From a virus: a stretch of 43,963 nucleotides of DNA. Below, piece after piece: positions 1-43,963 of the stretch. The translations under genes were made by a program, and so were the position numbers. Under the pieces are notes generated by a model. It was not told the DNA's origin and did not search any database. It worked only from the letters and a program-made list of their open reading frames with translations. The stretch lies in IMG/VR virus record IMGVR_UViG_3300028829_006752, positions 1-43,963 of that record. One strand, given 5' to 3'. Positions within the stretch are counted from its first letter, which is position 1. Every line of letters starts with the position of its first letter.

Positions 1-243
1 TTGAAGGGACTGGAGAATTGTATTAATCTTAAGTGGCTCGACATCTCTAATACACAAATCAAATCTTTGAAGGGACTAGAGAATTGTATTAATCTTAAGT
101 GGATTCACATCTCTAATACACAAATTACATCTTTGAAGGGACTAGAGAGCTGTGTTAATCTTAAGGTGCTTAAACTCTCTAATACACAAATTACATCTTT
201 GAAGGGACTAGAGAGCTGTGTTAATCTGGTGGATATTACACTC
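1..243 (+). repeat. Left copy of the 243-bp terminal direct repeat (other copy 43721-43963)
   Basis: Bases 1-243 match 43721-43963 at 241 of 243 positions. The only differences are at 135-136 (GA) versus 43855-43856 (AG), which change one Lys codon to Glu in an LRR unit. The overlap keeps reading frame (81 codons). This is the signature of a circular assembly or circularly permuted DNA closed inside a repeat gene. Because the gene itself is repetitive, some of the match could instead reflect homogenised units. Confidence 0.75.
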
Positions 244-639
244 TCTAATACACAAATCAAATCTTTGAAGGGACTGGAGAATTGTATTAATCTTGGGTGG
301 ATTCACATCTCTAATACACAAATTACATCTTTGAAGGGACTAGAGAGCTGTGTTAATCTTAAGGTGCTTAAACTCTCTAATACACAAATTACATCTTTGA
401 AGGGACTGGAGAGCTGTGTTAATCTGGTGGATATTAAACTCTCTAATACACAAATCAAATCTTTGAAGGGACTGGAGAATTGTATTAATCTTGGGTGGCT
501 CGACATCTCTAATACACAAATCAAATCTTTGAAGGGACTAGAGAATTGTATTAATCTGGTGGATATTACACTCTCTAATACACAAATTACATCTTTGAAG
601 GGACTGGAGAACTGTATTAATCTTCAAATATATAAATAA
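1..639 (+). CDS. Leucine-rich-repeat protein, C-terminal part (continues from the right end of the window)
   Basis: The frame is open from the first base, so the true start lies outside this edge; the gene very probably begins at 43451. It holds nine 22-residue LRR units of pattern LKGLE(N/S)C(I/V)NLxxLxLSNTQI(K/T)S and a short C-terminal cap ending QIYK. The framework is almost invariant at DNA level (66-bp period). Only the three exposed x positions of LxxLxL change, giving KW-D, KW-H, KV-K, VD-T, GW-H, VD-K and GW-D. No signal peptide or catalytic domain is visible. LRR solenoids are binding scaffolds, so a role in binding a host or competitor protein is inferred. After joining through the 243-bp terminal overlap the protein would have 302 residues. 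Repeat number may be wrong if the assembler collapsed units. Confidence 0.85.
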   Translation: MKGLENCINLKWLDISNTQIKSLKGLENCINLKWIHISNTQITSLKGLESCVNLKVLKLSNTQITSLKGLESCVNLVDITLSNTQIKSLKGLENCINLGWIHISNTQITSLKGLESCVNLKVLKLSNTQITSLKGLESCVNLVDIKLSNTQIKSLKGLENCINLGWLDISNTQIKSLKGLENCINLVDITLSNTQITSLKGLENCINLQIYK

Positions 640-649
640 TAAAAATATA

Positions 650-669
650 ATGAACTTATTTTACTCCAG
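650..669 (+). repeat. 20-bp direct repeat flanking the LRR gene (partner 43386-43405)
   Basis: Twenty identical bases occur on both sides of the LRR gene. The neighbouring A/T-rich stretches (about 622-649 and 43424-43453) also resemble each other. In the circular form the two copies bracket the whole LRR gene. Confidence 0.8.
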
Positions 670-724
670 GACTATACAAGAGGAAGAACAAGAACAGTCT
701 GCAAATCCTACAAACCAATCTTAA
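650..724 (+). CDS. Tiny ORF (24 aa) downstream of the LRR gene, possible remnant
   Basis: The short ORF MNLFYSRTIQEEEQEQSANP... starts inside a 20-base stretch (650-669) that is duplicated at 43386-43405, upstream of the LRR gene. The first codons are therefore a copy of sequence encoding the end of the membrane protein at 43166-43411, in another frame. It may be a duplication scar rather than a gene. No family recognised. Confidence 0.2.
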   Translation: MNLFYSRTIQEEEQEQSANPTNQS

Positions 725-746
725 TAATCAACTTTTACAAATCTAT

Positions 747-944
747 ATGAATAACAACGAAAACCAAGTAATGGCAATTACTCAAAATATCAAAGAAATG
801 CTTAATCAATTGCAAGAATTAGCAGATGACCATTTTGACCTTAGTTCGGAATATATCACAGATGAGCAAGTAGAAGCGTTATTATATACTCAAAAAGCTA
901 TGAGACACACTTTACAAAGAGCAAAAAAAGTATCTCAAAGCTAA
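747..944 (+). CDS. Small helical protein of unknown function (65 aa)
   Basis: A 65-residue, mostly helical, acidic protein starting MNNNENQVMAITQNIKEML. Nothing in it matches a family I recognise. It lies 7 bases upstream of the start of the decayed cytosine methyltransferase, in the same direction, so the two were probably co-transcribed. The start is preceded by an A/T-rich leader without a Shine-Dalgarno sequence, as is usual in this genome. Confidence 0.6.
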   Translation: MNNNENQVMAITQNIKEMLNQLQELADDHFDLSSEYITDEQVEALLYTQKAMRHTLQRAKKVSQS

Positions 945-951
945 AAATATA

Positions 952-1469
952 ATGAAAATACTGAAAATACTTTCACTCTTTGACGGGATATCTGCCCTAC
1001 AATTTGCACTAAACAACTGCGGAATAAAAGACTATAAATATTAAACGAAGTGAAACCTAAATATTTTTTGGCGGAAAATGTGGCTAGTATGAGTAAGGAA
1101 ATGAAAAATTTAATAACTAGCCATTTATACTGGAACTCAATTGAAAAAAAACAAAGGAGTATGGTTGCAATACCAATGCCAACGGTATATATTGAAGATA
1201 TTCAAAAAAAAGATAATATTCATTTCTACGAAAAAGAGGAGCTATTCCATGTGTACGATGGTGAGTTTCATCTTATAAAGGCATCTAAATTTCCACCAAA
1301 ATTTGAAGGTATATTTTTTCAGGTAAGAAAACTAACGCCCAACGAATGTGCAAGACTTCAAGGGTTTCCTGATGATTACCATGATAGCGTTTCAAACACG
1401 CAAGCTTATAAATGCTATGGCAATTCATTCACTGTTCCAATTATAGAACATATTTTAAAACATTTATGA
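952..1469 (+). pseudogene. Decayed cytosine-C5 DNA methyltransferase (internal deletion plus frameshift)
   Basis: Codons 952-1044 read MKILKILSLFDGISALQFAL..., the SAM-binding motif I start of a C5-methyltransferase, and then stop. In another frame from about 1041 the sequence resumes as LNEVKPKYFLAENVASM (motif VI, ENV). It runs to motif IX (RKLTPNECARLQGFPDDY) and motif X (YGNSFTVPIIEHI), ending at 1469. The segment with the catalytic PCQ loop (motif IV) is absent at the junction near 1040, and the motif VIII/target-recognition part looks shortened. An intact enzyme of this family is usually about 300 residues or more; about 170 codons remain. Loss of the nucleophile and of frame means no methyltransferase activity is expected. 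The 3' fragment could be translated from GTG at 1050. Confidence 0.8.
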
Positions 1470-1520
1470 AAGAAAGTCTTTTTAGATGTTTAATAAAAAA
1501 ATCAAACATTTTTTCAACAA

Positions 1521-2144
1521 ATGAAGGGGAAATTTATTGTACTCGATGGTTGCGACTTTACTGGTAAAAGTACACAAATTCAAAAAATTGCTTCCTACTT
1601 GCGAAGTAGAAACATAAAACATATCACAACTCGCGAACCCGGTGGCACACAAATTGGTGAACAAATTCGAGCAGTGGTTCTAGAAAATGGCAAACAATTG
1701 CATTCAAGTACAGAGCTTTTGCTTTTTATGGCGTCTCGTAGTGAACATATTTACAGTAAAATTATTCCAATGCTTGAGCAGGGAATTTCAATCATCTGTG
1801 ATCGCTTTCTTGCATCAAGCTTTGTGTATCAAGGGATATTAAGGGGTGCGTCAAGTAGCGTGATCTTCAATCTACATAGGGAAATTTTTAATAATTTACA
1901 ACCAGACACAATGTTTATTCTGGATATGCAACCTGAGCAAATCTTAGAACGCATGCAGGAAGTTGCGTTTAGAGGGTGTAATTCCTATGATAGTACAAAG
2001 CTTGAAGAAATCGTAAAAATACGCAATGGGTTTTTAGCATTTGCAAAAACACAACAATGCAAGGTAATTGATGCAAATCAAGAACAAGAAGAGGTTTTTG
2101 AACATATGCTAGATAGTATCAATATTATTTTCAATATTAGCTGA
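1521..2144 (+). CDS. tmk: Thymidylate (dTMP) kinase
   Basis: Phosphorylates dTMP to dTDP with ATP. The 207-residue length is normal for the family. The P-loop is LDGCDFTGKST (about residues 8-18), with Cys-Asp-Phe where most homologues have a Gly-rich xDGxG. It is followed by TREPGGT (dTMP-binding) and the DR motif in IICDRFLASSFVYQG near residue 95. It complements ThyX, dUTPase and ribonucleotide reductase on the other arc in a phage-encoded dTTP pathway. The start ATG at 1521 overlaps no other gene and has no Shine-Dalgarno. Confidence 0.93.
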   Translation: MKGKFIVLDGCDFTGKSTQIQKIASYLRSRNIKHITTREPGGTQIGEQIRAVVLENGKQLHSSTELLLFMASRSEHIYSKIIPMLEQGISIICDRFLASSFVYQGILRGASSSVIFNLHREIFNNLQPDTMFILDMQPEQILERMQEVAFRGCNSYDSTKLEEIVKIRNGFLAFAKTQQCKVIDANQEQEEVFEHMLDSINIIFNIS

Positions 2145-2184
2145 TCTATTTATTTCTTGATACAATTTAATATTTATTTTTCGC

Positions 2185-2212
2185 TTGACTTTTATATAAT
2201 GTTAATTATATA
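2185..2212 (+). promoter_or_regulatory. Sigma70-like promoter upstream of the recombination genes
   Basis: TTGACT at 2185-2190, a 16-base spacer, and TATATA at 2207-2212, in a 98-base gene-free interval, 30 bases before the ATG of the Sak4-like gene. The same architecture occurs at 40995 and 42963. Confidence 0.65.
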
Positions 2213-2242
2213 TATTTAACTTTAACTATAAAAAACTATACT

Positions 2243-3187
2243 ATGTCTTTTGAAATAGCAAAAAGAGAAGCAGTTCCATTGATGATTGCTCTTTCTGGTC
2301 CATCTGGATCAGGTAAAACATATTCTGCACTAATGATGGCGGCTGGAATATCTGGTAAAAACGGTAAGGTTGGTTTTATTGACACAGAAGCTGGAAGAGG
2401 CTCTATGTATGCCGATGATACTGATATTATTAATGTAATGCCAGATGGTAAATATTACATGCAAAAACTTACTGAACCATTTACACCGCAAAAATACATG
2501 GAGGCAATTAAGGGAGCAATTAAGTTTGGAATTACAACACTTGTGATAGACTCTACATCTCACGAATGGGAAGGTCTTGGGGGATGTCAAGACATTGCAG
2601 AAAATAATAAACTTAAAGGTCTACCCAATTGGGCTATGGCAAAAATGCAACATAAGAAATTTACAAATCTTATCACACAAGCACCAATACACATTATATT
2701 TTGTTTACGTGCAAGAGAAAAAACAGAACCAACAAAAGACCCACAAACGGGTAAGATTGTAATGGTAAACCACGGAGTTAAGCCAATACAGGAAAAGAAC
2801 TTTATGTTTGATATGACGCTGTCCATGATGTTTGATGAAGAATGCCCTGGAAAACCAAAGCTTACCAAATGTCCAAAACCATTATTACATTTATTTCATG
2901 GCAATCAAACCATTGTTACACAAAACACGGGTAGTAAGCTTAAAGAGTGGGCAGATGGTGGAGAAAGTATTGATATAAAATTACGCAATCTAAAAAGAGA
3001 ATGTAAGGAGGCGGCAATGAATGGAAATCTTGCGTTGAATGAATTTTTAAAGATCTTGCCACAAGAAGACAAGGAGCTTTTAACGAACCCATTAAACAAA
3101 GATTTCCAACTTGAAGTAAGGTCTTTAGCTGAAGAAGCAGACAGAATAACACCGACAGAAGAAGTTAAACTTTTTAACAATGAATAA
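2243..3187 (+). CDS. Sak4-like AAA/RecA-fold ATPase (phage single-strand annealing/recombination)
   Basis: A 314-residue P-loop ATPase. Walker A GPSGSGKT lies at residues 19-26, followed by FIDTEAGRGSMYADD and a Walker B-like strand TTLVIDSTSHEWEG near residues 98-111. This is the layout of phage AAA_24/Sak4 proteins, which resemble the RecA core and work with SSB in recombination and replication. The gene sits directly upstream of a Cro/CI-type gene, an SSB and a RusA resolvase, which fits. The last 8 bases overlap the next start at 3180. The Sak4 assignment is by motif and neighbourhood; a different AAA_24 role is possible. Confidence 0.82.
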   Translation: MSFEIAKREAVPLMIALSGPSGSGKTYSALMMAAGISGKNGKVGFIDTEAGRGSMYADDTDIINVMPDGKYYMQKLTEPFTPQKYMEAIKGAIKFGITTLVIDSTSHEWEGLGGCQDIAENNKLKGLPNWAMAKMQHKKFTNLITQAPIHIIFCLRAREKTEPTKDPQTGKIVMVNHGVKPIQEKNFMFDMTLSMMFDEECPGKPKLTKCPKPLLHLFHGNQTIVTQNTGSKLKEWADGGESIDIKLRNLKRECKEAAMNGNLALNEFLKILPQEDKELLTNPLNKDFQLEVRSLAEEADRITPTEEVKLFNNE

Positions 3188-3398
3188 TATAAAGCCGATA
3201 CTTGGTAAGCACATACATACAGTGCTAATAAAGCAGGGAATAACACAAAGAAGATTGGCAGATGAGCTTAATCTAACATATTGTTTAATTAATGGCTACA
3301 TCAGCGGTAAGCACAATATTAGCCTTCAACGATTGTATGATATATCACAAATACTTGATGTATCTATTCTTGACTTAATGCCCGATGAAATAAAATAA
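3180..3398 (+). CDS. Helix-turn-helix (Cro/CI, XRE-type) regulator
   Basis: A 72-residue single-domain HTH protein. TQRRLADELNLTYCLINGYI forms the helix-turn-helix, followed by GKHNISLQRLYDISQILDV, typical of the XRE family. It lies inside the recombination operon between the Sak4-like gene (8-base overlap) and SSB (13-base gap). It probably represses a phage promoter. No lysogeny module is visible, so a timing role is more likely than a prophage repressor. Confidence 0.85.
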   Translation: MNNIKPILGKHIHTVLIKQGITQRRLADELNLTYCLINGYISGKHNISLQRLYDISQILDVSILDLMPDEIK

Positions 3399-3411
3399 TT
3401 TTTATACTTAT

Positions 3412-3870
3412 ATGTCCTTAATAATAATACAAAATGCACAGCTATCACACTATGAATACAATGGAGTTGAATATAATGAACCAAAAATATACACATCTTC
3501 AGAGGGAAAAAAAGTAATAGTCTTTGAAATAAGTGAGGCAATTGCAGTGTGGAATAAACAAGAACAAAAAAATGACTTTAAACGCAGACATTGGAAATGT
3601 GTAATGTTTGGATATGTTGCAGAGCAATTTGAAAAAGAATATGACTTCAACCCAAACACAATCACGAAAATTTCCTTTACAGGAAAACTAAATGATACCG
3701 TAGAGGGTACAATCCCCGTTGGTCAATATGAGGGTAAGGCGTACCGTGACACATTGGCAGTGCAACCAAACTTTACCATAAACAGTGTTATTAAAAAGAA
3801 CAAGGAAGGTGATGCACAGGAAAGCACACATGATGTAGATAATACAATTGAGGACGATATACCGTTTTAA
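3412..3870 (+). CDS. ssb: Single-stranded DNA-binding protein
   Basis: A 152-residue OB-fold-type protein. The beta-rich N-terminal part includes RRHWKCVMFGYVAEQF (compare the W-x-C-V-x-F/W-G strand of SSBs) and later ITKISFTGKL. It ends in an acidic disordered tail closing with EDDIPF, the SSB C-terminal protein-interaction tip. It is encoded with the Sak4-like ATPase and RusA, its usual phage partners. Confidence 0.87.
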   Translation: MSLIIIQNAQLSHYEYNGVEYNEPKIYTSSEGKKVIVFEISEAIAVWNKQEQKNDFKRRHWKCVMFGYVAEQFEKEYDFNPNTITKISFTGKLNDTVEGTIPVGQYEGKAYRDTLAVQPNFTINSVIKKNKEGDAQESTHDVDNTIEDDIPF

Positions 3871-3890
3871 AAGATAAAAAAGGTTGATAT

Positions 3891-4280
3891 ATGAAAAACG
3901 AGAAAAAAACAGATTTAACAATTTTGAATTTTGACAACAATGAAGCACAAGAAAGCATGGATTTTACAATAAACATTGTTCCACTTTCAGTTAATGAAGC
4001 GTGGCAAGGAAGGCGGTATAAAACAGATAGATACAAACTGTATGAAAAAGAATTATTGTATCGCCTTCCAGCAAAAGAATTGCCAAAACCACCATACAAG
4101 GTACATTTTGAATTTGGCATTAATCCACTAATGGACTGGGATAATCCAATAAAACCGCTTCAAGATATTCTACAAAAAAAATATGGTTTTAATGATAGAG
4201 ATGTTTTAATGGCGGTTGTTGAAAAAAAACCCGTCAAAAGGGGGCAGGAATATATCAATGCCACCATTTCTGCTTTTTAA
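3891..4280 (+). CDS. rusA: RusA-like Holliday junction resolvase
   Basis: A 129-residue protein carrying the RusA signature. It begins IVPLSVNEAWQGRRYKTDRY, then has MDWDNPIKPLQDIL with the catalytic Asp cluster, and GFNDRDVL with further acidic residues. Cuts four-way junctions made during recombination or before packaging. It is the last gene of the rightward arc. Its stop overlaps the stop of the leftward endolysin gene by four bases, with no room for a terminator between the arcs. Confidence 0.9.
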   Translation: MKNEKKTDLTILNFDNNEAQESMDFTINIVPLSVNEAWQGRRYKTDRYKLYEKELLYRLPAKELPKPPYKVHFEFGINPLMDWDNPIKPLQDILQKKYGFNDRDVLMAVVEKKPVKRGQEYINATISAF

Positions 4281-4711
4281 AAATTAGTTATTAATTCAAA
4301 ATGTGGTAAATCATGAAAAGTTTGATCTTTAAAAGAATTATCACCATCCCAGTCAGAACCGCATCTTATTTTATGAGTCATTTTTCCTTCATGATATAGT
4401 CTATTAGCAACGCCTTTTACATAGCCAGCATAATGATAAAATCTGTGTAAATCACTCCAATCAATTGGATAAGGCACGCTGTCGACGGCTAGAGATTTGT
4501 CTCTATATTCTGTTATTTGGTGTTTGGATATTTTTGTTACACCATCTAACTTTGATTTACCTTGAGCAAACAATTCTTGCTGCCTCTCCGCAGTCCTTAT
4601 ACCTTCTAATATGGAATTATCATAGTCTTTAATCACTTCGGTAAATAATATAATCAAATCATCATGGCAAGCTTTTAATTTAGATAACGAGTTGTTTGAA
4701 TAATTTGGCAT
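4277..4711 (-). CDS. Endolysin, M15-family (VanY/L-Ala-D-Glu) peptidoglycan peptidase
   Basis: A 144-residue single-domain Zn peptidase. The ligand pattern is SKHQ...SLAVDSVPYP (His, Asp) and HDLPHFEL (His) near the C-terminus, as in phage M15 endolysins. GIRTAERQQELFAQGKSK is the conserved N-terminal segment. There is no signal peptide, so export needs the holin at 5085-5318. It is the last gene of the lysis cassette and of the leftward arc. Confidence 0.9.
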   Translation of the reverse strand: MPNYSNNSLSKLKACHDDLIILFTEVIKDYDNSILEGIRTAERQQELFAQGKSKLDGVTKISKHQITEYRDKSLAVDSVPYPIDWSDLHRFYHYAGYVKGVANRLYHEGKMTHKIRCGSDWDGDNSFKDQTFHDLPHFELITNF

Positions 4712-4745
4712 ATTAAAATGAATAATTAATTTTAGTTACAATATT

Positions 4746-4967
4746 TTACTCTCTGCAATGTGTTATTCCCAACATTTCATTGTGAATAATGAAATAATTA
4801 ATATTTTTATCACTAACAACTTTTTTTTCTTCAAAATTAAGACAAATAGGCTGACCCCATAAGTAAAAATCGTCTGTCGAAGTATCAGTTATGCTACAGT
4901 CGGTTAAGCTTATTAGCACGACCAAGCTTAGCAATATCTTTTTCGATATTTTTAACTTTTTTAACAT
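4746..4967 (-). CDS. o-spanin-like (Rz1/LysC-type) outer-membrane lipoprotein
   Basis: 73 residues. The basic N-terminus and hydrophobic stretch (ILLSLVVLISLT) lead to Cys24, a lipobox with an unusual Asp before the Cys (LTDC). The mature part DFYLWGQPICLNF... HNEML...C resembles the short Rz1/LysC-type lipoproteins with two late cysteines. The first 74 bases overlap the i-spanin-like gene in another frame, the classic nested Rz/Rz1 arrangement. Together they would fuse inner and outer membranes at lysis. Confidence 0.7.
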   Translation of the reverse strand: MLKKLKISKKILLSLVVLISLTDCSITDTSTDDFYLWGQPICLNFEEKKVVSDKNINYFIIHNEMLGITHCRE

Positions 4968-5088
4968 TTTTTATAGATTTTTTTAATTGTTTTGTTTGTT
5001 CTTTGTTCTTCCCTGCTCTAGAACCTAAAAAAAATATTACAAATATTCCACTAATAATTGAGAATATTTTAACTACTATACCCTTCAT
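4894..5088 (-). CDS. i-spanin-like (Rz/LysB-type) inner-membrane protein
   Basis: 64 residues: one N-terminal transmembrane segment (IFSIISGIFVIFFLGSRA) then a highly charged helical periplasmic tail rich in Lys. It starts four bases into the end of the holin gene and contains the start of the o-spanin-like gene in another frame. Size, topology and position fit an i-spanin. Sequence identity to a named family was not established. Confidence 0.65.
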   Translation of the reverse strand: MKGIVVKIFSIISGIFVIFFLGSRAGKNKEQTKQLKKSIKNVKKVKNIEKDIAKLGRANKLNRL

Positions 5089-5318
5089 AATGATTTTTTA
5101 TTTATTGCATTTTCAAACACACCCACTCCCAGCAAACTGCCACCAGCAATTAAAAATATATTGATTATTCCCAAAGCAGTAGAGGCATCAGATGCACCCT
5201 TAAATAAGCTATATGCGAATAAAATACTAGAAAATAAAATGCCTGTTCCGAGCAATATCGAACCCCATAAGCGTTTAGAACTCTTGTTTCCCGTGGTATC
5301 TTGTAAAAATTGATTCAT
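5085..5318 (-). CDS. Holin (two transmembrane segments)
   Basis: 77 residues with a short polar N-terminus (MNQFLQDTTGNKSSKRLWG) and two membrane spans, about residues 18-37 (GSILLGTGILFSSILFAYSL) and 48-68 (ALGIINIFLIAGGSLLGVGVF). The GN-x-SSKRLWG start is typical of small phage holin-like proteins placed before spanins and endolysin. It would permeabilise the inner membrane to release the M15 enzyme. The stop overlaps the next start by four bases. Confidence 0.82.
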   Translation of the reverse strand: MNQFLQDTTGNKSSKRLWGSILLGTGILFSSILFAYSLFKGASDASTALGIINIFLIAGGSLLGVGVFENAINKKSL

Positions 5319-5350
5319 TATTTATAGCGAATTAAGGTTAATATTTTTAT

Positions 5351-6049
5351 TTAATTTAATGTCCACGATTTATATATATCATTTGCTTTGATTAAAATAA
5401 GCTCCTCACAATCATCTTTACCAAAATAGCGACAGCGAGGCTCAAAATCTTTAATAATCGCTAACGCAACGATCCACAAAGGCTGTCCTTTATTGTCACG
5501 CTGCACAACATAAAGATATCGATCAATATCTTTACGCAACCCCATTAAAAGACCTGATAAATCTGAATATTTTGCCTTTATCTCGTTAACACTCATAGTG
5601 CGAGCAACTCCTATAGTTGAGTTGTGAATTAGATCTTCATATGTACGCTCTTGTATTGAAAATCTATTTTTATTTAAGGGGTTTGCATTTTGCATTGAAC
5701 TAACTTCGATAATTTGATCTACCTGCGGAACATAACCAAAAACAGACCAAGGCTTCCCATCATGTAGGTTATCGGATTCGTGTAATGAAATTTTCATAGA
5801 ATAACAGCCTTGACCGCAACGGTAACTTAAATCAAGCAATATACTCTGTATACTTGTTTTGGGATCGGCAAAATGGGTACGAGAAAGATTGCGAACATAT
5901 TCATTTAAATGAATTCTGTCTAAATATCTACCGCCAACAACAAACGCACACAATATAATAAATCTTAATAATACGGCTGATTTTCTCACAGAAAGCAACC
6001 ACACACAACATTCATAATATGAAGTAAGTTTTTTTATTAAATGTATCAT
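5351..6049 (-). CDS. Membrane-anchored protein of unknown function (232 aa)
   Basis: One transmembrane helix near residues 25-42 (AVLLRFIILCAFVVGG) after a Cys-containing, positively charged N-terminus, so most of the protein is likely periplasmic. The soluble part has several Cys (YRCGQGCYS, PRCRYFGKDDCEE) and a conserved-looking block GLLMGLRKDIDRYLYVVQ, but I recognise no family. It sits between the tail-fibre region and the holin, so a lysis-timing or superinfection-exclusion role is possible; this is inference from position only. Confidence 0.7.
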   Translation of the reverse strand: MIHLIKKLTSYYECCVWLLSVRKSAVLLRFIILCAFVVGGRYLDRIHLNEYVRNLSRTHFADPKTSIQSILLDLSYRCGQGCYSMKISLHESDNLHDGKPWSVFGYVPQVDQIIEVSSMQNANPLNKNRFSIQERTYEDLIHNSTIGVARTMSVNEIKAKYSDLSGLLMGLRKDIDRYLYVVQRDNKGQPLWIVALAIIKDFEPRCRYFGKDDCEELILIKANDIYKSWTLN

Positions 6050-6073
6050 ATTATTTTAAATACTTAGTCGCGA

Positions 6074-6703
6074 TTATCTCTTAAATAAAATTCTTTTGTT
6101 TCCCAAATTACCATTAAATAAATTAACGGGAGTTATTTCTAATGGGTTTCCATACTCAATATGGCTAACATCAACTCCTTGATCTATTAAAAACAAAGCT
6201 TCAAGCCATGAACAAAATCCTCCATCAGTTTTAGGTTGTTTTATTTTTTTATCTAAAAAATCAATATCAATTCCTGACATAACCGCTAATTCTTTAGAAT
6301 AAGGAACTGCATAATATTTTTTTTCAAAAGCTTTTGCTTTAACTTTATCAACATATCTATCAATAGTTTCAATGTAACAAATACCTTGGAAGACTTTCAG
6401 CTTATTGAACAAATCATTTTGTTCCATACCTCTTTCCATTGTTGCTTCGAAAACTTTCGCAACCATTTTATTATCTTCTTCATCAAATCTGAACCTAGAG
6501 ATATGATTAACGTGATCTATTGATTTGTCACCATTAAAGAGATTTAATAATTTTGTAGCTAATAATAAAGGGCTTCTCCATACATTATGGAAGTTACAAT
6601 AATAAGAAAAATATAATATATGTATTTTATCTTTATCTAAACGATCTATCGCTGTTTGGATATTTGACTTCAAATATAATATATCTAGATCCTTTTCCAT
6701 CAC
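6074..6703 (-). CDS. Putative circularly permuted papain-like (NlpC/P60, YiiX-type) protein
   Basis: 209 residues. A His segment comes first (DHVNHISRFRF), then a Glu segment (VFEATMERG), and later the candidate nucleophile in GGFCSWLEALFLIDQG. This order, His before Cys, is typical of permuted NlpC/P60 (YiiX/LRAT-like) folds. The spacing also includes a KYYAVPYS stretch comparable to the conserved Y-D region. Predicted amidase, peptidase or acyltransferase acting on cell wall or lipid. It overlaps its upstream neighbour by four bases and lies in the host-interaction block. The family call is from motif order only. Confidence 0.55.
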   Translation of the reverse strand: MMEKDLDILYLKSNIQTAIDRLDKDKIHILYFSYYCNFHNVWRSPLLLATKLLNLFNGDKSIDHVNHISRFRFDEEDNKMVAKVFEATMERGMEQNDLFNKLKVFQGICYIETIDRYVDKVKAKAFEKKYYAVPYSKELAVMSGIDIDFLDKKIKQPKTDGGFCSWLEALFLIDQGVDVSHIEYGNPLEITPVNLFNGNLGNKRILFKR

Positions 6704-7311
6704 TCAATGTTTAGTTTTTGGTTTTTTAAATAGTTTGTTGTAAAATCATATTTGTCTATTTCCTCAATCGTAGTTAAATTATTTAAGGTATGTATATGCG
6801 TTTTGTAAATACCATAGTTAGCATTTGTAACGTTTAACATGAATATATATAACTGTCTCAATTGAACTAATGTTATGCTAATTGATCCGTCTTCGTAGAA
6901 ATATTCAAATTTAGCATCTTCCTCAGCTATTACCTTTAACTTTATTTGCTGTTCCAAATGTTGAATCTGTTCAATAATTAACTTTCTACCTTCCGTAGAT
7001 AATGATAAGACAAAGCGATTGTTTATTTTCATTTCTCTTATTTCAGGAGAAATGAAATAGTAATTGTCTAGTTCGTTAATTTTTAGTTCCTTTTTCTCCG
7101 AGATTGTAGGTTCTTTCGGTTTTTCAATATCCTCATAGATCCATTTTTTACCATTCCATTTTATAAGTTTACCATCTTTCTCATTTAATGGTTTTAAAAA
7201 CGTGGCGTTTCTAGGTAAAAGATATAGATCGTTCTCTAAAGGATCTTTTGTTGCCTTATCTGACCCAAGATAATATCCGAGATCATCAAAATTGTGTGTT
7301 AATTTTTCCAT
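6700..7311 (-). CDS. Tail fibre assembly/accessory-like protein
   Basis: 203 residues. The N-terminal half has LLPRNATFLKPLNEKDGKL followed by IKWNGKKWIYED, the pattern of short adhesin-associated proteins of the Tfa/DUF4376 kind. The C-terminal half is helical with charged heptads. It directly follows the tail fibre gene (14-base gap), where fibre chaperones or distal fibre accessory proteins sit. Exact function unproven. Confidence 0.55.
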   Translation of the reverse strand: MEKLTHNFDDLGYYLGSDKATKDPLENDLYLLPRNATFLKPLNEKDGKLIKWNGKKWIYEDIEKPKEPTISEKKELKINELDNYYFISPEIREMKINNRFVLSLSTEGRKLIIEQIQHLEQQIKLKVIAEEDAKFEYFYEDGSISITLVQLRQLYIFMLNVTNANYGIYKTHIHTLNNLTTIEEIDKYDFTTNYLKNQKLNIE

Positions 7312-7325
7312 TTTTCAATTTAAAC

Positions 7326-8243
7326 TTAAAGATATTTGATTTTGTACACAAGGGCTACGTTTTTAGGTCTAGTTTCTATATCACCAGTTGACAGGGTGGT
7401 GCTGTATCTGAAGATGTTATTCGTATAATCATCCCCAGATGTATAATCTCCAGTCCCTCCTCCTGTAATTGTACCTTCCGGTACACTATGGGTATGACTC
7501 TTAAATGCATCTGCCTGATAACTACCTAAACTTCTACTAGAAGATTTCCCTCTTATGAATCTATCCCTTAAATCTGGAAGATAAAAGTATGTTGATCCGC
7601 TACCCCAAGTATCACCTATAGCTGCATATAAATTCGCATACGTTGTTTTTGACAGAGATGCCCCATTACATTCCAAATAACCATAGGGCATTGTTGTGGA
7701 AGCATGTGCAGATATATCACCTGTGGGAACATGGAAGTTATTAACTAATTTCCAAGCATTAGAACCATTAGAAATTAACCTCAAACTACCATACGTACCC
7801 ACTATATCAAAGTAAGTTAGATTGTCCAATGTATCTGATCCAGTCCTATAGACTCTTATCTTATTTGTAGAATTAACAGAGCCTGACTCATCAATAATTA
7901 TAATCTCAGAACCCGCTTCAACAGTATTTGCGAGTGGGAGGTAGAAGCTCCTTGGAGCAGACATAGTGCCGTTTTGAGCAACAACTTTATCTGTAGCTAA
8001 AATAGTATAATTTGCATCAGAAACAGTTGTTCTTCTATCAATTCCTAGACTTGTCCTTGCTGCAGCACTATCTGCTGAACCTAAAAAAGTAACAATATCA
8101 GTAGTATATTGATCTGATATTTTAGCAAGCAGTTGAATAATTGAAACTTTTTTATCTACACTTGATTCATTTAAATGCAGATAAGCGGCATCATTAATTG
8201 TTCCTGTTTTAGCCGGTAAGGCTGATATTGAAATGGTTGTCAT
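7326..8243 (-). CDS. Tail fibre protein with phage tail collar domain
   Basis: 305 residues. The N-terminal half is beta-rich and likely attaches to the baseplate. The C-terminal half carries the collar domain: TTMPYGYLECNGASLSKTTY, then LYAAIGDTWGSGSTYFYLPD and LRDRFIRG, as in short tail fibres and Caudovirales collar proteins. It is the probable receptor-binding protein. The start ATG at 8243 is preceded only by A/T bases. Confidence 0.88.
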   Translation of the reverse strand: MTTISISALPAKTGTINDAAYLHLNESSVDKKVSIIQLLAKISDQYTTDIVTFLGSADSAAARTSLGIDRRTTVSDANYTILATDKVVAQNGTMSAPRSFYLPLANTVEAGSEIIIIDESGSVNSTNKIRVYRTGSDTLDNLTYFDIVGTYGSLRLISNGSNAWKLVNNFHVPTGDISAHASTTMPYGYLECNGASLSKTTYANLYAAIGDTWGSGSTYFYLPDLRDRFIRGKSSSRSLGSYQADAFKSHTHSVPEGTITGGGTGDYTSGDDYTNNIFRYSTTLSTGDIETRPKNVALVYKIKYL

Positions 8244-8248
8244 AATTC

Positions 8249-8701
8249 TTAATTAATTTTAAAATTCACACTAAAAGCTTTAATATTTGCCGCTGTTGCA
8301 CCAGAAATAGGAATAGTCCCATTAGCGTCTGGCGTTCCAAAAGTCAAAGTATTATTACTAATTATCTTTGTAGTTCCTGCAGAAGCACTTGGTTTATCAG
8401 CAAAACCCAAAACATAATCATCTAAATTTGTGCTATCAAAAGCAACAATAAATGAAAAATGTCCATCTTTTGTCAATCCTGCTCCAAGTCCAGTTGTAGC
8501 TTCAACTAAATCATTAGTAAAACTACTCCACAGCCCCAATGCATTAAACATAAAATTTAAATGGTTTAATGAAAAATTTCCATCTAAACTTCCATTTTGC
8601 TTAAGTTCGTCTGTTGGCTCTAATTTATTACTTCCACCTTGTCTTGTTTCTATAGCGTCTGCTGCCGCCCACTCAATTATATTTTCTGGTTTTATTGACA
8701 T
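8249..8701 (-). CDS. Tail-fibre-associated structural protein of unknown function
   Basis: 150 residues, no Cys, rich in Ser/Thr/Ala/Gly, beginning MSIKPENIIEWAAADAIETRQGGSNKLEP. The N-terminal IIEWA...GSNK...P pattern is common at the start of phage fibre-related proteins. It lies between the DUF2612-like baseplate gene and the collar-domain fibre, so it probably connects or decorates the fibre. No enzymatic motif. Confidence 0.6.
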   Translation of the reverse strand: MSIKPENIIEWAAADAIETRQGGSNKLEPTDELKQNGSLDGNFSLNHLNFMFNALGLWSSFTNDLVEATTGLGAGLTKDGHFSFIVAFDSTNLDDYVLGFADKPSASAGTTKIISNNTLTFGTPDANGTIPISGATAANIKAFSVNFKIN

Positions 8702-8719
8702 AATATTTTATTTATTAAA

Positions 8720-9472
8720 TTATTGGTAAGCTAAATTTGCCTTTCCACCATCGATTACATTTTGATTGGCATCATAACAGCCTATTGTAGCACCTGTATC
8801 TGTAACAATAGTGTATCCTGTATCAGTTATTAAAGGTAAAGTTTCCACAACTCCAAATGCTCGACCTTCAAAAATTTGTTGCAAACGATCATCTAAGGCT
8901 GAACCTTGGTAATTAGCAACAAATTGTGAACCTGCATCATCAACTAGATTGTATCCTGTATCAGTTATTAAATTAGCCTCTATTGTAGCAACTTCTGTTG
9001 CAATAAATGGAACTTCGCCTACAGAAGCATAAATTAAAACAGATACACCTGCCGCCGATAATTTATCTATTACCGAATGAATATTTAAAGGTAAAGTAGT
9101 GCCATTAGTATAAATAGTGTAAGCCGCTGGTGGATTGTCAGAATAAACAACCTTTGTTGCTTCTGTGATTACTGTTAAAATCTCAACAACGTCTTCTACA
9201 AATCCGCGAGAAGTATTTTTAAAAATTTTAAGAGTAATCGCCGAACGATAATCATCGTCACTTCTTCCTTCTCTTTTTTCCACAACAACGTCCCCTATCA
9301 AATCTAATTGCTTTCCCGAAGCATTGGCAATATTTAAAATTGTTTTAAGATCGGCAAAAACAATATCTAATTCATCAAAGGTTGTTGCCGCAACCTCTAA
9401 AATTTTATTAAAGTTGCTCGATGATTTAAATTGCTCAATATTTAACTGTTTGATAGTATCGTAAATGCTCAT
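8720..9472 (-). CDS. Baseplate protein, DUF2612-like
   Basis: 250 residues. The N-terminal part (ILEVAATTFDELDIVFADLKTILNIANASGKQLDLIGDVV and REGRSDDDYRSAITLKI) matches DUF2612-type baseplate proteins encoded after gpJ. The C-terminal part has an internal duplication, LITDTGYNLVDDAG and LITDTGYTIVTDTG, suggesting a repeated beta element added to the family core. The start overlaps the gpJ stop as TAATG, implying coupled translation. Confidence 0.8.
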   Translation of the reverse strand: MSIYDTIKQLNIEQFKSSSNFNKILEVAATTFDELDIVFADLKTILNIANASGKQLDLIGDVVVEKREGRSDDDYRSAITLKIFKNTSRGFVEDVVEILTVITEATKVVYSDNPPAAYTIYTNGTTLPLNIHSVIDKLSAAGVSVLIYASVGEVPFIATEVATIEANLITDTGYNLVDDAGSQFVANYQGSALDDRLQQIFEGRAFGVVETLPLITDTGYTIVTDTGATIGCYDANQNVIDGGKANLAYQ

Positions 9473-10923
9473 TATAATGTTATAATCATTCTGCTTAAAT
9501 CAAAATTGGGTTTTTGCCGAATTGTGCAATTAATATTACTAGAACCATAGGTGGGTGTTCCGCCTGATGTTGAAGTTGAAGCAATGGTTATTGTAACCGA
9601 ACCAATGCCAGAGATTTCATAAACAGGTTTATAAAATTTTTGTAAAACAATAACATCGCCAATATTAAAATAATCTTGAGCAAACTCTAATAATGCAGCT
9701 TTAATTGCCGCTTCGCCGTCTGCCGGAAAAGCTTCTTCAGTATTATAAGAATCAATAACAACCTTAACCCAAAAATATAAGCTGCTAGGTCTTGAAAATT
9801 TAATATTATGGGGCGTACTTTGTGCATCAATTACCTCAACCGTTACATTGCCATCTGATTTTATTCCCGCAACTTTCATTTGGAATAATTTTTCAGCAAT
9901 ATTTGTATTAGAGCCACCCTCAATAACTGTTTCAAAAGATTTAGCAGCAATTCCGTTTACATCTTCTGTTAGATCATCATTTTCATACACTCTACAATAA
10001 CTAGTTCCCGGAACTTCATTTAATAATTTTGCTCTAATAGCATCAACAAAATTAAATCCTGCAACAGCTATATCTTGTTGAGTTCTTAATCTTAATTCTT
10101 GTGTACCTTCAATTGCTCTTCCCGCTTCTCCTGCATAATAATTTAAAACAGATATTGAATCTAAGCCAGCTAAAGATTCAGAAATTTCATTTATTGTTTC
10201 AGCGGCAACTTCATTCACTCCTACTTCTAACGCTTGAACTTCAATTGCCGATTGAACTTTGCCAACAGTTAATTTTGAATCGCCAGCAATATCATAAAGA
10301 TCATTTTTATCAGTAGCTTCAATAGTCATCAAGCCACTACCTTCATTGGTCACAGTTAAACCAATAGCAGCCCCCTCAACAACGCCCTTTAATCCTGCAA
10401 CAATTTCATCAGCTGTAGCTGTTCCATCTGAAACATAAGAATAGGAATTGCCATCAATATAAAAGCGGTAAGTAGCATTATCAGTTACAGTTGAAGCTGT
10501 AAATTGAATCCAATTACAAGCACCTTGAGTTATAAAACCACTGTTAAGAGTTTTAAATATTAATTCTGTTGAAGATTGTTTTACTTGAGTATTAAGAGGA
10601 ATTAAAGTAGCATTATCACCTTTAAAACTTACGCTTGCTGTAGAAGCAGAAGCACCTTTTTTATTAATTCCGACCAATGAAACTGCATTTTCTAAGGGAA
10701 CTCCTGAAGCAGAATTTCTATTTAATGAATTGTAAGTATCTTCTGCAGTTTGCCATAAAGAGTCAGACATAGCACCAATTAAACCTATTATAATGGAATT
10801 TGGCGAATCTTCGCTTAAATCCGAATCTTGACCAAATTTATCTTTCCATGATATTTCCAAATCATCTATGATTTGTTGATTGGTCTTTCTAATAAAACCA
10901 CTGGAAGTTACGCCGTAAGACAT
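9472..10923 (-). CDS. Baseplate wedge protein, gpJ-like
   Basis: Baseplate J family protein of 483 residues. The N-terminal signature GFIRKTNQQIIDDLEISWKD is followed by SPNSIIIGLIGAMSDSLWQTAEDTYNS, then a middle beta domain and the J-core with TQELRLR...VPGTSYCRVYEND. The frame is open 54 bases further upstream (to 10977), but MSYGVTSSGF at 10923 is the better start because homologues begin there and the extra residues are low-complexity aromatic. It joins wedges to the hub in contractile tails. Confidence 0.9.
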   Translation of the reverse strand: MSYGVTSSGFIRKTNQQIIDDLEISWKDKFGQDSDLSEDSPNSIIIGLIGAMSDSLWQTAEDTYNSLNRNSASGVPLENAVSLVGINKKGASASTASVSFKGDNATLIPLNTQVKQSSTELIFKTLNSGFITQGACNWIQFTASTVTDNATYRFYIDGNSYSYVSDGTATADEIVAGLKGVVEGAAIGLTVTNEGSGLMTIEATDKNDLYDIAGDSKLTVGKVQSAIEVQALEVGVNEVAAETINEISESLAGLDSISVLNYYAGEAGRAIEGTQELRLRTQQDIAVAGFNFVDAIRAKLLNEVPGTSYCRVYENDDLTEDVNGIAAKSFETVIEGGSNTNIAEKLFQMKVAGIKSDGNVTVEVIDAQSTPHNIKFSRPSSLYFWVKVVIDSYNTEEAFPADGEAAIKAALLEFAQDYFNIGDVIVLQKFYKPVYEISGIGSVTITIASTSTSGGTPTYGSSNINCTIRQKPNFDLSRMIITL

Positions 10924-10966
10924 ATTTTCAAAAAACCATTTATTAGAATAATATAATACATAATTA

Positions 10967-11338
10967 TTAAAGTACAATAAAATTATTTAGTATTACTGTG
11001 TTGCTAACTGAAGTAATGCTAAAGGCATATAATATTTGCCTGTTACTCGCGTTATAATCAACAGAACTTTCTATAACAGACTTCACGCCCTCAATATCTA
11101 ACAACTGTTCTCTAAAAATACTTTCTAAAATATTTAAATCAATATTCTTAGTACCTAGTATATTTTCAAAATATGGAAGCCCATGTTCTGAATTTAAAAA
11201 CCATTCGTCTTTAAAAAATTTAAGTCTAATTTTTATTCTTTGTAATATTTCTTGATTTGTATTTGCACCAGTTAAAATAGTCAACCTATTTTTGGTAAAA
11301 TATAAATCATTTTCAGAATTTAACGCTAATGTACTCAT
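10967..11338 (-). CDS. Baseplate wedge protein, gp25/gpW-like
   Basis: 123 residues, the usual size of the T4 gp25/P2 gpW fold. Core: TNQEILQRIKIRLKFFKDEWFLNSEHGLPYFENILG, with conserved Gly-Pro-Tyr and a following helix ending in the EGVKSVIES strand. It lies just upstream of gpJ, as in most contractile phages. It starts sheath polymerisation on the baseplate. Confidence 0.85.
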   Translation of the reverse strand: MSTLALNSENDLYFTKNRLTILTGANTNQEILQRIKIRLKFFKDEWFLNSEHGLPYFENILGTKNIDLNILESIFREQLLDIEGVKSVIESSVDYNASNRQILYAFSITSVSNTVILNNFIVL

Positions 11339-11351
11339 GATTCTATTATAA

Positions 11352-12032
11352 TTAAGTTACTATCCCCGAAGTTCCACCCCCCGGCGTAACTCCTATATGG
11401 GTATGAATTGCAAAGTCTTTTCCTCCAATTGAAGCTGTAGCTCCCTTTAATTCCGAAGTTGCCTCAACATTGGACGCCGTTAATTTACCTGATATTGTAA
11501 CATCTCCGGTAATGTCAACACTTCCTGTAATATTTATATTTGGAAATGTAATATTTCCTTCTGTTCCGTTAATATCGATAACACCTGAAGGTTTTAATTT
11601 TACTTCCGATCCATCATATTTAATAAGCAAATCTGTGTTATTGGCAGCCGGTGAATTAGTTCCAAAATCTCTTAATCCTATATGTGCAACAGCGTCTGTC
11701 AGATTATTTTGCCTAGGATCGTCTGGCGTGACCTGATTACCATTTTGTAACCATTCTTCTAAACTTTTTTCAGCAAATACCAACAAAACCTTATCACCAA
11801 TATTAACGGGAAAAGTAATTGAAGCACCACCAGAAGCGGGTTGAATAACGGGAACATTGAAAATAGCTGGTAATTTTACAACTTCACCATCATTATATTT
11901 TTGATTTAAAGATGGTTGAACCTTTGCTCTTTGCTTTGAATAATCATATTCTAATATTTTACCCGGCATACATATATGTATATCAGCAATTTTATTAGAA
12001 ATAATAATATTTAATAGTTCTGTTTTATTCAT
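11352..12032 (-). CDS. Baseplate central spike protein, Gp138/gpV-like
   Basis: 226 residues. The N-terminal OB domain (YDYSKQRAKVQPSLNQKY, IFNVPVIQPASGGASITFP and GDKVLLVF) is the Gp138 N-terminal or gpV-type fold. A beta-helical stem follows with regular NITG-SVDITGDVTISGKL repeats and a C-terminal HTHIGVTPGGGTSG tip, typical of a membrane-piercing needle. The start overlaps the hub gene stop by four bases (ATGA). Confidence 0.87.
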   Translation of the reverse strand: MNKTELLNIIISNKIADIHICMPGKILEYDYSKQRAKVQPSLNQKYNDGEVVKLPAIFNVPVIQPASGGASITFPVNIGDKVLLVFAEKSLEEWLQNGNQVTPDDPRQNNLTDAVAHIGLRDFGTNSPAANNTDLLIKYDGSEVKLKPSGVIDINGTEGNITFPNINITGSVDITGDVTISGKLTASNVEATSELKGATASIGGKDFAIHTHIGVTPGGGTSGIVT

Positions 12033-12877
12033 TTTTCTATTGCTTTAATTTCAGCAGACCAATTATTATCATGAGTGTCTCCAACAAATTTTACTGCTTT
12101 TACTAAAAAAGTTCCATTAACATTAGAACTTTCAACTTTTATTAAATTTTTAGGTTGAATAGACGGTATTATTAAGCATCTAATTTTCCAACCATCAGTT
12201 GATTTATTGTTTTTGATTTTAGTTTTAACTAACTCTTCTTTAAATCTTTCAGGCTTACCAATCAAGCCTGTAGAAGGCGATAAAAATTGTGATAATATTG
12301 TCTTATCAGACTCATTTGGTTTAGTTATTATTAAAACATTATTTACAATTGTCCATTCATGCCCTATTCTTGCTAAAACAATATCTAAGGCACTACCAGG
12401 CGACCCTATAAAAGAAAAGCCTTGTTTATAGGAATAATTGGGAAGTGAAGAATAGTCTCCCTTTGCTAAATTTAACTCACCTACAATCTTTTCAAGTATT
12501 TGCCTTGTAGTCGATTCTGGTGAAAAAGATAAAGTAATTTTTTTACTCGACAAAGGTATGTATCCATCTTTACAGACAACTCTAGTAATGATATCAGTGC
12601 CATTATATTCATCTTTGTGTTCAACCACATTCCCAATGAATAAAGTGCTTAATTCTGCTCCATCGTATCCTATTTTTAATATTACCGATGTATCTTTTTT
12701 TTCTAACAAACCTTTTGTCTCTTCGGAGATATTGTAAATATTAATTTTTCCTGTGTTCGTCTCTTTATTGTCATCCATATCTATATCAAAAGACACTCTA
12801 ACGCCTTCTAACAGCCTGCCCGTAAAACCTAGTTTTCCAATTAGAACCTGTGCTTTTCTTTTAAATAATCTACTCAT
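12029..12877 (-). CDS. Baseplate hub protein, gp27/gp44-like
   Basis: 282 residues. The N-terminal segment FDIDMDDNKETNTGKINIYNIS, with LKIGYDGAELSTLFIGNV, is typical of hub proteins in small contractile phages. The middle has SPGSALDIVLARIGHEWTI. Forms the trimeric hub that carries the spike. Family placement is by pattern and by position between the plug and spike genes. Confidence 0.78.
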   Translation of the reverse strand: MSRLFKRKAQVLIGKLGFTGRLLEGVRVSFDIDMDDNKETNTGKINIYNISEETKGLLEKKDTSVILKIGYDGAELSTLFIGNVVEHKDEYNGTDIITRVVCKDGYIPLSSKKITLSFSPESTTRQILEKIVGELNLAKGDYSSLPNYSYKQGFSFIGSPGSALDIVLARIGHEWTIVNNVLIITKPNESDKTILSQFLSPSTGLIGKPERFKEELVKTKIKNNKSTDGWKIRCLIIPSIQPKNLIKVESSNVNGTFLVKAVKFVGDTHDNNWSAEIKAIEK

Positions 12878-12879
12878 AA

Positions 12880-13209
12880 TTATATTGTTTCAATTTCTGC
12901 TTGAGTAAGATATAATAATTTTGCCTCACCAGATGAAAAAGATGTTCTATCTATAGAGGTACTTTTATTGGAAATTTCACAATAAAAATCTCCTATAGGC
13001 AAAGAATCGTTTTTGTGAGAAAACAACAAAGGGTAATTGGCAACAAGTTTTATTCCCGCTAACACAAGATTGTCATTGTTATCATAAATAGCCATAGACC
13101 AACAATCACCTCCAGTATTATACTGAAAGCTTAATTTATAAACAACACTTTCCAATTCAATAATCAATGTATGATTTGGATTATTTTTTATTGGTATTAT
13201 TATAGCCAT
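12880..13209 (-). CDS. Baseplate plug-like protein
   Basis: 109 residues, all beta. YKLSFQYNTGGDCWSMAIYD, ending in a conserved-looking LLYLTQAEIE, is the pattern of the small plug-type baseplate protein found between the Dit-like and hub genes in contractile tails. Probably sits at the end of the tube. No catalytic residues expected. Confidence 0.72.
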   Translation of the reverse strand: MAIIIPIKNNPNHTLIIELESVVYKLSFQYNTGGDCWSMAIYDNNDNLVLAGIKLVANYPLLFSHKNDSLPIGDFYCEISNKSTSIDRTSFSSGEAKLLYLTQAEIETI

Positions 13210-13213
13210 AATT

Positions 13214-13810
13214 TTAAAATAATGATTTTACAAATTGACCCAATGTAATTTTAGCAGGAGGAGTGAACGACTTTTTTTCGCCAACTTGCCTTCCAAAACT
13301 ACTTTCCTTTTTAGCAGTATCAGTCTTGATTTTTGAATTATCAAGACTAACTAATTGGCTCGAGACTATTCTAACCTCTTTAAAAATTGTAGCAAATCTC
13401 AAACTTTCTCCATCGCTCACATCACCTAGTATATCTAAGTTTGTCATCACCATATTGGGATAACTTTTAAATTTCATTACTAGAGTTATCGGCTCTTTCT
13501 CGTTTTTTATTCTATACAATTCATCGTGGGCGTCTTTTAATCTATTTGGAATACTGCCCTTAGCTAAAGTTGTTAATTGTGATATTTTAGAGTTTTTCAA
13601 TGAAAACTTACTAATTATCCCTGTCATACTTATTTCAGTGGGTTCATCTTTAGCATCGTCGGTATTAAATCCTCCTTCGACAAGGTTATTTGTTAAGGAA
13701 ACTCTTTCAGATATATTCCTTGTAGACACAATATCGATTTCCAACTTACCAATTTTCTGACCAAAGGGTTCTTTAAATATTATTGCCGCAGCATCCGTTA
13801 TAAAACTCAT
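13214..13810 (-). CDS. Dit-like tail/baseplate protein
   Basis: 198 residues. The N-terminal domain IDIVSTRNISERVSLTNNLVEGG, with ISMTGIISKFS, has the pattern of Dit-like phage tail proteins. The C-terminal tail is basic and disordered. It overlaps the tape-measure stop by four bases. Position between the tape measure and plug/hub genes supports a tail-tip ring. Confidence 0.7.
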   Translation of the reverse strand: MSFITDAAAIIFKEPFGQKIGKLEIDIVSTRNISERVSLTNNLVEGGFNTDDAKDEPTEISMTGIISKFSLKNSKISQLTTLAKGSIPNRLKDAHDELYRIKNEKEPITLVMKFKSYPNMVMTNLDILGDVSDGESLRFATIFKEVRIVSSQLVSLDNSKIKTDTAKKESSFGRQVGEKKSFTPPAKITLGQFVKSLF

Positions 13811-15306
13811 TGTATTCCCAATTCAATATACGTTTGTCTATTTTCTTCTGCCAACGCTTGCTTAATAGCACCTTTAATGCTCGCAGAGTCAGCTCCCGAC
13901 ATTCCAGCGGGAATATTTACAGTAAGATTATTATTTACTGTTTTTTGATTATTAGCAGGTGAGTTATTTCTTCCACCAGATAAAAAGCTATCTGGTAATA
14001 GATCTCTTTGTGCTAAAAAATTATTAAAAGCTCCTACAGCACCACTAATGCTTGAACCCATACCTTCAACTAAAGATTTCGAATTTTCTGGACTTTCTTG
14101 AAATTTTTTCAATATACCGCCAAACGAAATTTTAGAAAGCCAATCGAACGAAATTTTAGATAGCCACTGGAAGGCTTTATCAAATAAACTAACTATTTCT
14201 TTCCAATAAACAATTATTGAAATGGTTGAGGCAATAAAAAGCCCAAGAGGGTTTGCCGCCAAAATAGCACTAAACCTGCCAAATTGCACAGCAATTGCCA
14301 CTATAGGTCCTATTAAAAGCTTGAGTCCTGACGCAGCAAGGCGAAATACTTTACCCATTGTACCCAAAACAAGTAATAATGGACCTATAACGGCTAAAAA
14401 TGTTCCTATCGTTAATATCACACTCTTTCCGCTCTCATCTAAACGAGCAAAATTATCACTAACTTTGATTAGCCATGCAGCAAAGCCTTCCATTTTATCA
14501 TTAATCTTAAATGTTTCGTCCATTCCTAGACCAACATTTTTTCTTAACATAAAAAAAGCATTACCAATTTTATTAGCATTTGCTCGAATTGTTTTAGAGC
14601 CTTTATCAATTGCAGCACCATATTTTTTATCAATAGTATCGGCAACTTTTGATAATACATCAGAAGTAACCTCGCCTTGCTCCATCATCTTAAACAATTG
14701 TTCGGTACTTACACCTATTGCTTCGGCAAATAAACCAACAGCCCCAGGAACTGCATCACCTAGTTGTAATTTCAACTCTTCGGACATTACACGCCCCTTT
14801 GATTGCATTTGCTCTAAGGCTCTAATCACTCTATCAAGATCGTTCGTTGTTAAGCCCAAACCAGATGATAATCCTAAAAATGATTTCATTACTTTTCTAT
14901 TGGTTTCCAAGCTATCTTTTGAGGCTGCTAAATATCTTGTATAAGGCTTAATTGAAGCACTAAAGGAAACGCCCAATTCATCTGTGATTTTCTTTAAATA
15001 TTCCATTTCGTCTGAAACGGCTTGCTCAATAGGTAAACCAGTCTCAAATTTAGATAATACCGATGTCAACGAGGCTTCTAATGATTGAATGTCAGCGGCA
15101 GCCTTAAGTGAAGCACCGCCCAAGCCTAGTAAGGGGAGCGAAACGATTAATCCCAATTCTCTTCCCAGCCTTGTAAAAGATTCACTTGTTGAACTTAAAA
15201 ATTTAACTGTATGTTGTAACTTAGCATCAACTTTATTTAAGGCAGTTACTACTGGTCGAGAATTTGCTTGAAAAGTTACTATTAATTCGTTAAGACTTGT
15301 AGCCAT
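13807..15306 (-). CDS. Tape measure protein (short)
   Basis: 499 residues. Contains the tape-measure domain: SLEASLTSVLSK, then LGLTTNDLDRVIRALEQMQSKG and SEELKLQLGDAVPGA. Two hydrophobic segments follow near residues 295-360 (VILTIGTFLAVIGPLLLVLG; FIASTISIIVYW). It sets tail length, and its small size predicts a short contractile tail. The start ATG shares one base with the stop of the -1 frameshift product (TAATG at 15308-15304), evidence that the shifted frame is translated. Confidence 0.9.
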   Translation of the reverse strand: MATSLNELIVTFQANSRPVVTALNKVDAKLQHTVKFLSSTSESFTRLGRELGLIVSLPLLGLGGASLKAAADIQSLEASLTSVLSKFETGLPIEQAVSDEMEYLKKITDELGVSFSASIKPYTRYLAASKDSLETNRKVMKSFLGLSSGLGLTTNDLDRVIRALEQMQSKGRVMSEELKLQLGDAVPGAVGLFAEAIGVSTEQLFKMMEQGEVTSDVLSKVADTIDKKYGAAIDKGSKTIRANANKIGNAFFMLRKNVGLGMDETFKINDKMEGFAAWLIKVSDNFARLDESGKSVILTIGTFLAVIGPLLLVLGTMGKVFRLAASGLKLLIGPIVAIAVQFGRFSAILAANPLGLFIASTISIIVYWKEIVSLFDKAFQWLSKISFDWLSKISFGGILKKFQESPENSKSLVEGMGSSISGAVGAFNNFLAQRDLLPDSFLSGGRNNSPANNQKTVNNNLTVNIPAGMSGADSASIKGAIKQALAEENRQTYIELGIQ

Positions 15307-15940
15307 TATCCTTCTTTTTTATTAAATTCAAATTCCTGTTGTTCTTTTTCTAAATGTGATCTAAAATCTAAGATCGCATTCATTTTTAAAGTGTCAATAA
15401 AATTTAGATTTTCTATTTCGGAGTATGTTATAACTTTATCTAATATCAATCTCCATACGAACATTTCATCTAAAATTTCAGAATCTAGTAATTTTATTAA
15501 CTCTTCTTTACGCCTTTCAAAGCTTCCATAATTGCTGTTTCCATCGGTGCTAACATTGGAATTTTCTTTACTAATATTGAAATTATATTTAGAGAAAAAA
15601 AACCATTGTGTTCTAAAACTTCTATTGCAAGTTCTATGGGACCATCTAGATTATCTTCAAAAACTGCATTGAAAGCTTTCTGATTATCTAAACCACCAAT
15701 CTCCATAGCCGAACAATTTTTAAATAGCTTTAAAAAGATTTCTGAAGGAATTTCATAAACCAATCCGGCAACAGCTTTTAAAATATTAGCCGAGTTTTCA
15801 CCAAATGAAATATCGTCGCCAACTTGTTTTTTAATGCTTTCAATTAATTCTTTTCTTAGCTTCAAAGCTTCGAAGGCGTTGAATTGGATAATGTTAATTT
15901 GATTTTTACCAATTTGCACTGTTTTTGTTTTAAGAGCCAT
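15306..15940 (-). CDS. Tail assembly chaperone, -1 frameshift (GT-type) product
   Basis: Predicted 211-residue fusion. Codons 1-115 are read in the frame starting at 15940, then a -1 slip on T_TTT_TTT (15602-15596) continues as FSKYNFNISKENSN... to a stop at 15308-15306. The shifted frame stays open for 96 codons. It reads as ordinary protein with charged helices (FERRKEELIKLLDSEILDEM; LEKEQQEFEF) and ends exactly on the tape-measure start. Location between tube and tape-measure genes is where lambda-type G/GT chaperones are encoded. Frameshift efficiency cannot be judged here. Confidence 0.78.
15497..15940 (-). CDS. Tail assembly chaperone, unshifted (G-type) product
   Basis: 147 residues, mainly helical, beginning MALKTKTVQIGKNQINIIQF with FNAFEALKLRKELIESI. 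After the slip site the zero frame continues 32 more codons, ending ALKGVKKS. It binds the tape measure before tube assembly. The unshifted form is expected to be the major product. Confidence 0.82.
   Translation of the reverse strand: MALKTKTVQIGKNQINIIQFNAFEALKLRKELIESIKKQVGDDISFGENSANILKAVAGLVYEIPSEIFLKLFKNCSAMEIGGLDNQKAFNAVFEDNLDGPIELAIEVLEHNGFFSLNIISILVKKIPMLAPMETAIMEALKGVKKS
15596..15602 (-). promoter_or_regulatory. Slippery heptamer for -1 programmed ribosomal frameshifting
   Basis: On the minus strand, GGT TTT TTT TCT gives the canonical X_XXY_YYZ heptamer T_TTT_TTT within an eight-T run (15595-15602). Slipping one base back opens a 96-codon frame to the tape-measure start. No strong downstream stem-loop was identified by eye. 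Confidence 0.75.
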
Positions 15941-15954
15941 ATTATTTTAATTAA

Positions 15955-16386
15955 TTATTCGTTTCCCGCTAGATTAACAACATAGTCTGAACCTGTTTTT
16001 ATCATCCATTCTCGCTGTTTAGCTTCAGTTCCAAAAGAAATAGTCGGATTTCTAACGATCCAAGCAGCCTTTGCACCAATTAAGGTTGCTCCCGAACTAT
16101 CCACTAATAGCAAAGGAAGAACAAGGCTTGCAGCTCTATCAGAATTGTGTATACCTGACAAAACCTGATTCGTTGGCGATGTTTGTCTTAGTCTGCATAT
16201 TACATTTAAAAAATTTGCATTATTTTTAATTCTATCGATGCCACCATCTGCACCACCAACAGAGCTAAAGGCATCATTTTCCTCTGAAATTTCAATGGCG
16301 TCACCCTCGGCAAAGCCTGTAATGTGAAATGTACCAAAAATAAGGCTTAATTTTCTAAAATCGAATGTTCCTATATTGTTTGCCAT
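15955..16386 (-). CDS. Tail tube protein, DUF3277-like
   Basis: 143 residues starting MANNIGTFDFRKLSLIFG. GFAEGDAIEISEENDAFSSV, then GADGGIDRIKN, is the hallmark of the DUF3277 tube family. It is encoded directly after the sheath. Forms hexameric rings of the inner tail tube. Confidence 0.88.
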   Translation of the reverse strand: MANNIGTFDFRKLSLIFGTFHITGFAEGDAIEISEENDAFSSVGGADGGIDRIKNNANFLNVICRLRQTSPTNQVLSGIHNSDRAASLVLPLLLVDSSGATLIGAKAAWIVRNPTISFGTEAKQREWMIKTGSDYVVNLAGNE

Positions 16387-16407
16387 AATATTATTTAAAT
16401 TAAATTA

Positions 16408-17691
16408 CTAAATTGAAAGATTGCCTGTTATTGCAATTTTATTCACTGCTCCCGCTAAAGTAGCGGTGAATTCTATGCCAGAGAATAATCTAGCTAACTT
16501 GTCGGATGCGGAAATAGATGCAATATCAGGAATAGTAACCGTGTACTGCCCAAGACCATTACCATCGGCAGCAATCAAACCATTGTCTACACCTTGATCT
16601 AATATTTCCCTGATTTTATTTTCGATAATAACAGCACCTGCACCAGTATAGGGAATTTTTTCAAGATTAATCAATGTTGAATATAAATTTTCTTGAAGTC
16701 TTGCTTGCAACCAATCAGCTCCTCGAATAACATCAATATATTCACCAGACGCAACATAACCCAATCTTGTGATACTTTGGCTAGCAAAACTTTCATAAGT
16801 ATTTCCTTTGTTTGTAAATACACCCGAAGATTGAGAAGATATTAAATCATCTGGTAAAATTCCAACTAAGTTTTTAAACGCCCAATTAGATGAACCCGGA
16901 ACTGTTGGCAACATTCTGCCAATCCAAGCAGCGTCAGCAAAATAATTCGCAGTATCACCATTGTAAATGGTAGCCGTTCTATCATAAGACAAAGCATTTA
17001 ATTGATATAAAATGCTTCCTGTATCGGTTGAATCTAAGTTATCAGCATCAGAAGATCTTGCAAGAAAGAATCTTTTTAATGATTCAATTTTTCCCGCAGC
17101 ACTTAAAATATCAGCTTCAACAGCAGAAGTAATCGCTAGAGCATACCAAGTAGAATTGAAATTATAGCAATATTGAACTGCATTTCCCCAAGTTTCACTT
17201 AAAACATAAGCACCTGAACCAGTCGCGGGAGTAGCGGAAGGAGTGGAAGCGGCTGTATATTGTATATTATTATCATCAACAACAGTTGCAATTGTAAATG
17301 TTCCGTTATATTCAGCTTCGTTAAACCCTGCAACAGTAACTGACGCACCAATCTCGGCTTCAATGCCGATTCCTGTTTTATTAATATTAACAATATCTCC
17401 TGAAGGATTAGTTGAAGCTGTAATAGCAGTTGAAGCTTGAGCAACTTTTTTACCAATCATTATTGCAGCCGGAGTTTTTTCTTGTGAAAAAGCGGCTGAA
17501 GCCATTTTATATTCTGGATCGGTAGAAGCAAAATCAATTGCAACCTCCGTCATGTTAGAATAACTTTTTACCCTTTGATTAATCTTCATTGACTCACCTA
17601 AAAACATAGGTATTCCAAAACCAGCTTGAGTAATTGTTTTTGTAGAAAGGCTTATCGAAATATCGATTATTTGGTCTAATTTATTTGACAT
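16408..17691 (-). CDS. Tail sheath protein, DUF3383-like
   Basis: 427 residues. The N-terminus MSNKLDQIIDISISLSTKTI, then QAGFGIPMFLG, is typical of DUF3383 sheaths. A Ser/Thr/Ala-rich beta insertion lies near residues 90-160. The C-terminal core (WLQARLQENLYSTLINLEKIPYTG; ADGNGLGQYTVTIPD) is the conserved sheath domain. It establishes that the virion has a contractile tail. Confidence 0.9.
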   Translation of the reverse strand: MSNKLDQIIDISISLSTKTITQAGFGIPMFLGESMKINQRVKSYSNMTEVAIDFASTDPEYKMASAAFSQEKTPAAIMIGKKVAQASTAITASTNPSGDIVNINKTGIGIEAEIGASVTVAGFNEAEYNGTFTIATVVDDNNIQYTAASTPSATPATGSGAYVLSETWGNAVQYCYNFNSTWYALAITSAVEADILSAAGKIESLKRFFLARSSDADNLDSTDTGSILYQLNALSYDRTATIYNGDTANYFADAAWIGRMLPTVPGSSNWAFKNLVGILPDDLISSQSSGVFTNKGNTYESFASQSITRLGYVASGEYIDVIRGADWLQARLQENLYSTLINLEKIPYTGAGAVIIENKIREILDQGVDNGLIAADGNGLGQYTVTIPDIASISASDKLARLFSGIEFTATLAGAVNKIAITGNLSI

Positions 17692-17714
17692 ATTTTTATT
17701 TAAAATTATTAAAA

Positions 17715-18257
17715 TTATCCTATTGTCATTTCTATGTTGAATGGATTCGCTTGTTGTTTACCGTTTGCTTCACCAGAAATTTCAATAGAATTAATTGCTT
17801 TTATATTATCTTCTGTGGCGGAAGAATAATTTTTAGAAATTCTAAAAATTAATTGCAGCACACACCTTGTTTCGAAATTATTATTAATAGTTGTAGTAAC
17901 ATCAATAGGGTCGCTTTCTATACTAACATAAGCTATTTTACTTTGACATAATAAATCCAAATTACTTGCTAACTCTAATTTGTTTATCAATTCTAATAAA
18001 ATACCCATTCCATCTTCACTTATACAAGTTAATGATAAAACAATCTCTCTATCACCCTGCGTCTTACTTAATTCATTAGAATCAGGCTTTGAATAATAGT
18101 CAGTTCCACCAAGAAATCTAATAGACGATATTTTCATAGCTATGTAATCACCATTGGGCGTTGGAGCGTTTTGGTCAGACCATATAATTTTTTTACTTGT
18201 TAAAGTATTTATTATCGTTGCTAATTCAGATTTTAGCTCCATCATGTTTATACTCAT
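17715..18257 (-). CDS. Neck/tail terminator-like protein (gp12-like domain)
   Basis: 180 residues. WSDQNAPTPNGDYIAMKISS, followed by REIVLSLTCISEDGMGILLELINKL, matches the pattern of neck terminator proteins encoded just upstream of DUF3383 sheaths. It would cap the tail tube and join it to the head completion proteins. Confidence 0.72.
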   Translation of the reverse strand: MSINMMELKSELATIINTLTSKKIIWSDQNAPTPNGDYIAMKISSIRFLGGTDYYSKPDSNELSKTQGDREIVLSLTCISEDGMGILLELINKLELASNLDLLCQSKIAYVSIESDPIDVTTTINNNFETRCVLQLIFRISKNYSSATEDNIKAINSIEISGEANGKQQANPFNIEMTIG

Positions 18258-18260
18258 ACC

Positions 18261-18629
18261 CTACACAGACGGAACATTGTCATTTGTGGTTCTTTTGGCA
18301 ACAAATACCTTGTAATGATTGAGAACATTATTTTTCCAATCATATATTCTAACGACTTCAAATTCATCACCATCTATAATAACTATATCGGAATTTACAC
18401 CATTACCTTTTTCTATATTATGTAATTTTGTAAAAGTAAACAATTTTTTTGTTTCAAGCTCTCTTTTATTTTCAGGAAGCAATAATATTTCCGATCCTGT
18501 CATCGGTTGCACGCTAGCCGTTATAGTAAACTCTGTATCAGAGCCTGATACTTTAAAAAACCCCGAACTATCGTATTCCCCCGATGCTCTTCGTTTTACT
18601 GTTAAAGTGTACCTTCTAAAGCTACTCAT
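18261..18629 (-). CDS. Head-tail adaptor-like protein
   Basis: 122 residues, beta-rich, starting MSSFRRYTLTVKRRASGEYD. ITASVQPMTGSEILLLPENKRE and VVRIYDWKNNVLNHYKVFVA are the features of small head-closure or stopper proteins. Its start overlaps the upstream gene by four bases. Specific structural role inferred from order. Confidence 0.65.
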   Translation of the reverse strand: MSSFRRYTLTVKRRASGEYDSSGFFKVSGSDTEFTITASVQPMTGSEILLLPENKRELETKKLFTFTKLHNIEKGNGVNSDIVIIDGDEFEVVRIYDWKNNVLNHYKVFVAKRTTNDNVPSV

Positions 18630-19072
18630 TTCTTTCTTAATTCACTTGATATTTTATTTCTCATCTCCCCTGTGTCAATCAATGGGTTTGATGAGCCTTT
18701 AGCTTTTATAGTACTTGCCGCATTCGAAGGAGAGCGTAAATCAACAATCGTTTGTTTTATAGCTGATTCTTGTTCCAATCCTATGAGTTTAAGCTTTTTT
18801 ATAACATTATAATCTCCTCTTGATATCGATCTTGCTATATCATTAAATCTACTTGTAACTTTTTTTACATTTTTATTATAAGTTGACCTTATAAAAGATC
18901 TTTCAGGTATAACGGAATTACCAGTATTTGCACCAAATTCATTTACAATACCTTTTGTCAATACTTCATCACCTACCTTTGTAAACAGCCCTACAGCAAC
19001 TTTTTGAGAGTCTAGCTCCTTGAAAGCATTTAGATATCTCTTGAATCCACTATCGACTAATTTAACTCCCAC
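18626..19072 (-). CDS. HK97 gp10-like tail completion/virion morphogenesis protein
   Basis: 148 residues, basic. VAVGLFTKVGDEVLTKGIVNEFG then IPERSFIRST and, near the end, SSNPLIDTGEMRNKISSEL: the E-G-...-P-x-R-x-F-x-R and DTG signatures of gp10-like proteins. It overlaps both neighbours, as is usual in compact head-tail operons. Confidence 0.82.
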   Translation of the reverse strand: MGVKLVDSGFKRYLNAFKELDSQKVAVGLFTKVGDEVLTKGIVNEFGANTGNSVIPERSFIRSTYNKNVKKVTSRFNDIARSISRGDYNVIKKLKLIGLEQESAIKQTIVDLRSPSNAASTIKAKGSSNPLIDTGEMRNKISSELRKK

Positions 19073-19418
19073 GGGTTATATAAAAGTTGGGGAGGCGTGA
19101 CTTTAATAACCTATTATAAGAATCTAAATATTGCGTAGTATTAGCTGTAGTGCCCGAAGTATTGCCTCCGTAACTTCTGCTTAAATCTCCCTCCCGCTCT
19201 TGAGTAAGCACTCCTCTAGAATTGCCATCTCGAGAGCTTAACTCTAACAAATGGCAAGCATAATATGCGACAGCTAAATTGTAGGTATTTGTATCAGAAA
19301 ATAAAGTAAGAGTTACTTCATTCATAGCAATACTTATAAACCTATTTTTTTTGTCTGTAGAATTATTAGCGTCAACTTCTGCAGCAATATCAGAAATCCA
19401 CTCAAGAGCAGTTGTCAT
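19062..19418 (-). CDS. Head-tail connector protein, DUF4054-like
   Basis: 118 residues. NLAVAYYACHLLELSSRDGN, then REGDLSRSYG, is the DUF4054 signature (AxxYxAxHLL, EGDLSxSY). It binds the portal as part of the connector. The stop overlaps the next gene by 11 bases, and the start shares one base with the upstream stop (TAATG at 19418). Confidence 0.85.
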   Translation of the reverse strand: MTTALEWISDIAAEVDANNSTDKKNRFISIAMNEVTLTLFSDTNTYNLAVAYYACHLLELSSRDGNSRGVLTQEREGDLSRSYGGNTSGTTANTTQYLDSYNRLLKSRLPNFYITRGS

Positions 19419-19792
19419 TATTGTTTTGCTTTAATTAATTCAATAATTTGTTCTTTGTTTTGACCCTTAGTCTTAATTGCTAAATTTTCAGCAATTTCTA
19501 CTAAAGTTTCTTTATCTTGAGCCGCAAGTTCGATGTCCGAAAGATCAACTCTATCTTCGTTAGAGTTTGCCTCAACCTCTCTTGCTTCATTTTTCATTTT
19601 AGAGGGAGTTTTTGCAGTATCTTCGGCAACTAAAACTAAACCCGAAGTTTTAACCATAGCTTCATACATAGGATGAGCTTTGATTAATTTAAATTCTTTA
19701 TTAGTTAATTCGTTAACGCCATCTTTTAAAGCAATAGTGCCTTCAGTGGTTCTAAATCTCAATAAACCTTTAGTTCTTTTCAATATTTTCAT
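19418..19792 (-). CDS. Small head protein with C-terminal HeH/SAP-like motif
   Basis: 124 residues. The N-terminal half is beta-rich (LLRFRTTEGTIALKDGVNEL) and the middle linker acidic. The last 30 residues, KETLVEIAENLAIKTKGQNK then EQIIELIKAKQ, form a helix-extended-helix or SAP/LEM-like nucleic-acid-binding motif common in small phage head proteins. Exact role unknown. Confidence 0.62.
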   Translation of the reverse strand: MKILKRTKGLLRFRTTEGTIALKDGVNELTNKEFKLIKAHPMYEAMVKTSGLVLVAEDTAKTPSKMKNEAREVEANSNEDRVDLSDIELAAQDKETLVEIAENLAIKTKGQNKEQIIELIKAKQ

Positions 19793-19853
19793 GATTATAT
19801 TAAATAGTTAACCCTTCTAGGCTAGATAAAGTTATCTAGCCTATATTTAATAA

Positions 19854-20882
19854 TTATATACCGTAATTATAGGAAAGAGAGTAAGGGAAGAATACCCTTG
19901 TTCCACCGCATCTTGCTTCAATAATATTTTTTGTTGCAAGATTTTTAATTTGTGGTGCATGAGGCATCAACCTTATAGGTAAAACTCCTTCAAGTTTTTC
20001 CTCTGATTTGTTATAAATTACAAAACCAGATTTTGTCCCACTTACAAAGCCATTTTTAAGCTGCTGAACCCATTCAACTTTTAAATTATACTCTTGTTCA
20101 ATATATTTCAATACCGACATACCAGAATAATTTGTAACATCTAGCGGCGTCTTCTTAATTAAATGGTAATTTGTAGCGTCAACAAGCATATGAGTAGGTA
20201 TCTCGTTACCATTGCTGACATCTATCATATCATTTATCGCCTCTTCAACATCAGCAAGAATGTTAGCGGCAGTTTTAGTTGACCAAGTAGTCGTTGAGCC
20301 AGCACCTGTGGCAGCCACAGCATCAATAGGAACATTACTATTGTTAAACATTCCAGTAATGCCAAATCTAGAATCACCAAAACCTAGCATTTTTTCAACT
20401 TTTTGATCAACGGCTTTTCTAGCGGCTAACGCTTTGCTTGTAATTACAGATCTACCAACATTTCCAAGCATTCTGTCTTTTCTCATATCTTGAACAGAAT
20501 AGATATAAGCATCAGCTATAGATTTAATCTTATTGGTATACTCGTTACCAAAAACCTCTACCGTTTTAATATCATCGGAAAAATCTCCAACAATATCAGC
20601 TTCACCAGAGGAATCAAGAACATCGTAAGTATCTTCCTCAGCTCCTTCTGGAATTGAAGTGTTGATTGGCAATAAACCACCATTTAACAATTTCAATTCA
20701 GCATAAGTTGGCATAAAGATTTTTTGCCGAACAAATTCTAGGTTTCTAGCGAAAAAGAAGGCATCATCATTTTTCACAAGTCCTACTTGTTTAGCGGCGT
20801 TCTCATAAGACATAAACTCAGATAAAGAAGTGTCAATTTTTAACTCCTCTCCGTTATCTAGTTTGAATTTTTGAATAGTCAT
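19854..20882 (-). CDS. Major capsid protein, DUF2184-like
   Basis: 342 residues. FFARNLEFVRQKIFMPTYAE then SIADAYIYSVQDMRKDRMLG and ARKAVDQKVEKMLGFGD are diagnostic of DUF2184 capsid proteins (HK97 fold). The C-terminal segment IKNLATKNIIEARCGGTRVF contains the conserved P-domain strand. It is one of few genes flanked by gaps on both sides, as expected for a highly expressed protein. Confidence 0.9.
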   Translation of the reverse strand: MTIQKFKLDNGEELKIDTSLSEFMSYENAAKQVGLVKNDDAFFFARNLEFVRQKIFMPTYAELKLLNGGLLPINTSIPEGAEEDTYDVLDSSGEADIVGDFSDDIKTVEVFGNEYTNKIKSIADAYIYSVQDMRKDRMLGNVGRSVITSKALAARKAVDQKVEKMLGFGDSRFGITGMFNNSNVPIDAVAATGAGSTTTWSTKTAANILADVEEAINDMIDVSNGNEIPTHMLVDATNYHLIKKTPLDVTNYSGMSVLKYIEQEYNLKVEWVQQLKNGFVSGTKSGFVIYNKSEEKLEGVLPIRLMPHAPQIKNLATKNIIEARCGGTRVFFPYSLSYNYGI

Positions 20883-20909
20883 AATATTATTATAATTTAA
20901 AGTTATTAA

Positions 20910-21674
20910 TTACGGTTGGTTAATTTCTACTTTTGCCAAAGCAGGGGAACTTGTAGTTCCAATTGCACCACTTACAAATTTAGCACTTGACACACTTAGG
21001 TTTCCAGAAGAGTCATTTGTAAATTGACCTTGGTTTGATTCGTTTGCTTTGTTATTATAAATATAAACTGAATCACCATAAGCAACTGTAGCGACAACTT
21101 CAACAAAGATAACGCCTTTTGTTAAAACATTAACCGCATCATTGATTTGGTATTTGTCATCGCCTCCAATTGTTACAGGCTGACCATATCTAAGCGAGGC
21201 AATGCCTTCGAATACATCAACCGAAGTATAAACTAAAGTTGAACCTGCCTGTGAAGCACCCGCAGCAACAACAACATTAGATATTGTTATATTTGATGTT
21301 GCATTATCAATGGTAATTAATATTTCACGACCTGTGCCAGCAACAGCACTAACACCTGTTAAGGCGTCAATTGCGGCAATAACAGCTGCAAAAGTAACAG
21401 CATGAGAGGTTGAAAATGTTACCTGTGATATAGCGACACCGTTGACATTCAAATCAATAGTGTTTGAAGTCACAAAATCTGCGTCAAAAGTTAAAGAAGC
21501 TTTTGATTTAAATATATTTTTAACGTCGACTCCGCCAACAACTCCTTTAACCACAGCTCTACCAAACTCAATTGCTTGTTGAGCGTTTCTTGTTTTAGTG
21601 TTGCTATCTTCTAAAGTAGCTATCTGACCTTTTTTTCCAACATCCAGATAATTTTGATATTTAGTAATAGGCAT
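20910..21674 (-). CDS. Capsid structural cement protein
   Basis: 254 residues. MPITKYQNYLDVGKKGQIA, followed later by RYGQPVTIGGDDKYQINDAV and KGVIFVEVVATVAYGDSVYI, resembles the cement proteins paired with DUF2184 capsids. The middle (SLTFDADFVTSNTIDLNVNG onward) looks like an inserted beta domain. It probably trimerises on the capsid surface. Confidence 0.75.
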   Translation of the reverse strand: MPITKYQNYLDVGKKGQIATLEDSNTKTRNAQQAIEFGRAVVKGVVGGVDVKNIFKSKASLTFDADFVTSNTIDLNVNGVAISQVTFSTSHAVTFAAVIAAIDALTGVSAVAGTGREILITIDNATSNITISNVVVAAGASQAGSTLVYTSVDVFEGIASLRYGQPVTIGGDDKYQINDAVNVLTKGVIFVEVVATVAYGDSVYIYNNKANESNQGQFTNDSSGNLSVSSAKFVSGAIGTTSSPALAKVEINQP

Positions 21675-21690
21675 AATTATATTATTTAGA

Positions 21691-21720
21691 GTTAATTTAA
21701 GTTAATTTAAGTTAATTTAG
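21691..21720 (-). repeat. Three tandem 10-bp repeats in the leader of the cement gene
   Basis: GTTAATTTAA occurs three times head to tail (last base of the third differs), 17-46 bases upstream of the cement start. It may act as an A/T-rich translation enhancer or protein-binding site; nothing proves either. Confidence 0.6.
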
Positions 21721-21730
21721 ACAGGTGCAT

Positions 21731-22282
21731 TTAATAACCAATTGCACCCTTCTTAAACAAATAAATACGGGTTCTTTGAATTAAGTTTCTTTGTAAATCT
21801 TCATTGCTAAGAGCAACCTCAGAATCCTCGGAATCTTTTTTTGAACCAGTAATTTCCATATTTTTGCCAAGATTAACATCTTTTTTCATGTCAATCACGG
21901 CATCAAAACGAGCATTAATGTATTCATCATTTTTTTCATCAGCGTTAAATTCTGGCGAAAAAGCAATGATAACTTTTGTTTTAATGTCTTTGTCAGACAA
22001 GCTTGAAATATCTTCATCTTTTTTTAAAAATTCACAAGCTTTCTTTTCCAAAGAAATTCTTTCTTTTACTTTAGAATCAATTACTTCCGAATAATCTTTA
22101 TCAGACAATTCATCAACCTTTGCTTTCAAAGCATCTCTTTCACCCTCCAAAGAATCTACTTTCTTTTGTAAATCTTTTTCAGAGCTTTTAAGGTTAGCAT
22201 TACTTGTTTCAAGAGTATCAATCTTAGAAAAGACTTCATCTGAAACTTCATAATCCTTTCCATCTAATCTTATTTGTTTCAT
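21731..22282 (-). other. Possible internal translation product: scaffold domain of the DUF2213 protein
   Basis: ATG at 22282 is in frame and follows a low-complexity linker encoding VFNNLNNFNNLS. The next residues form a compact beta start and then a long coiled coil, ending MEITGSKKDSED... and YLFKKGAIGY. A 183-residue stand-alone scaffold is plausible. No Shine-Dalgarno is visible, but few genes here have one. Confidence 0.4.
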
Positions 22283-22861
22283 AGACAAATTATTAAAGTT
22301 ATTAAGGTTATTAAAAACACAAACAGCTTCTTGCTTATCAAGGTTTAACCTAGCTTTGTTGCCAGCCCTGCCTTGATAAACAATGGCTAAATGATTCCCT
22401 CTTATGTTCGTCTGAACATAATCATATTTTTCTCCATTATGAATACCATCTTCCTTTACAAGATCCACATTATAACCATACGAAAGACCTCGCTTACCTG
22501 AATTTATAGCATCAATTGCTTTTTTATCAGTTATTTTTAATTTTGTCAATAAAAAACTATCATCTTTGCGTTTTACATCTTCGCCTGTAAATCCTACAGC
22601 TAATTCTTTGGCATTATCAGCATTAACACCTTCATCAGGGTGTTCATTTGTAATTGGAAGCATTTTGAATGAATTTATAGCGTCTTTTTGAAATACTTCT
22701 GCAGGTATTCTTAATTCTCTTTGAACAGAACCATCTGCTTTCATATAACTAAATACACCCGTTCTAGTAGCTATCGCATATCCTTCTAAATACCCCTCTG
22801 GTGTTCTTGTGATTTTAACTTCATCTAAGTTAAAATTATCGTATCTAATTACATTTTTCAT
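21731..22861 (-). CDS. DUF2213 prohead protease with C-terminal scaffold-like domain
   Basis: 376 residues. Residues 1-175 match DUF2213 maturation proteases: PEGYLEGYAIATRTGVFSY, MLPITNEHPDEGV, GKRGLSYGY and RGNHLAIVYQGRAG carry the candidate His and Ser residues. Residues 194-376 form a coiled-coil scaffold-like half (LKSSEKDLQKKVDSLEGERD). An in-frame Met at residue 194 (22282) begins MKQIRLDGKDYEV, which looks like a second N-terminus, so a separate scaffold may be made, as in lambda C/Nu3. It overlaps the upstream gene by four bases. Confidence 0.85.
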   Translation of the reverse strand: MKNVIRYDNFNLDEVKITRTPEGYLEGYAIATRTGVFSYMKADGSVQRELRIPAEVFQKDAINSFKMLPITNEHPDEGVNADNAKELAVGFTGEDVKRKDDSFLLTKLKITDKKAIDAINSGKRGLSYGYNVDLVKEDGIHNGEKYDYVQTNIRGNHLAIVYQGRAGNKARLNLDKQEAVCVFNNLNNFNNLSMKQIRLDGKDYEVSDEVFSKIDTLETSNANLKSSEKDLQKKVDSLEGERDALKAKVDELSDKDYSEVIDSKVKERISLEKKACEFLKKDEDISSLSDKDIKTKVIIAFSPEFNADEKNDEYINARFDAVIDMKKDVNLGKNMEITGSKKDSEDSEVALSNEDLQRNLIQRTRIYLFKKGAIGY

Positions 22862-23205
22862 TGTTGGATTATTCCATAATTAATAAATTTATCTATATAA
22901 TAGCCTGTAACGCTGACATCAGTATCTACAGAGCTATTTGCTAATTCTATTTTAATATAAAAGGGAATAGTTTCGCTTATCTCTATTTCCTTTCCTTCTT
23001 TTGTTTGCTTATATATAATATCGCTATCTACATAATAATAGTATATATCATTATCATAAGAAACCATATAATTTATATAAGCAGTGTCCAATAGTCCATG
23101 CACTCCTATTGAAACATTAGCTCCATTTGGAAAGTATTTAGGCTCAGATATAATATCGTTTGTTTGATTATTTAAAAAGTAAACAGTTTCAATTTTTGCT
23201 TTCAT
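22858..23205 (-). CDS. Protein of unknown function in the head operon (115 aa)
   Basis: Beta-rich, acidic, beginning MKAKIETVYFLNNQTNDIIS, with many Tyr and Asp (SYDNDIYYYYVDSDIIYK). It overlaps both neighbours by four bases, so it is translated with them. Probably a virion-associated or assembly protein. No family recognised. Confidence 0.65.
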   Translation of the reverse strand: MKAKIETVYFLNNQTNDIISEPKYFPNGANVSIGVHGLLDTAYINYMVSYDNDIYYYYVDSDIIYKQTKEGKEIEISETIPFYIKIELANSSVDTDVSVTGYYIDKFINYGIIQQ

Positions 23206-23948
23206 ATTTCGCGAATTAAATGTATTTTCCCATCGCTTCCTCTGTGATTGTCTATAAAATTAATTAAAAAATCATAATCACTTCTGCCTAACAATGCTGT
23301 TTTTAATTTCTCTGCTCCTGCTGTTATGTCAACAACAACTCCTTCGGGATTATAAAATTCAAAAGTAATATCACTTAATTCATTAGCTGTTGTTGCAACA
23401 TTTATTTGCTTAAAATATTTTCCATATAATTTTTTGTTGTAAGGTAAAATATATTCTCTTAAGTCCACAGCAAGATCTTTACTGAAAGAATCATGAAATA
23501 ACTTATTCCAGAAAACGCTAGGCATACTTATTTGAAGACCATCTTGAAAATATGTCACTATGTGTTTTGATATTTCTTCTTCTGGCACAATTTTATAAAC
23601 ATAAGTTTGAAGAATATTTATAAAGTGTTTTCTACATATATTATTATAATCTATGGTTAAAGTTTTACCGTTCTTAATAGTTATTTTTTTTGATAAATTA
23701 AAGGAAGTTTGAAGAGCTTCTAATTTCTTAAACTTTAAATCTATTAAATTATAATAATTAATTAAATCTTTAGCTTTATTAACCATAACAATTGTCTCGT
23801 CAATTAATTCAAAGCATTGACCTGTTTTGAGCTTTAAAGAAGTTGACCTAACTTTTTCATATAATGAATCAGAATCAGCAAACCTATTGTTAAGAGGTTC
23901 GAAAGAAATAAATCTATTTTGAATTTTTTTAAATAAATAACTATTCAT
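23202..23948 (-). CDS. Protein of unknown function in the head operon (248 aa)
   Basis: Mixed helical protein, basic, beginning MNSYLFKKIQNRFISFEPLN. The middle contains KKITIKNGKTLTIDYNNICRKHF. There is no membrane segment, signal peptide or known motif. It is translated between the fibre-like protein and the DUF2213 gene, with a four-base overlap downstream. Function unknown; assembly role is inferred from position only. Confidence 0.65.
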   Translation of the reverse strand: MNSYLFKKIQNRFISFEPLNNRFADSDSLYEKVRSTSLKLKTGQCFELIDETIVMVNKAKDLINYYNLIDLKFKKLEALQTSFNLSKKITIKNGKTLTIDYNNICRKHFINILQTYVYKIVPEEEISKHIVTYFQDGLQISMPSVFWNKLFHDSFSKDLAVDLREYILPYNKKLYGKYFKQINVATTANELSDITFEFYNPEGVVVDITAGAEKLKTALLGRSDYDFLINFIDNHRGSDGKIHLIREI

Positions 23949-23949
23949 C

Positions 23950-24816
23950 TTAATAAGTTCCGTTAAAAATTAATATCTCTAATTGTAAATTAGTATCACC
24001 CCAGTTACCACCATCTGCCCTATAAACTTCATAATAACCCGTAGTTGATGTCCTTGATATTATTTTGCAAATAAAAGCATCGTTACTATTGCTACTGAAA
24101 ATTTCAGTAGAAAAAAAGGGATCGGATATTGTTGCACCGTAATTAAATGCACCGCCCTTTTTCTTGCCTCCCGAAGAACCGACCAGCACTCTCAATCTTT
24201 TAACTAAAAATCTTGCGTCATTTCCTTGCGGTATAGTATTGAGATCTGTTCCAAAATTTTTATTAAAAGCATTGTTTTTACTAAACAATGGCTCTTTAGT
24301 GTCTAATTCCTCTTGAGTAGCAATAATTGGATTCAATTTATCTAAGGCGGAAGCACTCAATATTTTGGCGGGTTTTTGGTAGTTTTCTGGATAAAAATTA
24401 CTTAATATCTCATAATATATTCGAATAGGGTAAGATGAGTGAGGTATTCCGCTTAATACAACTGAATCATTCGTATTGCTATTTACCTTAACTTTACTGG
24501 AAAATAATTCAGTTGCACCTGTATAAGCAAATTCCTCCCTATCATCACTTCTGACAATAAATGCTGTTCCTGTAATGTTAGCAGGAATAAAGGGGGCAGA
24601 GATACCGTTAGAGTTGGCTGTTAATGTTACATTTGTTGAATTTATAACTCCAGCATTGAAATCTTGATATCCCCATATTCCCCTTCTTTGATTTAATTGG
24701 GACTTTGGTATTCCAGAGTCCTGAAATTCTTCATTAGAGCCTATAGAGATTAAATTACCATCTACTCCACCCGGTAGTTTATTATTTATTTTTCTTCCTA
24801 TGAAGCTAATGCCCAT
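23950..24816 (-). CDS. Head fibre-like structural protein
   Basis: 288 residues. The middle segment KEPLFSKNNAFNKNFGTDLN, then TIPQGNDARF, is a trimerising hinge motif found in phage fibres and neck appendages. The N-terminal part (GISFIGRKINNKLPG) looks like an attachment peptide, and the C-terminal part is a beta sandwich ending EILIFNGTY. It lies inside the capsid operon rather than with the tail fibre, so a capsid-borne fibre is likely. The gene follows a 73-base gap with its own promoter-like site. Confidence 0.62.
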   Translation of the reverse strand: MGISFIGRKINNKLPGGVDGNLISIGSNEEFQDSGIPKSQLNQRRGIWGYQDFNAGVINSTNVTLTANSNGISAPFIPANITGTAFIVRSDDREEFAYTGATELFSSKVKVNSNTNDSVVLSGIPHSSYPIRIYYEILSNFYPENYQKPAKILSASALDKLNPIIATQEELDTKEPLFSKNNAFNKNFGTDLNTIPQGNDARFLVKRLRVLVGSSGGKKKGGAFNYGATISDPFFSTEIFSSNSNDAFICKIISRTSTTGYYEVYRADGGNWGDTNLQLEILIFNGTY

Positions 24817-24833
24817 TAACGATGTATATTAAA

Positions 24834-24863
24834 AATAATATTAACATTATATCATAATATGTT
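24834..24863 (-). promoter_or_regulatory. Extended -10 promoter candidate inside a palindrome, upstream of the head fibre gene
   Basis: On the minus strand TGATATAAT (24854-24846) is an extended -10. It sits within the imperfect inverted repeat TTAACATTAT/ATAATATGTTAA (24841-24865). The site is about 30 bases from the start at 24816, in a gap between two otherwise tightly packed gene groups. No good -35 is seen. The palindrome could be an operator. Confidence 0.4.
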
Positions 24864-24889
24864 AAATAATAAAAAGTAAACCTTTTTTT

Positions 24890-25750
24890 TTATTCATTGA
24901 ACATATTTGCTGTAATTATTGGCTGTGCTGTACATCTACAACGTATTTGTGATCCGGGGTGACCTGTAGAAATAGGAGCTTTATTCCATTGAAAAGTTTT
25001 ACCTTGATTTGATCTATGCGTTTCCCTAACTCTTTCATCTAACGAAGTACTCCACCAATATTTACTTATTCCTAGCTCTTGTTGCCGCAATTCATTTAAA
25101 TTACCGTGAAATTTATTTGTTTGATCTCTTGCAATAAGTCTAGCTCTTCTTTCGCTTATATTAAAGCTTTTTTCTAACTCTTTTCTAATGGCTTTCGAAC
25201 CATTTCCCGCCGATAGATTCCTTAGCAATGTTTCCTCCATTTTTCTAACCTGTTCTTCACTAAGTTTTGTAATTAAGGAGGAATTGTTTGCTTGAAATGC
25301 TTTTATTTGCGGCTGTAAATATGGTTCAGCTAGAATAGGATTAACTAGAACGGCGGAATAAATTACTTGCGTCAGCTGCTCTTTATTGTAAGCACTTATT
25401 CTTTCTGCTTGCTCAAAGGCAATATTATCAACTTTTGAATTTATTATTGAATCATAATCTAGCTTAGTTTTATTATAAATTTCTTGAACGGCTTCCACCC
25501 ATGATAAATCAAGTCTTAAATTTTTATCATCAGGTCGTGTAGAATTTGATTGAACAATTAGAAATTCAAGTTTAGGATAGAGGTTTTCCTTTAGAATGCT
25601 ATTTAATTCTTTAAATAAGCTTACTAATTGCCTTTCGTAAATCCTTTCGGCGTTATGGGGGTATAATAATTTTCTTATTCGTTTTTTAATCTTAACACTT
25701 CCGTTCTGTGCTACTAGCACCTGTTGTTTGAATAATTGATTTGATAGCAT
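24890..25750 (-). CDS. Head morphogenesis protein, SPP1 gp7-like
   Basis: 286 residues. The C-terminal domain ARLIARDQTNKFHGNLNELR then KYWWSTSLDERVRETHRSNQ and HPGSQIRCRCTAQPII is the SPP1 gp7 head-morphogenesis signature (minor head protein). It is encoded after the portal, as usual. Helps connect the portal and scaffold; a few copies may enter the virion. Confidence 0.9.
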   Translation of the reverse strand: MLSNQLFKQQVLVAQNGSVKIKKRIRKLLYPHNAERIYERQLVSLFKELNSILKENLYPKLEFLIVQSNSTRPDDKNLRLDLSWVEAVQEIYNKTKLDYDSIINSKVDNIAFEQAERISAYNKEQLTQVIYSAVLVNPILAEPYLQPQIKAFQANNSSLITKLSEEQVRKMEETLLRNLSAGNGSKAIRKELEKSFNISERRARLIARDQTNKFHGNLNELRQQELGISKYWWSTSLDERVRETHRSNQGKTFQWNKAPISTGHPGSQIRCRCTAQPIITANMFNE

Positions 25751-25756
25751 ATAAGT

Positions 25757-27091
25757 TTATTTATCAATATTATCATTAAAACTTTCAATGTCTGCCTCGC
25801 CTTCTACCTTTGTTTCTATAGAATAGTTGTTGTTGCCAAATCTTGACTCTCTTACTTCGGTTGGATCGTATACTCCGTTAATAATATAAATTTGATCAGT
25901 TTCAGCCTGCTTCCTTCTCATTTCAACCTTTTCTTCGTCTGTTTGTTGCCATAATGAATTGGGCTGGACATTGTATTCTTGTTCAAATGTTAATTTAGCG
26001 TCTTTCGCATAAGAAATTAATTCAACTAAATATTCTATTTGTGGTACTAGAACTTCTTCTTGCTCCGATCTAATTTTATCATAATAAATTCTCATTTCAC
26101 CGCTACCATTAGCATTAAGACCCTTTATCGCCGTTCCCATTAAAATATTTGAAGGAACGCCCGTCATTGCCGCAACGGTTTCTTGAATTTTTGCAAAAGC
26201 ATCAGCAGTTCCCGTTAAGCTTTGTGCAATTACTTCAAATGATTCTTCGGAATCTAAAACTAGCGTTGTTGAAACGGATTTTGCTAAATCAAATAGCTGT
26301 GCCCTTGCTTCTAATTGTTTTAAACCATCAACAGAGGACAATAAGTCCATTAAATTTTTTATTTTTAATGTATCAATATTGAATTTTTGAAAAACTTTAA
26401 GTAAGGCTTCCAAAGCAAGACCGTAATTCTCAAATATTTCATGTAAGGATTGTAAGATTGACAACCCCCAATATTTCTCATAGTTTGTTTGCAACCCCAA
26501 CTCATCGCACGGGTAGTATTCACCTTGGAAAACAAGGCATCTTGATTCATGAATAATTGCAGGAATGCTACCTTGAGAATAAATCGTAAAATATTCAGGT
26601 TCACCAAATTTTTCTGATGTTGGATCGGTATAATAGTTTGATTGATCTATAACTACATTTTTCCTGCTGAAAAACTTAAGCTTCTTAATTGACTTAATAT
26701 TTGTAATATTTACAGGTTCATTCGGCTCTAATCCATCATCAATAACCATGAATACTATTGAGCCACCAAACAGCTTAGCGGCTCTTATAGCTTTTTTAAT
26801 TTCAGACTTAGCTTTTAAATTCTTCATATAATTTAACGCCTTACCTTCGGTGTCTTCGGGAATAGCCACCCATTGCCTCGTCATATCATTTGCGACAAGA
26901 TCGATAAATCTTCTAGTTAGTCCATTGCCTACATACAAAGCCGCAAATAAGCTATCATCAGCCAATGTTAAGCTAAAACCTGTATTGCCTGCTGTTTTAG
27001 TTCCCAATTTTTTAGCAATATCAATGTAACCATCTGCATTAACAGAATGAAGAGTTTTATTATTTGTTTTAACTAGTTTTTTGTTTGTCAT
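25757..27091 (-). CDS. Portal protein, DUF1073-like
   Basis: 444 residues. NGLTRRFIDLVANDMTRQWV, then AAKLFGGSIVFMVIDDG and YWGLSILQSLHEIFENY, with GVPSNILMGTAIKGLNANG, are conserved in DUF1073 portals. Forms the dodecameric DNA channel. The start overlaps the terminase stop by four bases. Confidence 0.9.
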   Translation of the reverse strand: MTNKKLVKTNNKTLHSVNADGYIDIAKKLGTKTAGNTGFSLTLADDSLFAALYVGNGLTRRFIDLVANDMTRQWVAIPEDTEGKALNYMKNLKAKSEIKKAIRAAKLFGGSIVFMVIDDGLEPNEPVNITNIKSIKKLKFFSRKNVVIDQSNYYTDPTSEKFGEPEYFTIYSQGSIPAIIHESRCLVFQGEYYPCDELGLQTNYEKYWGLSILQSLHEIFENYGLALEALLKVFQKFNIDTLKIKNLMDLLSSVDGLKQLEARAQLFDLAKSVSTTLVLDSEESFEVIAQSLTGTADAFAKIQETVAAMTGVPSNILMGTAIKGLNANGSGEMRIYYDKIRSEQEEVLVPQIEYLVELISYAKDAKLTFEQEYNVQPNSLWQQTDEEKVEMRRKQAETDQIYIINGVYDPTEVRESRFGNNNYSIETKVEGEADIESFNDNIDK

Positions 27092-28605
27092 AATCTATTT
27101 AAAATTGAAGTTTCTTTTAATAATGCTGAATAATTCATTGGTTTTTGTTTTTCATCTGCTGGATCAAATAACAAATCTTTTATAGCATAAGTAAGCGTGT
27201 CAACTTGATCTTTTTTATTGTTACCCTTTTTGCCTGAAAAAGACAGCAATTCTTTTTCTAATTCTGGAATCCATGGAAAATCTTTTGGGAATAATACTTG
27301 ACCCGATTCCATTCTAGGTAAAATATCGTTTGCTCTTGCCACCTTGTCTTTCTCGGGAAATAACTTTGTCACGGGGATATTCGTTTCATGCTCTAATAAT
27401 TGAATAAGCCCAATGCCTGACGATTTATCCTCTATTGCAAACTTAATCAATTGCACATCATGTTGATTATTATAATGCTTTAGCCAAAACTCTTTTGCAG
27501 CTTTTAGTAATTTTGGTGTAGTTAATTTTTCTCTAAATATGTCAATCAAATAAGCATACCTCCTGCCGTTTTTAGTTAACATTCCCCAGCACATAAATAC
27601 TGTAAAATCATTACTTCTTCCCTCTTTTGATGCGGTATCAGCATAAATGGCGTAGTAATCCATTTTAGGCAAAAACATATAATACTTGAAATATTCTCTT
27701 TTAAATATTTCGCCGTCGTCTGGAAAAGGGTTTTGGAAAAATTGAGCTTCTAATGCTTTCGTTCCCATTAAAGCTTTATCTTCTTCTAGCTCTGTTAAGC
27801 CATACCTTCTTGGCTCTAAAAACTCATCTTTTTTATAAACTTTAACGAAATCACCCATTGAATAAATTTTTGTTTGTCTAGACCTTATAGGTATAATAAC
27901 ACTTTCCCATTTGGCGTCAACAAATGTTCCTGCAAAATCTCTGTCACCCAATCGTTGTTGAATATTAAGCATTTTGCCTTCTTTTCTGTTGTTGAATCTG
28001 GAAAACGCAGTTGTCCGTATCCATTCTAAAGATGATTCCGTCTCCACTTGCGAGAGTGCCTCTTTGGGGTTCATAATATCATCAAAAACCAAAACATTAG
28101 CTCCTTCTCCCGTAATAGAAGCACCCACAGATGTAGCAATTCTAAACCCCCCTTTAGTAGTGATAAATTGACTTTGAGTATTCTTCGTTTCCGTCTGATC
28201 CAATTTTAATATTTTAGAATTATTATCAATAACAAAACTAGGAAATGCTCTTTTATACCAAGTCGCATTAGCAATAGCTCTAGCATATCCGTGTAATTTT
28301 TGAGATAATGTTGCGGCATAAGAGATGGTTATAATCTTCATTTCTGGATTTAAACCCAATAACCACATTGTAAAGGCAACATTACATAATGCTGATTTGC
28401 CAAATCTAGGTGGTATATTTATATTTAATCTTTTAATTTCACCCTTAGCAAAAGCTTCTAAATACTCGCACAACAAATCAATGTACCAATTGTCTAAATA
28501 CTCTTGACCCGCGTCAAATTTTTCAAATGATTGTTCATAAAAGCATCGTAGCTTAGTTCTAACTAAATAATCAATAGTTTTAGAATTATAAACCTCTTTT
28601 GTCAT
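27088..28605 (-). CDS. Terminase large subunit
   Basis: 505 residues. ATPase domain: Walker A in NIPPRFGKSALCNVAF (near residue 66) and Walker B with VLVFDDIMNP. The C-terminal RNase H-like nuclease domain has YAIYADTASKEGRSNDFTV and later FAIEDKSSGIGLIQ. Packages DNA into the prohead. It overlaps both neighbours by four bases. The family suggests headful packaging, which would fit the circularly permuted ends, but this was not tested. Confidence 0.92.
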   Translation of the reverse strand: MTKEVYNSKTIDYLVRTKLRCFYEQSFEKFDAGQEYLDNWYIDLLCEYLEAFAKGEIKRLNINIPPRFGKSALCNVAFTMWLLGLNPEMKIITISYAATLSQKLHGYARAIANATWYKRAFPSFVIDNNSKILKLDQTETKNTQSQFITTKGGFRIATSVGASITGEGANVLVFDDIMNPKEALSQVETESSLEWIRTTAFSRFNNRKEGKMLNIQQRLGDRDFAGTFVDAKWESVIIPIRSRQTKIYSMGDFVKVYKKDEFLEPRRYGLTELEEDKALMGTKALEAQFFQNPFPDDGEIFKREYFKYYMFLPKMDYYAIYADTASKEGRSNDFTVFMCWGMLTKNGRRYAYLIDIFREKLTTPKLLKAAKEFWLKHYNNQHDVQLIKFAIEDKSSGIGLIQLLEHETNIPVTKLFPEKDKVARANDILPRMESGQVLFPKDFPWIPELEKELLSFSGKKGNNKKDQVDTLTYAIKDLLFDPADEKQKPMNYSALLKETSILNRL

Positions 28606-28961
28606 TTTTCAATATGAAATATATTAACGGGGAGATTGTAATAATTAGAAGTAAATTCTATTTTTGATGAAAACTTATCAAACTCTTTTTTAGTGCCTAT
28701 TAAAACGCATGTAGGCGTTTTTTTTTCCATAGCACCATAATATAATGCTTGACCTAGGCATTCTGCCCATTTTTTAGCCCAATCGTGTTCAATTGCTTCA
28801 TTTTCCGTCAAACAGTCTATCCTCGTTTTATCTTCTAATTTATATTCTATCTGACCTTTTAATTTGTTGCAATGAATAGTTTGATAATATCTTTCATTTT
28901 TATTAGCCATTGCACACTTAGGAAGTAGCAATAAGCAGAAAAGCATTGAAAGGTTTTTCAT
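28602..28961 (-). CDS. Exported PD-(D/E)XK-like protein in the terminase operon
   Basis: 119 residues. The N-terminal signal peptide (MKNLSMLFCLLLLPKCAMA) has a likely cut after AMA. The mature part has QIEYKLEDKTRIDCLTENEA then IEHDWAKKWAECLGQALYYG and TCVLIG, the pattern E...D...E-x-D-x-x-x-K-W of a restriction-endonuclease-like fold. It resembles a widespread uncharacterised secreted bacterial family. Encoded between the terminase subunits, with a four-base overlap to the large subunit. If active it would cut DNA in the periplasm, for example incoming phage DNA. That function is inference. Confidence 0.6.
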   Translation of the reverse strand: MKNLSMLFCLLLLPKCAMANKNERYYQTIHCNKLKGQIEYKLEDKTRIDCLTENEAIEHDWAKKWAECLGQALYYGAMEKKTPTCVLIGTKKEFDKFSSKIEFTSNYYNLPVNIFHIEK

Positions 28962-28962
28962 A

Positions 28963-29406
28963 TTATTTATCTTTTAATTTTTTAACTTCTTTACTTAAAT
29001 GCCTATTTATTAACTCTTGCTCTTTTTCGGACAATTCTTTCTCGCCTATGTTAGCATCTAGGACGCTCTTCTGTATAGGCTTACCCTCCGTTCTATCCAT
29101 TATATCATTAATAGCCGCAAGTTTAGTTCTTTTATCCATTAAAACACTATCGTCGCTCGCTATTTCCAATAAAGAATAAACCTCTAAACCCATTTCCTTG
29201 ACGAGCTTAGCTTCTTCAATTCTACCTGCTTCTTTAAATTGTTTAGCTTTCATTTCAGCAAAGACTTCTAAACCCAACTTAAAACGCTCCTTTAAGTCTC
29301 TTTTGCTCCTTCTTGCCTCTCCAGATTTTTTACCTCCATTACTAGCAATTTTCTTTACTTCTTCTTTTGTTCTCTTGTTTAATGGAATAAGATCTTTTCT
29401 AGCCAT
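28963..29406 (-). CDS. Putative terminase small subunit
   Basis: 147 residues, very basic and helical. The N-terminal part IPLNKRTKEEVKKIASNGGK then KSGEARRSKRDLKE is a motif common in phage small terminase-like DNA-binding proteins. The second half (LAAINDIMDRTEGKPIQKSV) resembles the region preceding large terminase genes. It is the first gene of the structural operon, after a 326-base gap. The assignment relies on motif and position. Confidence 0.6.
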   Translation of the reverse strand: MARKDLIPLNKRTKEEVKKIASNGGKKSGEARRSKRDLKERFKLGLEVFAEMKAKQFKEAGRIEEAKLVKEMGLEVYSLLEIASDDSVLMDKRTKLAAINDIMDRTEGKPIQKSVLDANIGEKELSEKEQELINRHLSKEVKKLKDK

Positions 29407-29567
29407 TTACATTTTACTAATCATGTAAATTATTATTTACTAAATCTTAAAAGTAAATATAAATTTATTTTGCCGAGGTTACTTGTATATTTGGTATTCT
29501 CTCTTAAGACTTGATATTCTCGCATTAAATTTTAACTACATTTTTTCAAAAAGCTATAACTTTATAG

Positions 29568-29595
29568 TTGACAATCAATATATTGCCATTATTAA
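29568..29595 (+). promoter_or_regulatory. Plus-strand sigma70-like promoter in a gene-free gap
   Basis: TTGACA at 29568-29573, a 16-base spacer and TATTAA at 29590-29595. The palindrome CTATAA-ct-TTATAG (29554-29567) abuts the -35 and could be an operator. It points against the surrounding leftward genes. Confidence 0.45.
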
Positions 29596-29601
29596 CCATC
29601 G

Positions 29602-29700
29602 CTGTTTTAAGATATTTGGACATATATCTATAGTTAGTTACACTGGTAGCCTCGCAAGAGGCTACAGTTCTATACAAAAACTTCCCATACCCACTTAATA
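29602..29700 (+). ncRNA. Candidate small RNA with GNRA-loop hairpin
   Basis: Downstream of the plus-strand promoter-like site, bases 29646-29665 form an 8-bp perfect stem GTAGCCTC/GAGGCTAC closed by GCAA, a GNRA tetraloop on this strand only. No ORF is present and the 3' boundary is unknown. It could be a short regulatory RNA or antisense leader. The evidence is structural only. Confidence 0.3.
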
Positions 29701-29732
29701 TCACCAATTTGTAACAAAACTTAGAGAAATAC

Positions 29733-29933
29733 TCATCTATCTAATTTTCTTTCTATTGTCTCCACATAAGCAATAGCATTATCCATACCAACTTCATCAA
29801 GGCGGTTACGCAACTCCATTAATTTCTTTTTATCTTCACTCATTGGAGTTCCCAATGGAAAGAATTTAAATGGGTATGCAACCCCTCCTATTTCAGTATA
29901 GAATAAATAACCATTTTTTCTAATTTCTTTCAT
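29733..29933 (-). CDS. Small protein of unknown function (66 aa)
   Basis: MKEIRKNGYLFYTEIGGVAYPF followed by a charged helix (SEDKKKLMELRNRLDEVGMD). It follows thyX by 11 bases in the same direction, so it is probably co-transcribed. Compact alpha/beta composition suggests a real protein. No family recognised. Confidence 0.6.
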   Translation of the reverse strand: MKEIRKNGYLFYTEIGGVAYPFKFFPLGTPMSEDKKKLMELRNRLDEVGMDNAIAYVETIERKLDR

Positions 29934-29944
29934 ATGAAATTTAA

Positions 29945-31735
29945 TTAATTACCGTTATTATTTAAACTTTCCTCTAAAAACTCAAGATCAAAATTATCCT
30001 TCAACTCCCCGTGTTCTCTGTCTGTAATTATGCCTCTAAAACTTGCGACATCTTTTTTGACCAAATCGGTATGCTCCATGCGACCTGAAATAGCTTCTAT
30101 TATATATCGTAAGTATTTCTTTTGCGTTCCTGACAAGGTTATCGCCTCTTCTCTATACTCAACATACGCTTCAAATGCAATTGGACACCATTCTTTTACA
30201 ATTTCAGCAAGCTTTTGAGCATAAACACGAATTTCATACTGTGCGTGCGGGTGAATACGAAGTTGTATAAAATGCAAAAGATTATGGAGGTCAATTTTCC
30301 AATACCATTCTGTATACATATTCAGAGGAAGCACTCCTCTTGCAATTTCCCGTGCAATACCAGAACCATCTTCACTACCAAGTAGGTTTGTGTAGTCTTG
30401 ATATGCTCTTTTTGAGCTTTCCTCTATTAGTTTTTGTGCATTTTTTGCTTCATCAATGGAAATTTCTCCACCTCTACATTGTTTATTTTGAGCAGACTGC
30501 GGAGCAATATTTTCAACTGCAGGGATATAATATTCTTCTGGCAAAATAGAATACCTTGCCGAACATTCGTTTACATTCGCTGTGCGGTGGCGAATCCATT
30601 GCCTGGCGATGAAAATTGGAAGTTTAATATGAAGCTTGATTTCGCACATTTCAAATGGTGAGGAGTTGCCACATACAAAGCCTTCACTCTGGCTACACCC
30701 TCTAACAAAAAGCAGCCCTGTCGATGTCGTAGTGCAGTAAACCTTACCTTGATAATGCGTTGTACTATGATATTGCTTACGAGACTCAAGCTCCGTTGTA
30801 GATTTGTAGGTAATGTTAATGGTGTTGTTCTTTAATATTACACCATGATAGCCAAGTAAGGCGGCAATAGTCTCAACTTTTTTAAGTAATGATTTAGAGT
30901 AGCTACAGTATATCCATCTAGGTCTCTTTGGATCGCAATAACCATCAGAATTAATTAACCCGTCTAAAATGGACTGTAAGAATACCGCATCCGCTTCCAT
31001 GCCATCGATGCACACATCTTTGGTTGTTGACTTAGCACCAAAATTAGTGTATCGTTTGATTTCGTCCGTTGCCGCAGCTCTGATCGTTGTGCATCCGTCA
31101 CTCCCAACCCTTTGTGTGTAGGGTAACTTCAACACATTAAGAATGTTGGTTAAATATTTTATTTTGCGTGTTTTTTTTAAATGAAAAGATATGGATGTTT
31201 TGTTTTCAGCACACCCGTCACCTAAGAAAAAGCCAACCAATTGACTGCTTGCATCAAATTCACATACTTGCTTTGAAAAGTTCTTTATAGAGTAAAAGCT
31301 ACCCCATTTAGACATTGTACCTGCCTCAACCTTGCTGTAATTGCTTTGGTCTTTGCCTTTAAAAAACATCTTGTGGTTCTCTGTGACTGAATACGACATC
31401 CTGCCACTTTTAAAATTACACATAATGCCATTATGATTAAATGTTTTGGTTGGCAACCATTCAAAAGTTACATTTCCATTTAAATCTGGTACAGCATACG
31501 ATTCATGCGAGCTACACTCATCCCATCTCTTCCACCCACACCGCGTAAGTACTTCCATGCTGGGGTGATAGCAGTGCTTATGTTTCATAAGATAGCGAAT
31601 AAGCCCCACATCATCCTTTTTACTCTTCGTTCCATCTCCATAAGACACTCTTGCAGCTTGCACAATTGAGGAGTCGTCTCCCATGGTGTCCACCACTCTA
31701 ATGAAGCCGTGGTCTAGAATGTCATACTTTTTCAT
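29945..31735 (-). CDS. thyX: Flavin-dependent thymidylate synthase ThyX interrupted by an intein
   Basis: The 596-residue precursor would yield a 293-residue ThyX (residues 1-54 joined to 358-596). The ThyX signature RHRTANVNECS (RHRx7S) lies in the C-extein, after SSPFEMCEIKLHIKLPIFIA. N- and C-exteins rejoin as LMKHKH/SSPFEM, the conserved HxSPFE site next to the active centre. It methylates dUMP to dTMP using methylenetetrahydrofolate, FAD and NADPH. It works with Dut, Nrd and Tmk in the same genome. Activity needs splicing. Confidence 0.92.
   Translation of the reverse strand: MKKYDILDHGFIRVVDTMGDDSSIVQAARVSYGDGTKSKKDDVGLIRYLMKHKHCYHPSMEVLTRCGWKRWDECSSHESYAVPDLNGNVTFEWLPTKTFNHNGIMCNFKSGRMSYSVTENHKMFFKGKDQSNYSKVEAGTMSKWGSFYSIKNFSKQVCEFDASSQLVGFFLGDGCAENKTSISFHLKKTRKIKYLTNILNVLKLPYTQRVGSDGCTTIRAAATDEIKRYTNFGAKSTTKDVCIDGMEADAVFLQSILDGLINSDGYCDPKRPRWIYCSYSKSLLKKVETIAALLGYHGVILKNNTINITYKSTTELESRKQYHSTTHYQGKVYCTTTSTGLLFVRGCSQSEGFVCGNSSPFEMCEIKLHIKLPIFIARQWIRHRTANVNECSARYSILPEEYYIPAVENIAPQSAQNKQCRGGEISIDEAKNAQKLIEESSKRAYQDYTNLLGSEDGSGIAREIARGVLPLNMYTEWYWKIDLHNLLHFIQLRIHPHAQYEIRVYAQKLAEIVKEWCPIAFEAYVEYREEAITLSGTQKKYLRYIIEAISGRMEHTDLVKKDVASFRGIITDREHGELKDNFDLEFLEESLNNNGN
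30665..31573 (-). other. ThyX intein with LAGLIDADG homing-endonuclease domain
   Basis: 303 residues (ThyX residues 55-357). Block A begins at Cys (CYHPSMEVLTRCGWKRW). Block B is GRMSYSVTENHKMF with the TxxH motif. Endonuclease motifs are LVGFFLGDGC and LQSILDGLINSDGYC. Block F is VYCTTTSTGLLFV, with the end FVCGN before Ser+1. Cys1, terminal Asn and Ser+1 are present, but the penultimate residue is Gly, not the usual His. Splicing is expected, possibly slower. It is inserted at a highly conserved ThyX site, as mobile inteins usually are. Confidence 0.9.
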
Positions 31736-31759
31736 ACTCTTTTATTAATAATTTTCAAT
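31722..31759 (-). repeat. 38-bp direct repeat at the thyX start (partner 34054-34091)
   Basis: 36 of 38 bases match 34054-34091. The copy here spans the first codons of thyX and a remnant of the end of the Ref-like gene (frame LKIINKRV then TGA). The two copies bracket both Dam genes. Confidence 0.85.
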
Positions 31760-31792
31760 GTTTGTAGGTGAAATCAAGGTCGGTTTTTTGCA

Positions 31793-32866
31793 TTATATAT
31801 TACAAAATATTTTCTCTTTTAAACAATTTGACATTAAAGAATACTTTCTTTCATATGATTCAATGCTTCCGACTTCACGCCAAGCGTCATTGTGGTTTGT
31901 GTACTCGGATATATAAACTTTGATGTTCCTTTCTTTCATTTCTTCTACCCACGCATCAAATCTTTCAAAATCAAATTCTACATTGTTATATGCTTTTGTG
32001 TTAATATATGGCGGATCGCAGTAAACTATAGAATTGGGCTGAAATTCAAACTCCCAGTAGTTTTTGCAAGTAAAGGTAATATTGCTTTCAAGTTGTTGAA
32101 GTCGCTCCAAACTCTCCAACCTCTCCAAACCCTGCAAACCCTGCAAACCGTGAATGAAATTTAATTTTATACTTTCCTCATTTTTTAATTCATTTTCATT
32201 TAAGTATTTACACCTCTCTACCATTGACTTCTTTTTTATAGCCTCATACTCTTCTTGCGTGCAATACAAATAAGGACTGTTACGCTTGCCAAAAGGTTTA
32301 TTGCGTGTATTTTTCAATATGTAATTTCTTAAAAATAGACGGCGTTCCCTTTGATTTTCAATATCATATACTTTGCTAAAATTTTGCCAATCATCCGTTT
32401 TACCAATTAATTCAAGAAAATTCTTGCCAGCATCCAAACACTTATTTACAACAACAAAATGAAATTGTTTTTTATAATTCTCAATATCTTTGCCAAACAA
32501 ATAACTATTTCCACTATTCCCAAACGACCAGCAACGGCGTATAAGTTCACCATACCAATCTTGTCTTTCTTTTAATTCAAAAAATTCTTCTCTTGAAATC
32601 CATTTATATAAAATCTCACTTTCAATTCCCTCTTTCAATTTTTTATGTAAATCAATAAGAGGTTGCTGTATGTCATTCATAACAACCTCGTAGCCTTGTT
32701 GAAAGAAATAATAACCAACAGCACCTCCGCCACAAAACAAATCGTATATTTTAGTAATATTGGTTTCCGCAAAAAGACAATTTGTGTTTCCCAAGTCTTT
32801 GTTTATAATTTCAAATATCTTTTTAACAATGGCTTGCTTTGAGCCTTGATATGGTATTCTATACAT
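31793..32866 (-). CDS. Dam-type adenine-N6 DNA methyltransferase, copy 1
   Basis: About 357 residues. SAM motif I is IYDLFCGGGAVGYYF and the catalytic motif is SIVYCDPPYIN, the D12-class order (FxGxG then DPPY). It starts at the ATG at 32866, eight bases inside the end of copy 2 (an in-frame GTG precedes it). Most of the sequence is nearly identical to copy 2, implying recent duplication. The linker before the SNITF segment is a short Leu/Gln/Glu repeat (LQGLQGLERLESLERLQQ). Target sequence unknown. Likely protects phage DNA from restriction. Confidence 0.9.
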   Translation of the reverse strand: MYRIPYQGSKQAIVKKIFEIINKDLGNTNCLFAETNITKIYDLFCGGGAVGYYFFQQGYEVVMNDIQQPLIDLHKKLKEGIESEILYKWISREEFFELKERQDWYGELIRRCWSFGNSGNSYLFGKDIENYKKQFHFVVVNKCLDAGKNFLELIGKTDDWQNFSKVYDIENQRERRLFLRNYILKNTRNKPFGKRNSPYLYCTQEEYEAIKKKSMVERCKYLNENELKNEESIKLNFIHGLQGLQGLERLESLERLQQLESNITFTCKNYWEFEFQPNSIVYCDPPYINTKAYNNVEFDFERFDAWVEEMKERNIKVYISEYTNHNDAWREVGSIESYERKYSLMSNCLKEKIFCNI

Positions 32867-34028
32867 CACTCAATATATTACAAAATATTTGCTCTTGTTT
32901 TTTTACTTTTTCTTTTAAACAATTTGACATTGAAGAATACTTTTCAATACTGCCAACCTCACGCCAAGCGTTGTTATGGTTTGTGTATTCGCTTATATAC
33001 ACACGCACGCCCTTTTGTTTCATTTCTTCTACCCACGCATCAAATTTTTCAAAATCAAAGATTTGCTTGTTGTATCTCAAGGTGTTAATATACGGTGGAT
33101 CGCAGTAAACAATAGAATTGGGCTGAAATTCAAACTCCCAGTAGTTTTTGCAAGTAAAGGTAATATTGCTTTCAAGTTGTTGAAGTTGTTGAAGTGGTTG
33201 AAGTGGTTCAAGTTGTTCAAGTCGTTGAAGTTGTTCAAGTTGTTGAAGTTGCTCAAGTGGTTCAAGTCGCTCAAGGTGTTGAAATTGTTGAAGTCGCTCA
33301 AGTTGTTGAAGTCGTTGTTCAAGTTGTTCAAGTCCTCTGTCATTTTTCAATTGGCTTTCATTCAAATATTTACACTTTTCCAACATTGAATAATCTTTTA
33401 TAACTTCATACTCTTCTTGCGTACAGTATAAATAAGCATTGTTATGCTTGCCAAAGCGTTTATTGCGTGTATTTTTCAATATGTAATTTCTTAAAAATAG
33501 ACGGCGTTCCCTTTGATTTTCAATATCATATACTTTGCTAAAATTTTGCCAATCATCCGTTTTACCAATCATTTCAAGCCACTCCTTGCCAGCTTCTTTG
33601 CATTTATTTACAACTACAAAATGCCCTTGTTTTTTATAATTCTCAATATCTTTGCCAAACAAATAACTATTTCCACTATTCCCAAACGACCAGCAAAGGC
33701 GTATAAGTTGACCATACCAATCTTGTCTTTCTTTTAATTCAACAAACTCCTCCCCTGAAATCCATTTATATAAAAGCTCTTCGTTAATTCCTTCTTGCAA
33801 TTTCTTATGTAAGTCAATCAAAGGTTGCTGTATATCGTTCATAACAACTTGAAAACCTTGTTGATAAAAATAATAACCAACTGCACCACCACCACAAAAC
33901 AAATCGTATATTTTAGTAATATTGTTTTCCGCAAAAAGACAATTTGTGTTTCCCAAGTCTTTGTTTATAATTTCAAATATCTTTTTAACAATGGCTTGCT
34001 TTGAGCCTTGATATGGTATTCTATACAT
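32859..34028 (-). CDS. Dam-type adenine-N6 DNA methyltransferase, copy 2
   Basis: About 389 residues, with the same motifs as copy 1 (DLFCGGGAVG and SIVYCDPPYIN). The N-terminal 60 residues differ from copy 1 at only a few positions. The central linker is a long three-residue-periodic run (LEQLQQLERLQQFQH... ), encoded by a 9-bp minisatellite and longer than in copy 1. The C-terminus adds VKKQEQ and ILSDV, and its stop overlaps copy 1. Co-translation with copy 1 is likely. Confidence 0.9.
   Translation of the reverse strand: MYRIPYQGSKQAIVKKIFEIINKDLGNTNCLFAENNITKIYDLFCGGGAVGYYFYQQGFQVVMNDIQQPLIDLHKKLQEGINEELLYKWISGEEFVELKERQDWYGQLIRLCWSFGNSGNSYLFGKDIENYKKQGHFVVVNKCKEAGKEWLEMIGKTDDWQNFSKVYDIENQRERRLFLRNYILKNTRNKRFGKHNNAYLYCTQEEYEVIKDYSMLEKCKYLNESQLKNDRGLEQLEQRLQQLERLQQFQHLERLEPLEQLQQLEQLQRLEQLEPLQPLQQLQQLESNITFTCKNYWEFEFQPNSIVYCDPPYINTLRYNKQIFDFEKFDAWVEEMKQKGVRVYISEYTNHNNAWREVGSIEKYSSMSNCLKEKVKKQEQIFCNILSDV
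33173..33335 (-). repeat. 9-bp minisatellite coding a Leu/Gln/Glu linker in Dam copy 2
   Basis: About 17 degenerate copies of GTTGAAGTT-like 9-mers (plus-strand reading) encode LxxLxx periodicity. The equivalent place in copy 1 (about 32087-32150) has a shorter, diverged version. Because units are multiples of three bases, copy-number changes alter linker length without breaking frame. Confidence 0.85.
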
Positions 34029-34053
34029 CACTCAATTTTAATTAATTAAGATA

Positions 34054-34091
34054 TCATACTTTTTCATACTCTTTCATTAACAATTTTCAAT
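34054..34091 (-). repeat. 38-bp direct repeat at the end of the Ref-like gene (partner 31722-31759)
   Basis: Covers the last codons (KIVNERV, stop) of the Ref-like gene and a vestigial ATGAAAAAGTATGA identical to the beginning of thyX, now 25 bases upstream of Dam copy 2. It shows that thyX once followed this gene directly, with an ATGA overlap. Confidence 0.85.
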
Positions 34092-34357
34092 AAATTCTGT
34101 TGCGTATCAAATTTTTCTTCCCATGTATTGACTCCCGCATGCACTGCTACACCATGCCCGCCCGTTCTATGGTGCATGTGGCACAATGGAATAACCTCTG
34201 TGTGTTTTGCTCTTGCACCAAATCCAGATGTCTTTGTAATATGGTGTAATTCTGCTGGTGTTCCGTGTGCATCAAAAAATAACTCACACACAATACACCC
34301 TATTTCTGCAACCTGCGACATATATTCACGCTCTTGTTTATTGGCTCTCTTTTTCAT
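34064..34357 (-). CDS. Ref/HNH-like Zn nuclease
   Basis: 97 residues. CIVC (Zn), then LHHITKTSGFGARAKHTEVI and PLCHMHHRTGGHGVAVHAG give the Cys-x2-Cys/His-His/Cys-x2-His-His pattern of Ref-type (RecA-dependent) HNH nucleases of phages. It could nick DNA during recombination or repair. Unusually for this genome it has a Shine-Dalgarno-like AGGAG (34361-34365) close to the ATG at 34357. It follows nrdA with a 9-base gap. Confidence 0.82.
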   Translation of the reverse strand: MKKRANKQEREYMSQVAEIGCIVCELFFDAHGTPAELHHITKTSGFGARAKHTEVIPLCHMHHRTGGHGVAVHAGVNTWEEKFDTQQNLLKIVNERV

Positions 34358-34366
34358 ACACTCCTT

Positions 34367-36136
34367 TTACTGACACACCTCACACTCTTTATTGCCAAAA
34401 TCACTAATAGAAAAGCCTCTACAATAATATAAGGACTTCAAGCCAAGCTTCCATGCAAGCCAATGAATTTCATGTAATTCCTCTTTTGCGATAGTGGGGC
34501 TTAACAATACATTTAGTGACTGACCTTGACATATATACGCTTGACGCTGTGCTGCAAGTCTTATTAAGGCTTTTTGTTCTATTAAACGCCACGGCTTAAA
34601 TGCTTTCATTTCTTCCGCAGAGAAGAGACCGCCCAACTGTAAATTAGCCTTTCGCAAGTCGCCATCAACCTTTAAAATTGTTGATATAACAAAGTCTTGA
34701 AATTCAGGCTTGAACTTTTTTGAATTTAGCAACTCTTGAAAGGTAGGTGTGATAATAATTTGCGTCCCCTCTTTTGCCTGATCTGTATAAACACAAGCAT
34801 AATGTGGCTCAATTCCTTGACTCACTTGTCCCGCAATCTTGCCAATGGTTGCCGTTGGTGCAATAGCAAATATATGTGTAAATCTTGCTCCGCCTATTGG
34901 ACGGCAATACTCACTAACATCATAATAATCTTCAAAGCTACCGCGGATTTGTGCAAGCCCTGTATTTGCATCGCATGCTCTGTCATGTATGTCACTAAAG
35001 ATTCTCTCATTCACCTCAAAAGCCTCTTCACTCTCAATGTCTATCAAATGTTTTTGTAGGTATGAATGAAAGCCCATAACTCCAAGACCGACCGATCTTT
35101 CACGCATTGCTGAATATCTTGCACAAGAAATTTCATCTGGGGCATTGTCAATAAAATACTGCAATACATTATCAAGGAACATAAGAATATCTTGAATAAA
35201 ATCTTGATTGTCTCTCCACTCATCGTATGTATATAAATTTAATGATGATAAGCAACAAACCGCAGTTCGCTTTTTGTCAAGATGGTCTTTGCCAGTAGTA
35301 AGCATAATTTCCGTGCAAAGATTTGACATTTTTACTTTTAAATCAAGCTCCTCATAAGAAAATGGCAAATGTTTATTTACATTATCTTCAAATACAATAT
35401 ACGGCTCACCAGTCTCATGTCGCATAATTAAAATATCTTGCCACAGCTCCCTTGCATTAATACCATATTTTGCTTTTTGCTTTGTGCTTGGCGAGGTAAA
35501 ATACCATTTTTCATTGTGTGCGACTGCGTGCATGAACTCATCGTTGATAACAATTCCATGATGTGCAGTTGCAACGCCAACAACCTTCCTTTTGTTCTCA
35601 CCGCCACTGAATCTAATATATAAAAATTCTTCAATTTCTGGGTGTGAAATATGAAGATATGCTGCCAACGCACCACGGCGAGTGCCTGCTTGCATAATGG
35701 CATCAACTGCCTTGTAGTTTATTATCATTGTTGGAATAACACCAGCCGTCTCACCCTTGTCTTTTATGGCACAACCCACTTCACGGATGTTAGAAAAGTT
35801 GGTGCCAATCCCACCGCCATAAGAAGTAAGGTACTCACTCTCCACTCTCGTGTCAATAATGTCTTTAAGAGTGTCCTCAGCTTCATTGAGGAAGCAGGAA
35901 ATAGGCATATTTTTACTTGAGCCTGCATTTGCAAGTATTGGGGTAGCTGGCAAAAACCACCCATTTACAAGGTATTCATAAATCTTTTTTTGATGTATTT
36001 CATCTGTAGAGAATGCAGATGATACTCTTTCAAATAATTCTTCAATGCTACTTTCATCATTTTTGTAATAACCATTTTGCAAAATACTTTCACGCACTTT
36101 CTTTTGGTTCTTAGTTTGTTTATTATAATAGCTCAT
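34367..36136 (-). CDS. nrdA: Class I ribonucleotide reductase, alpha subunit
   Basis: 589 residues. Catalytic set: PISCFL (reducing Cys), SNLCTEI (Asn, thiyl Cys, Glu), SLYYCRG near the C-terminus (radical-transfer Tyr pair and Cys), and a C-terminal CEVCQ redox tail. The N-terminal ATP-cone is absent, so dATP feedback inhibition is not expected. Reduces ribonucleotides to deoxyribonucleotides with NrdB. The start overlaps the NrdB stop by four bases. Confidence 0.95.
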   Translation of the reverse strand: MSYYNKQTKNQKKVRESILQNGYYKNDESSIEELFERVSSAFSTDEIHQKKIYEYLVNGWFLPATPILANAGSSKNMPISCFLNEAEDTLKDIIDTRVESEYLTSYGGGIGTNFSNIREVGCAIKDKGETAGVIPTMIINYKAVDAIMQAGTRRGALAAYLHISHPEIEEFLYIRFSGGENKRKVVGVATAHHGIVINDEFMHAVAHNEKWYFTSPSTKQKAKYGINARELWQDILIMRHETGEPYIVFEDNVNKHLPFSYEELDLKVKMSNLCTEIMLTTGKDHLDKKRTAVCCLSSLNLYTYDEWRDNQDFIQDILMFLDNVLQYFIDNAPDEISCARYSAMRERSVGLGVMGFHSYLQKHLIDIESEEAFEVNERIFSDIHDRACDANTGLAQIRGSFEDYYDVSEYCRPIGGARFTHIFAIAPTATIGKIAGQVSQGIEPHYACVYTDQAKEGTQIIITPTFQELLNSKKFKPEFQDFVISTILKVDGDLRKANLQLGGLFSAEEMKAFKPWRLIEQKALIRLAAQRQAYICQGQSLNVLLSPTIAKEELHEIHWLAWKLGLKSLYYCRGFSISDFGNKECEVCQ

Positions 36137-37206
36137 AAATCATATTTACAATTATCCCAATTTCCAGATGTTGTGTTGTGTGCATAGTCAGTCACCACAC
36201 ATTCAAAAAAATTCACAATACCAGTGTTTAAAATCTCATCCATAAAAGGCAATGGATTTTGTTGTATGTGATACATTGTTTTTAACCCCAATTGCTTTAA
36301 TCTAATATCCGCAATGTAGCGAATGTATAGCTTCACACTTTCCGCTGTAATGGTAAAAAAAGAGCCTTGACACGGTGTAAAAACATAATCAATGAAAGCA
36401 TCTTCAAAATGCACAATTGCACCAGATATTGTATATAGCTCCTTTTTTAAGGATTCCGTCCAAATATCGGGGTTTTCATTTTTAAAGGTATGAAATAGCT
36501 TGATAATAGCCTCAACATGTAATGCTTCGTCTTTTAAAGACCATTTAATAGTTTCGTTGATTCCCTGTAAAACTCCACCATTTACAGTGCGTGATGGTTC
36601 AAACAATATAGCAAACGAGCTATACAGTTGTAATCCCTCTGTAAATGCACCAAAGCAAGCAAGGTTTTTTAATATTTCCTCTTTATATTTTTGTCCCAAA
36701 AATTGGTTACAATCTATAACGCCATTAGATCTGTTATGAATAATTAACTCAACAATCTTTTGCAAAGAATGTTTGTTTAGATAGTCACTCTTATCTTGCA
36801 TTTCCTTAATTCCCTGATACTCAGTAAAAAAGCCATTTAGCCTTGTTTTTGAAAGATTAAGTGTTTCAATTAGTTTAGCATACGCCTCAACATGTATATT
36901 TTCACGATCCGCAAAACTACACAACATTGCATTAACATCTTGATGTCTAAAAATTTGCATCAAATTATCTGTGTAATTATTGCAAACCGAGACATCAGCT
37001 TGCGTAAAAAATTGTAAAATACGCATTAATGTATCTTGTGCCGGCTGTGGCAGTGAGTAAAACTCACGCTTTGTGCGTGTATGGCTAACTTGTGATACCT
37101 GCCAATGCATTGTATCACTATGCTGCTCTTTTACAGCTTTACACCAATCATATTGTGAATGCGTTTCATAGTGAACACACGGGTTGAGTAAATTATTCAT
37201 AATCAT
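36133..37206 (-). CDS. nrdB: Class I ribonucleotide reductase, beta subunit
   Basis: 357 residues. Di-iron ligands appear in FADRENIHVEAYAKLIE (Glu, His) and KDEALHVEAI (Glu, His), with the radical Tyr in HVEAY at the family position. Generates the tyrosyl radical for NrdA. The order beta then alpha is reversed relative to many operons. Encoded 10 bases after the dUTPase gene. Confidence 0.94.
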   Translation of the reverse strand: MIMNNLLNPCVHYETHSQYDWCKAVKEQHSDTMHWQVSQVSHTRTKREFYSLPQPAQDTLMRILQFFTQADVSVCNNYTDNLMQIFRHQDVNAMLCSFADRENIHVEAYAKLIETLNLSKTRLNGFFTEYQGIKEMQDKSDYLNKHSLQKIVELIIHNRSNGVIDCNQFLGQKYKEEILKNLACFGAFTEGLQLYSSFAILFEPSRTVNGGVLQGINETIKWSLKDEALHVEAIIKLFHTFKNENPDIWTESLKKELYTISGAIVHFEDAFIDYVFTPCQGSFFTITAESVKLYIRYIADIRLKQLGLKTMYHIQQNPLPFMDEILNTGIVNFFECVVTDYAHNTTSGNWDNCKYDL

Positions 37207-37215
37207 TAAAACATT

Positions 37216-37872
37216 TTATTTTCCAGTTGACCCAAAACCTCCACGATCCGTGGAACTAATCTCATCTACAACCTCAAGCTGTGATGGCTCTAAGCTTCTA
37301 ATAAGCATTTGTGCAATCTTATCACCTTTTTTAATCATGTAAGGTTCATGCCCAAAGTTTTCAATAATAACACCAATTTCTTGACGGTATGAATTGTCTA
37401 TTGTTCCAACGCCATTTGCAACTCTAATTCCATGCTTTAGACAAAGTCCAGAGCGTGAGCGAATGTCCGCTACTGCGTATTTTTTTATTAATTTACTTTC
37501 AAGATGTAATGGAAATCCGTGAGTTTTCGGTATAGGTTTTATATCATCACATAAATCGTCACCATCATAATATCTACCAGTATTAGTAAAACTCCAATCG
37601 TCAACTTGTAATGTATCCTCAGGTCGTTGTTCATTTGTGTATAAATATCTGCAGTCTTTAGGCAACTCAATTGCAATTCCTGTTTTTATGAGTATTCTAC
37701 CTTGTGGCTCAAGATAACACTTATTCCCAATTATTTCTTCGAGTTTAATTTGAGTATCCCTTAAATGCTCTGCACAAAAGTCATCAACATATAAATCCCA
37801 AAGGTCACCTGCGTTTTCCTGTGTTGGAACTCTTGCCGTTTTCGTTAGTTTTTTTACTTTAAAAGGTATCAT
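37216..37872 (-). CDS. dut: dUTP diphosphatase
   Basis: 218 residues. Trimeric dUTPase motifs in order: AGDLWDLY (1), DIRSRSGL (2), GVGTIDNSYRQEIGVII (3), GDKIAQMLI (4), STDRGGFGSTGK (5). There is an insertion of roughly 70 residues between motifs 1 and 2 (QRPEDTLQVDDWSFTNTGRY onward), typical of some phage forms. The ATG at 37872 (MIPFKVKKLTKTARVP) fits family starts better than the GTG at 37938, which overlaps the previous stop. Hydrolyses dUTP, keeping uracil out of DNA and feeding ThyX with dUMP. Confidence 0.93.
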   Translation of the reverse strand: MIPFKVKKLTKTARVPTQENAGDLWDLYVDDFCAEHLRDTQIKLEEIIGNKCYLEPQGRILIKTGIAIELPKDCRYLYTNEQRPEDTLQVDDWSFTNTGRYYDGDDLCDDIKPIPKTHGFPLHLESKLIKKYAVADIRSRSGLCLKHGIRVANGVGTIDNSYRQEIGVIIENFGHEPYMIKKGDKIAQMLIRSLEPSQLEVVDEISSTDRGGFGSTGK

Positions 37873-37934
37873 ATATAAAATATCATTTTGATTATAAATA
37901 CTTTCAATATAATAAATTATAATGTCAAGCAGTA

Positions 37935-38258
37935 TCACCTTTTATTATCTAAAACCTCTACTATATAATTTTCTACTTTCAGTTTCCTATCATCAGTACT
38001 AAAAAACTGCTCTCTCCGTATTTTAACTTTCAAAATATCTCCTTTTGCAAACTGTACAAGGCTATTTTCAACTTTTTCTACAAAATCATTATCCTCCACA
38101 ATAGCATAAAAACTTGACTGCCCATCATTTACAAACCATTTATTCCCCTCTTTAACGCTTAATTTCACTATATTAATTCTTGTAATAAATGTAACATCGT
38201 CTTGAAGCTTTGTTTTATTTTCTAATGCTTTTCCATGATAAATTAATTGAAAGTGCAT
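37935..38258 (-). CDS. Protein of unknown function, first gene of the leftward arc (107 aa)
   Basis: Beta-rich, charged, beginning MHFQLIYHGKALENKTKLQD and containing FAKGDILKVKIRREQFFSTD, which could be an OB-like or similar small barrel. It precedes dut. First in an early leftward operon, it may be a regulator or DNA-metabolism accessory. No family recognised. Confidence 0.65.
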   Translation of the reverse strand: MHFQLIYHGKALENKTKLQDDVTFITRINIVKLSVKEGNKWFVNDGQSSFYAIVEDNDFVEKVENSLVQFAKGDILKVKIRREQFFSTDDRKLKVENYIVEVLDNKR

Positions 38259-38391
38259 TTTACAAAACAGAATTTTTAATTAATTTATCAAAAACAAATA
38301 CATTTTCACTTTTCAAGTCTTTTTTGTATAAAGAGGTGTATCATTACCATTTTTAGTCTAAAATCGGAGTTAAATTCGAGCAATGTTTTTC

Positions 38392-38419
38392 TTGACTTTT
38401 TAAAATAATAAAATATTCA
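38392..38419 (+). promoter_or_regulatory. Sigma70-like promoter at the start of the rightward arc
   Basis: TTGACT at 38392-38397, 16-base spacer, TATTCA at 38414-38419, shared layout with 2185, 40995 and 42963. It would give a roughly 115-base structured leader before the ATG at 38543. Confidence 0.55.
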
Positions 38420-38453
38420 TATTTAGAATTCTAGCAGGGTTGCTCCTGTGAAT

Positions 38454-38520
38454 ACGCCATAATTAATACCTATGGCGTTCCCACTTTCTTAATAGTGGTT
38501 AAAGAATTATATGGGAACGC
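38454..38520 (+). promoter_or_regulatory. Leader RNA with two mutually exclusive hairpins
   Basis: Hairpin A pairs ACGCCATA (38454-38461) with TATGGCGT (38471-38478). Hairpin B pairs GCGTTCCCA (38475-38483) with TGGGAACGC (38512-38520). They share GCGT at 38475-38478 and so cannot both form. An inner CCACT/AGTGG stem could nest in B. No T-tract follows B, so a classic terminator is not obvious; a translational switch or protein-binding site is possible. No known riboswitch class recognised. Confidence 0.5.
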
Positions 38521-38542
38521 TTATTAAGTATTATAAACGATT

Positions 38543-39055
38543 ATGAATATATTTCTTACAAATTACAATCCAGCAATTGCTTCACAACACCTTGATGATT
38601 TGCGGTTAAATAAAATGATTTTAGAAACCGCACAAATACTTTCTCAAGCATATAGGTATTTTTTCGGAGACAATGATAAACTCTATAAAGACACACATAT
38701 AAATCACCCTTGTTGTGTTTGGGTAAGAAAAAGTGTGAAAAATTATAATTGGTTAGTTTTTTATTTTATAGAATTAAATTCAGAAAGATTTTACAGAGCT
38801 GGAAAAAATCATTTATCTTATACAAAACTTAGTAGACTTTTTGAAAATAAAATCAGCGGCAAAAAGATGTCATATTCCGTTAATATAACATACATTGATG
38901 ATATTAATTTTGATTTTGATTGTTCTACTTATAAAGATACTAACTTACGATTAACTGTAAAATATCAAAAAACATTAATAGACAAATGGAATTCTGATAA
39001 AAGACTGCCAAAGTGGACTAAAAGAGGTGTTCCAGAATTTTACAAAAACAACTAA
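38543..39055 (+). CDS. Widespread phage protein of unknown function (170 aa)
   Basis: Begins MNIFLTNYNPAIASQHLDDL, followed by RLNKMILETAQILSQAYRYF, then NHPCCVWVRKSVKNYNWLVF and RAGKNHLSYTKL. The pattern MNIFxxxxxPxxAxxxLxDxHxxKMxxETAQ, with HPCxxWxRxSxxNYxWL, recurs in many phages and may be a small helical nucleic-acid-acting enzyme, but I cannot name its reaction. First gene of the rightward arc, downstream of a structured leader. Confidence 0.75.
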   Translation: MNIFLTNYNPAIASQHLDDLRLNKMILETAQILSQAYRYFFGDNDKLYKDTHINHPCCVWVRKSVKNYNWLVFYFIELNSERFYRAGKNHLSYTKLSRLFENKISGKKMSYSVNITYIDDINFDFDCSTYKDTNLRLTVKYQKTLIDKWNSDKRLPKWTKRGVPEFYKNN

Positions 39056-39072
39056 ACTTTTAAAATAAATTT

Positions 39073-39294
39073 ATGTATAAACAAGATATTATGCAAATGA
39101 TTTATGAGCAATGCGAAATAAAACATAAAACTTACAAACTATACACAAAATACAAAGATATATCTGGGTATCATTATTTTATATATGCCAAACGCAATAA
39201 TGATAATACAGTAAAGTTTTTGGAACGTGGTGTATCAATACTAACATATCATTTTAAATTTAAAAAGGAATATAAAAATATTAGAAGAAGATAA
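39073..39294 (+). CDS. Small basic protein of unknown function (73 aa)
   Basis: MYKQDIMQMIYEQCEIKHKT and many Lys, Tyr; ends KEYKNIRRR. It follows its neighbour by 17 bases in the same direction. Charge suggests nucleic-acid contact, but there is no recognised motif. Confidence 0.55.
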   Translation: MYKQDIMQMIYEQCEIKHKTYKLYTKYKDISGYHYFIYAKRNNDNTVKFLERGVSILTYHFKFKKEYKNIRRR

Positions 39295-39341
39295 TTGTTG
39301 ACATTTTGGAAAAACCATGAAGTCTAAATATGTACAAACTC

Positions 39342-39378
39342 GTGGAGTAGGTAAGGTCTACTCCACACTTAACCTTAC
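39342..39378 (+). promoter_or_regulatory. Hairpin with pseudoknot potential upstream of the initiator gene
   Basis: A 9-bp stem GTGGAGTAG (39342-39350)/CTACTCCAC (39358-39366) encloses the loop GTAAGGT (39351-39357). That whole loop is complementary to ACCTTAC at 39372-39378, 18 bases before the initiator ATG. Either a pseudoknot (partly, as loop 1 would be very short) or alternative pairing is possible, suggesting control of initiator translation. Confidence 0.5.
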
Positions 39379-39396
39379 TAAGTAATTTATGCCACT

Positions 39397-40431
39397 ATGG
39401 ACGCACAACAGCAAGTATTTTTACGCAAAGAGCAAATACCATTTACAATGGTTGCTAACGCTATTATTTTTGATAGCAGGATTTCAAGTAAGGCAAAATT
39501 TTATTATGTTTATTTGTCAAGTAAGCCCGACGCATGGAAATTTCATACAAATTGCATTGTAAAAGAAATTAAAGAAGGTAGAGATGCTTTTTATAATGGA
39601 TTAAAAGAGCTTATTGAGTTTGGATACCTTGAAAGGCAACAAATCAAAGAAAATGGAAAATTCAAACATACAGACTATATCTTAAAAATACCGTATACGG
39701 AAAACACGGACACGGAAAAGCCGTATACGGAAAACACGGACTATAATAATAAAGACTTAAATAAGAATGATAAAAGTAATAAAGATATAAAAGACACCGC
39801 AAGCGGTTCTCCTCTTTCTCAATTTGAAGAGTTTTGGAATGAATACGGGAAAAAAGTAAAAAAACCAAAAGCGGAGGAGAGTTACAAGCATGCACTCAAA
39901 ACAAAAGACACCACTTTTCAAAGTATAATGAAGGGAGTTAAAAAGTACAATGAGTATTTGAATGTTGCAATATGGCTTGAAAGGGCAGACCCTACCACTT
40001 GGTTAAATGGTCAACGCTGGAATGATGATTATGATGATTTGATAAAACAAGAGTATAAGAAGAATGGAAAAACACCACCAATTCAACAGAAAAGCCCCGA
40101 GAAGCAACAAGAGGAGGTAAGAATGAAGGAAGACGCACAAAAGAAGCGTGAAGGCGTTTTAAGGTTTTTAAACGACAATGAGACAGAATTTATGAACCAT
40201 ATTAAGGAAAGCTTGAAAACAGATTATTTTACAAACCCACTCCATCATTTCTGGATTAATGATCTTGTTTTTTGTTATAGAGATAAAGTTGCATATTTGG
40301 GCTTTACCCAGCAAAAACATATTGACGCAGTGGAGCGAAATTTTACAAAAATTGAACAAATTATTGTTCGTGCATTGAGTGTATGTGATGAATTGAAGGC
40401 GGAAAAAATAGAATTGAAATTAATTGATTAA
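39397..40431 (+). CDS. Replication initiator protein (lambda O/HTH_36-like)
   Basis: 344 residues. The N-terminal winged-helix domain (FTMVANAIIFDSRISSKAKF and the recognition region KEGRDAFYNGLKELIEFGYL) spans residues 1-98. A polar linker (PYTENTDTEKPYTENTDYNN) coincides with iteron-like repeats in the DNA. The C-terminal region begins FEEFWNEYGKKVKKPKAEES and has TTWLNGQRWNDDYDD, common in phage O/DnaT-like replication proteins. It probably binds the origin within its own gene and recruits host helicase; no helicase gene is visible in the window. Confidence 0.83.
   Translation: MDAQQQVFLRKEQIPFTMVANAIIFDSRISSKAKFYYVYLSSKPDAWKFHTNCIVKEIKEGRDAFYNGLKELIEFGYLERQQIKENGKFKHTDYILKIPYTENTDTEKPYTENTDYNNKDLNKNDKSNKDIKDTASGSPLSQFEEFWNEYGKKVKKPKAEESYKHALKTKDTTFQSIMKGVKKYNEYLNVAIWLERADPTTWLNGQRWNDDYDDLIKQEYKKNGKTPPIQQKSPEKQQEEVRMKEDAQKKREGVLRFLNDNETEFMNHIKESLKTDYFTNPLHHFWINDLVFCYRDKVAYLGFTQQKHIDAVERNFTKIEQIIVRALSVCDELKAEKIELKLID
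39691..39790 (+). other. Predicted replication origin: iterons plus A/T-rich tract inside the initiator gene
   Basis: The 20-bp block CCGTATACGGAAAACACGGA occurs at 39691-39710 and 39721-39740. ACGGAAAA recurs at 39697, 39712 and 39727, exactly 15 bases apart. Each 20-mer starts with the perfect palindrome CCGTATACGG. Immediately downstream, about 39741-39790 is almost only A/T with few G/C, like a DNA unwinding element. The layout (wing-helix domain, iterons, A/T tract within one gene) mirrors lambda O/ori. Confidence 0.68.
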
Positions 40432-40435
40432 ATGT

Positions 40436-40546
40436 ATGAACATATTTTGTAAGCATGATTGCACTTACCATTGGAGAGGTATTCGCAACAAGTTAAAACA
40501 TTATAAAAGTTACATTAACTCAATTATACAGCAAAACAATGCATAG
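40436..40546 (+). CDS. Tiny ORF (36 aa) after the initiator gene
   Basis: MNIFCKHDCTYHWRGIRNKL... with two Cys and three His, starting four bases after the initiator stop. Its end overlaps the next tiny ORF start (ATGCATAG), which implies coupled translation. The Cys/His content could bind a metal. Not recognised. Confidence 0.45.
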   Translation: MNIFCKHDCTYHWRGIRNKLKHYKSYINSIIQQNNA

Positions 40547-40682
40547 TGAAATTGAAAGACAAGACCACAGGTCGTATGGAGTTGTTCTGGTTAATAAACC
40601 ACACAACTTATGGTCTTATGATAAGACATCTTCTAATAACGAAATTTGTCAAGCTTTTTATTTACATTTATTTAAGTATTAA
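40539..40682 (+). CDS. Tiny ORF (47 aa) overlapping its upstream neighbour
   Basis: MHSEIERQDHRSYGVVLVNK, then PHNLWSYDKTSSNNEICQAF. It overlaps the 36-aa ORF by eight bases and runs tail to tail into a possible leftward ORF. Composition looks protein-like. No function known. Confidence 0.4.
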   Translation: MHSEIERQDHRSYGVVLVNKPHNLWSYDKTSSNNEICQAFYLHLFKY

Positions 40683-40895
40683 CGCAATAATTTTTTCAAT
40701 ACCATGCCATGTCATTTCCGTTGAGTTAGTGTTGTCTATGATGCAAACAGAGGTTATAAAAAGAATTGCCGACAATCTGGGGTGCTTGATGAAGAATAAA
40801 ACCAATGATAAGTTGCGTTGCAATTCTTTACGCCTTTGTCTTTCGTAATGTAAATCCTCTTTAAGTTCTTTAATTTGTTTTTGCATTTCTTCCAT
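40668..40895 (-). CDS. Possible small coiled-coil membrane protein on the opposite strand
   Basis: From ATG at 40895: MEEMQKQIKELKEDLHYERQ, a charged coiled coil, then LSAILFITSVCII, a membrane segment. The frame is open to a further ATG at 40928. It would be the only leftward gene in the rightward arc, but no better plus-strand gene covers 40683-41047. Moderately supported. Confidence 0.4.
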   Translation of the reverse strand: MEEMQKQIKELKEDLHYERQRRKELQRNLSLVLFFIKHPRLSAILFITSVCIIDNTNSTEMTWHGIEKIIALILK

Positions 40896-40994
40896 TTGTA
40901 AAAAAATAATATGGTAAATTTTTTGCATTTTTACTATATTAATGTTATTGTTTAATTCTTTACAAGAAAAACTTAAATAATTTTAAAACAATGC

Positions 40995-41022
40995 TTGACA
41001 TATAAAATATTACTTATATATA
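40995..41022 (+). promoter_or_regulatory. Sigma70-like promoter
   Basis: TTGACA at 40995-41000, 16-base spacer, TATATA at 41017-41022, 25 bases before the ATG at 41048. It is the best match of the family and would drive the exonuclease and MT-A70 genes. Confidence 0.7.
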
Positions 41023-41047
41023 TTATAGTATAACTATATCAAATATT

Positions 41048-41248
41048 ATGTCAACTATAAGTCAAATTGTACTCACAAAATCTTGGGACAATAAAAGTTA
41101 TTTAGGAACAATATCGATAAATGGCAACCAATATGAATTAAATGAAAAAATGTGTAATGAAGTACTGGAATCTATTTTTGTGACAAATGCTTATAAACAT
41201 GTGCAAAAAACAGATGATTTTTTTAACACAACAATTACTAACTCTTAA
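41048..41248 (+). CDS. Small protein of unknown function (66 aa)
   Basis: MSTISQIVLTKSWDNKSYLG, then beta strands and a short helical end. It lies directly downstream of a promoter and seven bases upstream of the exonuclease. Probably an early accessory protein. Not recognised. Confidence 0.6.
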   Translation: MSTISQIVLTKSWDNKSYLGTISINGNQYELNEKMCNEVLESIFVTNAYKHVQKTDDFFNTTITNS

Positions 41249-41255
41249 TTTAAGT

Positions 41256-42320
41256 ATGAAAGAAGGAATATATTTTAACATGCCAGACTCCGAATATCAC
41301 TCTATACCATATTTTAGCAGATCAATGGTGCAATATGTAAATATGGGGGCAGAGGAAGCATGGCATCAAGCACCAATAAACCCAAACAAAGCATTAAATG
41401 AAAGTAGTTATGCAATGGACTTAGGAACGGCTATGCACTCAATGATACTTGAACCTGAAATCTTCAATCAACTCTATATTAGAAGACCAAAAAAAGAAGA
41501 CTACACTAATAAAATCATTTTAGATAAAGTTAGCGAGTTACAAGATTTTTTAGAATCTGTTGGCGAGAAAAAAACGGGTAGAAAAGATGATTTAATTGGG
41601 CGTGCAATACCATATCTAAACCCGAACACACATATAGTGTGGGAAGGTGAGATGCATAAATTTGATACAGAGTTACAGTTGCGTGGCTGTAAAGAGCTGA
41701 ATGATAACGAGATTGAAATATTAAATGCGGTGCAGGACAATATTAACAACACAAGCCAAATCAAACAAGTATTTCAAAATGGCTATCCAGAGGTTACGAT
41801 TATTTGGAAAGATGAGGAAAGTGGCGTTATGTGTAAATGTCGCCTTGATTATGTAAGACCCGAGGCAATTGGTGAATTAAAAACTTTTAGCCTTAAATAC
41901 AAGAAAAATCTTACAAAGTTATTATGTGATATTATAAATTTTGAAAGATATAATATGCAATTTGCTATTTACCATCAGGCGTTATCAAATATCATCAAAA
42001 AAATTAATGCAAAGAAAGCAGAGGTTTTTGGCGATGTAGACGCTGAATGGTTAGACAAATTCTTGCAAAAGCCCAATAAACAATTTCTTATGGTTTTTGT
42101 TAGAACACAAGCCCCTTATCAAGTGAGGTGTATTGAGTTAGAACAATCATCAACCGTAGGTGCAACAGATAATGAATACTTTACACAAGGATATACTGCC
42201 TTTCGTAACGCAATAAATCTCTATGCAGAGTATTTAAAAAAGCCCACACCATGGAAAGAGGAAAAAGAAATTATTACTCTTTCCGATGAAGATGTGCCAA
42301 ATATTATTTTTCAAAATTAA
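41256..42320 (+). CDS. PD-(D/E)XK exonuclease, RecE/DUF3799-like
   Basis: 354 residues from ATG 41256 (MKEGIYFNMPDSEYHSIPYF). The open frame extends to 41187, but homologues begin at this Met and the extension overlaps the previous gene. SRSMVQYVNMGAEEAWH and AMDLGTAMHSMILEPE are the family N-terminal motifs. The nuclease core has CRLDYVRPEAIGELKTFSLK (D...E-x-K), then NMQFAIYHQAL. A 5'-3' exonuclease supplying single strands to the Sak4/SSB pair is the likely role. Confidence 0.87.
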   Translation: MKEGIYFNMPDSEYHSIPYFSRSMVQYVNMGAEEAWHQAPINPNKALNESSYAMDLGTAMHSMILEPEIFNQLYIRRPKKEDYTNKIILDKVSELQDFLESVGEKKTGRKDDLIGRAIPYLNPNTHIVWEGEMHKFDTELQLRGCKELNDNEIEILNAVQDNINNTSQIKQVFQNGYPEVTIIWKDEESGVMCKCRLDYVRPEAIGELKTFSLKYKKNLTKLLCDIINFERYNMQFAIYHQALSNIIKKINAKKAEVFGDVDAEWLDKFLQKPNKQFLMVFVRTQAPYQVRCIELEQSSTVGATDNEYFTQGYTAFRNAINLYAEYLKKPTPWKEEKEIITLSDEDVPNIIFQN

Positions 42321-42334
42321 CTTTTACAAAATGT

Positions 42335-42883
42335 ATGAAAAAATATCAAATAATATATGCTGATCCGCCATGGCAATATAGCGACAAAGCAAAGCCTCGC
42401 GGTGGTGCAGAAAAACACTACAAAACAATTTCTACACAGGATATTTGTAATCTTGGTGTAAAAGATATAAAAACAGATGATGCAATGTGCTTTATGTGGG
42501 CAACTTTTCCAAACATTGATCAAGCGTTGCAAGTTATGCAATCTTGGGGCTTTGTATATAAAACCGCTGCGTTCGTTTGGATTAAAAAAAACAAAAAAAG
42601 CAATACTAATTTTTGGGGAATGGGTGCATACACAAGGGCAAATGCTGAAATATGCTTGCTCGGTATTAGCAAAAATACAAAAGCAAAAACAATGGTCATT
42701 GCACACAATATACATCAGGTCATTGAAAGACCAATAGAAAAACACAGTAAAAAGCCCGATTGTGTGCGTGAAAAGATTGTTGAATTGCTTGGAGACTTAC
42801 CACGAGTTGAGTTATTTGCACGACAAAGGGCAGAGGGTTGGGACGCATTTGGCAATGAAATTGAAAACAGTATCAACTTATAA
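42335..42883 (+). CDS. MT-A70-type adenine DNA methyltransferase
   Basis: 182 residues. Catalytic motif IIYADPPWQYSD, then HYKTISTQDICNLGVKDI, CFMWATFPNIDQAL, a substrate region VWIKKNKKSN and a C-terminal SAM-binding segment KKPDCVREKIVELLGDL, with RVELFARQRAEGWDAFGNE. A complete MT-A70 enzyme. With the two Dam proteins it gives three intact adenine methyltransferases. Target unknown. Confidence 0.93.
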   Translation: MKKYQIIYADPPWQYSDKAKPRGGAEKHYKTISTQDICNLGVKDIKTDDAMCFMWATFPNIDQALQVMQSWGFVYKTAAFVWIKKNKKSNTNFWGMGAYTRANAEICLLGISKNTKAKTMVIAHNIHQVIERPIEKHSKKPDCVREKIVELLGDLPRVELFARQRAEGWDAFGNEIENSINL

Positions 42884-42956
42884 CAATCTTGAAAATGAAA
42901 AAAAAGATGGTGAGACAAGCTATGCTGAATTTGAGCAAGATTATAATAATATATAA
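42855..42956 (+). CDS. Tiny acidic ORF (33 aa) overlapping the MT-A70 gene end
   Basis: MKLKTVSTYNNLENEKKDGE, ending YAEFEQDYNNI. It overlaps the last 29 bases of the methyltransferase gene in another frame. It has protein-like composition and is acidic. Could be a small anti-host protein; weak support. Confidence 0.35.
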   Translation: MKLKTVSTYNNLENEKKDGETSYAEFEQDYNNI

Positions 42957-42962
42957 TTTTAC

Positions 42963-42990
42963 TTGACTTTAATAAAGTATAGTTTATATA
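42963..42990 (+). promoter_or_regulatory. Sigma70-like promoter upstream of small early proteins and the LRR gene
   Basis: TTGACT at 42963-42968, 16-base spacer, TATATA at 42985-42990, 13 bases before the acidic ORF at 43003. Same layout as those at 2185 and 40995. Confidence 0.65.
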
Positions 42991-43002
42991 TGAATAACTA
43001 TT

Positions 43003-43155
43003 ATGATAAATATGAATAATGTAAATTGGGACGATGTTGGTGAACACTTATATCATGAAAATTCTTACGCAGGACAAGAAGAGTATGCGGAAGATGAGAG
43101 CGATGATGAAGGTTCTTATATTGACCGTTTGATTGATGAAAACCTTGGTAAATAA
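43003..43155 (+). CDS. Small acidic protein (50 aa)
   Basis: MINMNNVNWDDVGEHLYHEN, with a run of Glu/Asp (EEYAEDESDDEG) and a short end SYIDRLIDENLGK. Strongly negative, DNA-mimic-like composition, directly after a good promoter. Such proteins often inhibit host nucleases or repressors, but no family is recognised. Start chosen at the ATG nearest the promoter that gives an open frame. Confidence 0.6.
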   Translation: MINMNNVNWDDVGEHLYHENSYAGQEEYAEDESDDEGSYIDRLIDENLGK

Positions 43156-43165
43156 TTTTAGTTTT

Positions 43166-43411
43166 ATGAAAAACGCTCTAAACTTTTGCATCCTAGTGGG
43201 AATAGGATGTCTAATATTATTCATAATGCTATGGAGAGAAATATTAATTATTTCATTGTTAATATTGGCTGTTTTGTTTTTATATTCAATTAACGGCGAA
43301 TGCACGATTCAAAAAATGCCATCTAACTGTGCCTTTGTTTACAGCGAAAATGGCATAAAAACAAATCAAATTATGTGTGCGGACGATGAACTTATTTTAC
43401 TCCAGCCATGA
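43166..43411 (+). CDS. Small membrane protein with two transmembrane segments (81 aa)
   Basis: From ATG 43166: MKNALNFCILVGIGCLILFI and ILIISLLILAVLFLYSI are the two membrane spans. A polar Cys-containing tail follows (CTIQKMPSNCAFVY, ICADDELILLQP-like). The frame is open to 43133, but the closer ATG avoids a 23-base overlap with the acidic ORF. It is co-directional with the LRR gene, so the two may act together; untested. Confidence 0.65.
   Translation: MKNALNFCILVGIGCLILFIMLWREILIISLLILAVLFLYSINGECTIQKMPSNCAFVYSENGIKTNQIMCADDELILLQP
43386..43405 (+). repeat. 20-bp direct repeat flanking the LRR gene (partner 650-669)
   Basis: Identical to 650-669. Here it encodes the end of the small membrane protein; the other copy lies just after the LRR stop. 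Confidence 0.8.
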
Positions 43412-43440
43412 AAGACGATGAACTTAAAATATATAACTAA
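43408..43440 (+). CDS. Leader-size ORF (10 aa) before the LRR gene
   Basis: ATGA overlap with the previous stop, then MKDDELKIYN. It ends 10 bases before the LRR start. May only be a translational bridge. Confidence 0.2.
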   Translation: MKDDELKIYN

Positions 43441-43450
43441 TAAAAATAAA

Positions 43451-43963
43451 ATGCAAATTATAGACTGTAAAAATTTAACTGGACTTGATACTAGATACAA
43501 AAGATACAAAAACTATGCAGGAGTGGTAAGGTTAATAAACTGTGTTAATCTGGTGGATATTAAACTCTCTAATACACAAATTACATCTTTAGAGGGACTA
43601 GAGAGCTGTGTTAATCTTAAGGTGCTTAAACTCTCTAATACACAAATTACATCTTTGAAGGGACTAGAGAGCTGTGTTAATCTGGTGGATATTACACTCT
43701 CTAATACACAAATTACATCTTTGAAGGGACTGGAGAATTGTATTAATCTTAAGTGGCTCGACATCTCTAATACACAAATCAAATCTTTGAAGGGACTAGA
43801 GAATTGTATTAATCTTAAGTGGATTCACATCTCTAATACACAAATTACATCTTTAGAGGGACTAGAGAGCTGTGTTAATCTTAAGGTGCTTAAACTCTCT
43901 AATACACAAATTACATCTTTGAAGGGACTAGAGAGCTGTGTTAATCTGGTGGATATTACACTC
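43451..43963 (+). CDS. Leucine-rich-repeat protein, N-terminal part (continues at the left end of the window)
   Basis: From ATG 43451: MQIIDCKNLTGLDTRYKRYK, then a unique N-cap (NYAGVVRLINCVNLVDIKL) followed by 22-residue LRR units starting at 43589, 43655, 43721, 43787, 43853 and 43919. Two units have LEGLESC instead of LKGLESC. There is no signal peptide, so it is probably cytoplasmic or virion-associated. The last 243 bases overlap bases 1-243, giving a predicted 302-residue protein in the circular genome. The gene is the best candidate here for rapid, repeat-based change of binding specificity. Confidence 0.88.
   Translation, partial: MQIIDCKNLTGLDTRYKRYKNYAGVVRLINCVNLVDIKLSNTQITSLEGLESCVNLKVLKLSNTQITSLKGLESCVNLVDITLSNTQITSLKGLENCINLKWLDISNTQIKSLKGLENCINLKWIHISNTQITSLEGLESCVNLKVLKLSNTQITSLKGLESCVNLVDITL
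43721..43963 (+). repeat. Right copy of the 243-bp terminal direct repeat (other copy 1-243)
   Basis: See the left copy. Differences are only at 43855-43856, inside an LRR unit. In frame with the left end, supporting circular closure here. Confidence 0.75.

Follow-up and report, generated by a model that had tools for sequence, protein, structure and literature searches.

A probable phage replication origin that overlaps the linker codons of its initiator gene

What is a short, regular array of repeats, followed at once by an A/T-rich tract, doing in the middle of a phage gene: does it encode something that the protein needs, does it control the gene, or does replication start there? The locus lies in a 43,963-nucleotide stretch of viral DNA (IMG/VR record IMGVR_UViG_3300028829_006752), the whole of which we call the window. 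Lambda, SPP1, 80alpha and RepA_N plasmids are known to have their origins within initiator genes, and the original prediction was of a lambda-like origin embedded in a replication initiator gene. As we argue below, comparison with relatives makes it very probable that this is a theta-type origin of phage replication, sharing its DNA with the codons for the linker of the initiator. The relevant features are the following.

39397..40431, + strand: replication initiator gene, 344 aa, phrog_270 (from the ORF list; phrog_270 'replication initiation protein', E=1.5e-33)
39445..39687, + strand: N-terminal winged-helix domain, predicted to bind DNA, residues 17-97 (AlphaFold2 block, pLDDT 83-96)
39691..39705, + strand: iteron 1, CCGTATACGGAAAAC (repeat search)
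39706..39720, + strand: iteron 2, ACGGACACGGAAAAG, with a conserved right and a degenerate left half (repeat search)
39721..39735, + strand: iteron 3, CCGTATACGGAAAAC (repeat search)
39700..39795, + strand: predicted disordered linker, residues 102-133, with the putative origin overlaid on its codons (AlphaFold2 pLDDT <50)
39742..39796, + strand: A/T-rich candidate unwinding element, 85% A+T, with its own A/T repeats of about 15 bp at 39745-39787
39811..40008, + strand: helical C-terminal domain, residues 139-204 (AlphaFold2 pLDDT about 91-97)

The protein is recognised through profiles, matching phrog_428 (E=1.4e-9) in addition to phrog_270; against Pfam it returned 0 families at E<=1, a PDB sequence search gave no match, and a Foldseek search with the predicted structure gave nothing at E<=0.001. 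The solved structures nearest to the N-terminal domain in fold, according to VIA-align, are RctB, RepA_N initiators and DnaD, with Z scores of 8.5, 8.2 and 8.1 to the RepA_N initiators 4pql, 4pt7 and 5kbj (a Rep-DNA complex included) and 6.9 to DnaD; note that other winged helices score up to 9.4 and that winged helices are a common fold. The C-terminal domain has a weak profile match to the SPP1 helicase loader G39P (1no1, E=0.068), a faint hint that it may be helicase-loader or DnaT/DnaD-like. The two domains flank the linker in the model, in agreement with the proposal that the array sits inside the initiator ORF between its HTH domain and C-terminal region.

The array itself is highly regular. 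An exact 21-bp direct repeat, CCGTATACGGAAAACACGGAC, occurs at 39691-39711 and again at 39721-39741, spaced 30 bp, and lengthens to 26 bp at 92% identity; the two palindrome-bearing repeats originally described are thus real, with a true length of 21 rather than 20 bp. The palindrome CCGTATACGG starts at 39691 and 39721, in iterons 1 and 3, and has no other copy in the window. We also recovered the threefold ACGGAAAA at 39697, 39712 and 39727, at a spacing of exactly 15 bp as had been noticed. The 21-bp pair is the window's longest exact short-distance repeat, whereas the longest such repeat was at most 13 in Markov-simulated windows (n=20) and at most 15 in codon-order shuffles of the initiator gene (n=2000). 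When synonymous codons were resampled with the peptide held fixed, only 12 of 20000 trials gave three copies of ACGGAAAA, and only 2 of 20000 gave two copies of CCGTATACGG. The strongly A/T tract said to follow straight after the repeats is there as well: positions 39742-39791 are 88% A+T, which ties the gene's maximum and falls in the top 0.7% of the window. One further CCGN4CGG (CCGCAAGCGG) lies at the far end of the A/T tract, 39797-39806, and carries no AAAA tail. The putative origin stretch as a whole folds better as single-stranded DNA than its shuffles (z -3.7), which reflects no more than the pairing of the two palindromes with each other. Counting against an origin, there are only three iterons, the middle one degenerate.

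Repetitive DNA inside a gene may be no more than the shadow of a repetitive protein. If selection had acted on a repeated peptide (xTENP), useful to the protein as, say, a flexible or interacting linker, the repetition in the DNA would be a by-product. A tblastn search with the initiator found relatives in 215 phage and 98 plasmid records, with hosts that include Staphylococcus, Lactobacillus, Bacteroides, Vibrio, actinobacterial hosts and others; searching viral contigs with the single protein yielded no relative, and megablast against phage records gave no match. All 16 phage relatives that we fetched carry repeats, or a degenerate trace of them, after the same domain, mostly with a 15-bp period. 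Most of these have tandem CCGN4CGGAAAAN, a Pontimonas phage has TCCACTGTGGA, a Flavobacterium phage has a 16-bp repeat step that shifts the frame, and the evidence for repeats is weakest in the actinobacterial phages.

We then scanned IMG/VR viral contigs blind to the protein, for two tandem units (CCGN4CGGAAAANCCGN4CGGAAAA), and obtained at least 120 stretches. Of the 120 listed, 107 have the match within an ORF that carries this N-terminal domain (E<1e-3), normally just downstream of that domain; the other 13 are mostly contig-end cuts, broken or recoded genes, or chance. One of these 13, L078, has eight in-frame TGA codons in its initiator frame and no TAA or TAG, which suggests that TGA codes for an amino acid in this virus. 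Clustering the 107 genes at 70% identity of the N-terminal domain left 67 clusters among the matches listed, with the repeats in phase 0 in 50, in phase 1 in nine, in phase 2 in one and on the opposite strand in seven.

The same frame is therefore kept in most relatives (50 of the 67 listed clusters), as a selected peptide would have it, and unrelated coding repeats can imitate the pattern: in bacterial genomes 58 of 119 matches fall inside such a gene and many of the others are G+C-rich PEN-type coding repeats, so that the specificity of the scan is high in viral contigs and moderate in bacterial genomes. Against this, the remaining 17 listed clusters use another frame or strand at the same position in the gene, and what the repeat encodes varies accordingly, from TENP to GKT, RKNR and GFPSS. 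With each of the three frames in use, and in some cases the opposite strand, it is the DNA that is conserved and not the peptide. Codon choice in the window points the same way: within the repeats Thr is encoded by ACG in five cases out of five and Pro by CCG in two out of two, where the share of either codon elsewhere in the phage is 12%. The linker is, moreover, predicted to be disordered, and orphan iterons with an A/T tract exist where every frame has stops, as at 4095-4200 of L257 (Lysinibacillus), around 7154 on the minus strand of L243 (a Clostridiales MAG) and at 11904-12000 of L027 (a viral contig). Such orphans could be relics, or could serve as decoys by titrating phage initiators; the larger ORFs next to those of L257 and L243 do not look phage-like by eye. 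Selection on the peptide alone is, on this evidence, hardly credible. Comparison instead shows selection for the DNA of both the three 15-bp iterons and the A/T tract, and ties them to this initiator, and related phages and plasmids of many bacteria evidently keep this two-part DNA signal even where it is read in another frame or in reverse. The inference of a phage origin gains considerably from this conservation across frames and strands at one position in the gene.

The second part of the signal has a direction of its own. On the gene's downstream side of the iterons, A+T averages 69%, compared with 55% for the locus, and exceeds the locus mean in 55 of the 60 same-strand clusters listed; upstream of the iterons the listed clusters show no rise in A+T. 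In the opposite-strand clusters the downstream side likewise has 70% A+T against 53%, in seven of the seven listed. These seven loci (L031, L044, L122, L024, L030, L046 and L086), in which the iterons are reversed with respect to the gene and the A/T tract is still downstream of them in the gene's sense, have ACTAA on the gene strand in six cases. That the tract and ACTAA stay gene-oriented under reversed iterons implies that it is the gene, and not the iterons, that sets the direction of the element.

Nor is the tract A/T-rich in just any manner. The hexamer TACTAA occurs 50 times in the A/T tracts of the viral clusters (matches listed), where synonymous resampling predicts 7.7+-2.2, and 34 times in an independent sample of bacterial genomes, where 4.8+-1.8 are expected. 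Control windows in the same genes have no comparable enrichment, most counts falling within the resampling range, with one window in the C-terminal domain at 3 against 0.7 expected. The preference goes beyond plain A/T richness: at equal A+T, ACT is favoured over ACA and CTA over CTT. ACTAA is found in 39 of the 67 listed clusters. TACTAA is enriched in the family and is not universal, hence no defining feature; the window's own tract (39742-39796) lacks the exact hexamer and has ACTATAATAATAAAG instead.

How does this arrangement relate to origins that have been worked on at the bench? In staphylococcal phage 80alpha, deletion of ORF20 abolishes replication and is not complemented in trans, from which the authors infer that the origin is embedded in the gene, and ORF20 and ORF21 together drive autonomous replication (PMC5499656). 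The 80alpha record annotates a putative rep_origin in the same gene. Its product, gp20 (of the phage 80/phiETA type), has an N-terminal domain related to that of the window protein (HMM score 111 bits), and here too 15-bp dyad iterons come right after the N-terminal domain and are followed by an A/T tract; the phage 80 homologue matches the window protein in tblastn. Unlike the window, 80alpha has a Phg_2220_C C-terminal domain, a TACTAA-rich A/T tract, and several iterons whose halves are CCAAC/TTGG or ATGG in place of CCG/CGG; a DnaC-like loader gene follows its initiator. Phages 80 and 80alpha differ from one another in an instructive way: DNA identity is 66% in the N-terminal domain and 63% in the iterons, compared with 99% in the A/T tract and 95% in the C-terminal domain. 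Identity thus changes at the very border of iterons and A/T tract, which is where we would expect the junction if the N-terminal domain recognises the iterons.

A plasmid tells a similar story. The rep gene of pPR9 has a phage-type N-terminal domain with TEN-type iterons and an A/T tract in mid-gene, as in the window, and pPR9 replicates as a mini-replicon (PMC5703833); it differs in being a plasmid, in its pSK41-type C-terminal domain (Bac_RepA_C) and in a long insert before the iterons. The origin inference thus draws further support from two relatives with evidence for an in-gene origin or autonomous replication, 80alpha ORF20 (PMC5499656) and pPR9 (PMC5703833). The RepA_N plasmids pSK41 and pTZ2162 share with the window the position of the iterons in mid-gene, A tracts in these iterons and, perhaps, a winged-helix/DnaD-like fold of the N-terminal domain. 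The pSK41 origin, with four Rep boxes, lies in mid-rep, and the part of the protein encoded there is dispensable (PMC5703833). Their iterons are built on 8- and 9-bp repeats (PMC7145576), unlike the 15-bp CCGN4CGGAAAAN unit of the window, and the RepA_N domain PF06970 found no match in the window protein (Pfam, E<=1) and was absent for 40 relatives among the 25 families listed. We place the window initiator among the initiators of HTH_36 type with an origin embedded in the gene (80alpha gp20, pPR9), its nearest kin, noting that 35 of 40 aligned relatives match HTH_36 and the window protein itself does not. Common to the window and this group are a homologous N-terminal domain, adjoining 15-bp iterons and a downstream A/T tract on the gene strand.

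'Lambda-like' then holds for the layout and the presumed mechanism, and fails for the family. As in the window, lambda ori places iterons and an A/T tract inside the initiator gene, gene O, between the DNA-binding and C-terminal parts, and unwinding in lambda needs no more than two iterons and the A/T tract, as cited in PMC7466680. The window protein has no match to the lambda O domain (Phage_rep_O, PF04492) at E<=1, a search in which the lambda O control scores 5.7e-36; hhalign against lambda O gives a probability of 0.1%; and lambda has four 18-bp sites of TCCCTCAAAACGAGGGA type, which differ from the window iterons in both length and sequence. With neither PF04492, nor profile similarity, nor common iterons, the window protein falls outside the lambda O family. 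In lambda, gene P adjoins O; among the downstream ORFs scanned in the window (small ORFs covered in part), a P/DnaC-type loader beside the initiator found no match.

A further resemblance is to the chromosomal origin of Bacillus subtilis, where the oriC strand 5'-CTACTATTACTTCTACTA-3' is recognised by DnaD opposite the DnaA-trios (PMC10201434). The A/T tracts of the family, with ACTACTAA/TACTAA downstream of predicted protein-binding sites, resemble this strand, a resemblance of motif only. The window differs from B. subtilis oriC in that its DnaA-box-like sites are not above chance (7 found versus 9 expected) and its tract is without exact TACTAA.

Even granted that DNA was selected, the site might do something other than start replication. 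The iterons could be mainly an operator through which the initiator represses or times its own expression, with the true origin elsewhere: a winged-helix protein seated on dyad sites within the gene that encodes it could form a roadblock, and terminator-like stems are present there on the minus strand. The stems, however, follow from CCG..CGG adjoining an A run, and reading them as a terminator is weak. The array also sits in mid-gene and not at a promoter, the A/T tract with its own conserved motif is always downstream in the listed clusters, and the evidence from 80alpha and pPR9/pSK41 puts the origin in this very part of the gene. We regard a mainly regulatory function as very unlikely, although an additional regulatory role of the iterons may exist. 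It is extremely unlikely that the origin is some other repeat-rich place, for instance the 66-bp tandem arrays at the window ends (1-624 and 43540-43963). Strong as these arrays are, they are long, their translation is leucine-rich-repeat-like and they are located at contig ends, and DnaA-box-like sites are no commoner than chance; we rejected the arrays as coding repeats. GC skew, one of the checks originally suggested, proved uninformative: a flip is seen near 38.5-39 kb, and we discount it as origin evidence because the sign follows gene direction, the + genes at 1-4 kb included.

How, then, might the initiator-gene origin work? The N-terminal winged-helix domain would bind the iterons, with dimers probably occupying the CCG-N4-CGG dyads, and by analogy with lambda and plasmid Rep proteins the resulting complex would open the A/T tract at 39742-39796. 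The C-terminal domain might then bring in the replicative helicase of the host, or the loader of that helicase, where the strand has opened. The scan of window proteins turned up neither a helicase nor a DnaC/P-type loader among those covered, which makes the host helicase the likely client. The disordered linker would tolerate whatever peptide the origin happens to encode. With the N-terminal domain and iterons side by side, initiator and site could travel together by recombination.

A wider reading, which we hold with no more conviction than doubt, is that phage and plasmid initiators of many phyla share a portable origin code, in which 15-bp CCGN4CGGAAAAN iterons and a TACTAA-rich unwinding element are kept as DNA in any frame and with the iterons on either strand. 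The cassettes exchanged would be the N-terminal domain with its iterons on the one hand and the unwinding element with the C-terminal domain on the other, and the motif would be convergent with, or related to, the DnaA-trio/DnaD element. If the cassette picture is true, origin specificity, incompatibility and phage recombination could become readable from sequence. The TACTAA motif offers a testable link to the opening of bacterial chromosomes. What is added here to the origins already known inside initiator genes is a comparative case for a signal that resides in the DNA and not in the peptide, together with a DNA signature that locates such origins in uncultured phages without protein evidence. 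A search of open-access papers for the iteron strings gave no match, which does not prove them undescribed.

Some observations concern the rest of the window. The same 66-bp tandem repeat, encoding a leucine-rich-repeat-like protein, is found at both ends (1-624 and 43540-43963), and the record is probably a circular genome that assembly broke inside this one coding repeat. Two adjacent genes on the minus strand, 31793-32869 and 32859-34031, both match the DNA methyltransferase family phrog_56, the second containing a 9-bp tandem array of about 18 copies (33171-33333), and an MT-A70 gene lies at 42335-42883. A large nucleotide-metabolism set at 29945-38258 (-) and 1521-2144 (+) comprises a thymidylate synthase family gene, both ribonucleotide reductase subunits, dUTPase and thymidylate kinase.

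Follow-up and report, generated by a model that had tools for sequence, protein, structure and literature searches.

A homogeneous LRR gene in the early region of a tailed-phage contig, with signs of growth by block duplication

Lamprey VLRs, to which the initial annotation of this locus drew a parallel, are built by somatic assembly of cassettes from a genomic bank and combine concave-face variation with a constant LRR framework. Closer in unit and fold are the SDS22/internalin-type LRR proteins (Pfam LRR_4), which are solenoids of 22-residue units with the motif LxxLxLxx(N/T)xI. In bacteria, the lgr LRRs of Protochlamydia have been multiplied by adjacent duplication of DNA blocks that are multiples of the repeat, a process ascribed to recombination in the published model (PMC2216083), and in Flavobacterium psychrophilum the number of LRR genes varies among strains, a variation resolved only by long reads (PMC8400371). 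The best viral structural matches are LRR families of entomopoxviruses and giant viruses (Amsacta moorei AMVITR01 and AMV005, 44-48% identity); these are multigene families of eukaryotic viruses, and the likeness may be one of shared consensus only.

The gene described here shares the 22-residue unit, motif and solenoid of the SDS22/internalin class, but its unit DNA is far more homogeneous, a cysteine replaces one core leucine in each unit, there is no cell-wall anchor or partner domain, and it is phage-borne. In contrast, the lgr genes are chromosomal and have 28-residue units, and in the F. psychrophilum cluster, also chromosomal, whole genes rather than units have multiplied. The likeness to VLRs extends to the variable concave face and constant framework but not to the cassette bank, of which this genome has none.

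The window analyzed, 43,963 bp long, is an entire IMG/VR virus record, a tailed-phage contig with both ends inside one LRR gene that runs from 43451-43963 into 1-639 on the same strand and in the same frame. The 5' part (43451..43963, plus strand; Pfam LRR_4 E=3e-33) begins with an ATG at 43451 and is cut at the contig end; an alternative in-frame start lies at 43418, and the true start could be upstream of 43451. It encodes the N-cap MQIIDCKNLTGLDTRYKRYKNYAG, followed by units b A B C D A and a partial B. The 3' part (1..639, plus strand; E=3e-40) encodes units C D A B d A b c B, then the C-cap GLENCINLQIYK, and ends with the stop codon TAA at 637-639. In a single frame and direction, 66-bp units fill the sequence between 43529 and the contig end and continue over roughly the first 600 bases, with TRF scores of 546-1006 for the two arrays. 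The array first reported at 43451-43963 is therefore real, but it represents only the 5' part of the gene. Likewise, the proposal that the two ends form one gene holds for strand and frame but not for contiguity: joining the ends directly produces a unit of 45 nt, which rules out a straight join.

The repeats themselves indicate what is missing at the break. At either end of the contig, the longest stretch that recurs elsewhere measures 134 bp: the suffix matches 43566-43699 exactly, and the prefix 43721-43854. These two segments are separated by 21 bp (43700-43720), and the same 21 bp are missing where the contig breaks. Inserting them yields a regular, in-frame array containing a 289-bp exact repeat with a period of 264 bp (four units) and no mismatch. 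The first copy occupies 43566..43854 (plus strand); the second is represented by its first 134 bp at 43830..43963, up to the contig end, and the final 134 bp of the second (or last) copy are found at 1..134, from the contig start. Because it accounts, without mismatch, for repeats of equal length (134 bp) at the two ends, this is the best reconstruction of the gene, which would then have 1173 nt, 390 aa and 16 units in the order b ABCD ABCD ABd Abc B. More generally, the gap is 21 + 264n bp, of which n = 0 is the simplest case; with n > 0, further 264-bp blocks may lie in the gap, and n = -1 corresponds to a 243-bp overlap and 12 units, at a cost of two mismatches where the 21-bp model has none. 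About 15 full units are read directly, and 16 is the likely number. The equal extension from both unique sides is what we would expect of a k-mer assembler stopping at an unresolved repeat, and since the contig ends reconstruct as one repeat with a gap of this form, the record probably represents a complete, circular-mapping genome that was opened at that repeat.

Each 66-bp unit encodes 22 residues with the consensus GLExCxNLxxLxLSNTQIxSLK, in which one core leucine position is occupied by the single cysteine. The initial annotation counted at least 15 units with a near-identical framework across the two ends, in agreement with the number read directly, and the seven concave blocks that it listed are all present: KV-K (A), VD-T (B), VD-K (b), KW-D (C), GW-D (c), KW-H (D) and GW-H (d). 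Within the unit, 13 of 22 codons are variable (20 nucleotide sites). Three or four amino acids occur only at positions 9, 10 and 12, the x residues of LxxLxL that form the concave face, and the other 19 columns have one or two; the chance that a random triple of columns would be the concave triple is 1/1540. Uncorrected pN/pS, computed on the 11-unit set, is 3.15 at the concave positions and 0.34 in the framework, a contrast that is a description and no test of positive selection, because other viral LRR arrays show it as well. Accordingly, the fractions of residue differences at exposed and other positions are 0.70/0.22, 0.80/0.35 and 0.50/0.07 in three such arrays (L160, L156 and L158, respectively) and 0.71-0.76/0.15-0.16 in the window. 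LRR structure itself imposes a constant framework and leaves the concave face free, and the pattern is thus a generic LRR signature, found also in other phage LRR arrays.

The order of the units carries a second signal. Among directly read units, identity is highest at lags 3 and 4 (0.90 and 0.87), as against 0.82-0.84 at lags 1, 2, 5 and 6, and the units have therefore spread as blocks of three to four. In the gap-filled model the lag-4 identity rises to 0.93, which was matched by 7 of 5000 shuffles of unit order, a figure that depends on the reconstruction. The units have also exchanged sequence. As was first noted, half-units occur in recombined form: AAG TGG and GGG TGG are each found with CTCGACATC and with ATTCACATC, and AAG/GGG at position 9 pairs with both CTCGAC and ATTCAC. 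All four gametes are present in 57 of 105 pairs of informative sites (11-unit set), which, with both half-unit pairings, indicates exchange between units. Judged from sequence, unit order is the product of block duplication and not of free cassette assembly, so the parallel with cassette assembly originally drawn does not extend to unit order. A short ancestor of about four units has probably grown by tandem duplication of 3-4-unit blocks, either through replication slippage or through homologous recombination between misaligned (unequal) copies. Sequence exchange among the units would then keep the framework DNA homogeneous, structural constraint would leave the concave-face residues free to differ, and unit number could drift as a by-product of repeat recombination.

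Relatives of the gene are few. A strict two-unit pattern, applied to 2.9 million viral contigs, retrieved only 11 stretches. The sole convincing cap-level homologue, and the best hint of a short ancestor, is a 102-aa LRR protein (L155/L159) on contig 3300009537_003471, a tailed-phage contig with portal and Mu-F-like proteins; it has in common with the window gene the N-cap M..IIDC(K/E)N ... G(V/I)(V/I)RL.N..NL and the C-end ENC..IY. Since no close relative covering the locus was found, the ancestral unit number and the gain of the gene are deduced from this one distant homologue. A second contig (G018, 3300033141_004333) carries two tandem LRR genes between replication genes and the terminase (L160:15467-17056), 83% identical over about 500 bp; the second of these is fused in frame behind a short phage-type protein. 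An 8.3-kb copy, 100% identical to this region and including the array, is present on contig 3300033148_005429. A third (G015, 3300025121_000132) has two LRR genes near an exonuclease and a methyltransferase, opposite the tail genes, with units 87% identical. Like the window gene, the LRR genes of these three contigs lack an evident export signal and are borne by tailed-phage contigs, but they have about 3-7 units per complete gene as opposed to about 16. In the window, G015 and G018, the LRR genes lie near exonuclease/methyltransferase or replication genes, outside the tail modules.

Searches of IMG/VR with the LRR, thymidylate kinase and exonuclease proteins found no relatives, the relative searches found no second genome with the LRR locus, and LRR_4 was absent from 15 related records. 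A 15-mer framework pattern matched 56 loci, none encoding a relative, and the terminase relatives (L006, 90%; L068, 74%) are too short to reach the LRR locus. Low-identity, unannotated INPHARED matches labeled "Listeria phage" or "Enterococcus phage" (OR846xxx/OR848xxx, PQ520001) were left out because the records look like host genomic contigs. The genome scan returned one protein from a Bacteroidetes MAG (55% over 44 aa), a secreted-looking LRR protein with diverged units, and plasmids yielded only general LRR proteins of at most 36.5% identity.

A perfect 20-bp direct repeat, ATGAACTTATTTTACTCCAG, brackets the gene. Its upstream copy (43386..43405, plus strand) overlaps the end of an ORF at 43166-43411, and its downstream copy (650..669, plus strand) starts 11 bp past the LRR stop codon. 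The sequence occurs just twice in the genome, even with up to 4 substitutions allowed, and none of 405 equally spaced pairs of positions elsewhere in the genome shares 20 bp. The small LRR gene of contig 3300009537_003471 is similarly surrounded by a perfect 45-bp direct repeat (L159:89-133 and 456-500), the longest direct repeat of that contig. The presence of perfect direct repeats around both genes suggests that the LRR gene is accessory and exchangeable, with recombination between short repeats as the route of gain or loss; no empty site, that is, a locus without the LRR gene, was found. The 45-bp repeat also places a TTGACA/TATAAT-like sequence on both sides of the gene it encloses.

In the window, the minus strand encodes the terminase, portal, head protease, major head protein, tail sheath, tape measure, baseplate and collar fibre. 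The LRR gene belongs to the plus-strand replication and recombination set, which includes a replication initiator (39397-40431), an exonuclease VIII-like protein (41187-42320), an MT-A70 methyltransferase (42335-42883), a thymidylate kinase (1521-2144) and a Sak4-like ATPase (2243-3187), so counterparts of the Sak4/exonuclease pair named in the initial annotation are indeed encoded. The gene thus stands amid early genes, on the strand opposite the structural genes. The carrier is a contractile-tailed phage, probably with a host in the Bacteroidota. Leaders without a Shine-Dalgarno motif are a Bacteroidota trait, and the motif is absent from 33 of 34 leaders in the whole window (present in one), which suggests such a host. 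The genome contains no tRNAs and no matches to RNA families.

Assignment to the SDS22/internalin class is supported by the unit motif LxxLxLxx(N/T)xI and by Pfam LRR_4 scores of 113-136 bits against a cut-off of 27. AlphaFold2 predicts the 1-639 part with a pLDDT of 91.6, as nine regularly spaced strands, one per 22 residues, plus a tenth at the C-cap, and the 5' part with a pLDDT of 86.8. The nearest PDB folds are human SDS22 and Listeria internalin A, with a TM-score to SDS22 of up to 0.79 when normalized by query length. The variable residues fall on one face, the concave one, of this confidently predicted solenoid, as the check proposed at the outset had envisaged. Read by eye, the N-terminus MQIIDCKNLTGLDTRYKRYKN has no apparent signal peptide and the C-terminus QIYK* no surface anchor, which sets the protein apart from internalins proper. 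The protein has no match to tail families, only to PHROGs with function not known, and none to the PADLOC models of anti-phage defence. With no visible export signal, a cysteine in every unit, an early-gene context (an indirect argument) and tail fibres elsewhere, an intracellular role is favored, and the protein is most likely a cytosolic protein-binding scaffold or inhibitor inside the infected cell, perhaps acting in host takeover or counter-defence. Overall, we consider it probable that the gene is an accessory gene of the early region, encoding a cytosolic LRR-only protein of the SDS22/internalin class that has grown by block duplication and serves as an intracellular binder. The broader idea that tailed phages share a small exchangeable family of early-region cytosolic LRR binders, whose concave face is here recombined as an evolving ligand for counter-defence or host takeover, is speculative and rather unlikely.

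It is about equally doubtful that the gene is a neutral passenger, a recently acquired host-type LRR gene with an array expanded by slippage and no selected function. The flanking direct repeats, the rarity of phage LRRs under the one strict pattern, and other repeat expansions in the genome (a QLE array and duplicated D12 methyltransferases) are all consistent with a passenger. But all units preserve the reading frame, framework pN/pS is low and only the three concave positions diversify beyond two states, which together imply selection on the fold.

Somewhat less probable again is active, VLR-style diversification by the phage's own Sak4/exonuclease pair, with many array versions selected for different host molecules. 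The seven concave cassettes, the recombinant half-units, the pN/pS contrast and the recombination genes in the same plus-strand set all fit this explanation; however, block duplication accounts for the unit order, and other LRR arrays show the same contrast between concave face and framework. Moreover, a search of the genome against itself finds LRR DNA in the LRR gene alone, and hence no donor LRR cassettes, and the genome has no RVT_1 reverse transcriptase match, although control genomes gave matches, nor a diversity-generating retroelement. The two assemblies of another LRR phage that are identical over 8.3 kb, array included, also speak weakly against it. Of the suggestion that the phage varies the protein by unequal recombination, what survives is the recombination-like exchange and multiplication of units: the array can change by recombination, but the defining elements of an active diversification system (donor bank, demonstrated variants, diversifying enzyme) are lacking.

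Least likely is the virion receptor-binding or surface adhesin protein implied by the first reading, since, although bacterial internalin-type LRRs are often adhesins and an LRR protein has been proposed in the tail module of one vibriophage (PMC10945359), the window protein lacks an evident export signal and has about 14-18 cysteines at one fixed repeat position, and its gene lies on the early strand, apart from the tail-collar fibre and other tail-fibre genes at 6700-8243.

If phage LRR proteins of this kind are cytosolic, host-directed binders with a unit number that recombination lets drift, nature would offer in them a simple counterpart, open to direct test, of evolvable repeat-protein binders; should they be passengers, the locus is still a reminder that a "linear" viral contig may be a complete genome that was opened at a repeat. 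Arrays so homogeneous are easily overlooked in bacterial viruses, since they interrupt short-read contigs, as this one has done. The novelty that remains lies in the class, cytosolic phage LRR proteins that are rare and possibly exchangeable, and in the unusual homogeneity of the array in this member.

Several methyltransferase genes of the window have features of their own. Two adjacent D12-class adenine methyltransferase genes (31793-32869 and 32859-34031, minus strand) are recent tandem paralogues with exact common stretches of up to 112 bp. At 33171-33333 (minus strand), a 9-bp repeat array of about 18 copies puts a QLE/LEQ-rich tract into the second of them, another in-frame repeat expansion of this phage. 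At about 952-1469 (plus strand), a C5-cytosine methyltransferase is apparently broken into a short N-terminal fragment and an ORF at 1050-1469, the family match of which is limited to the C-terminal end of the enzyme.
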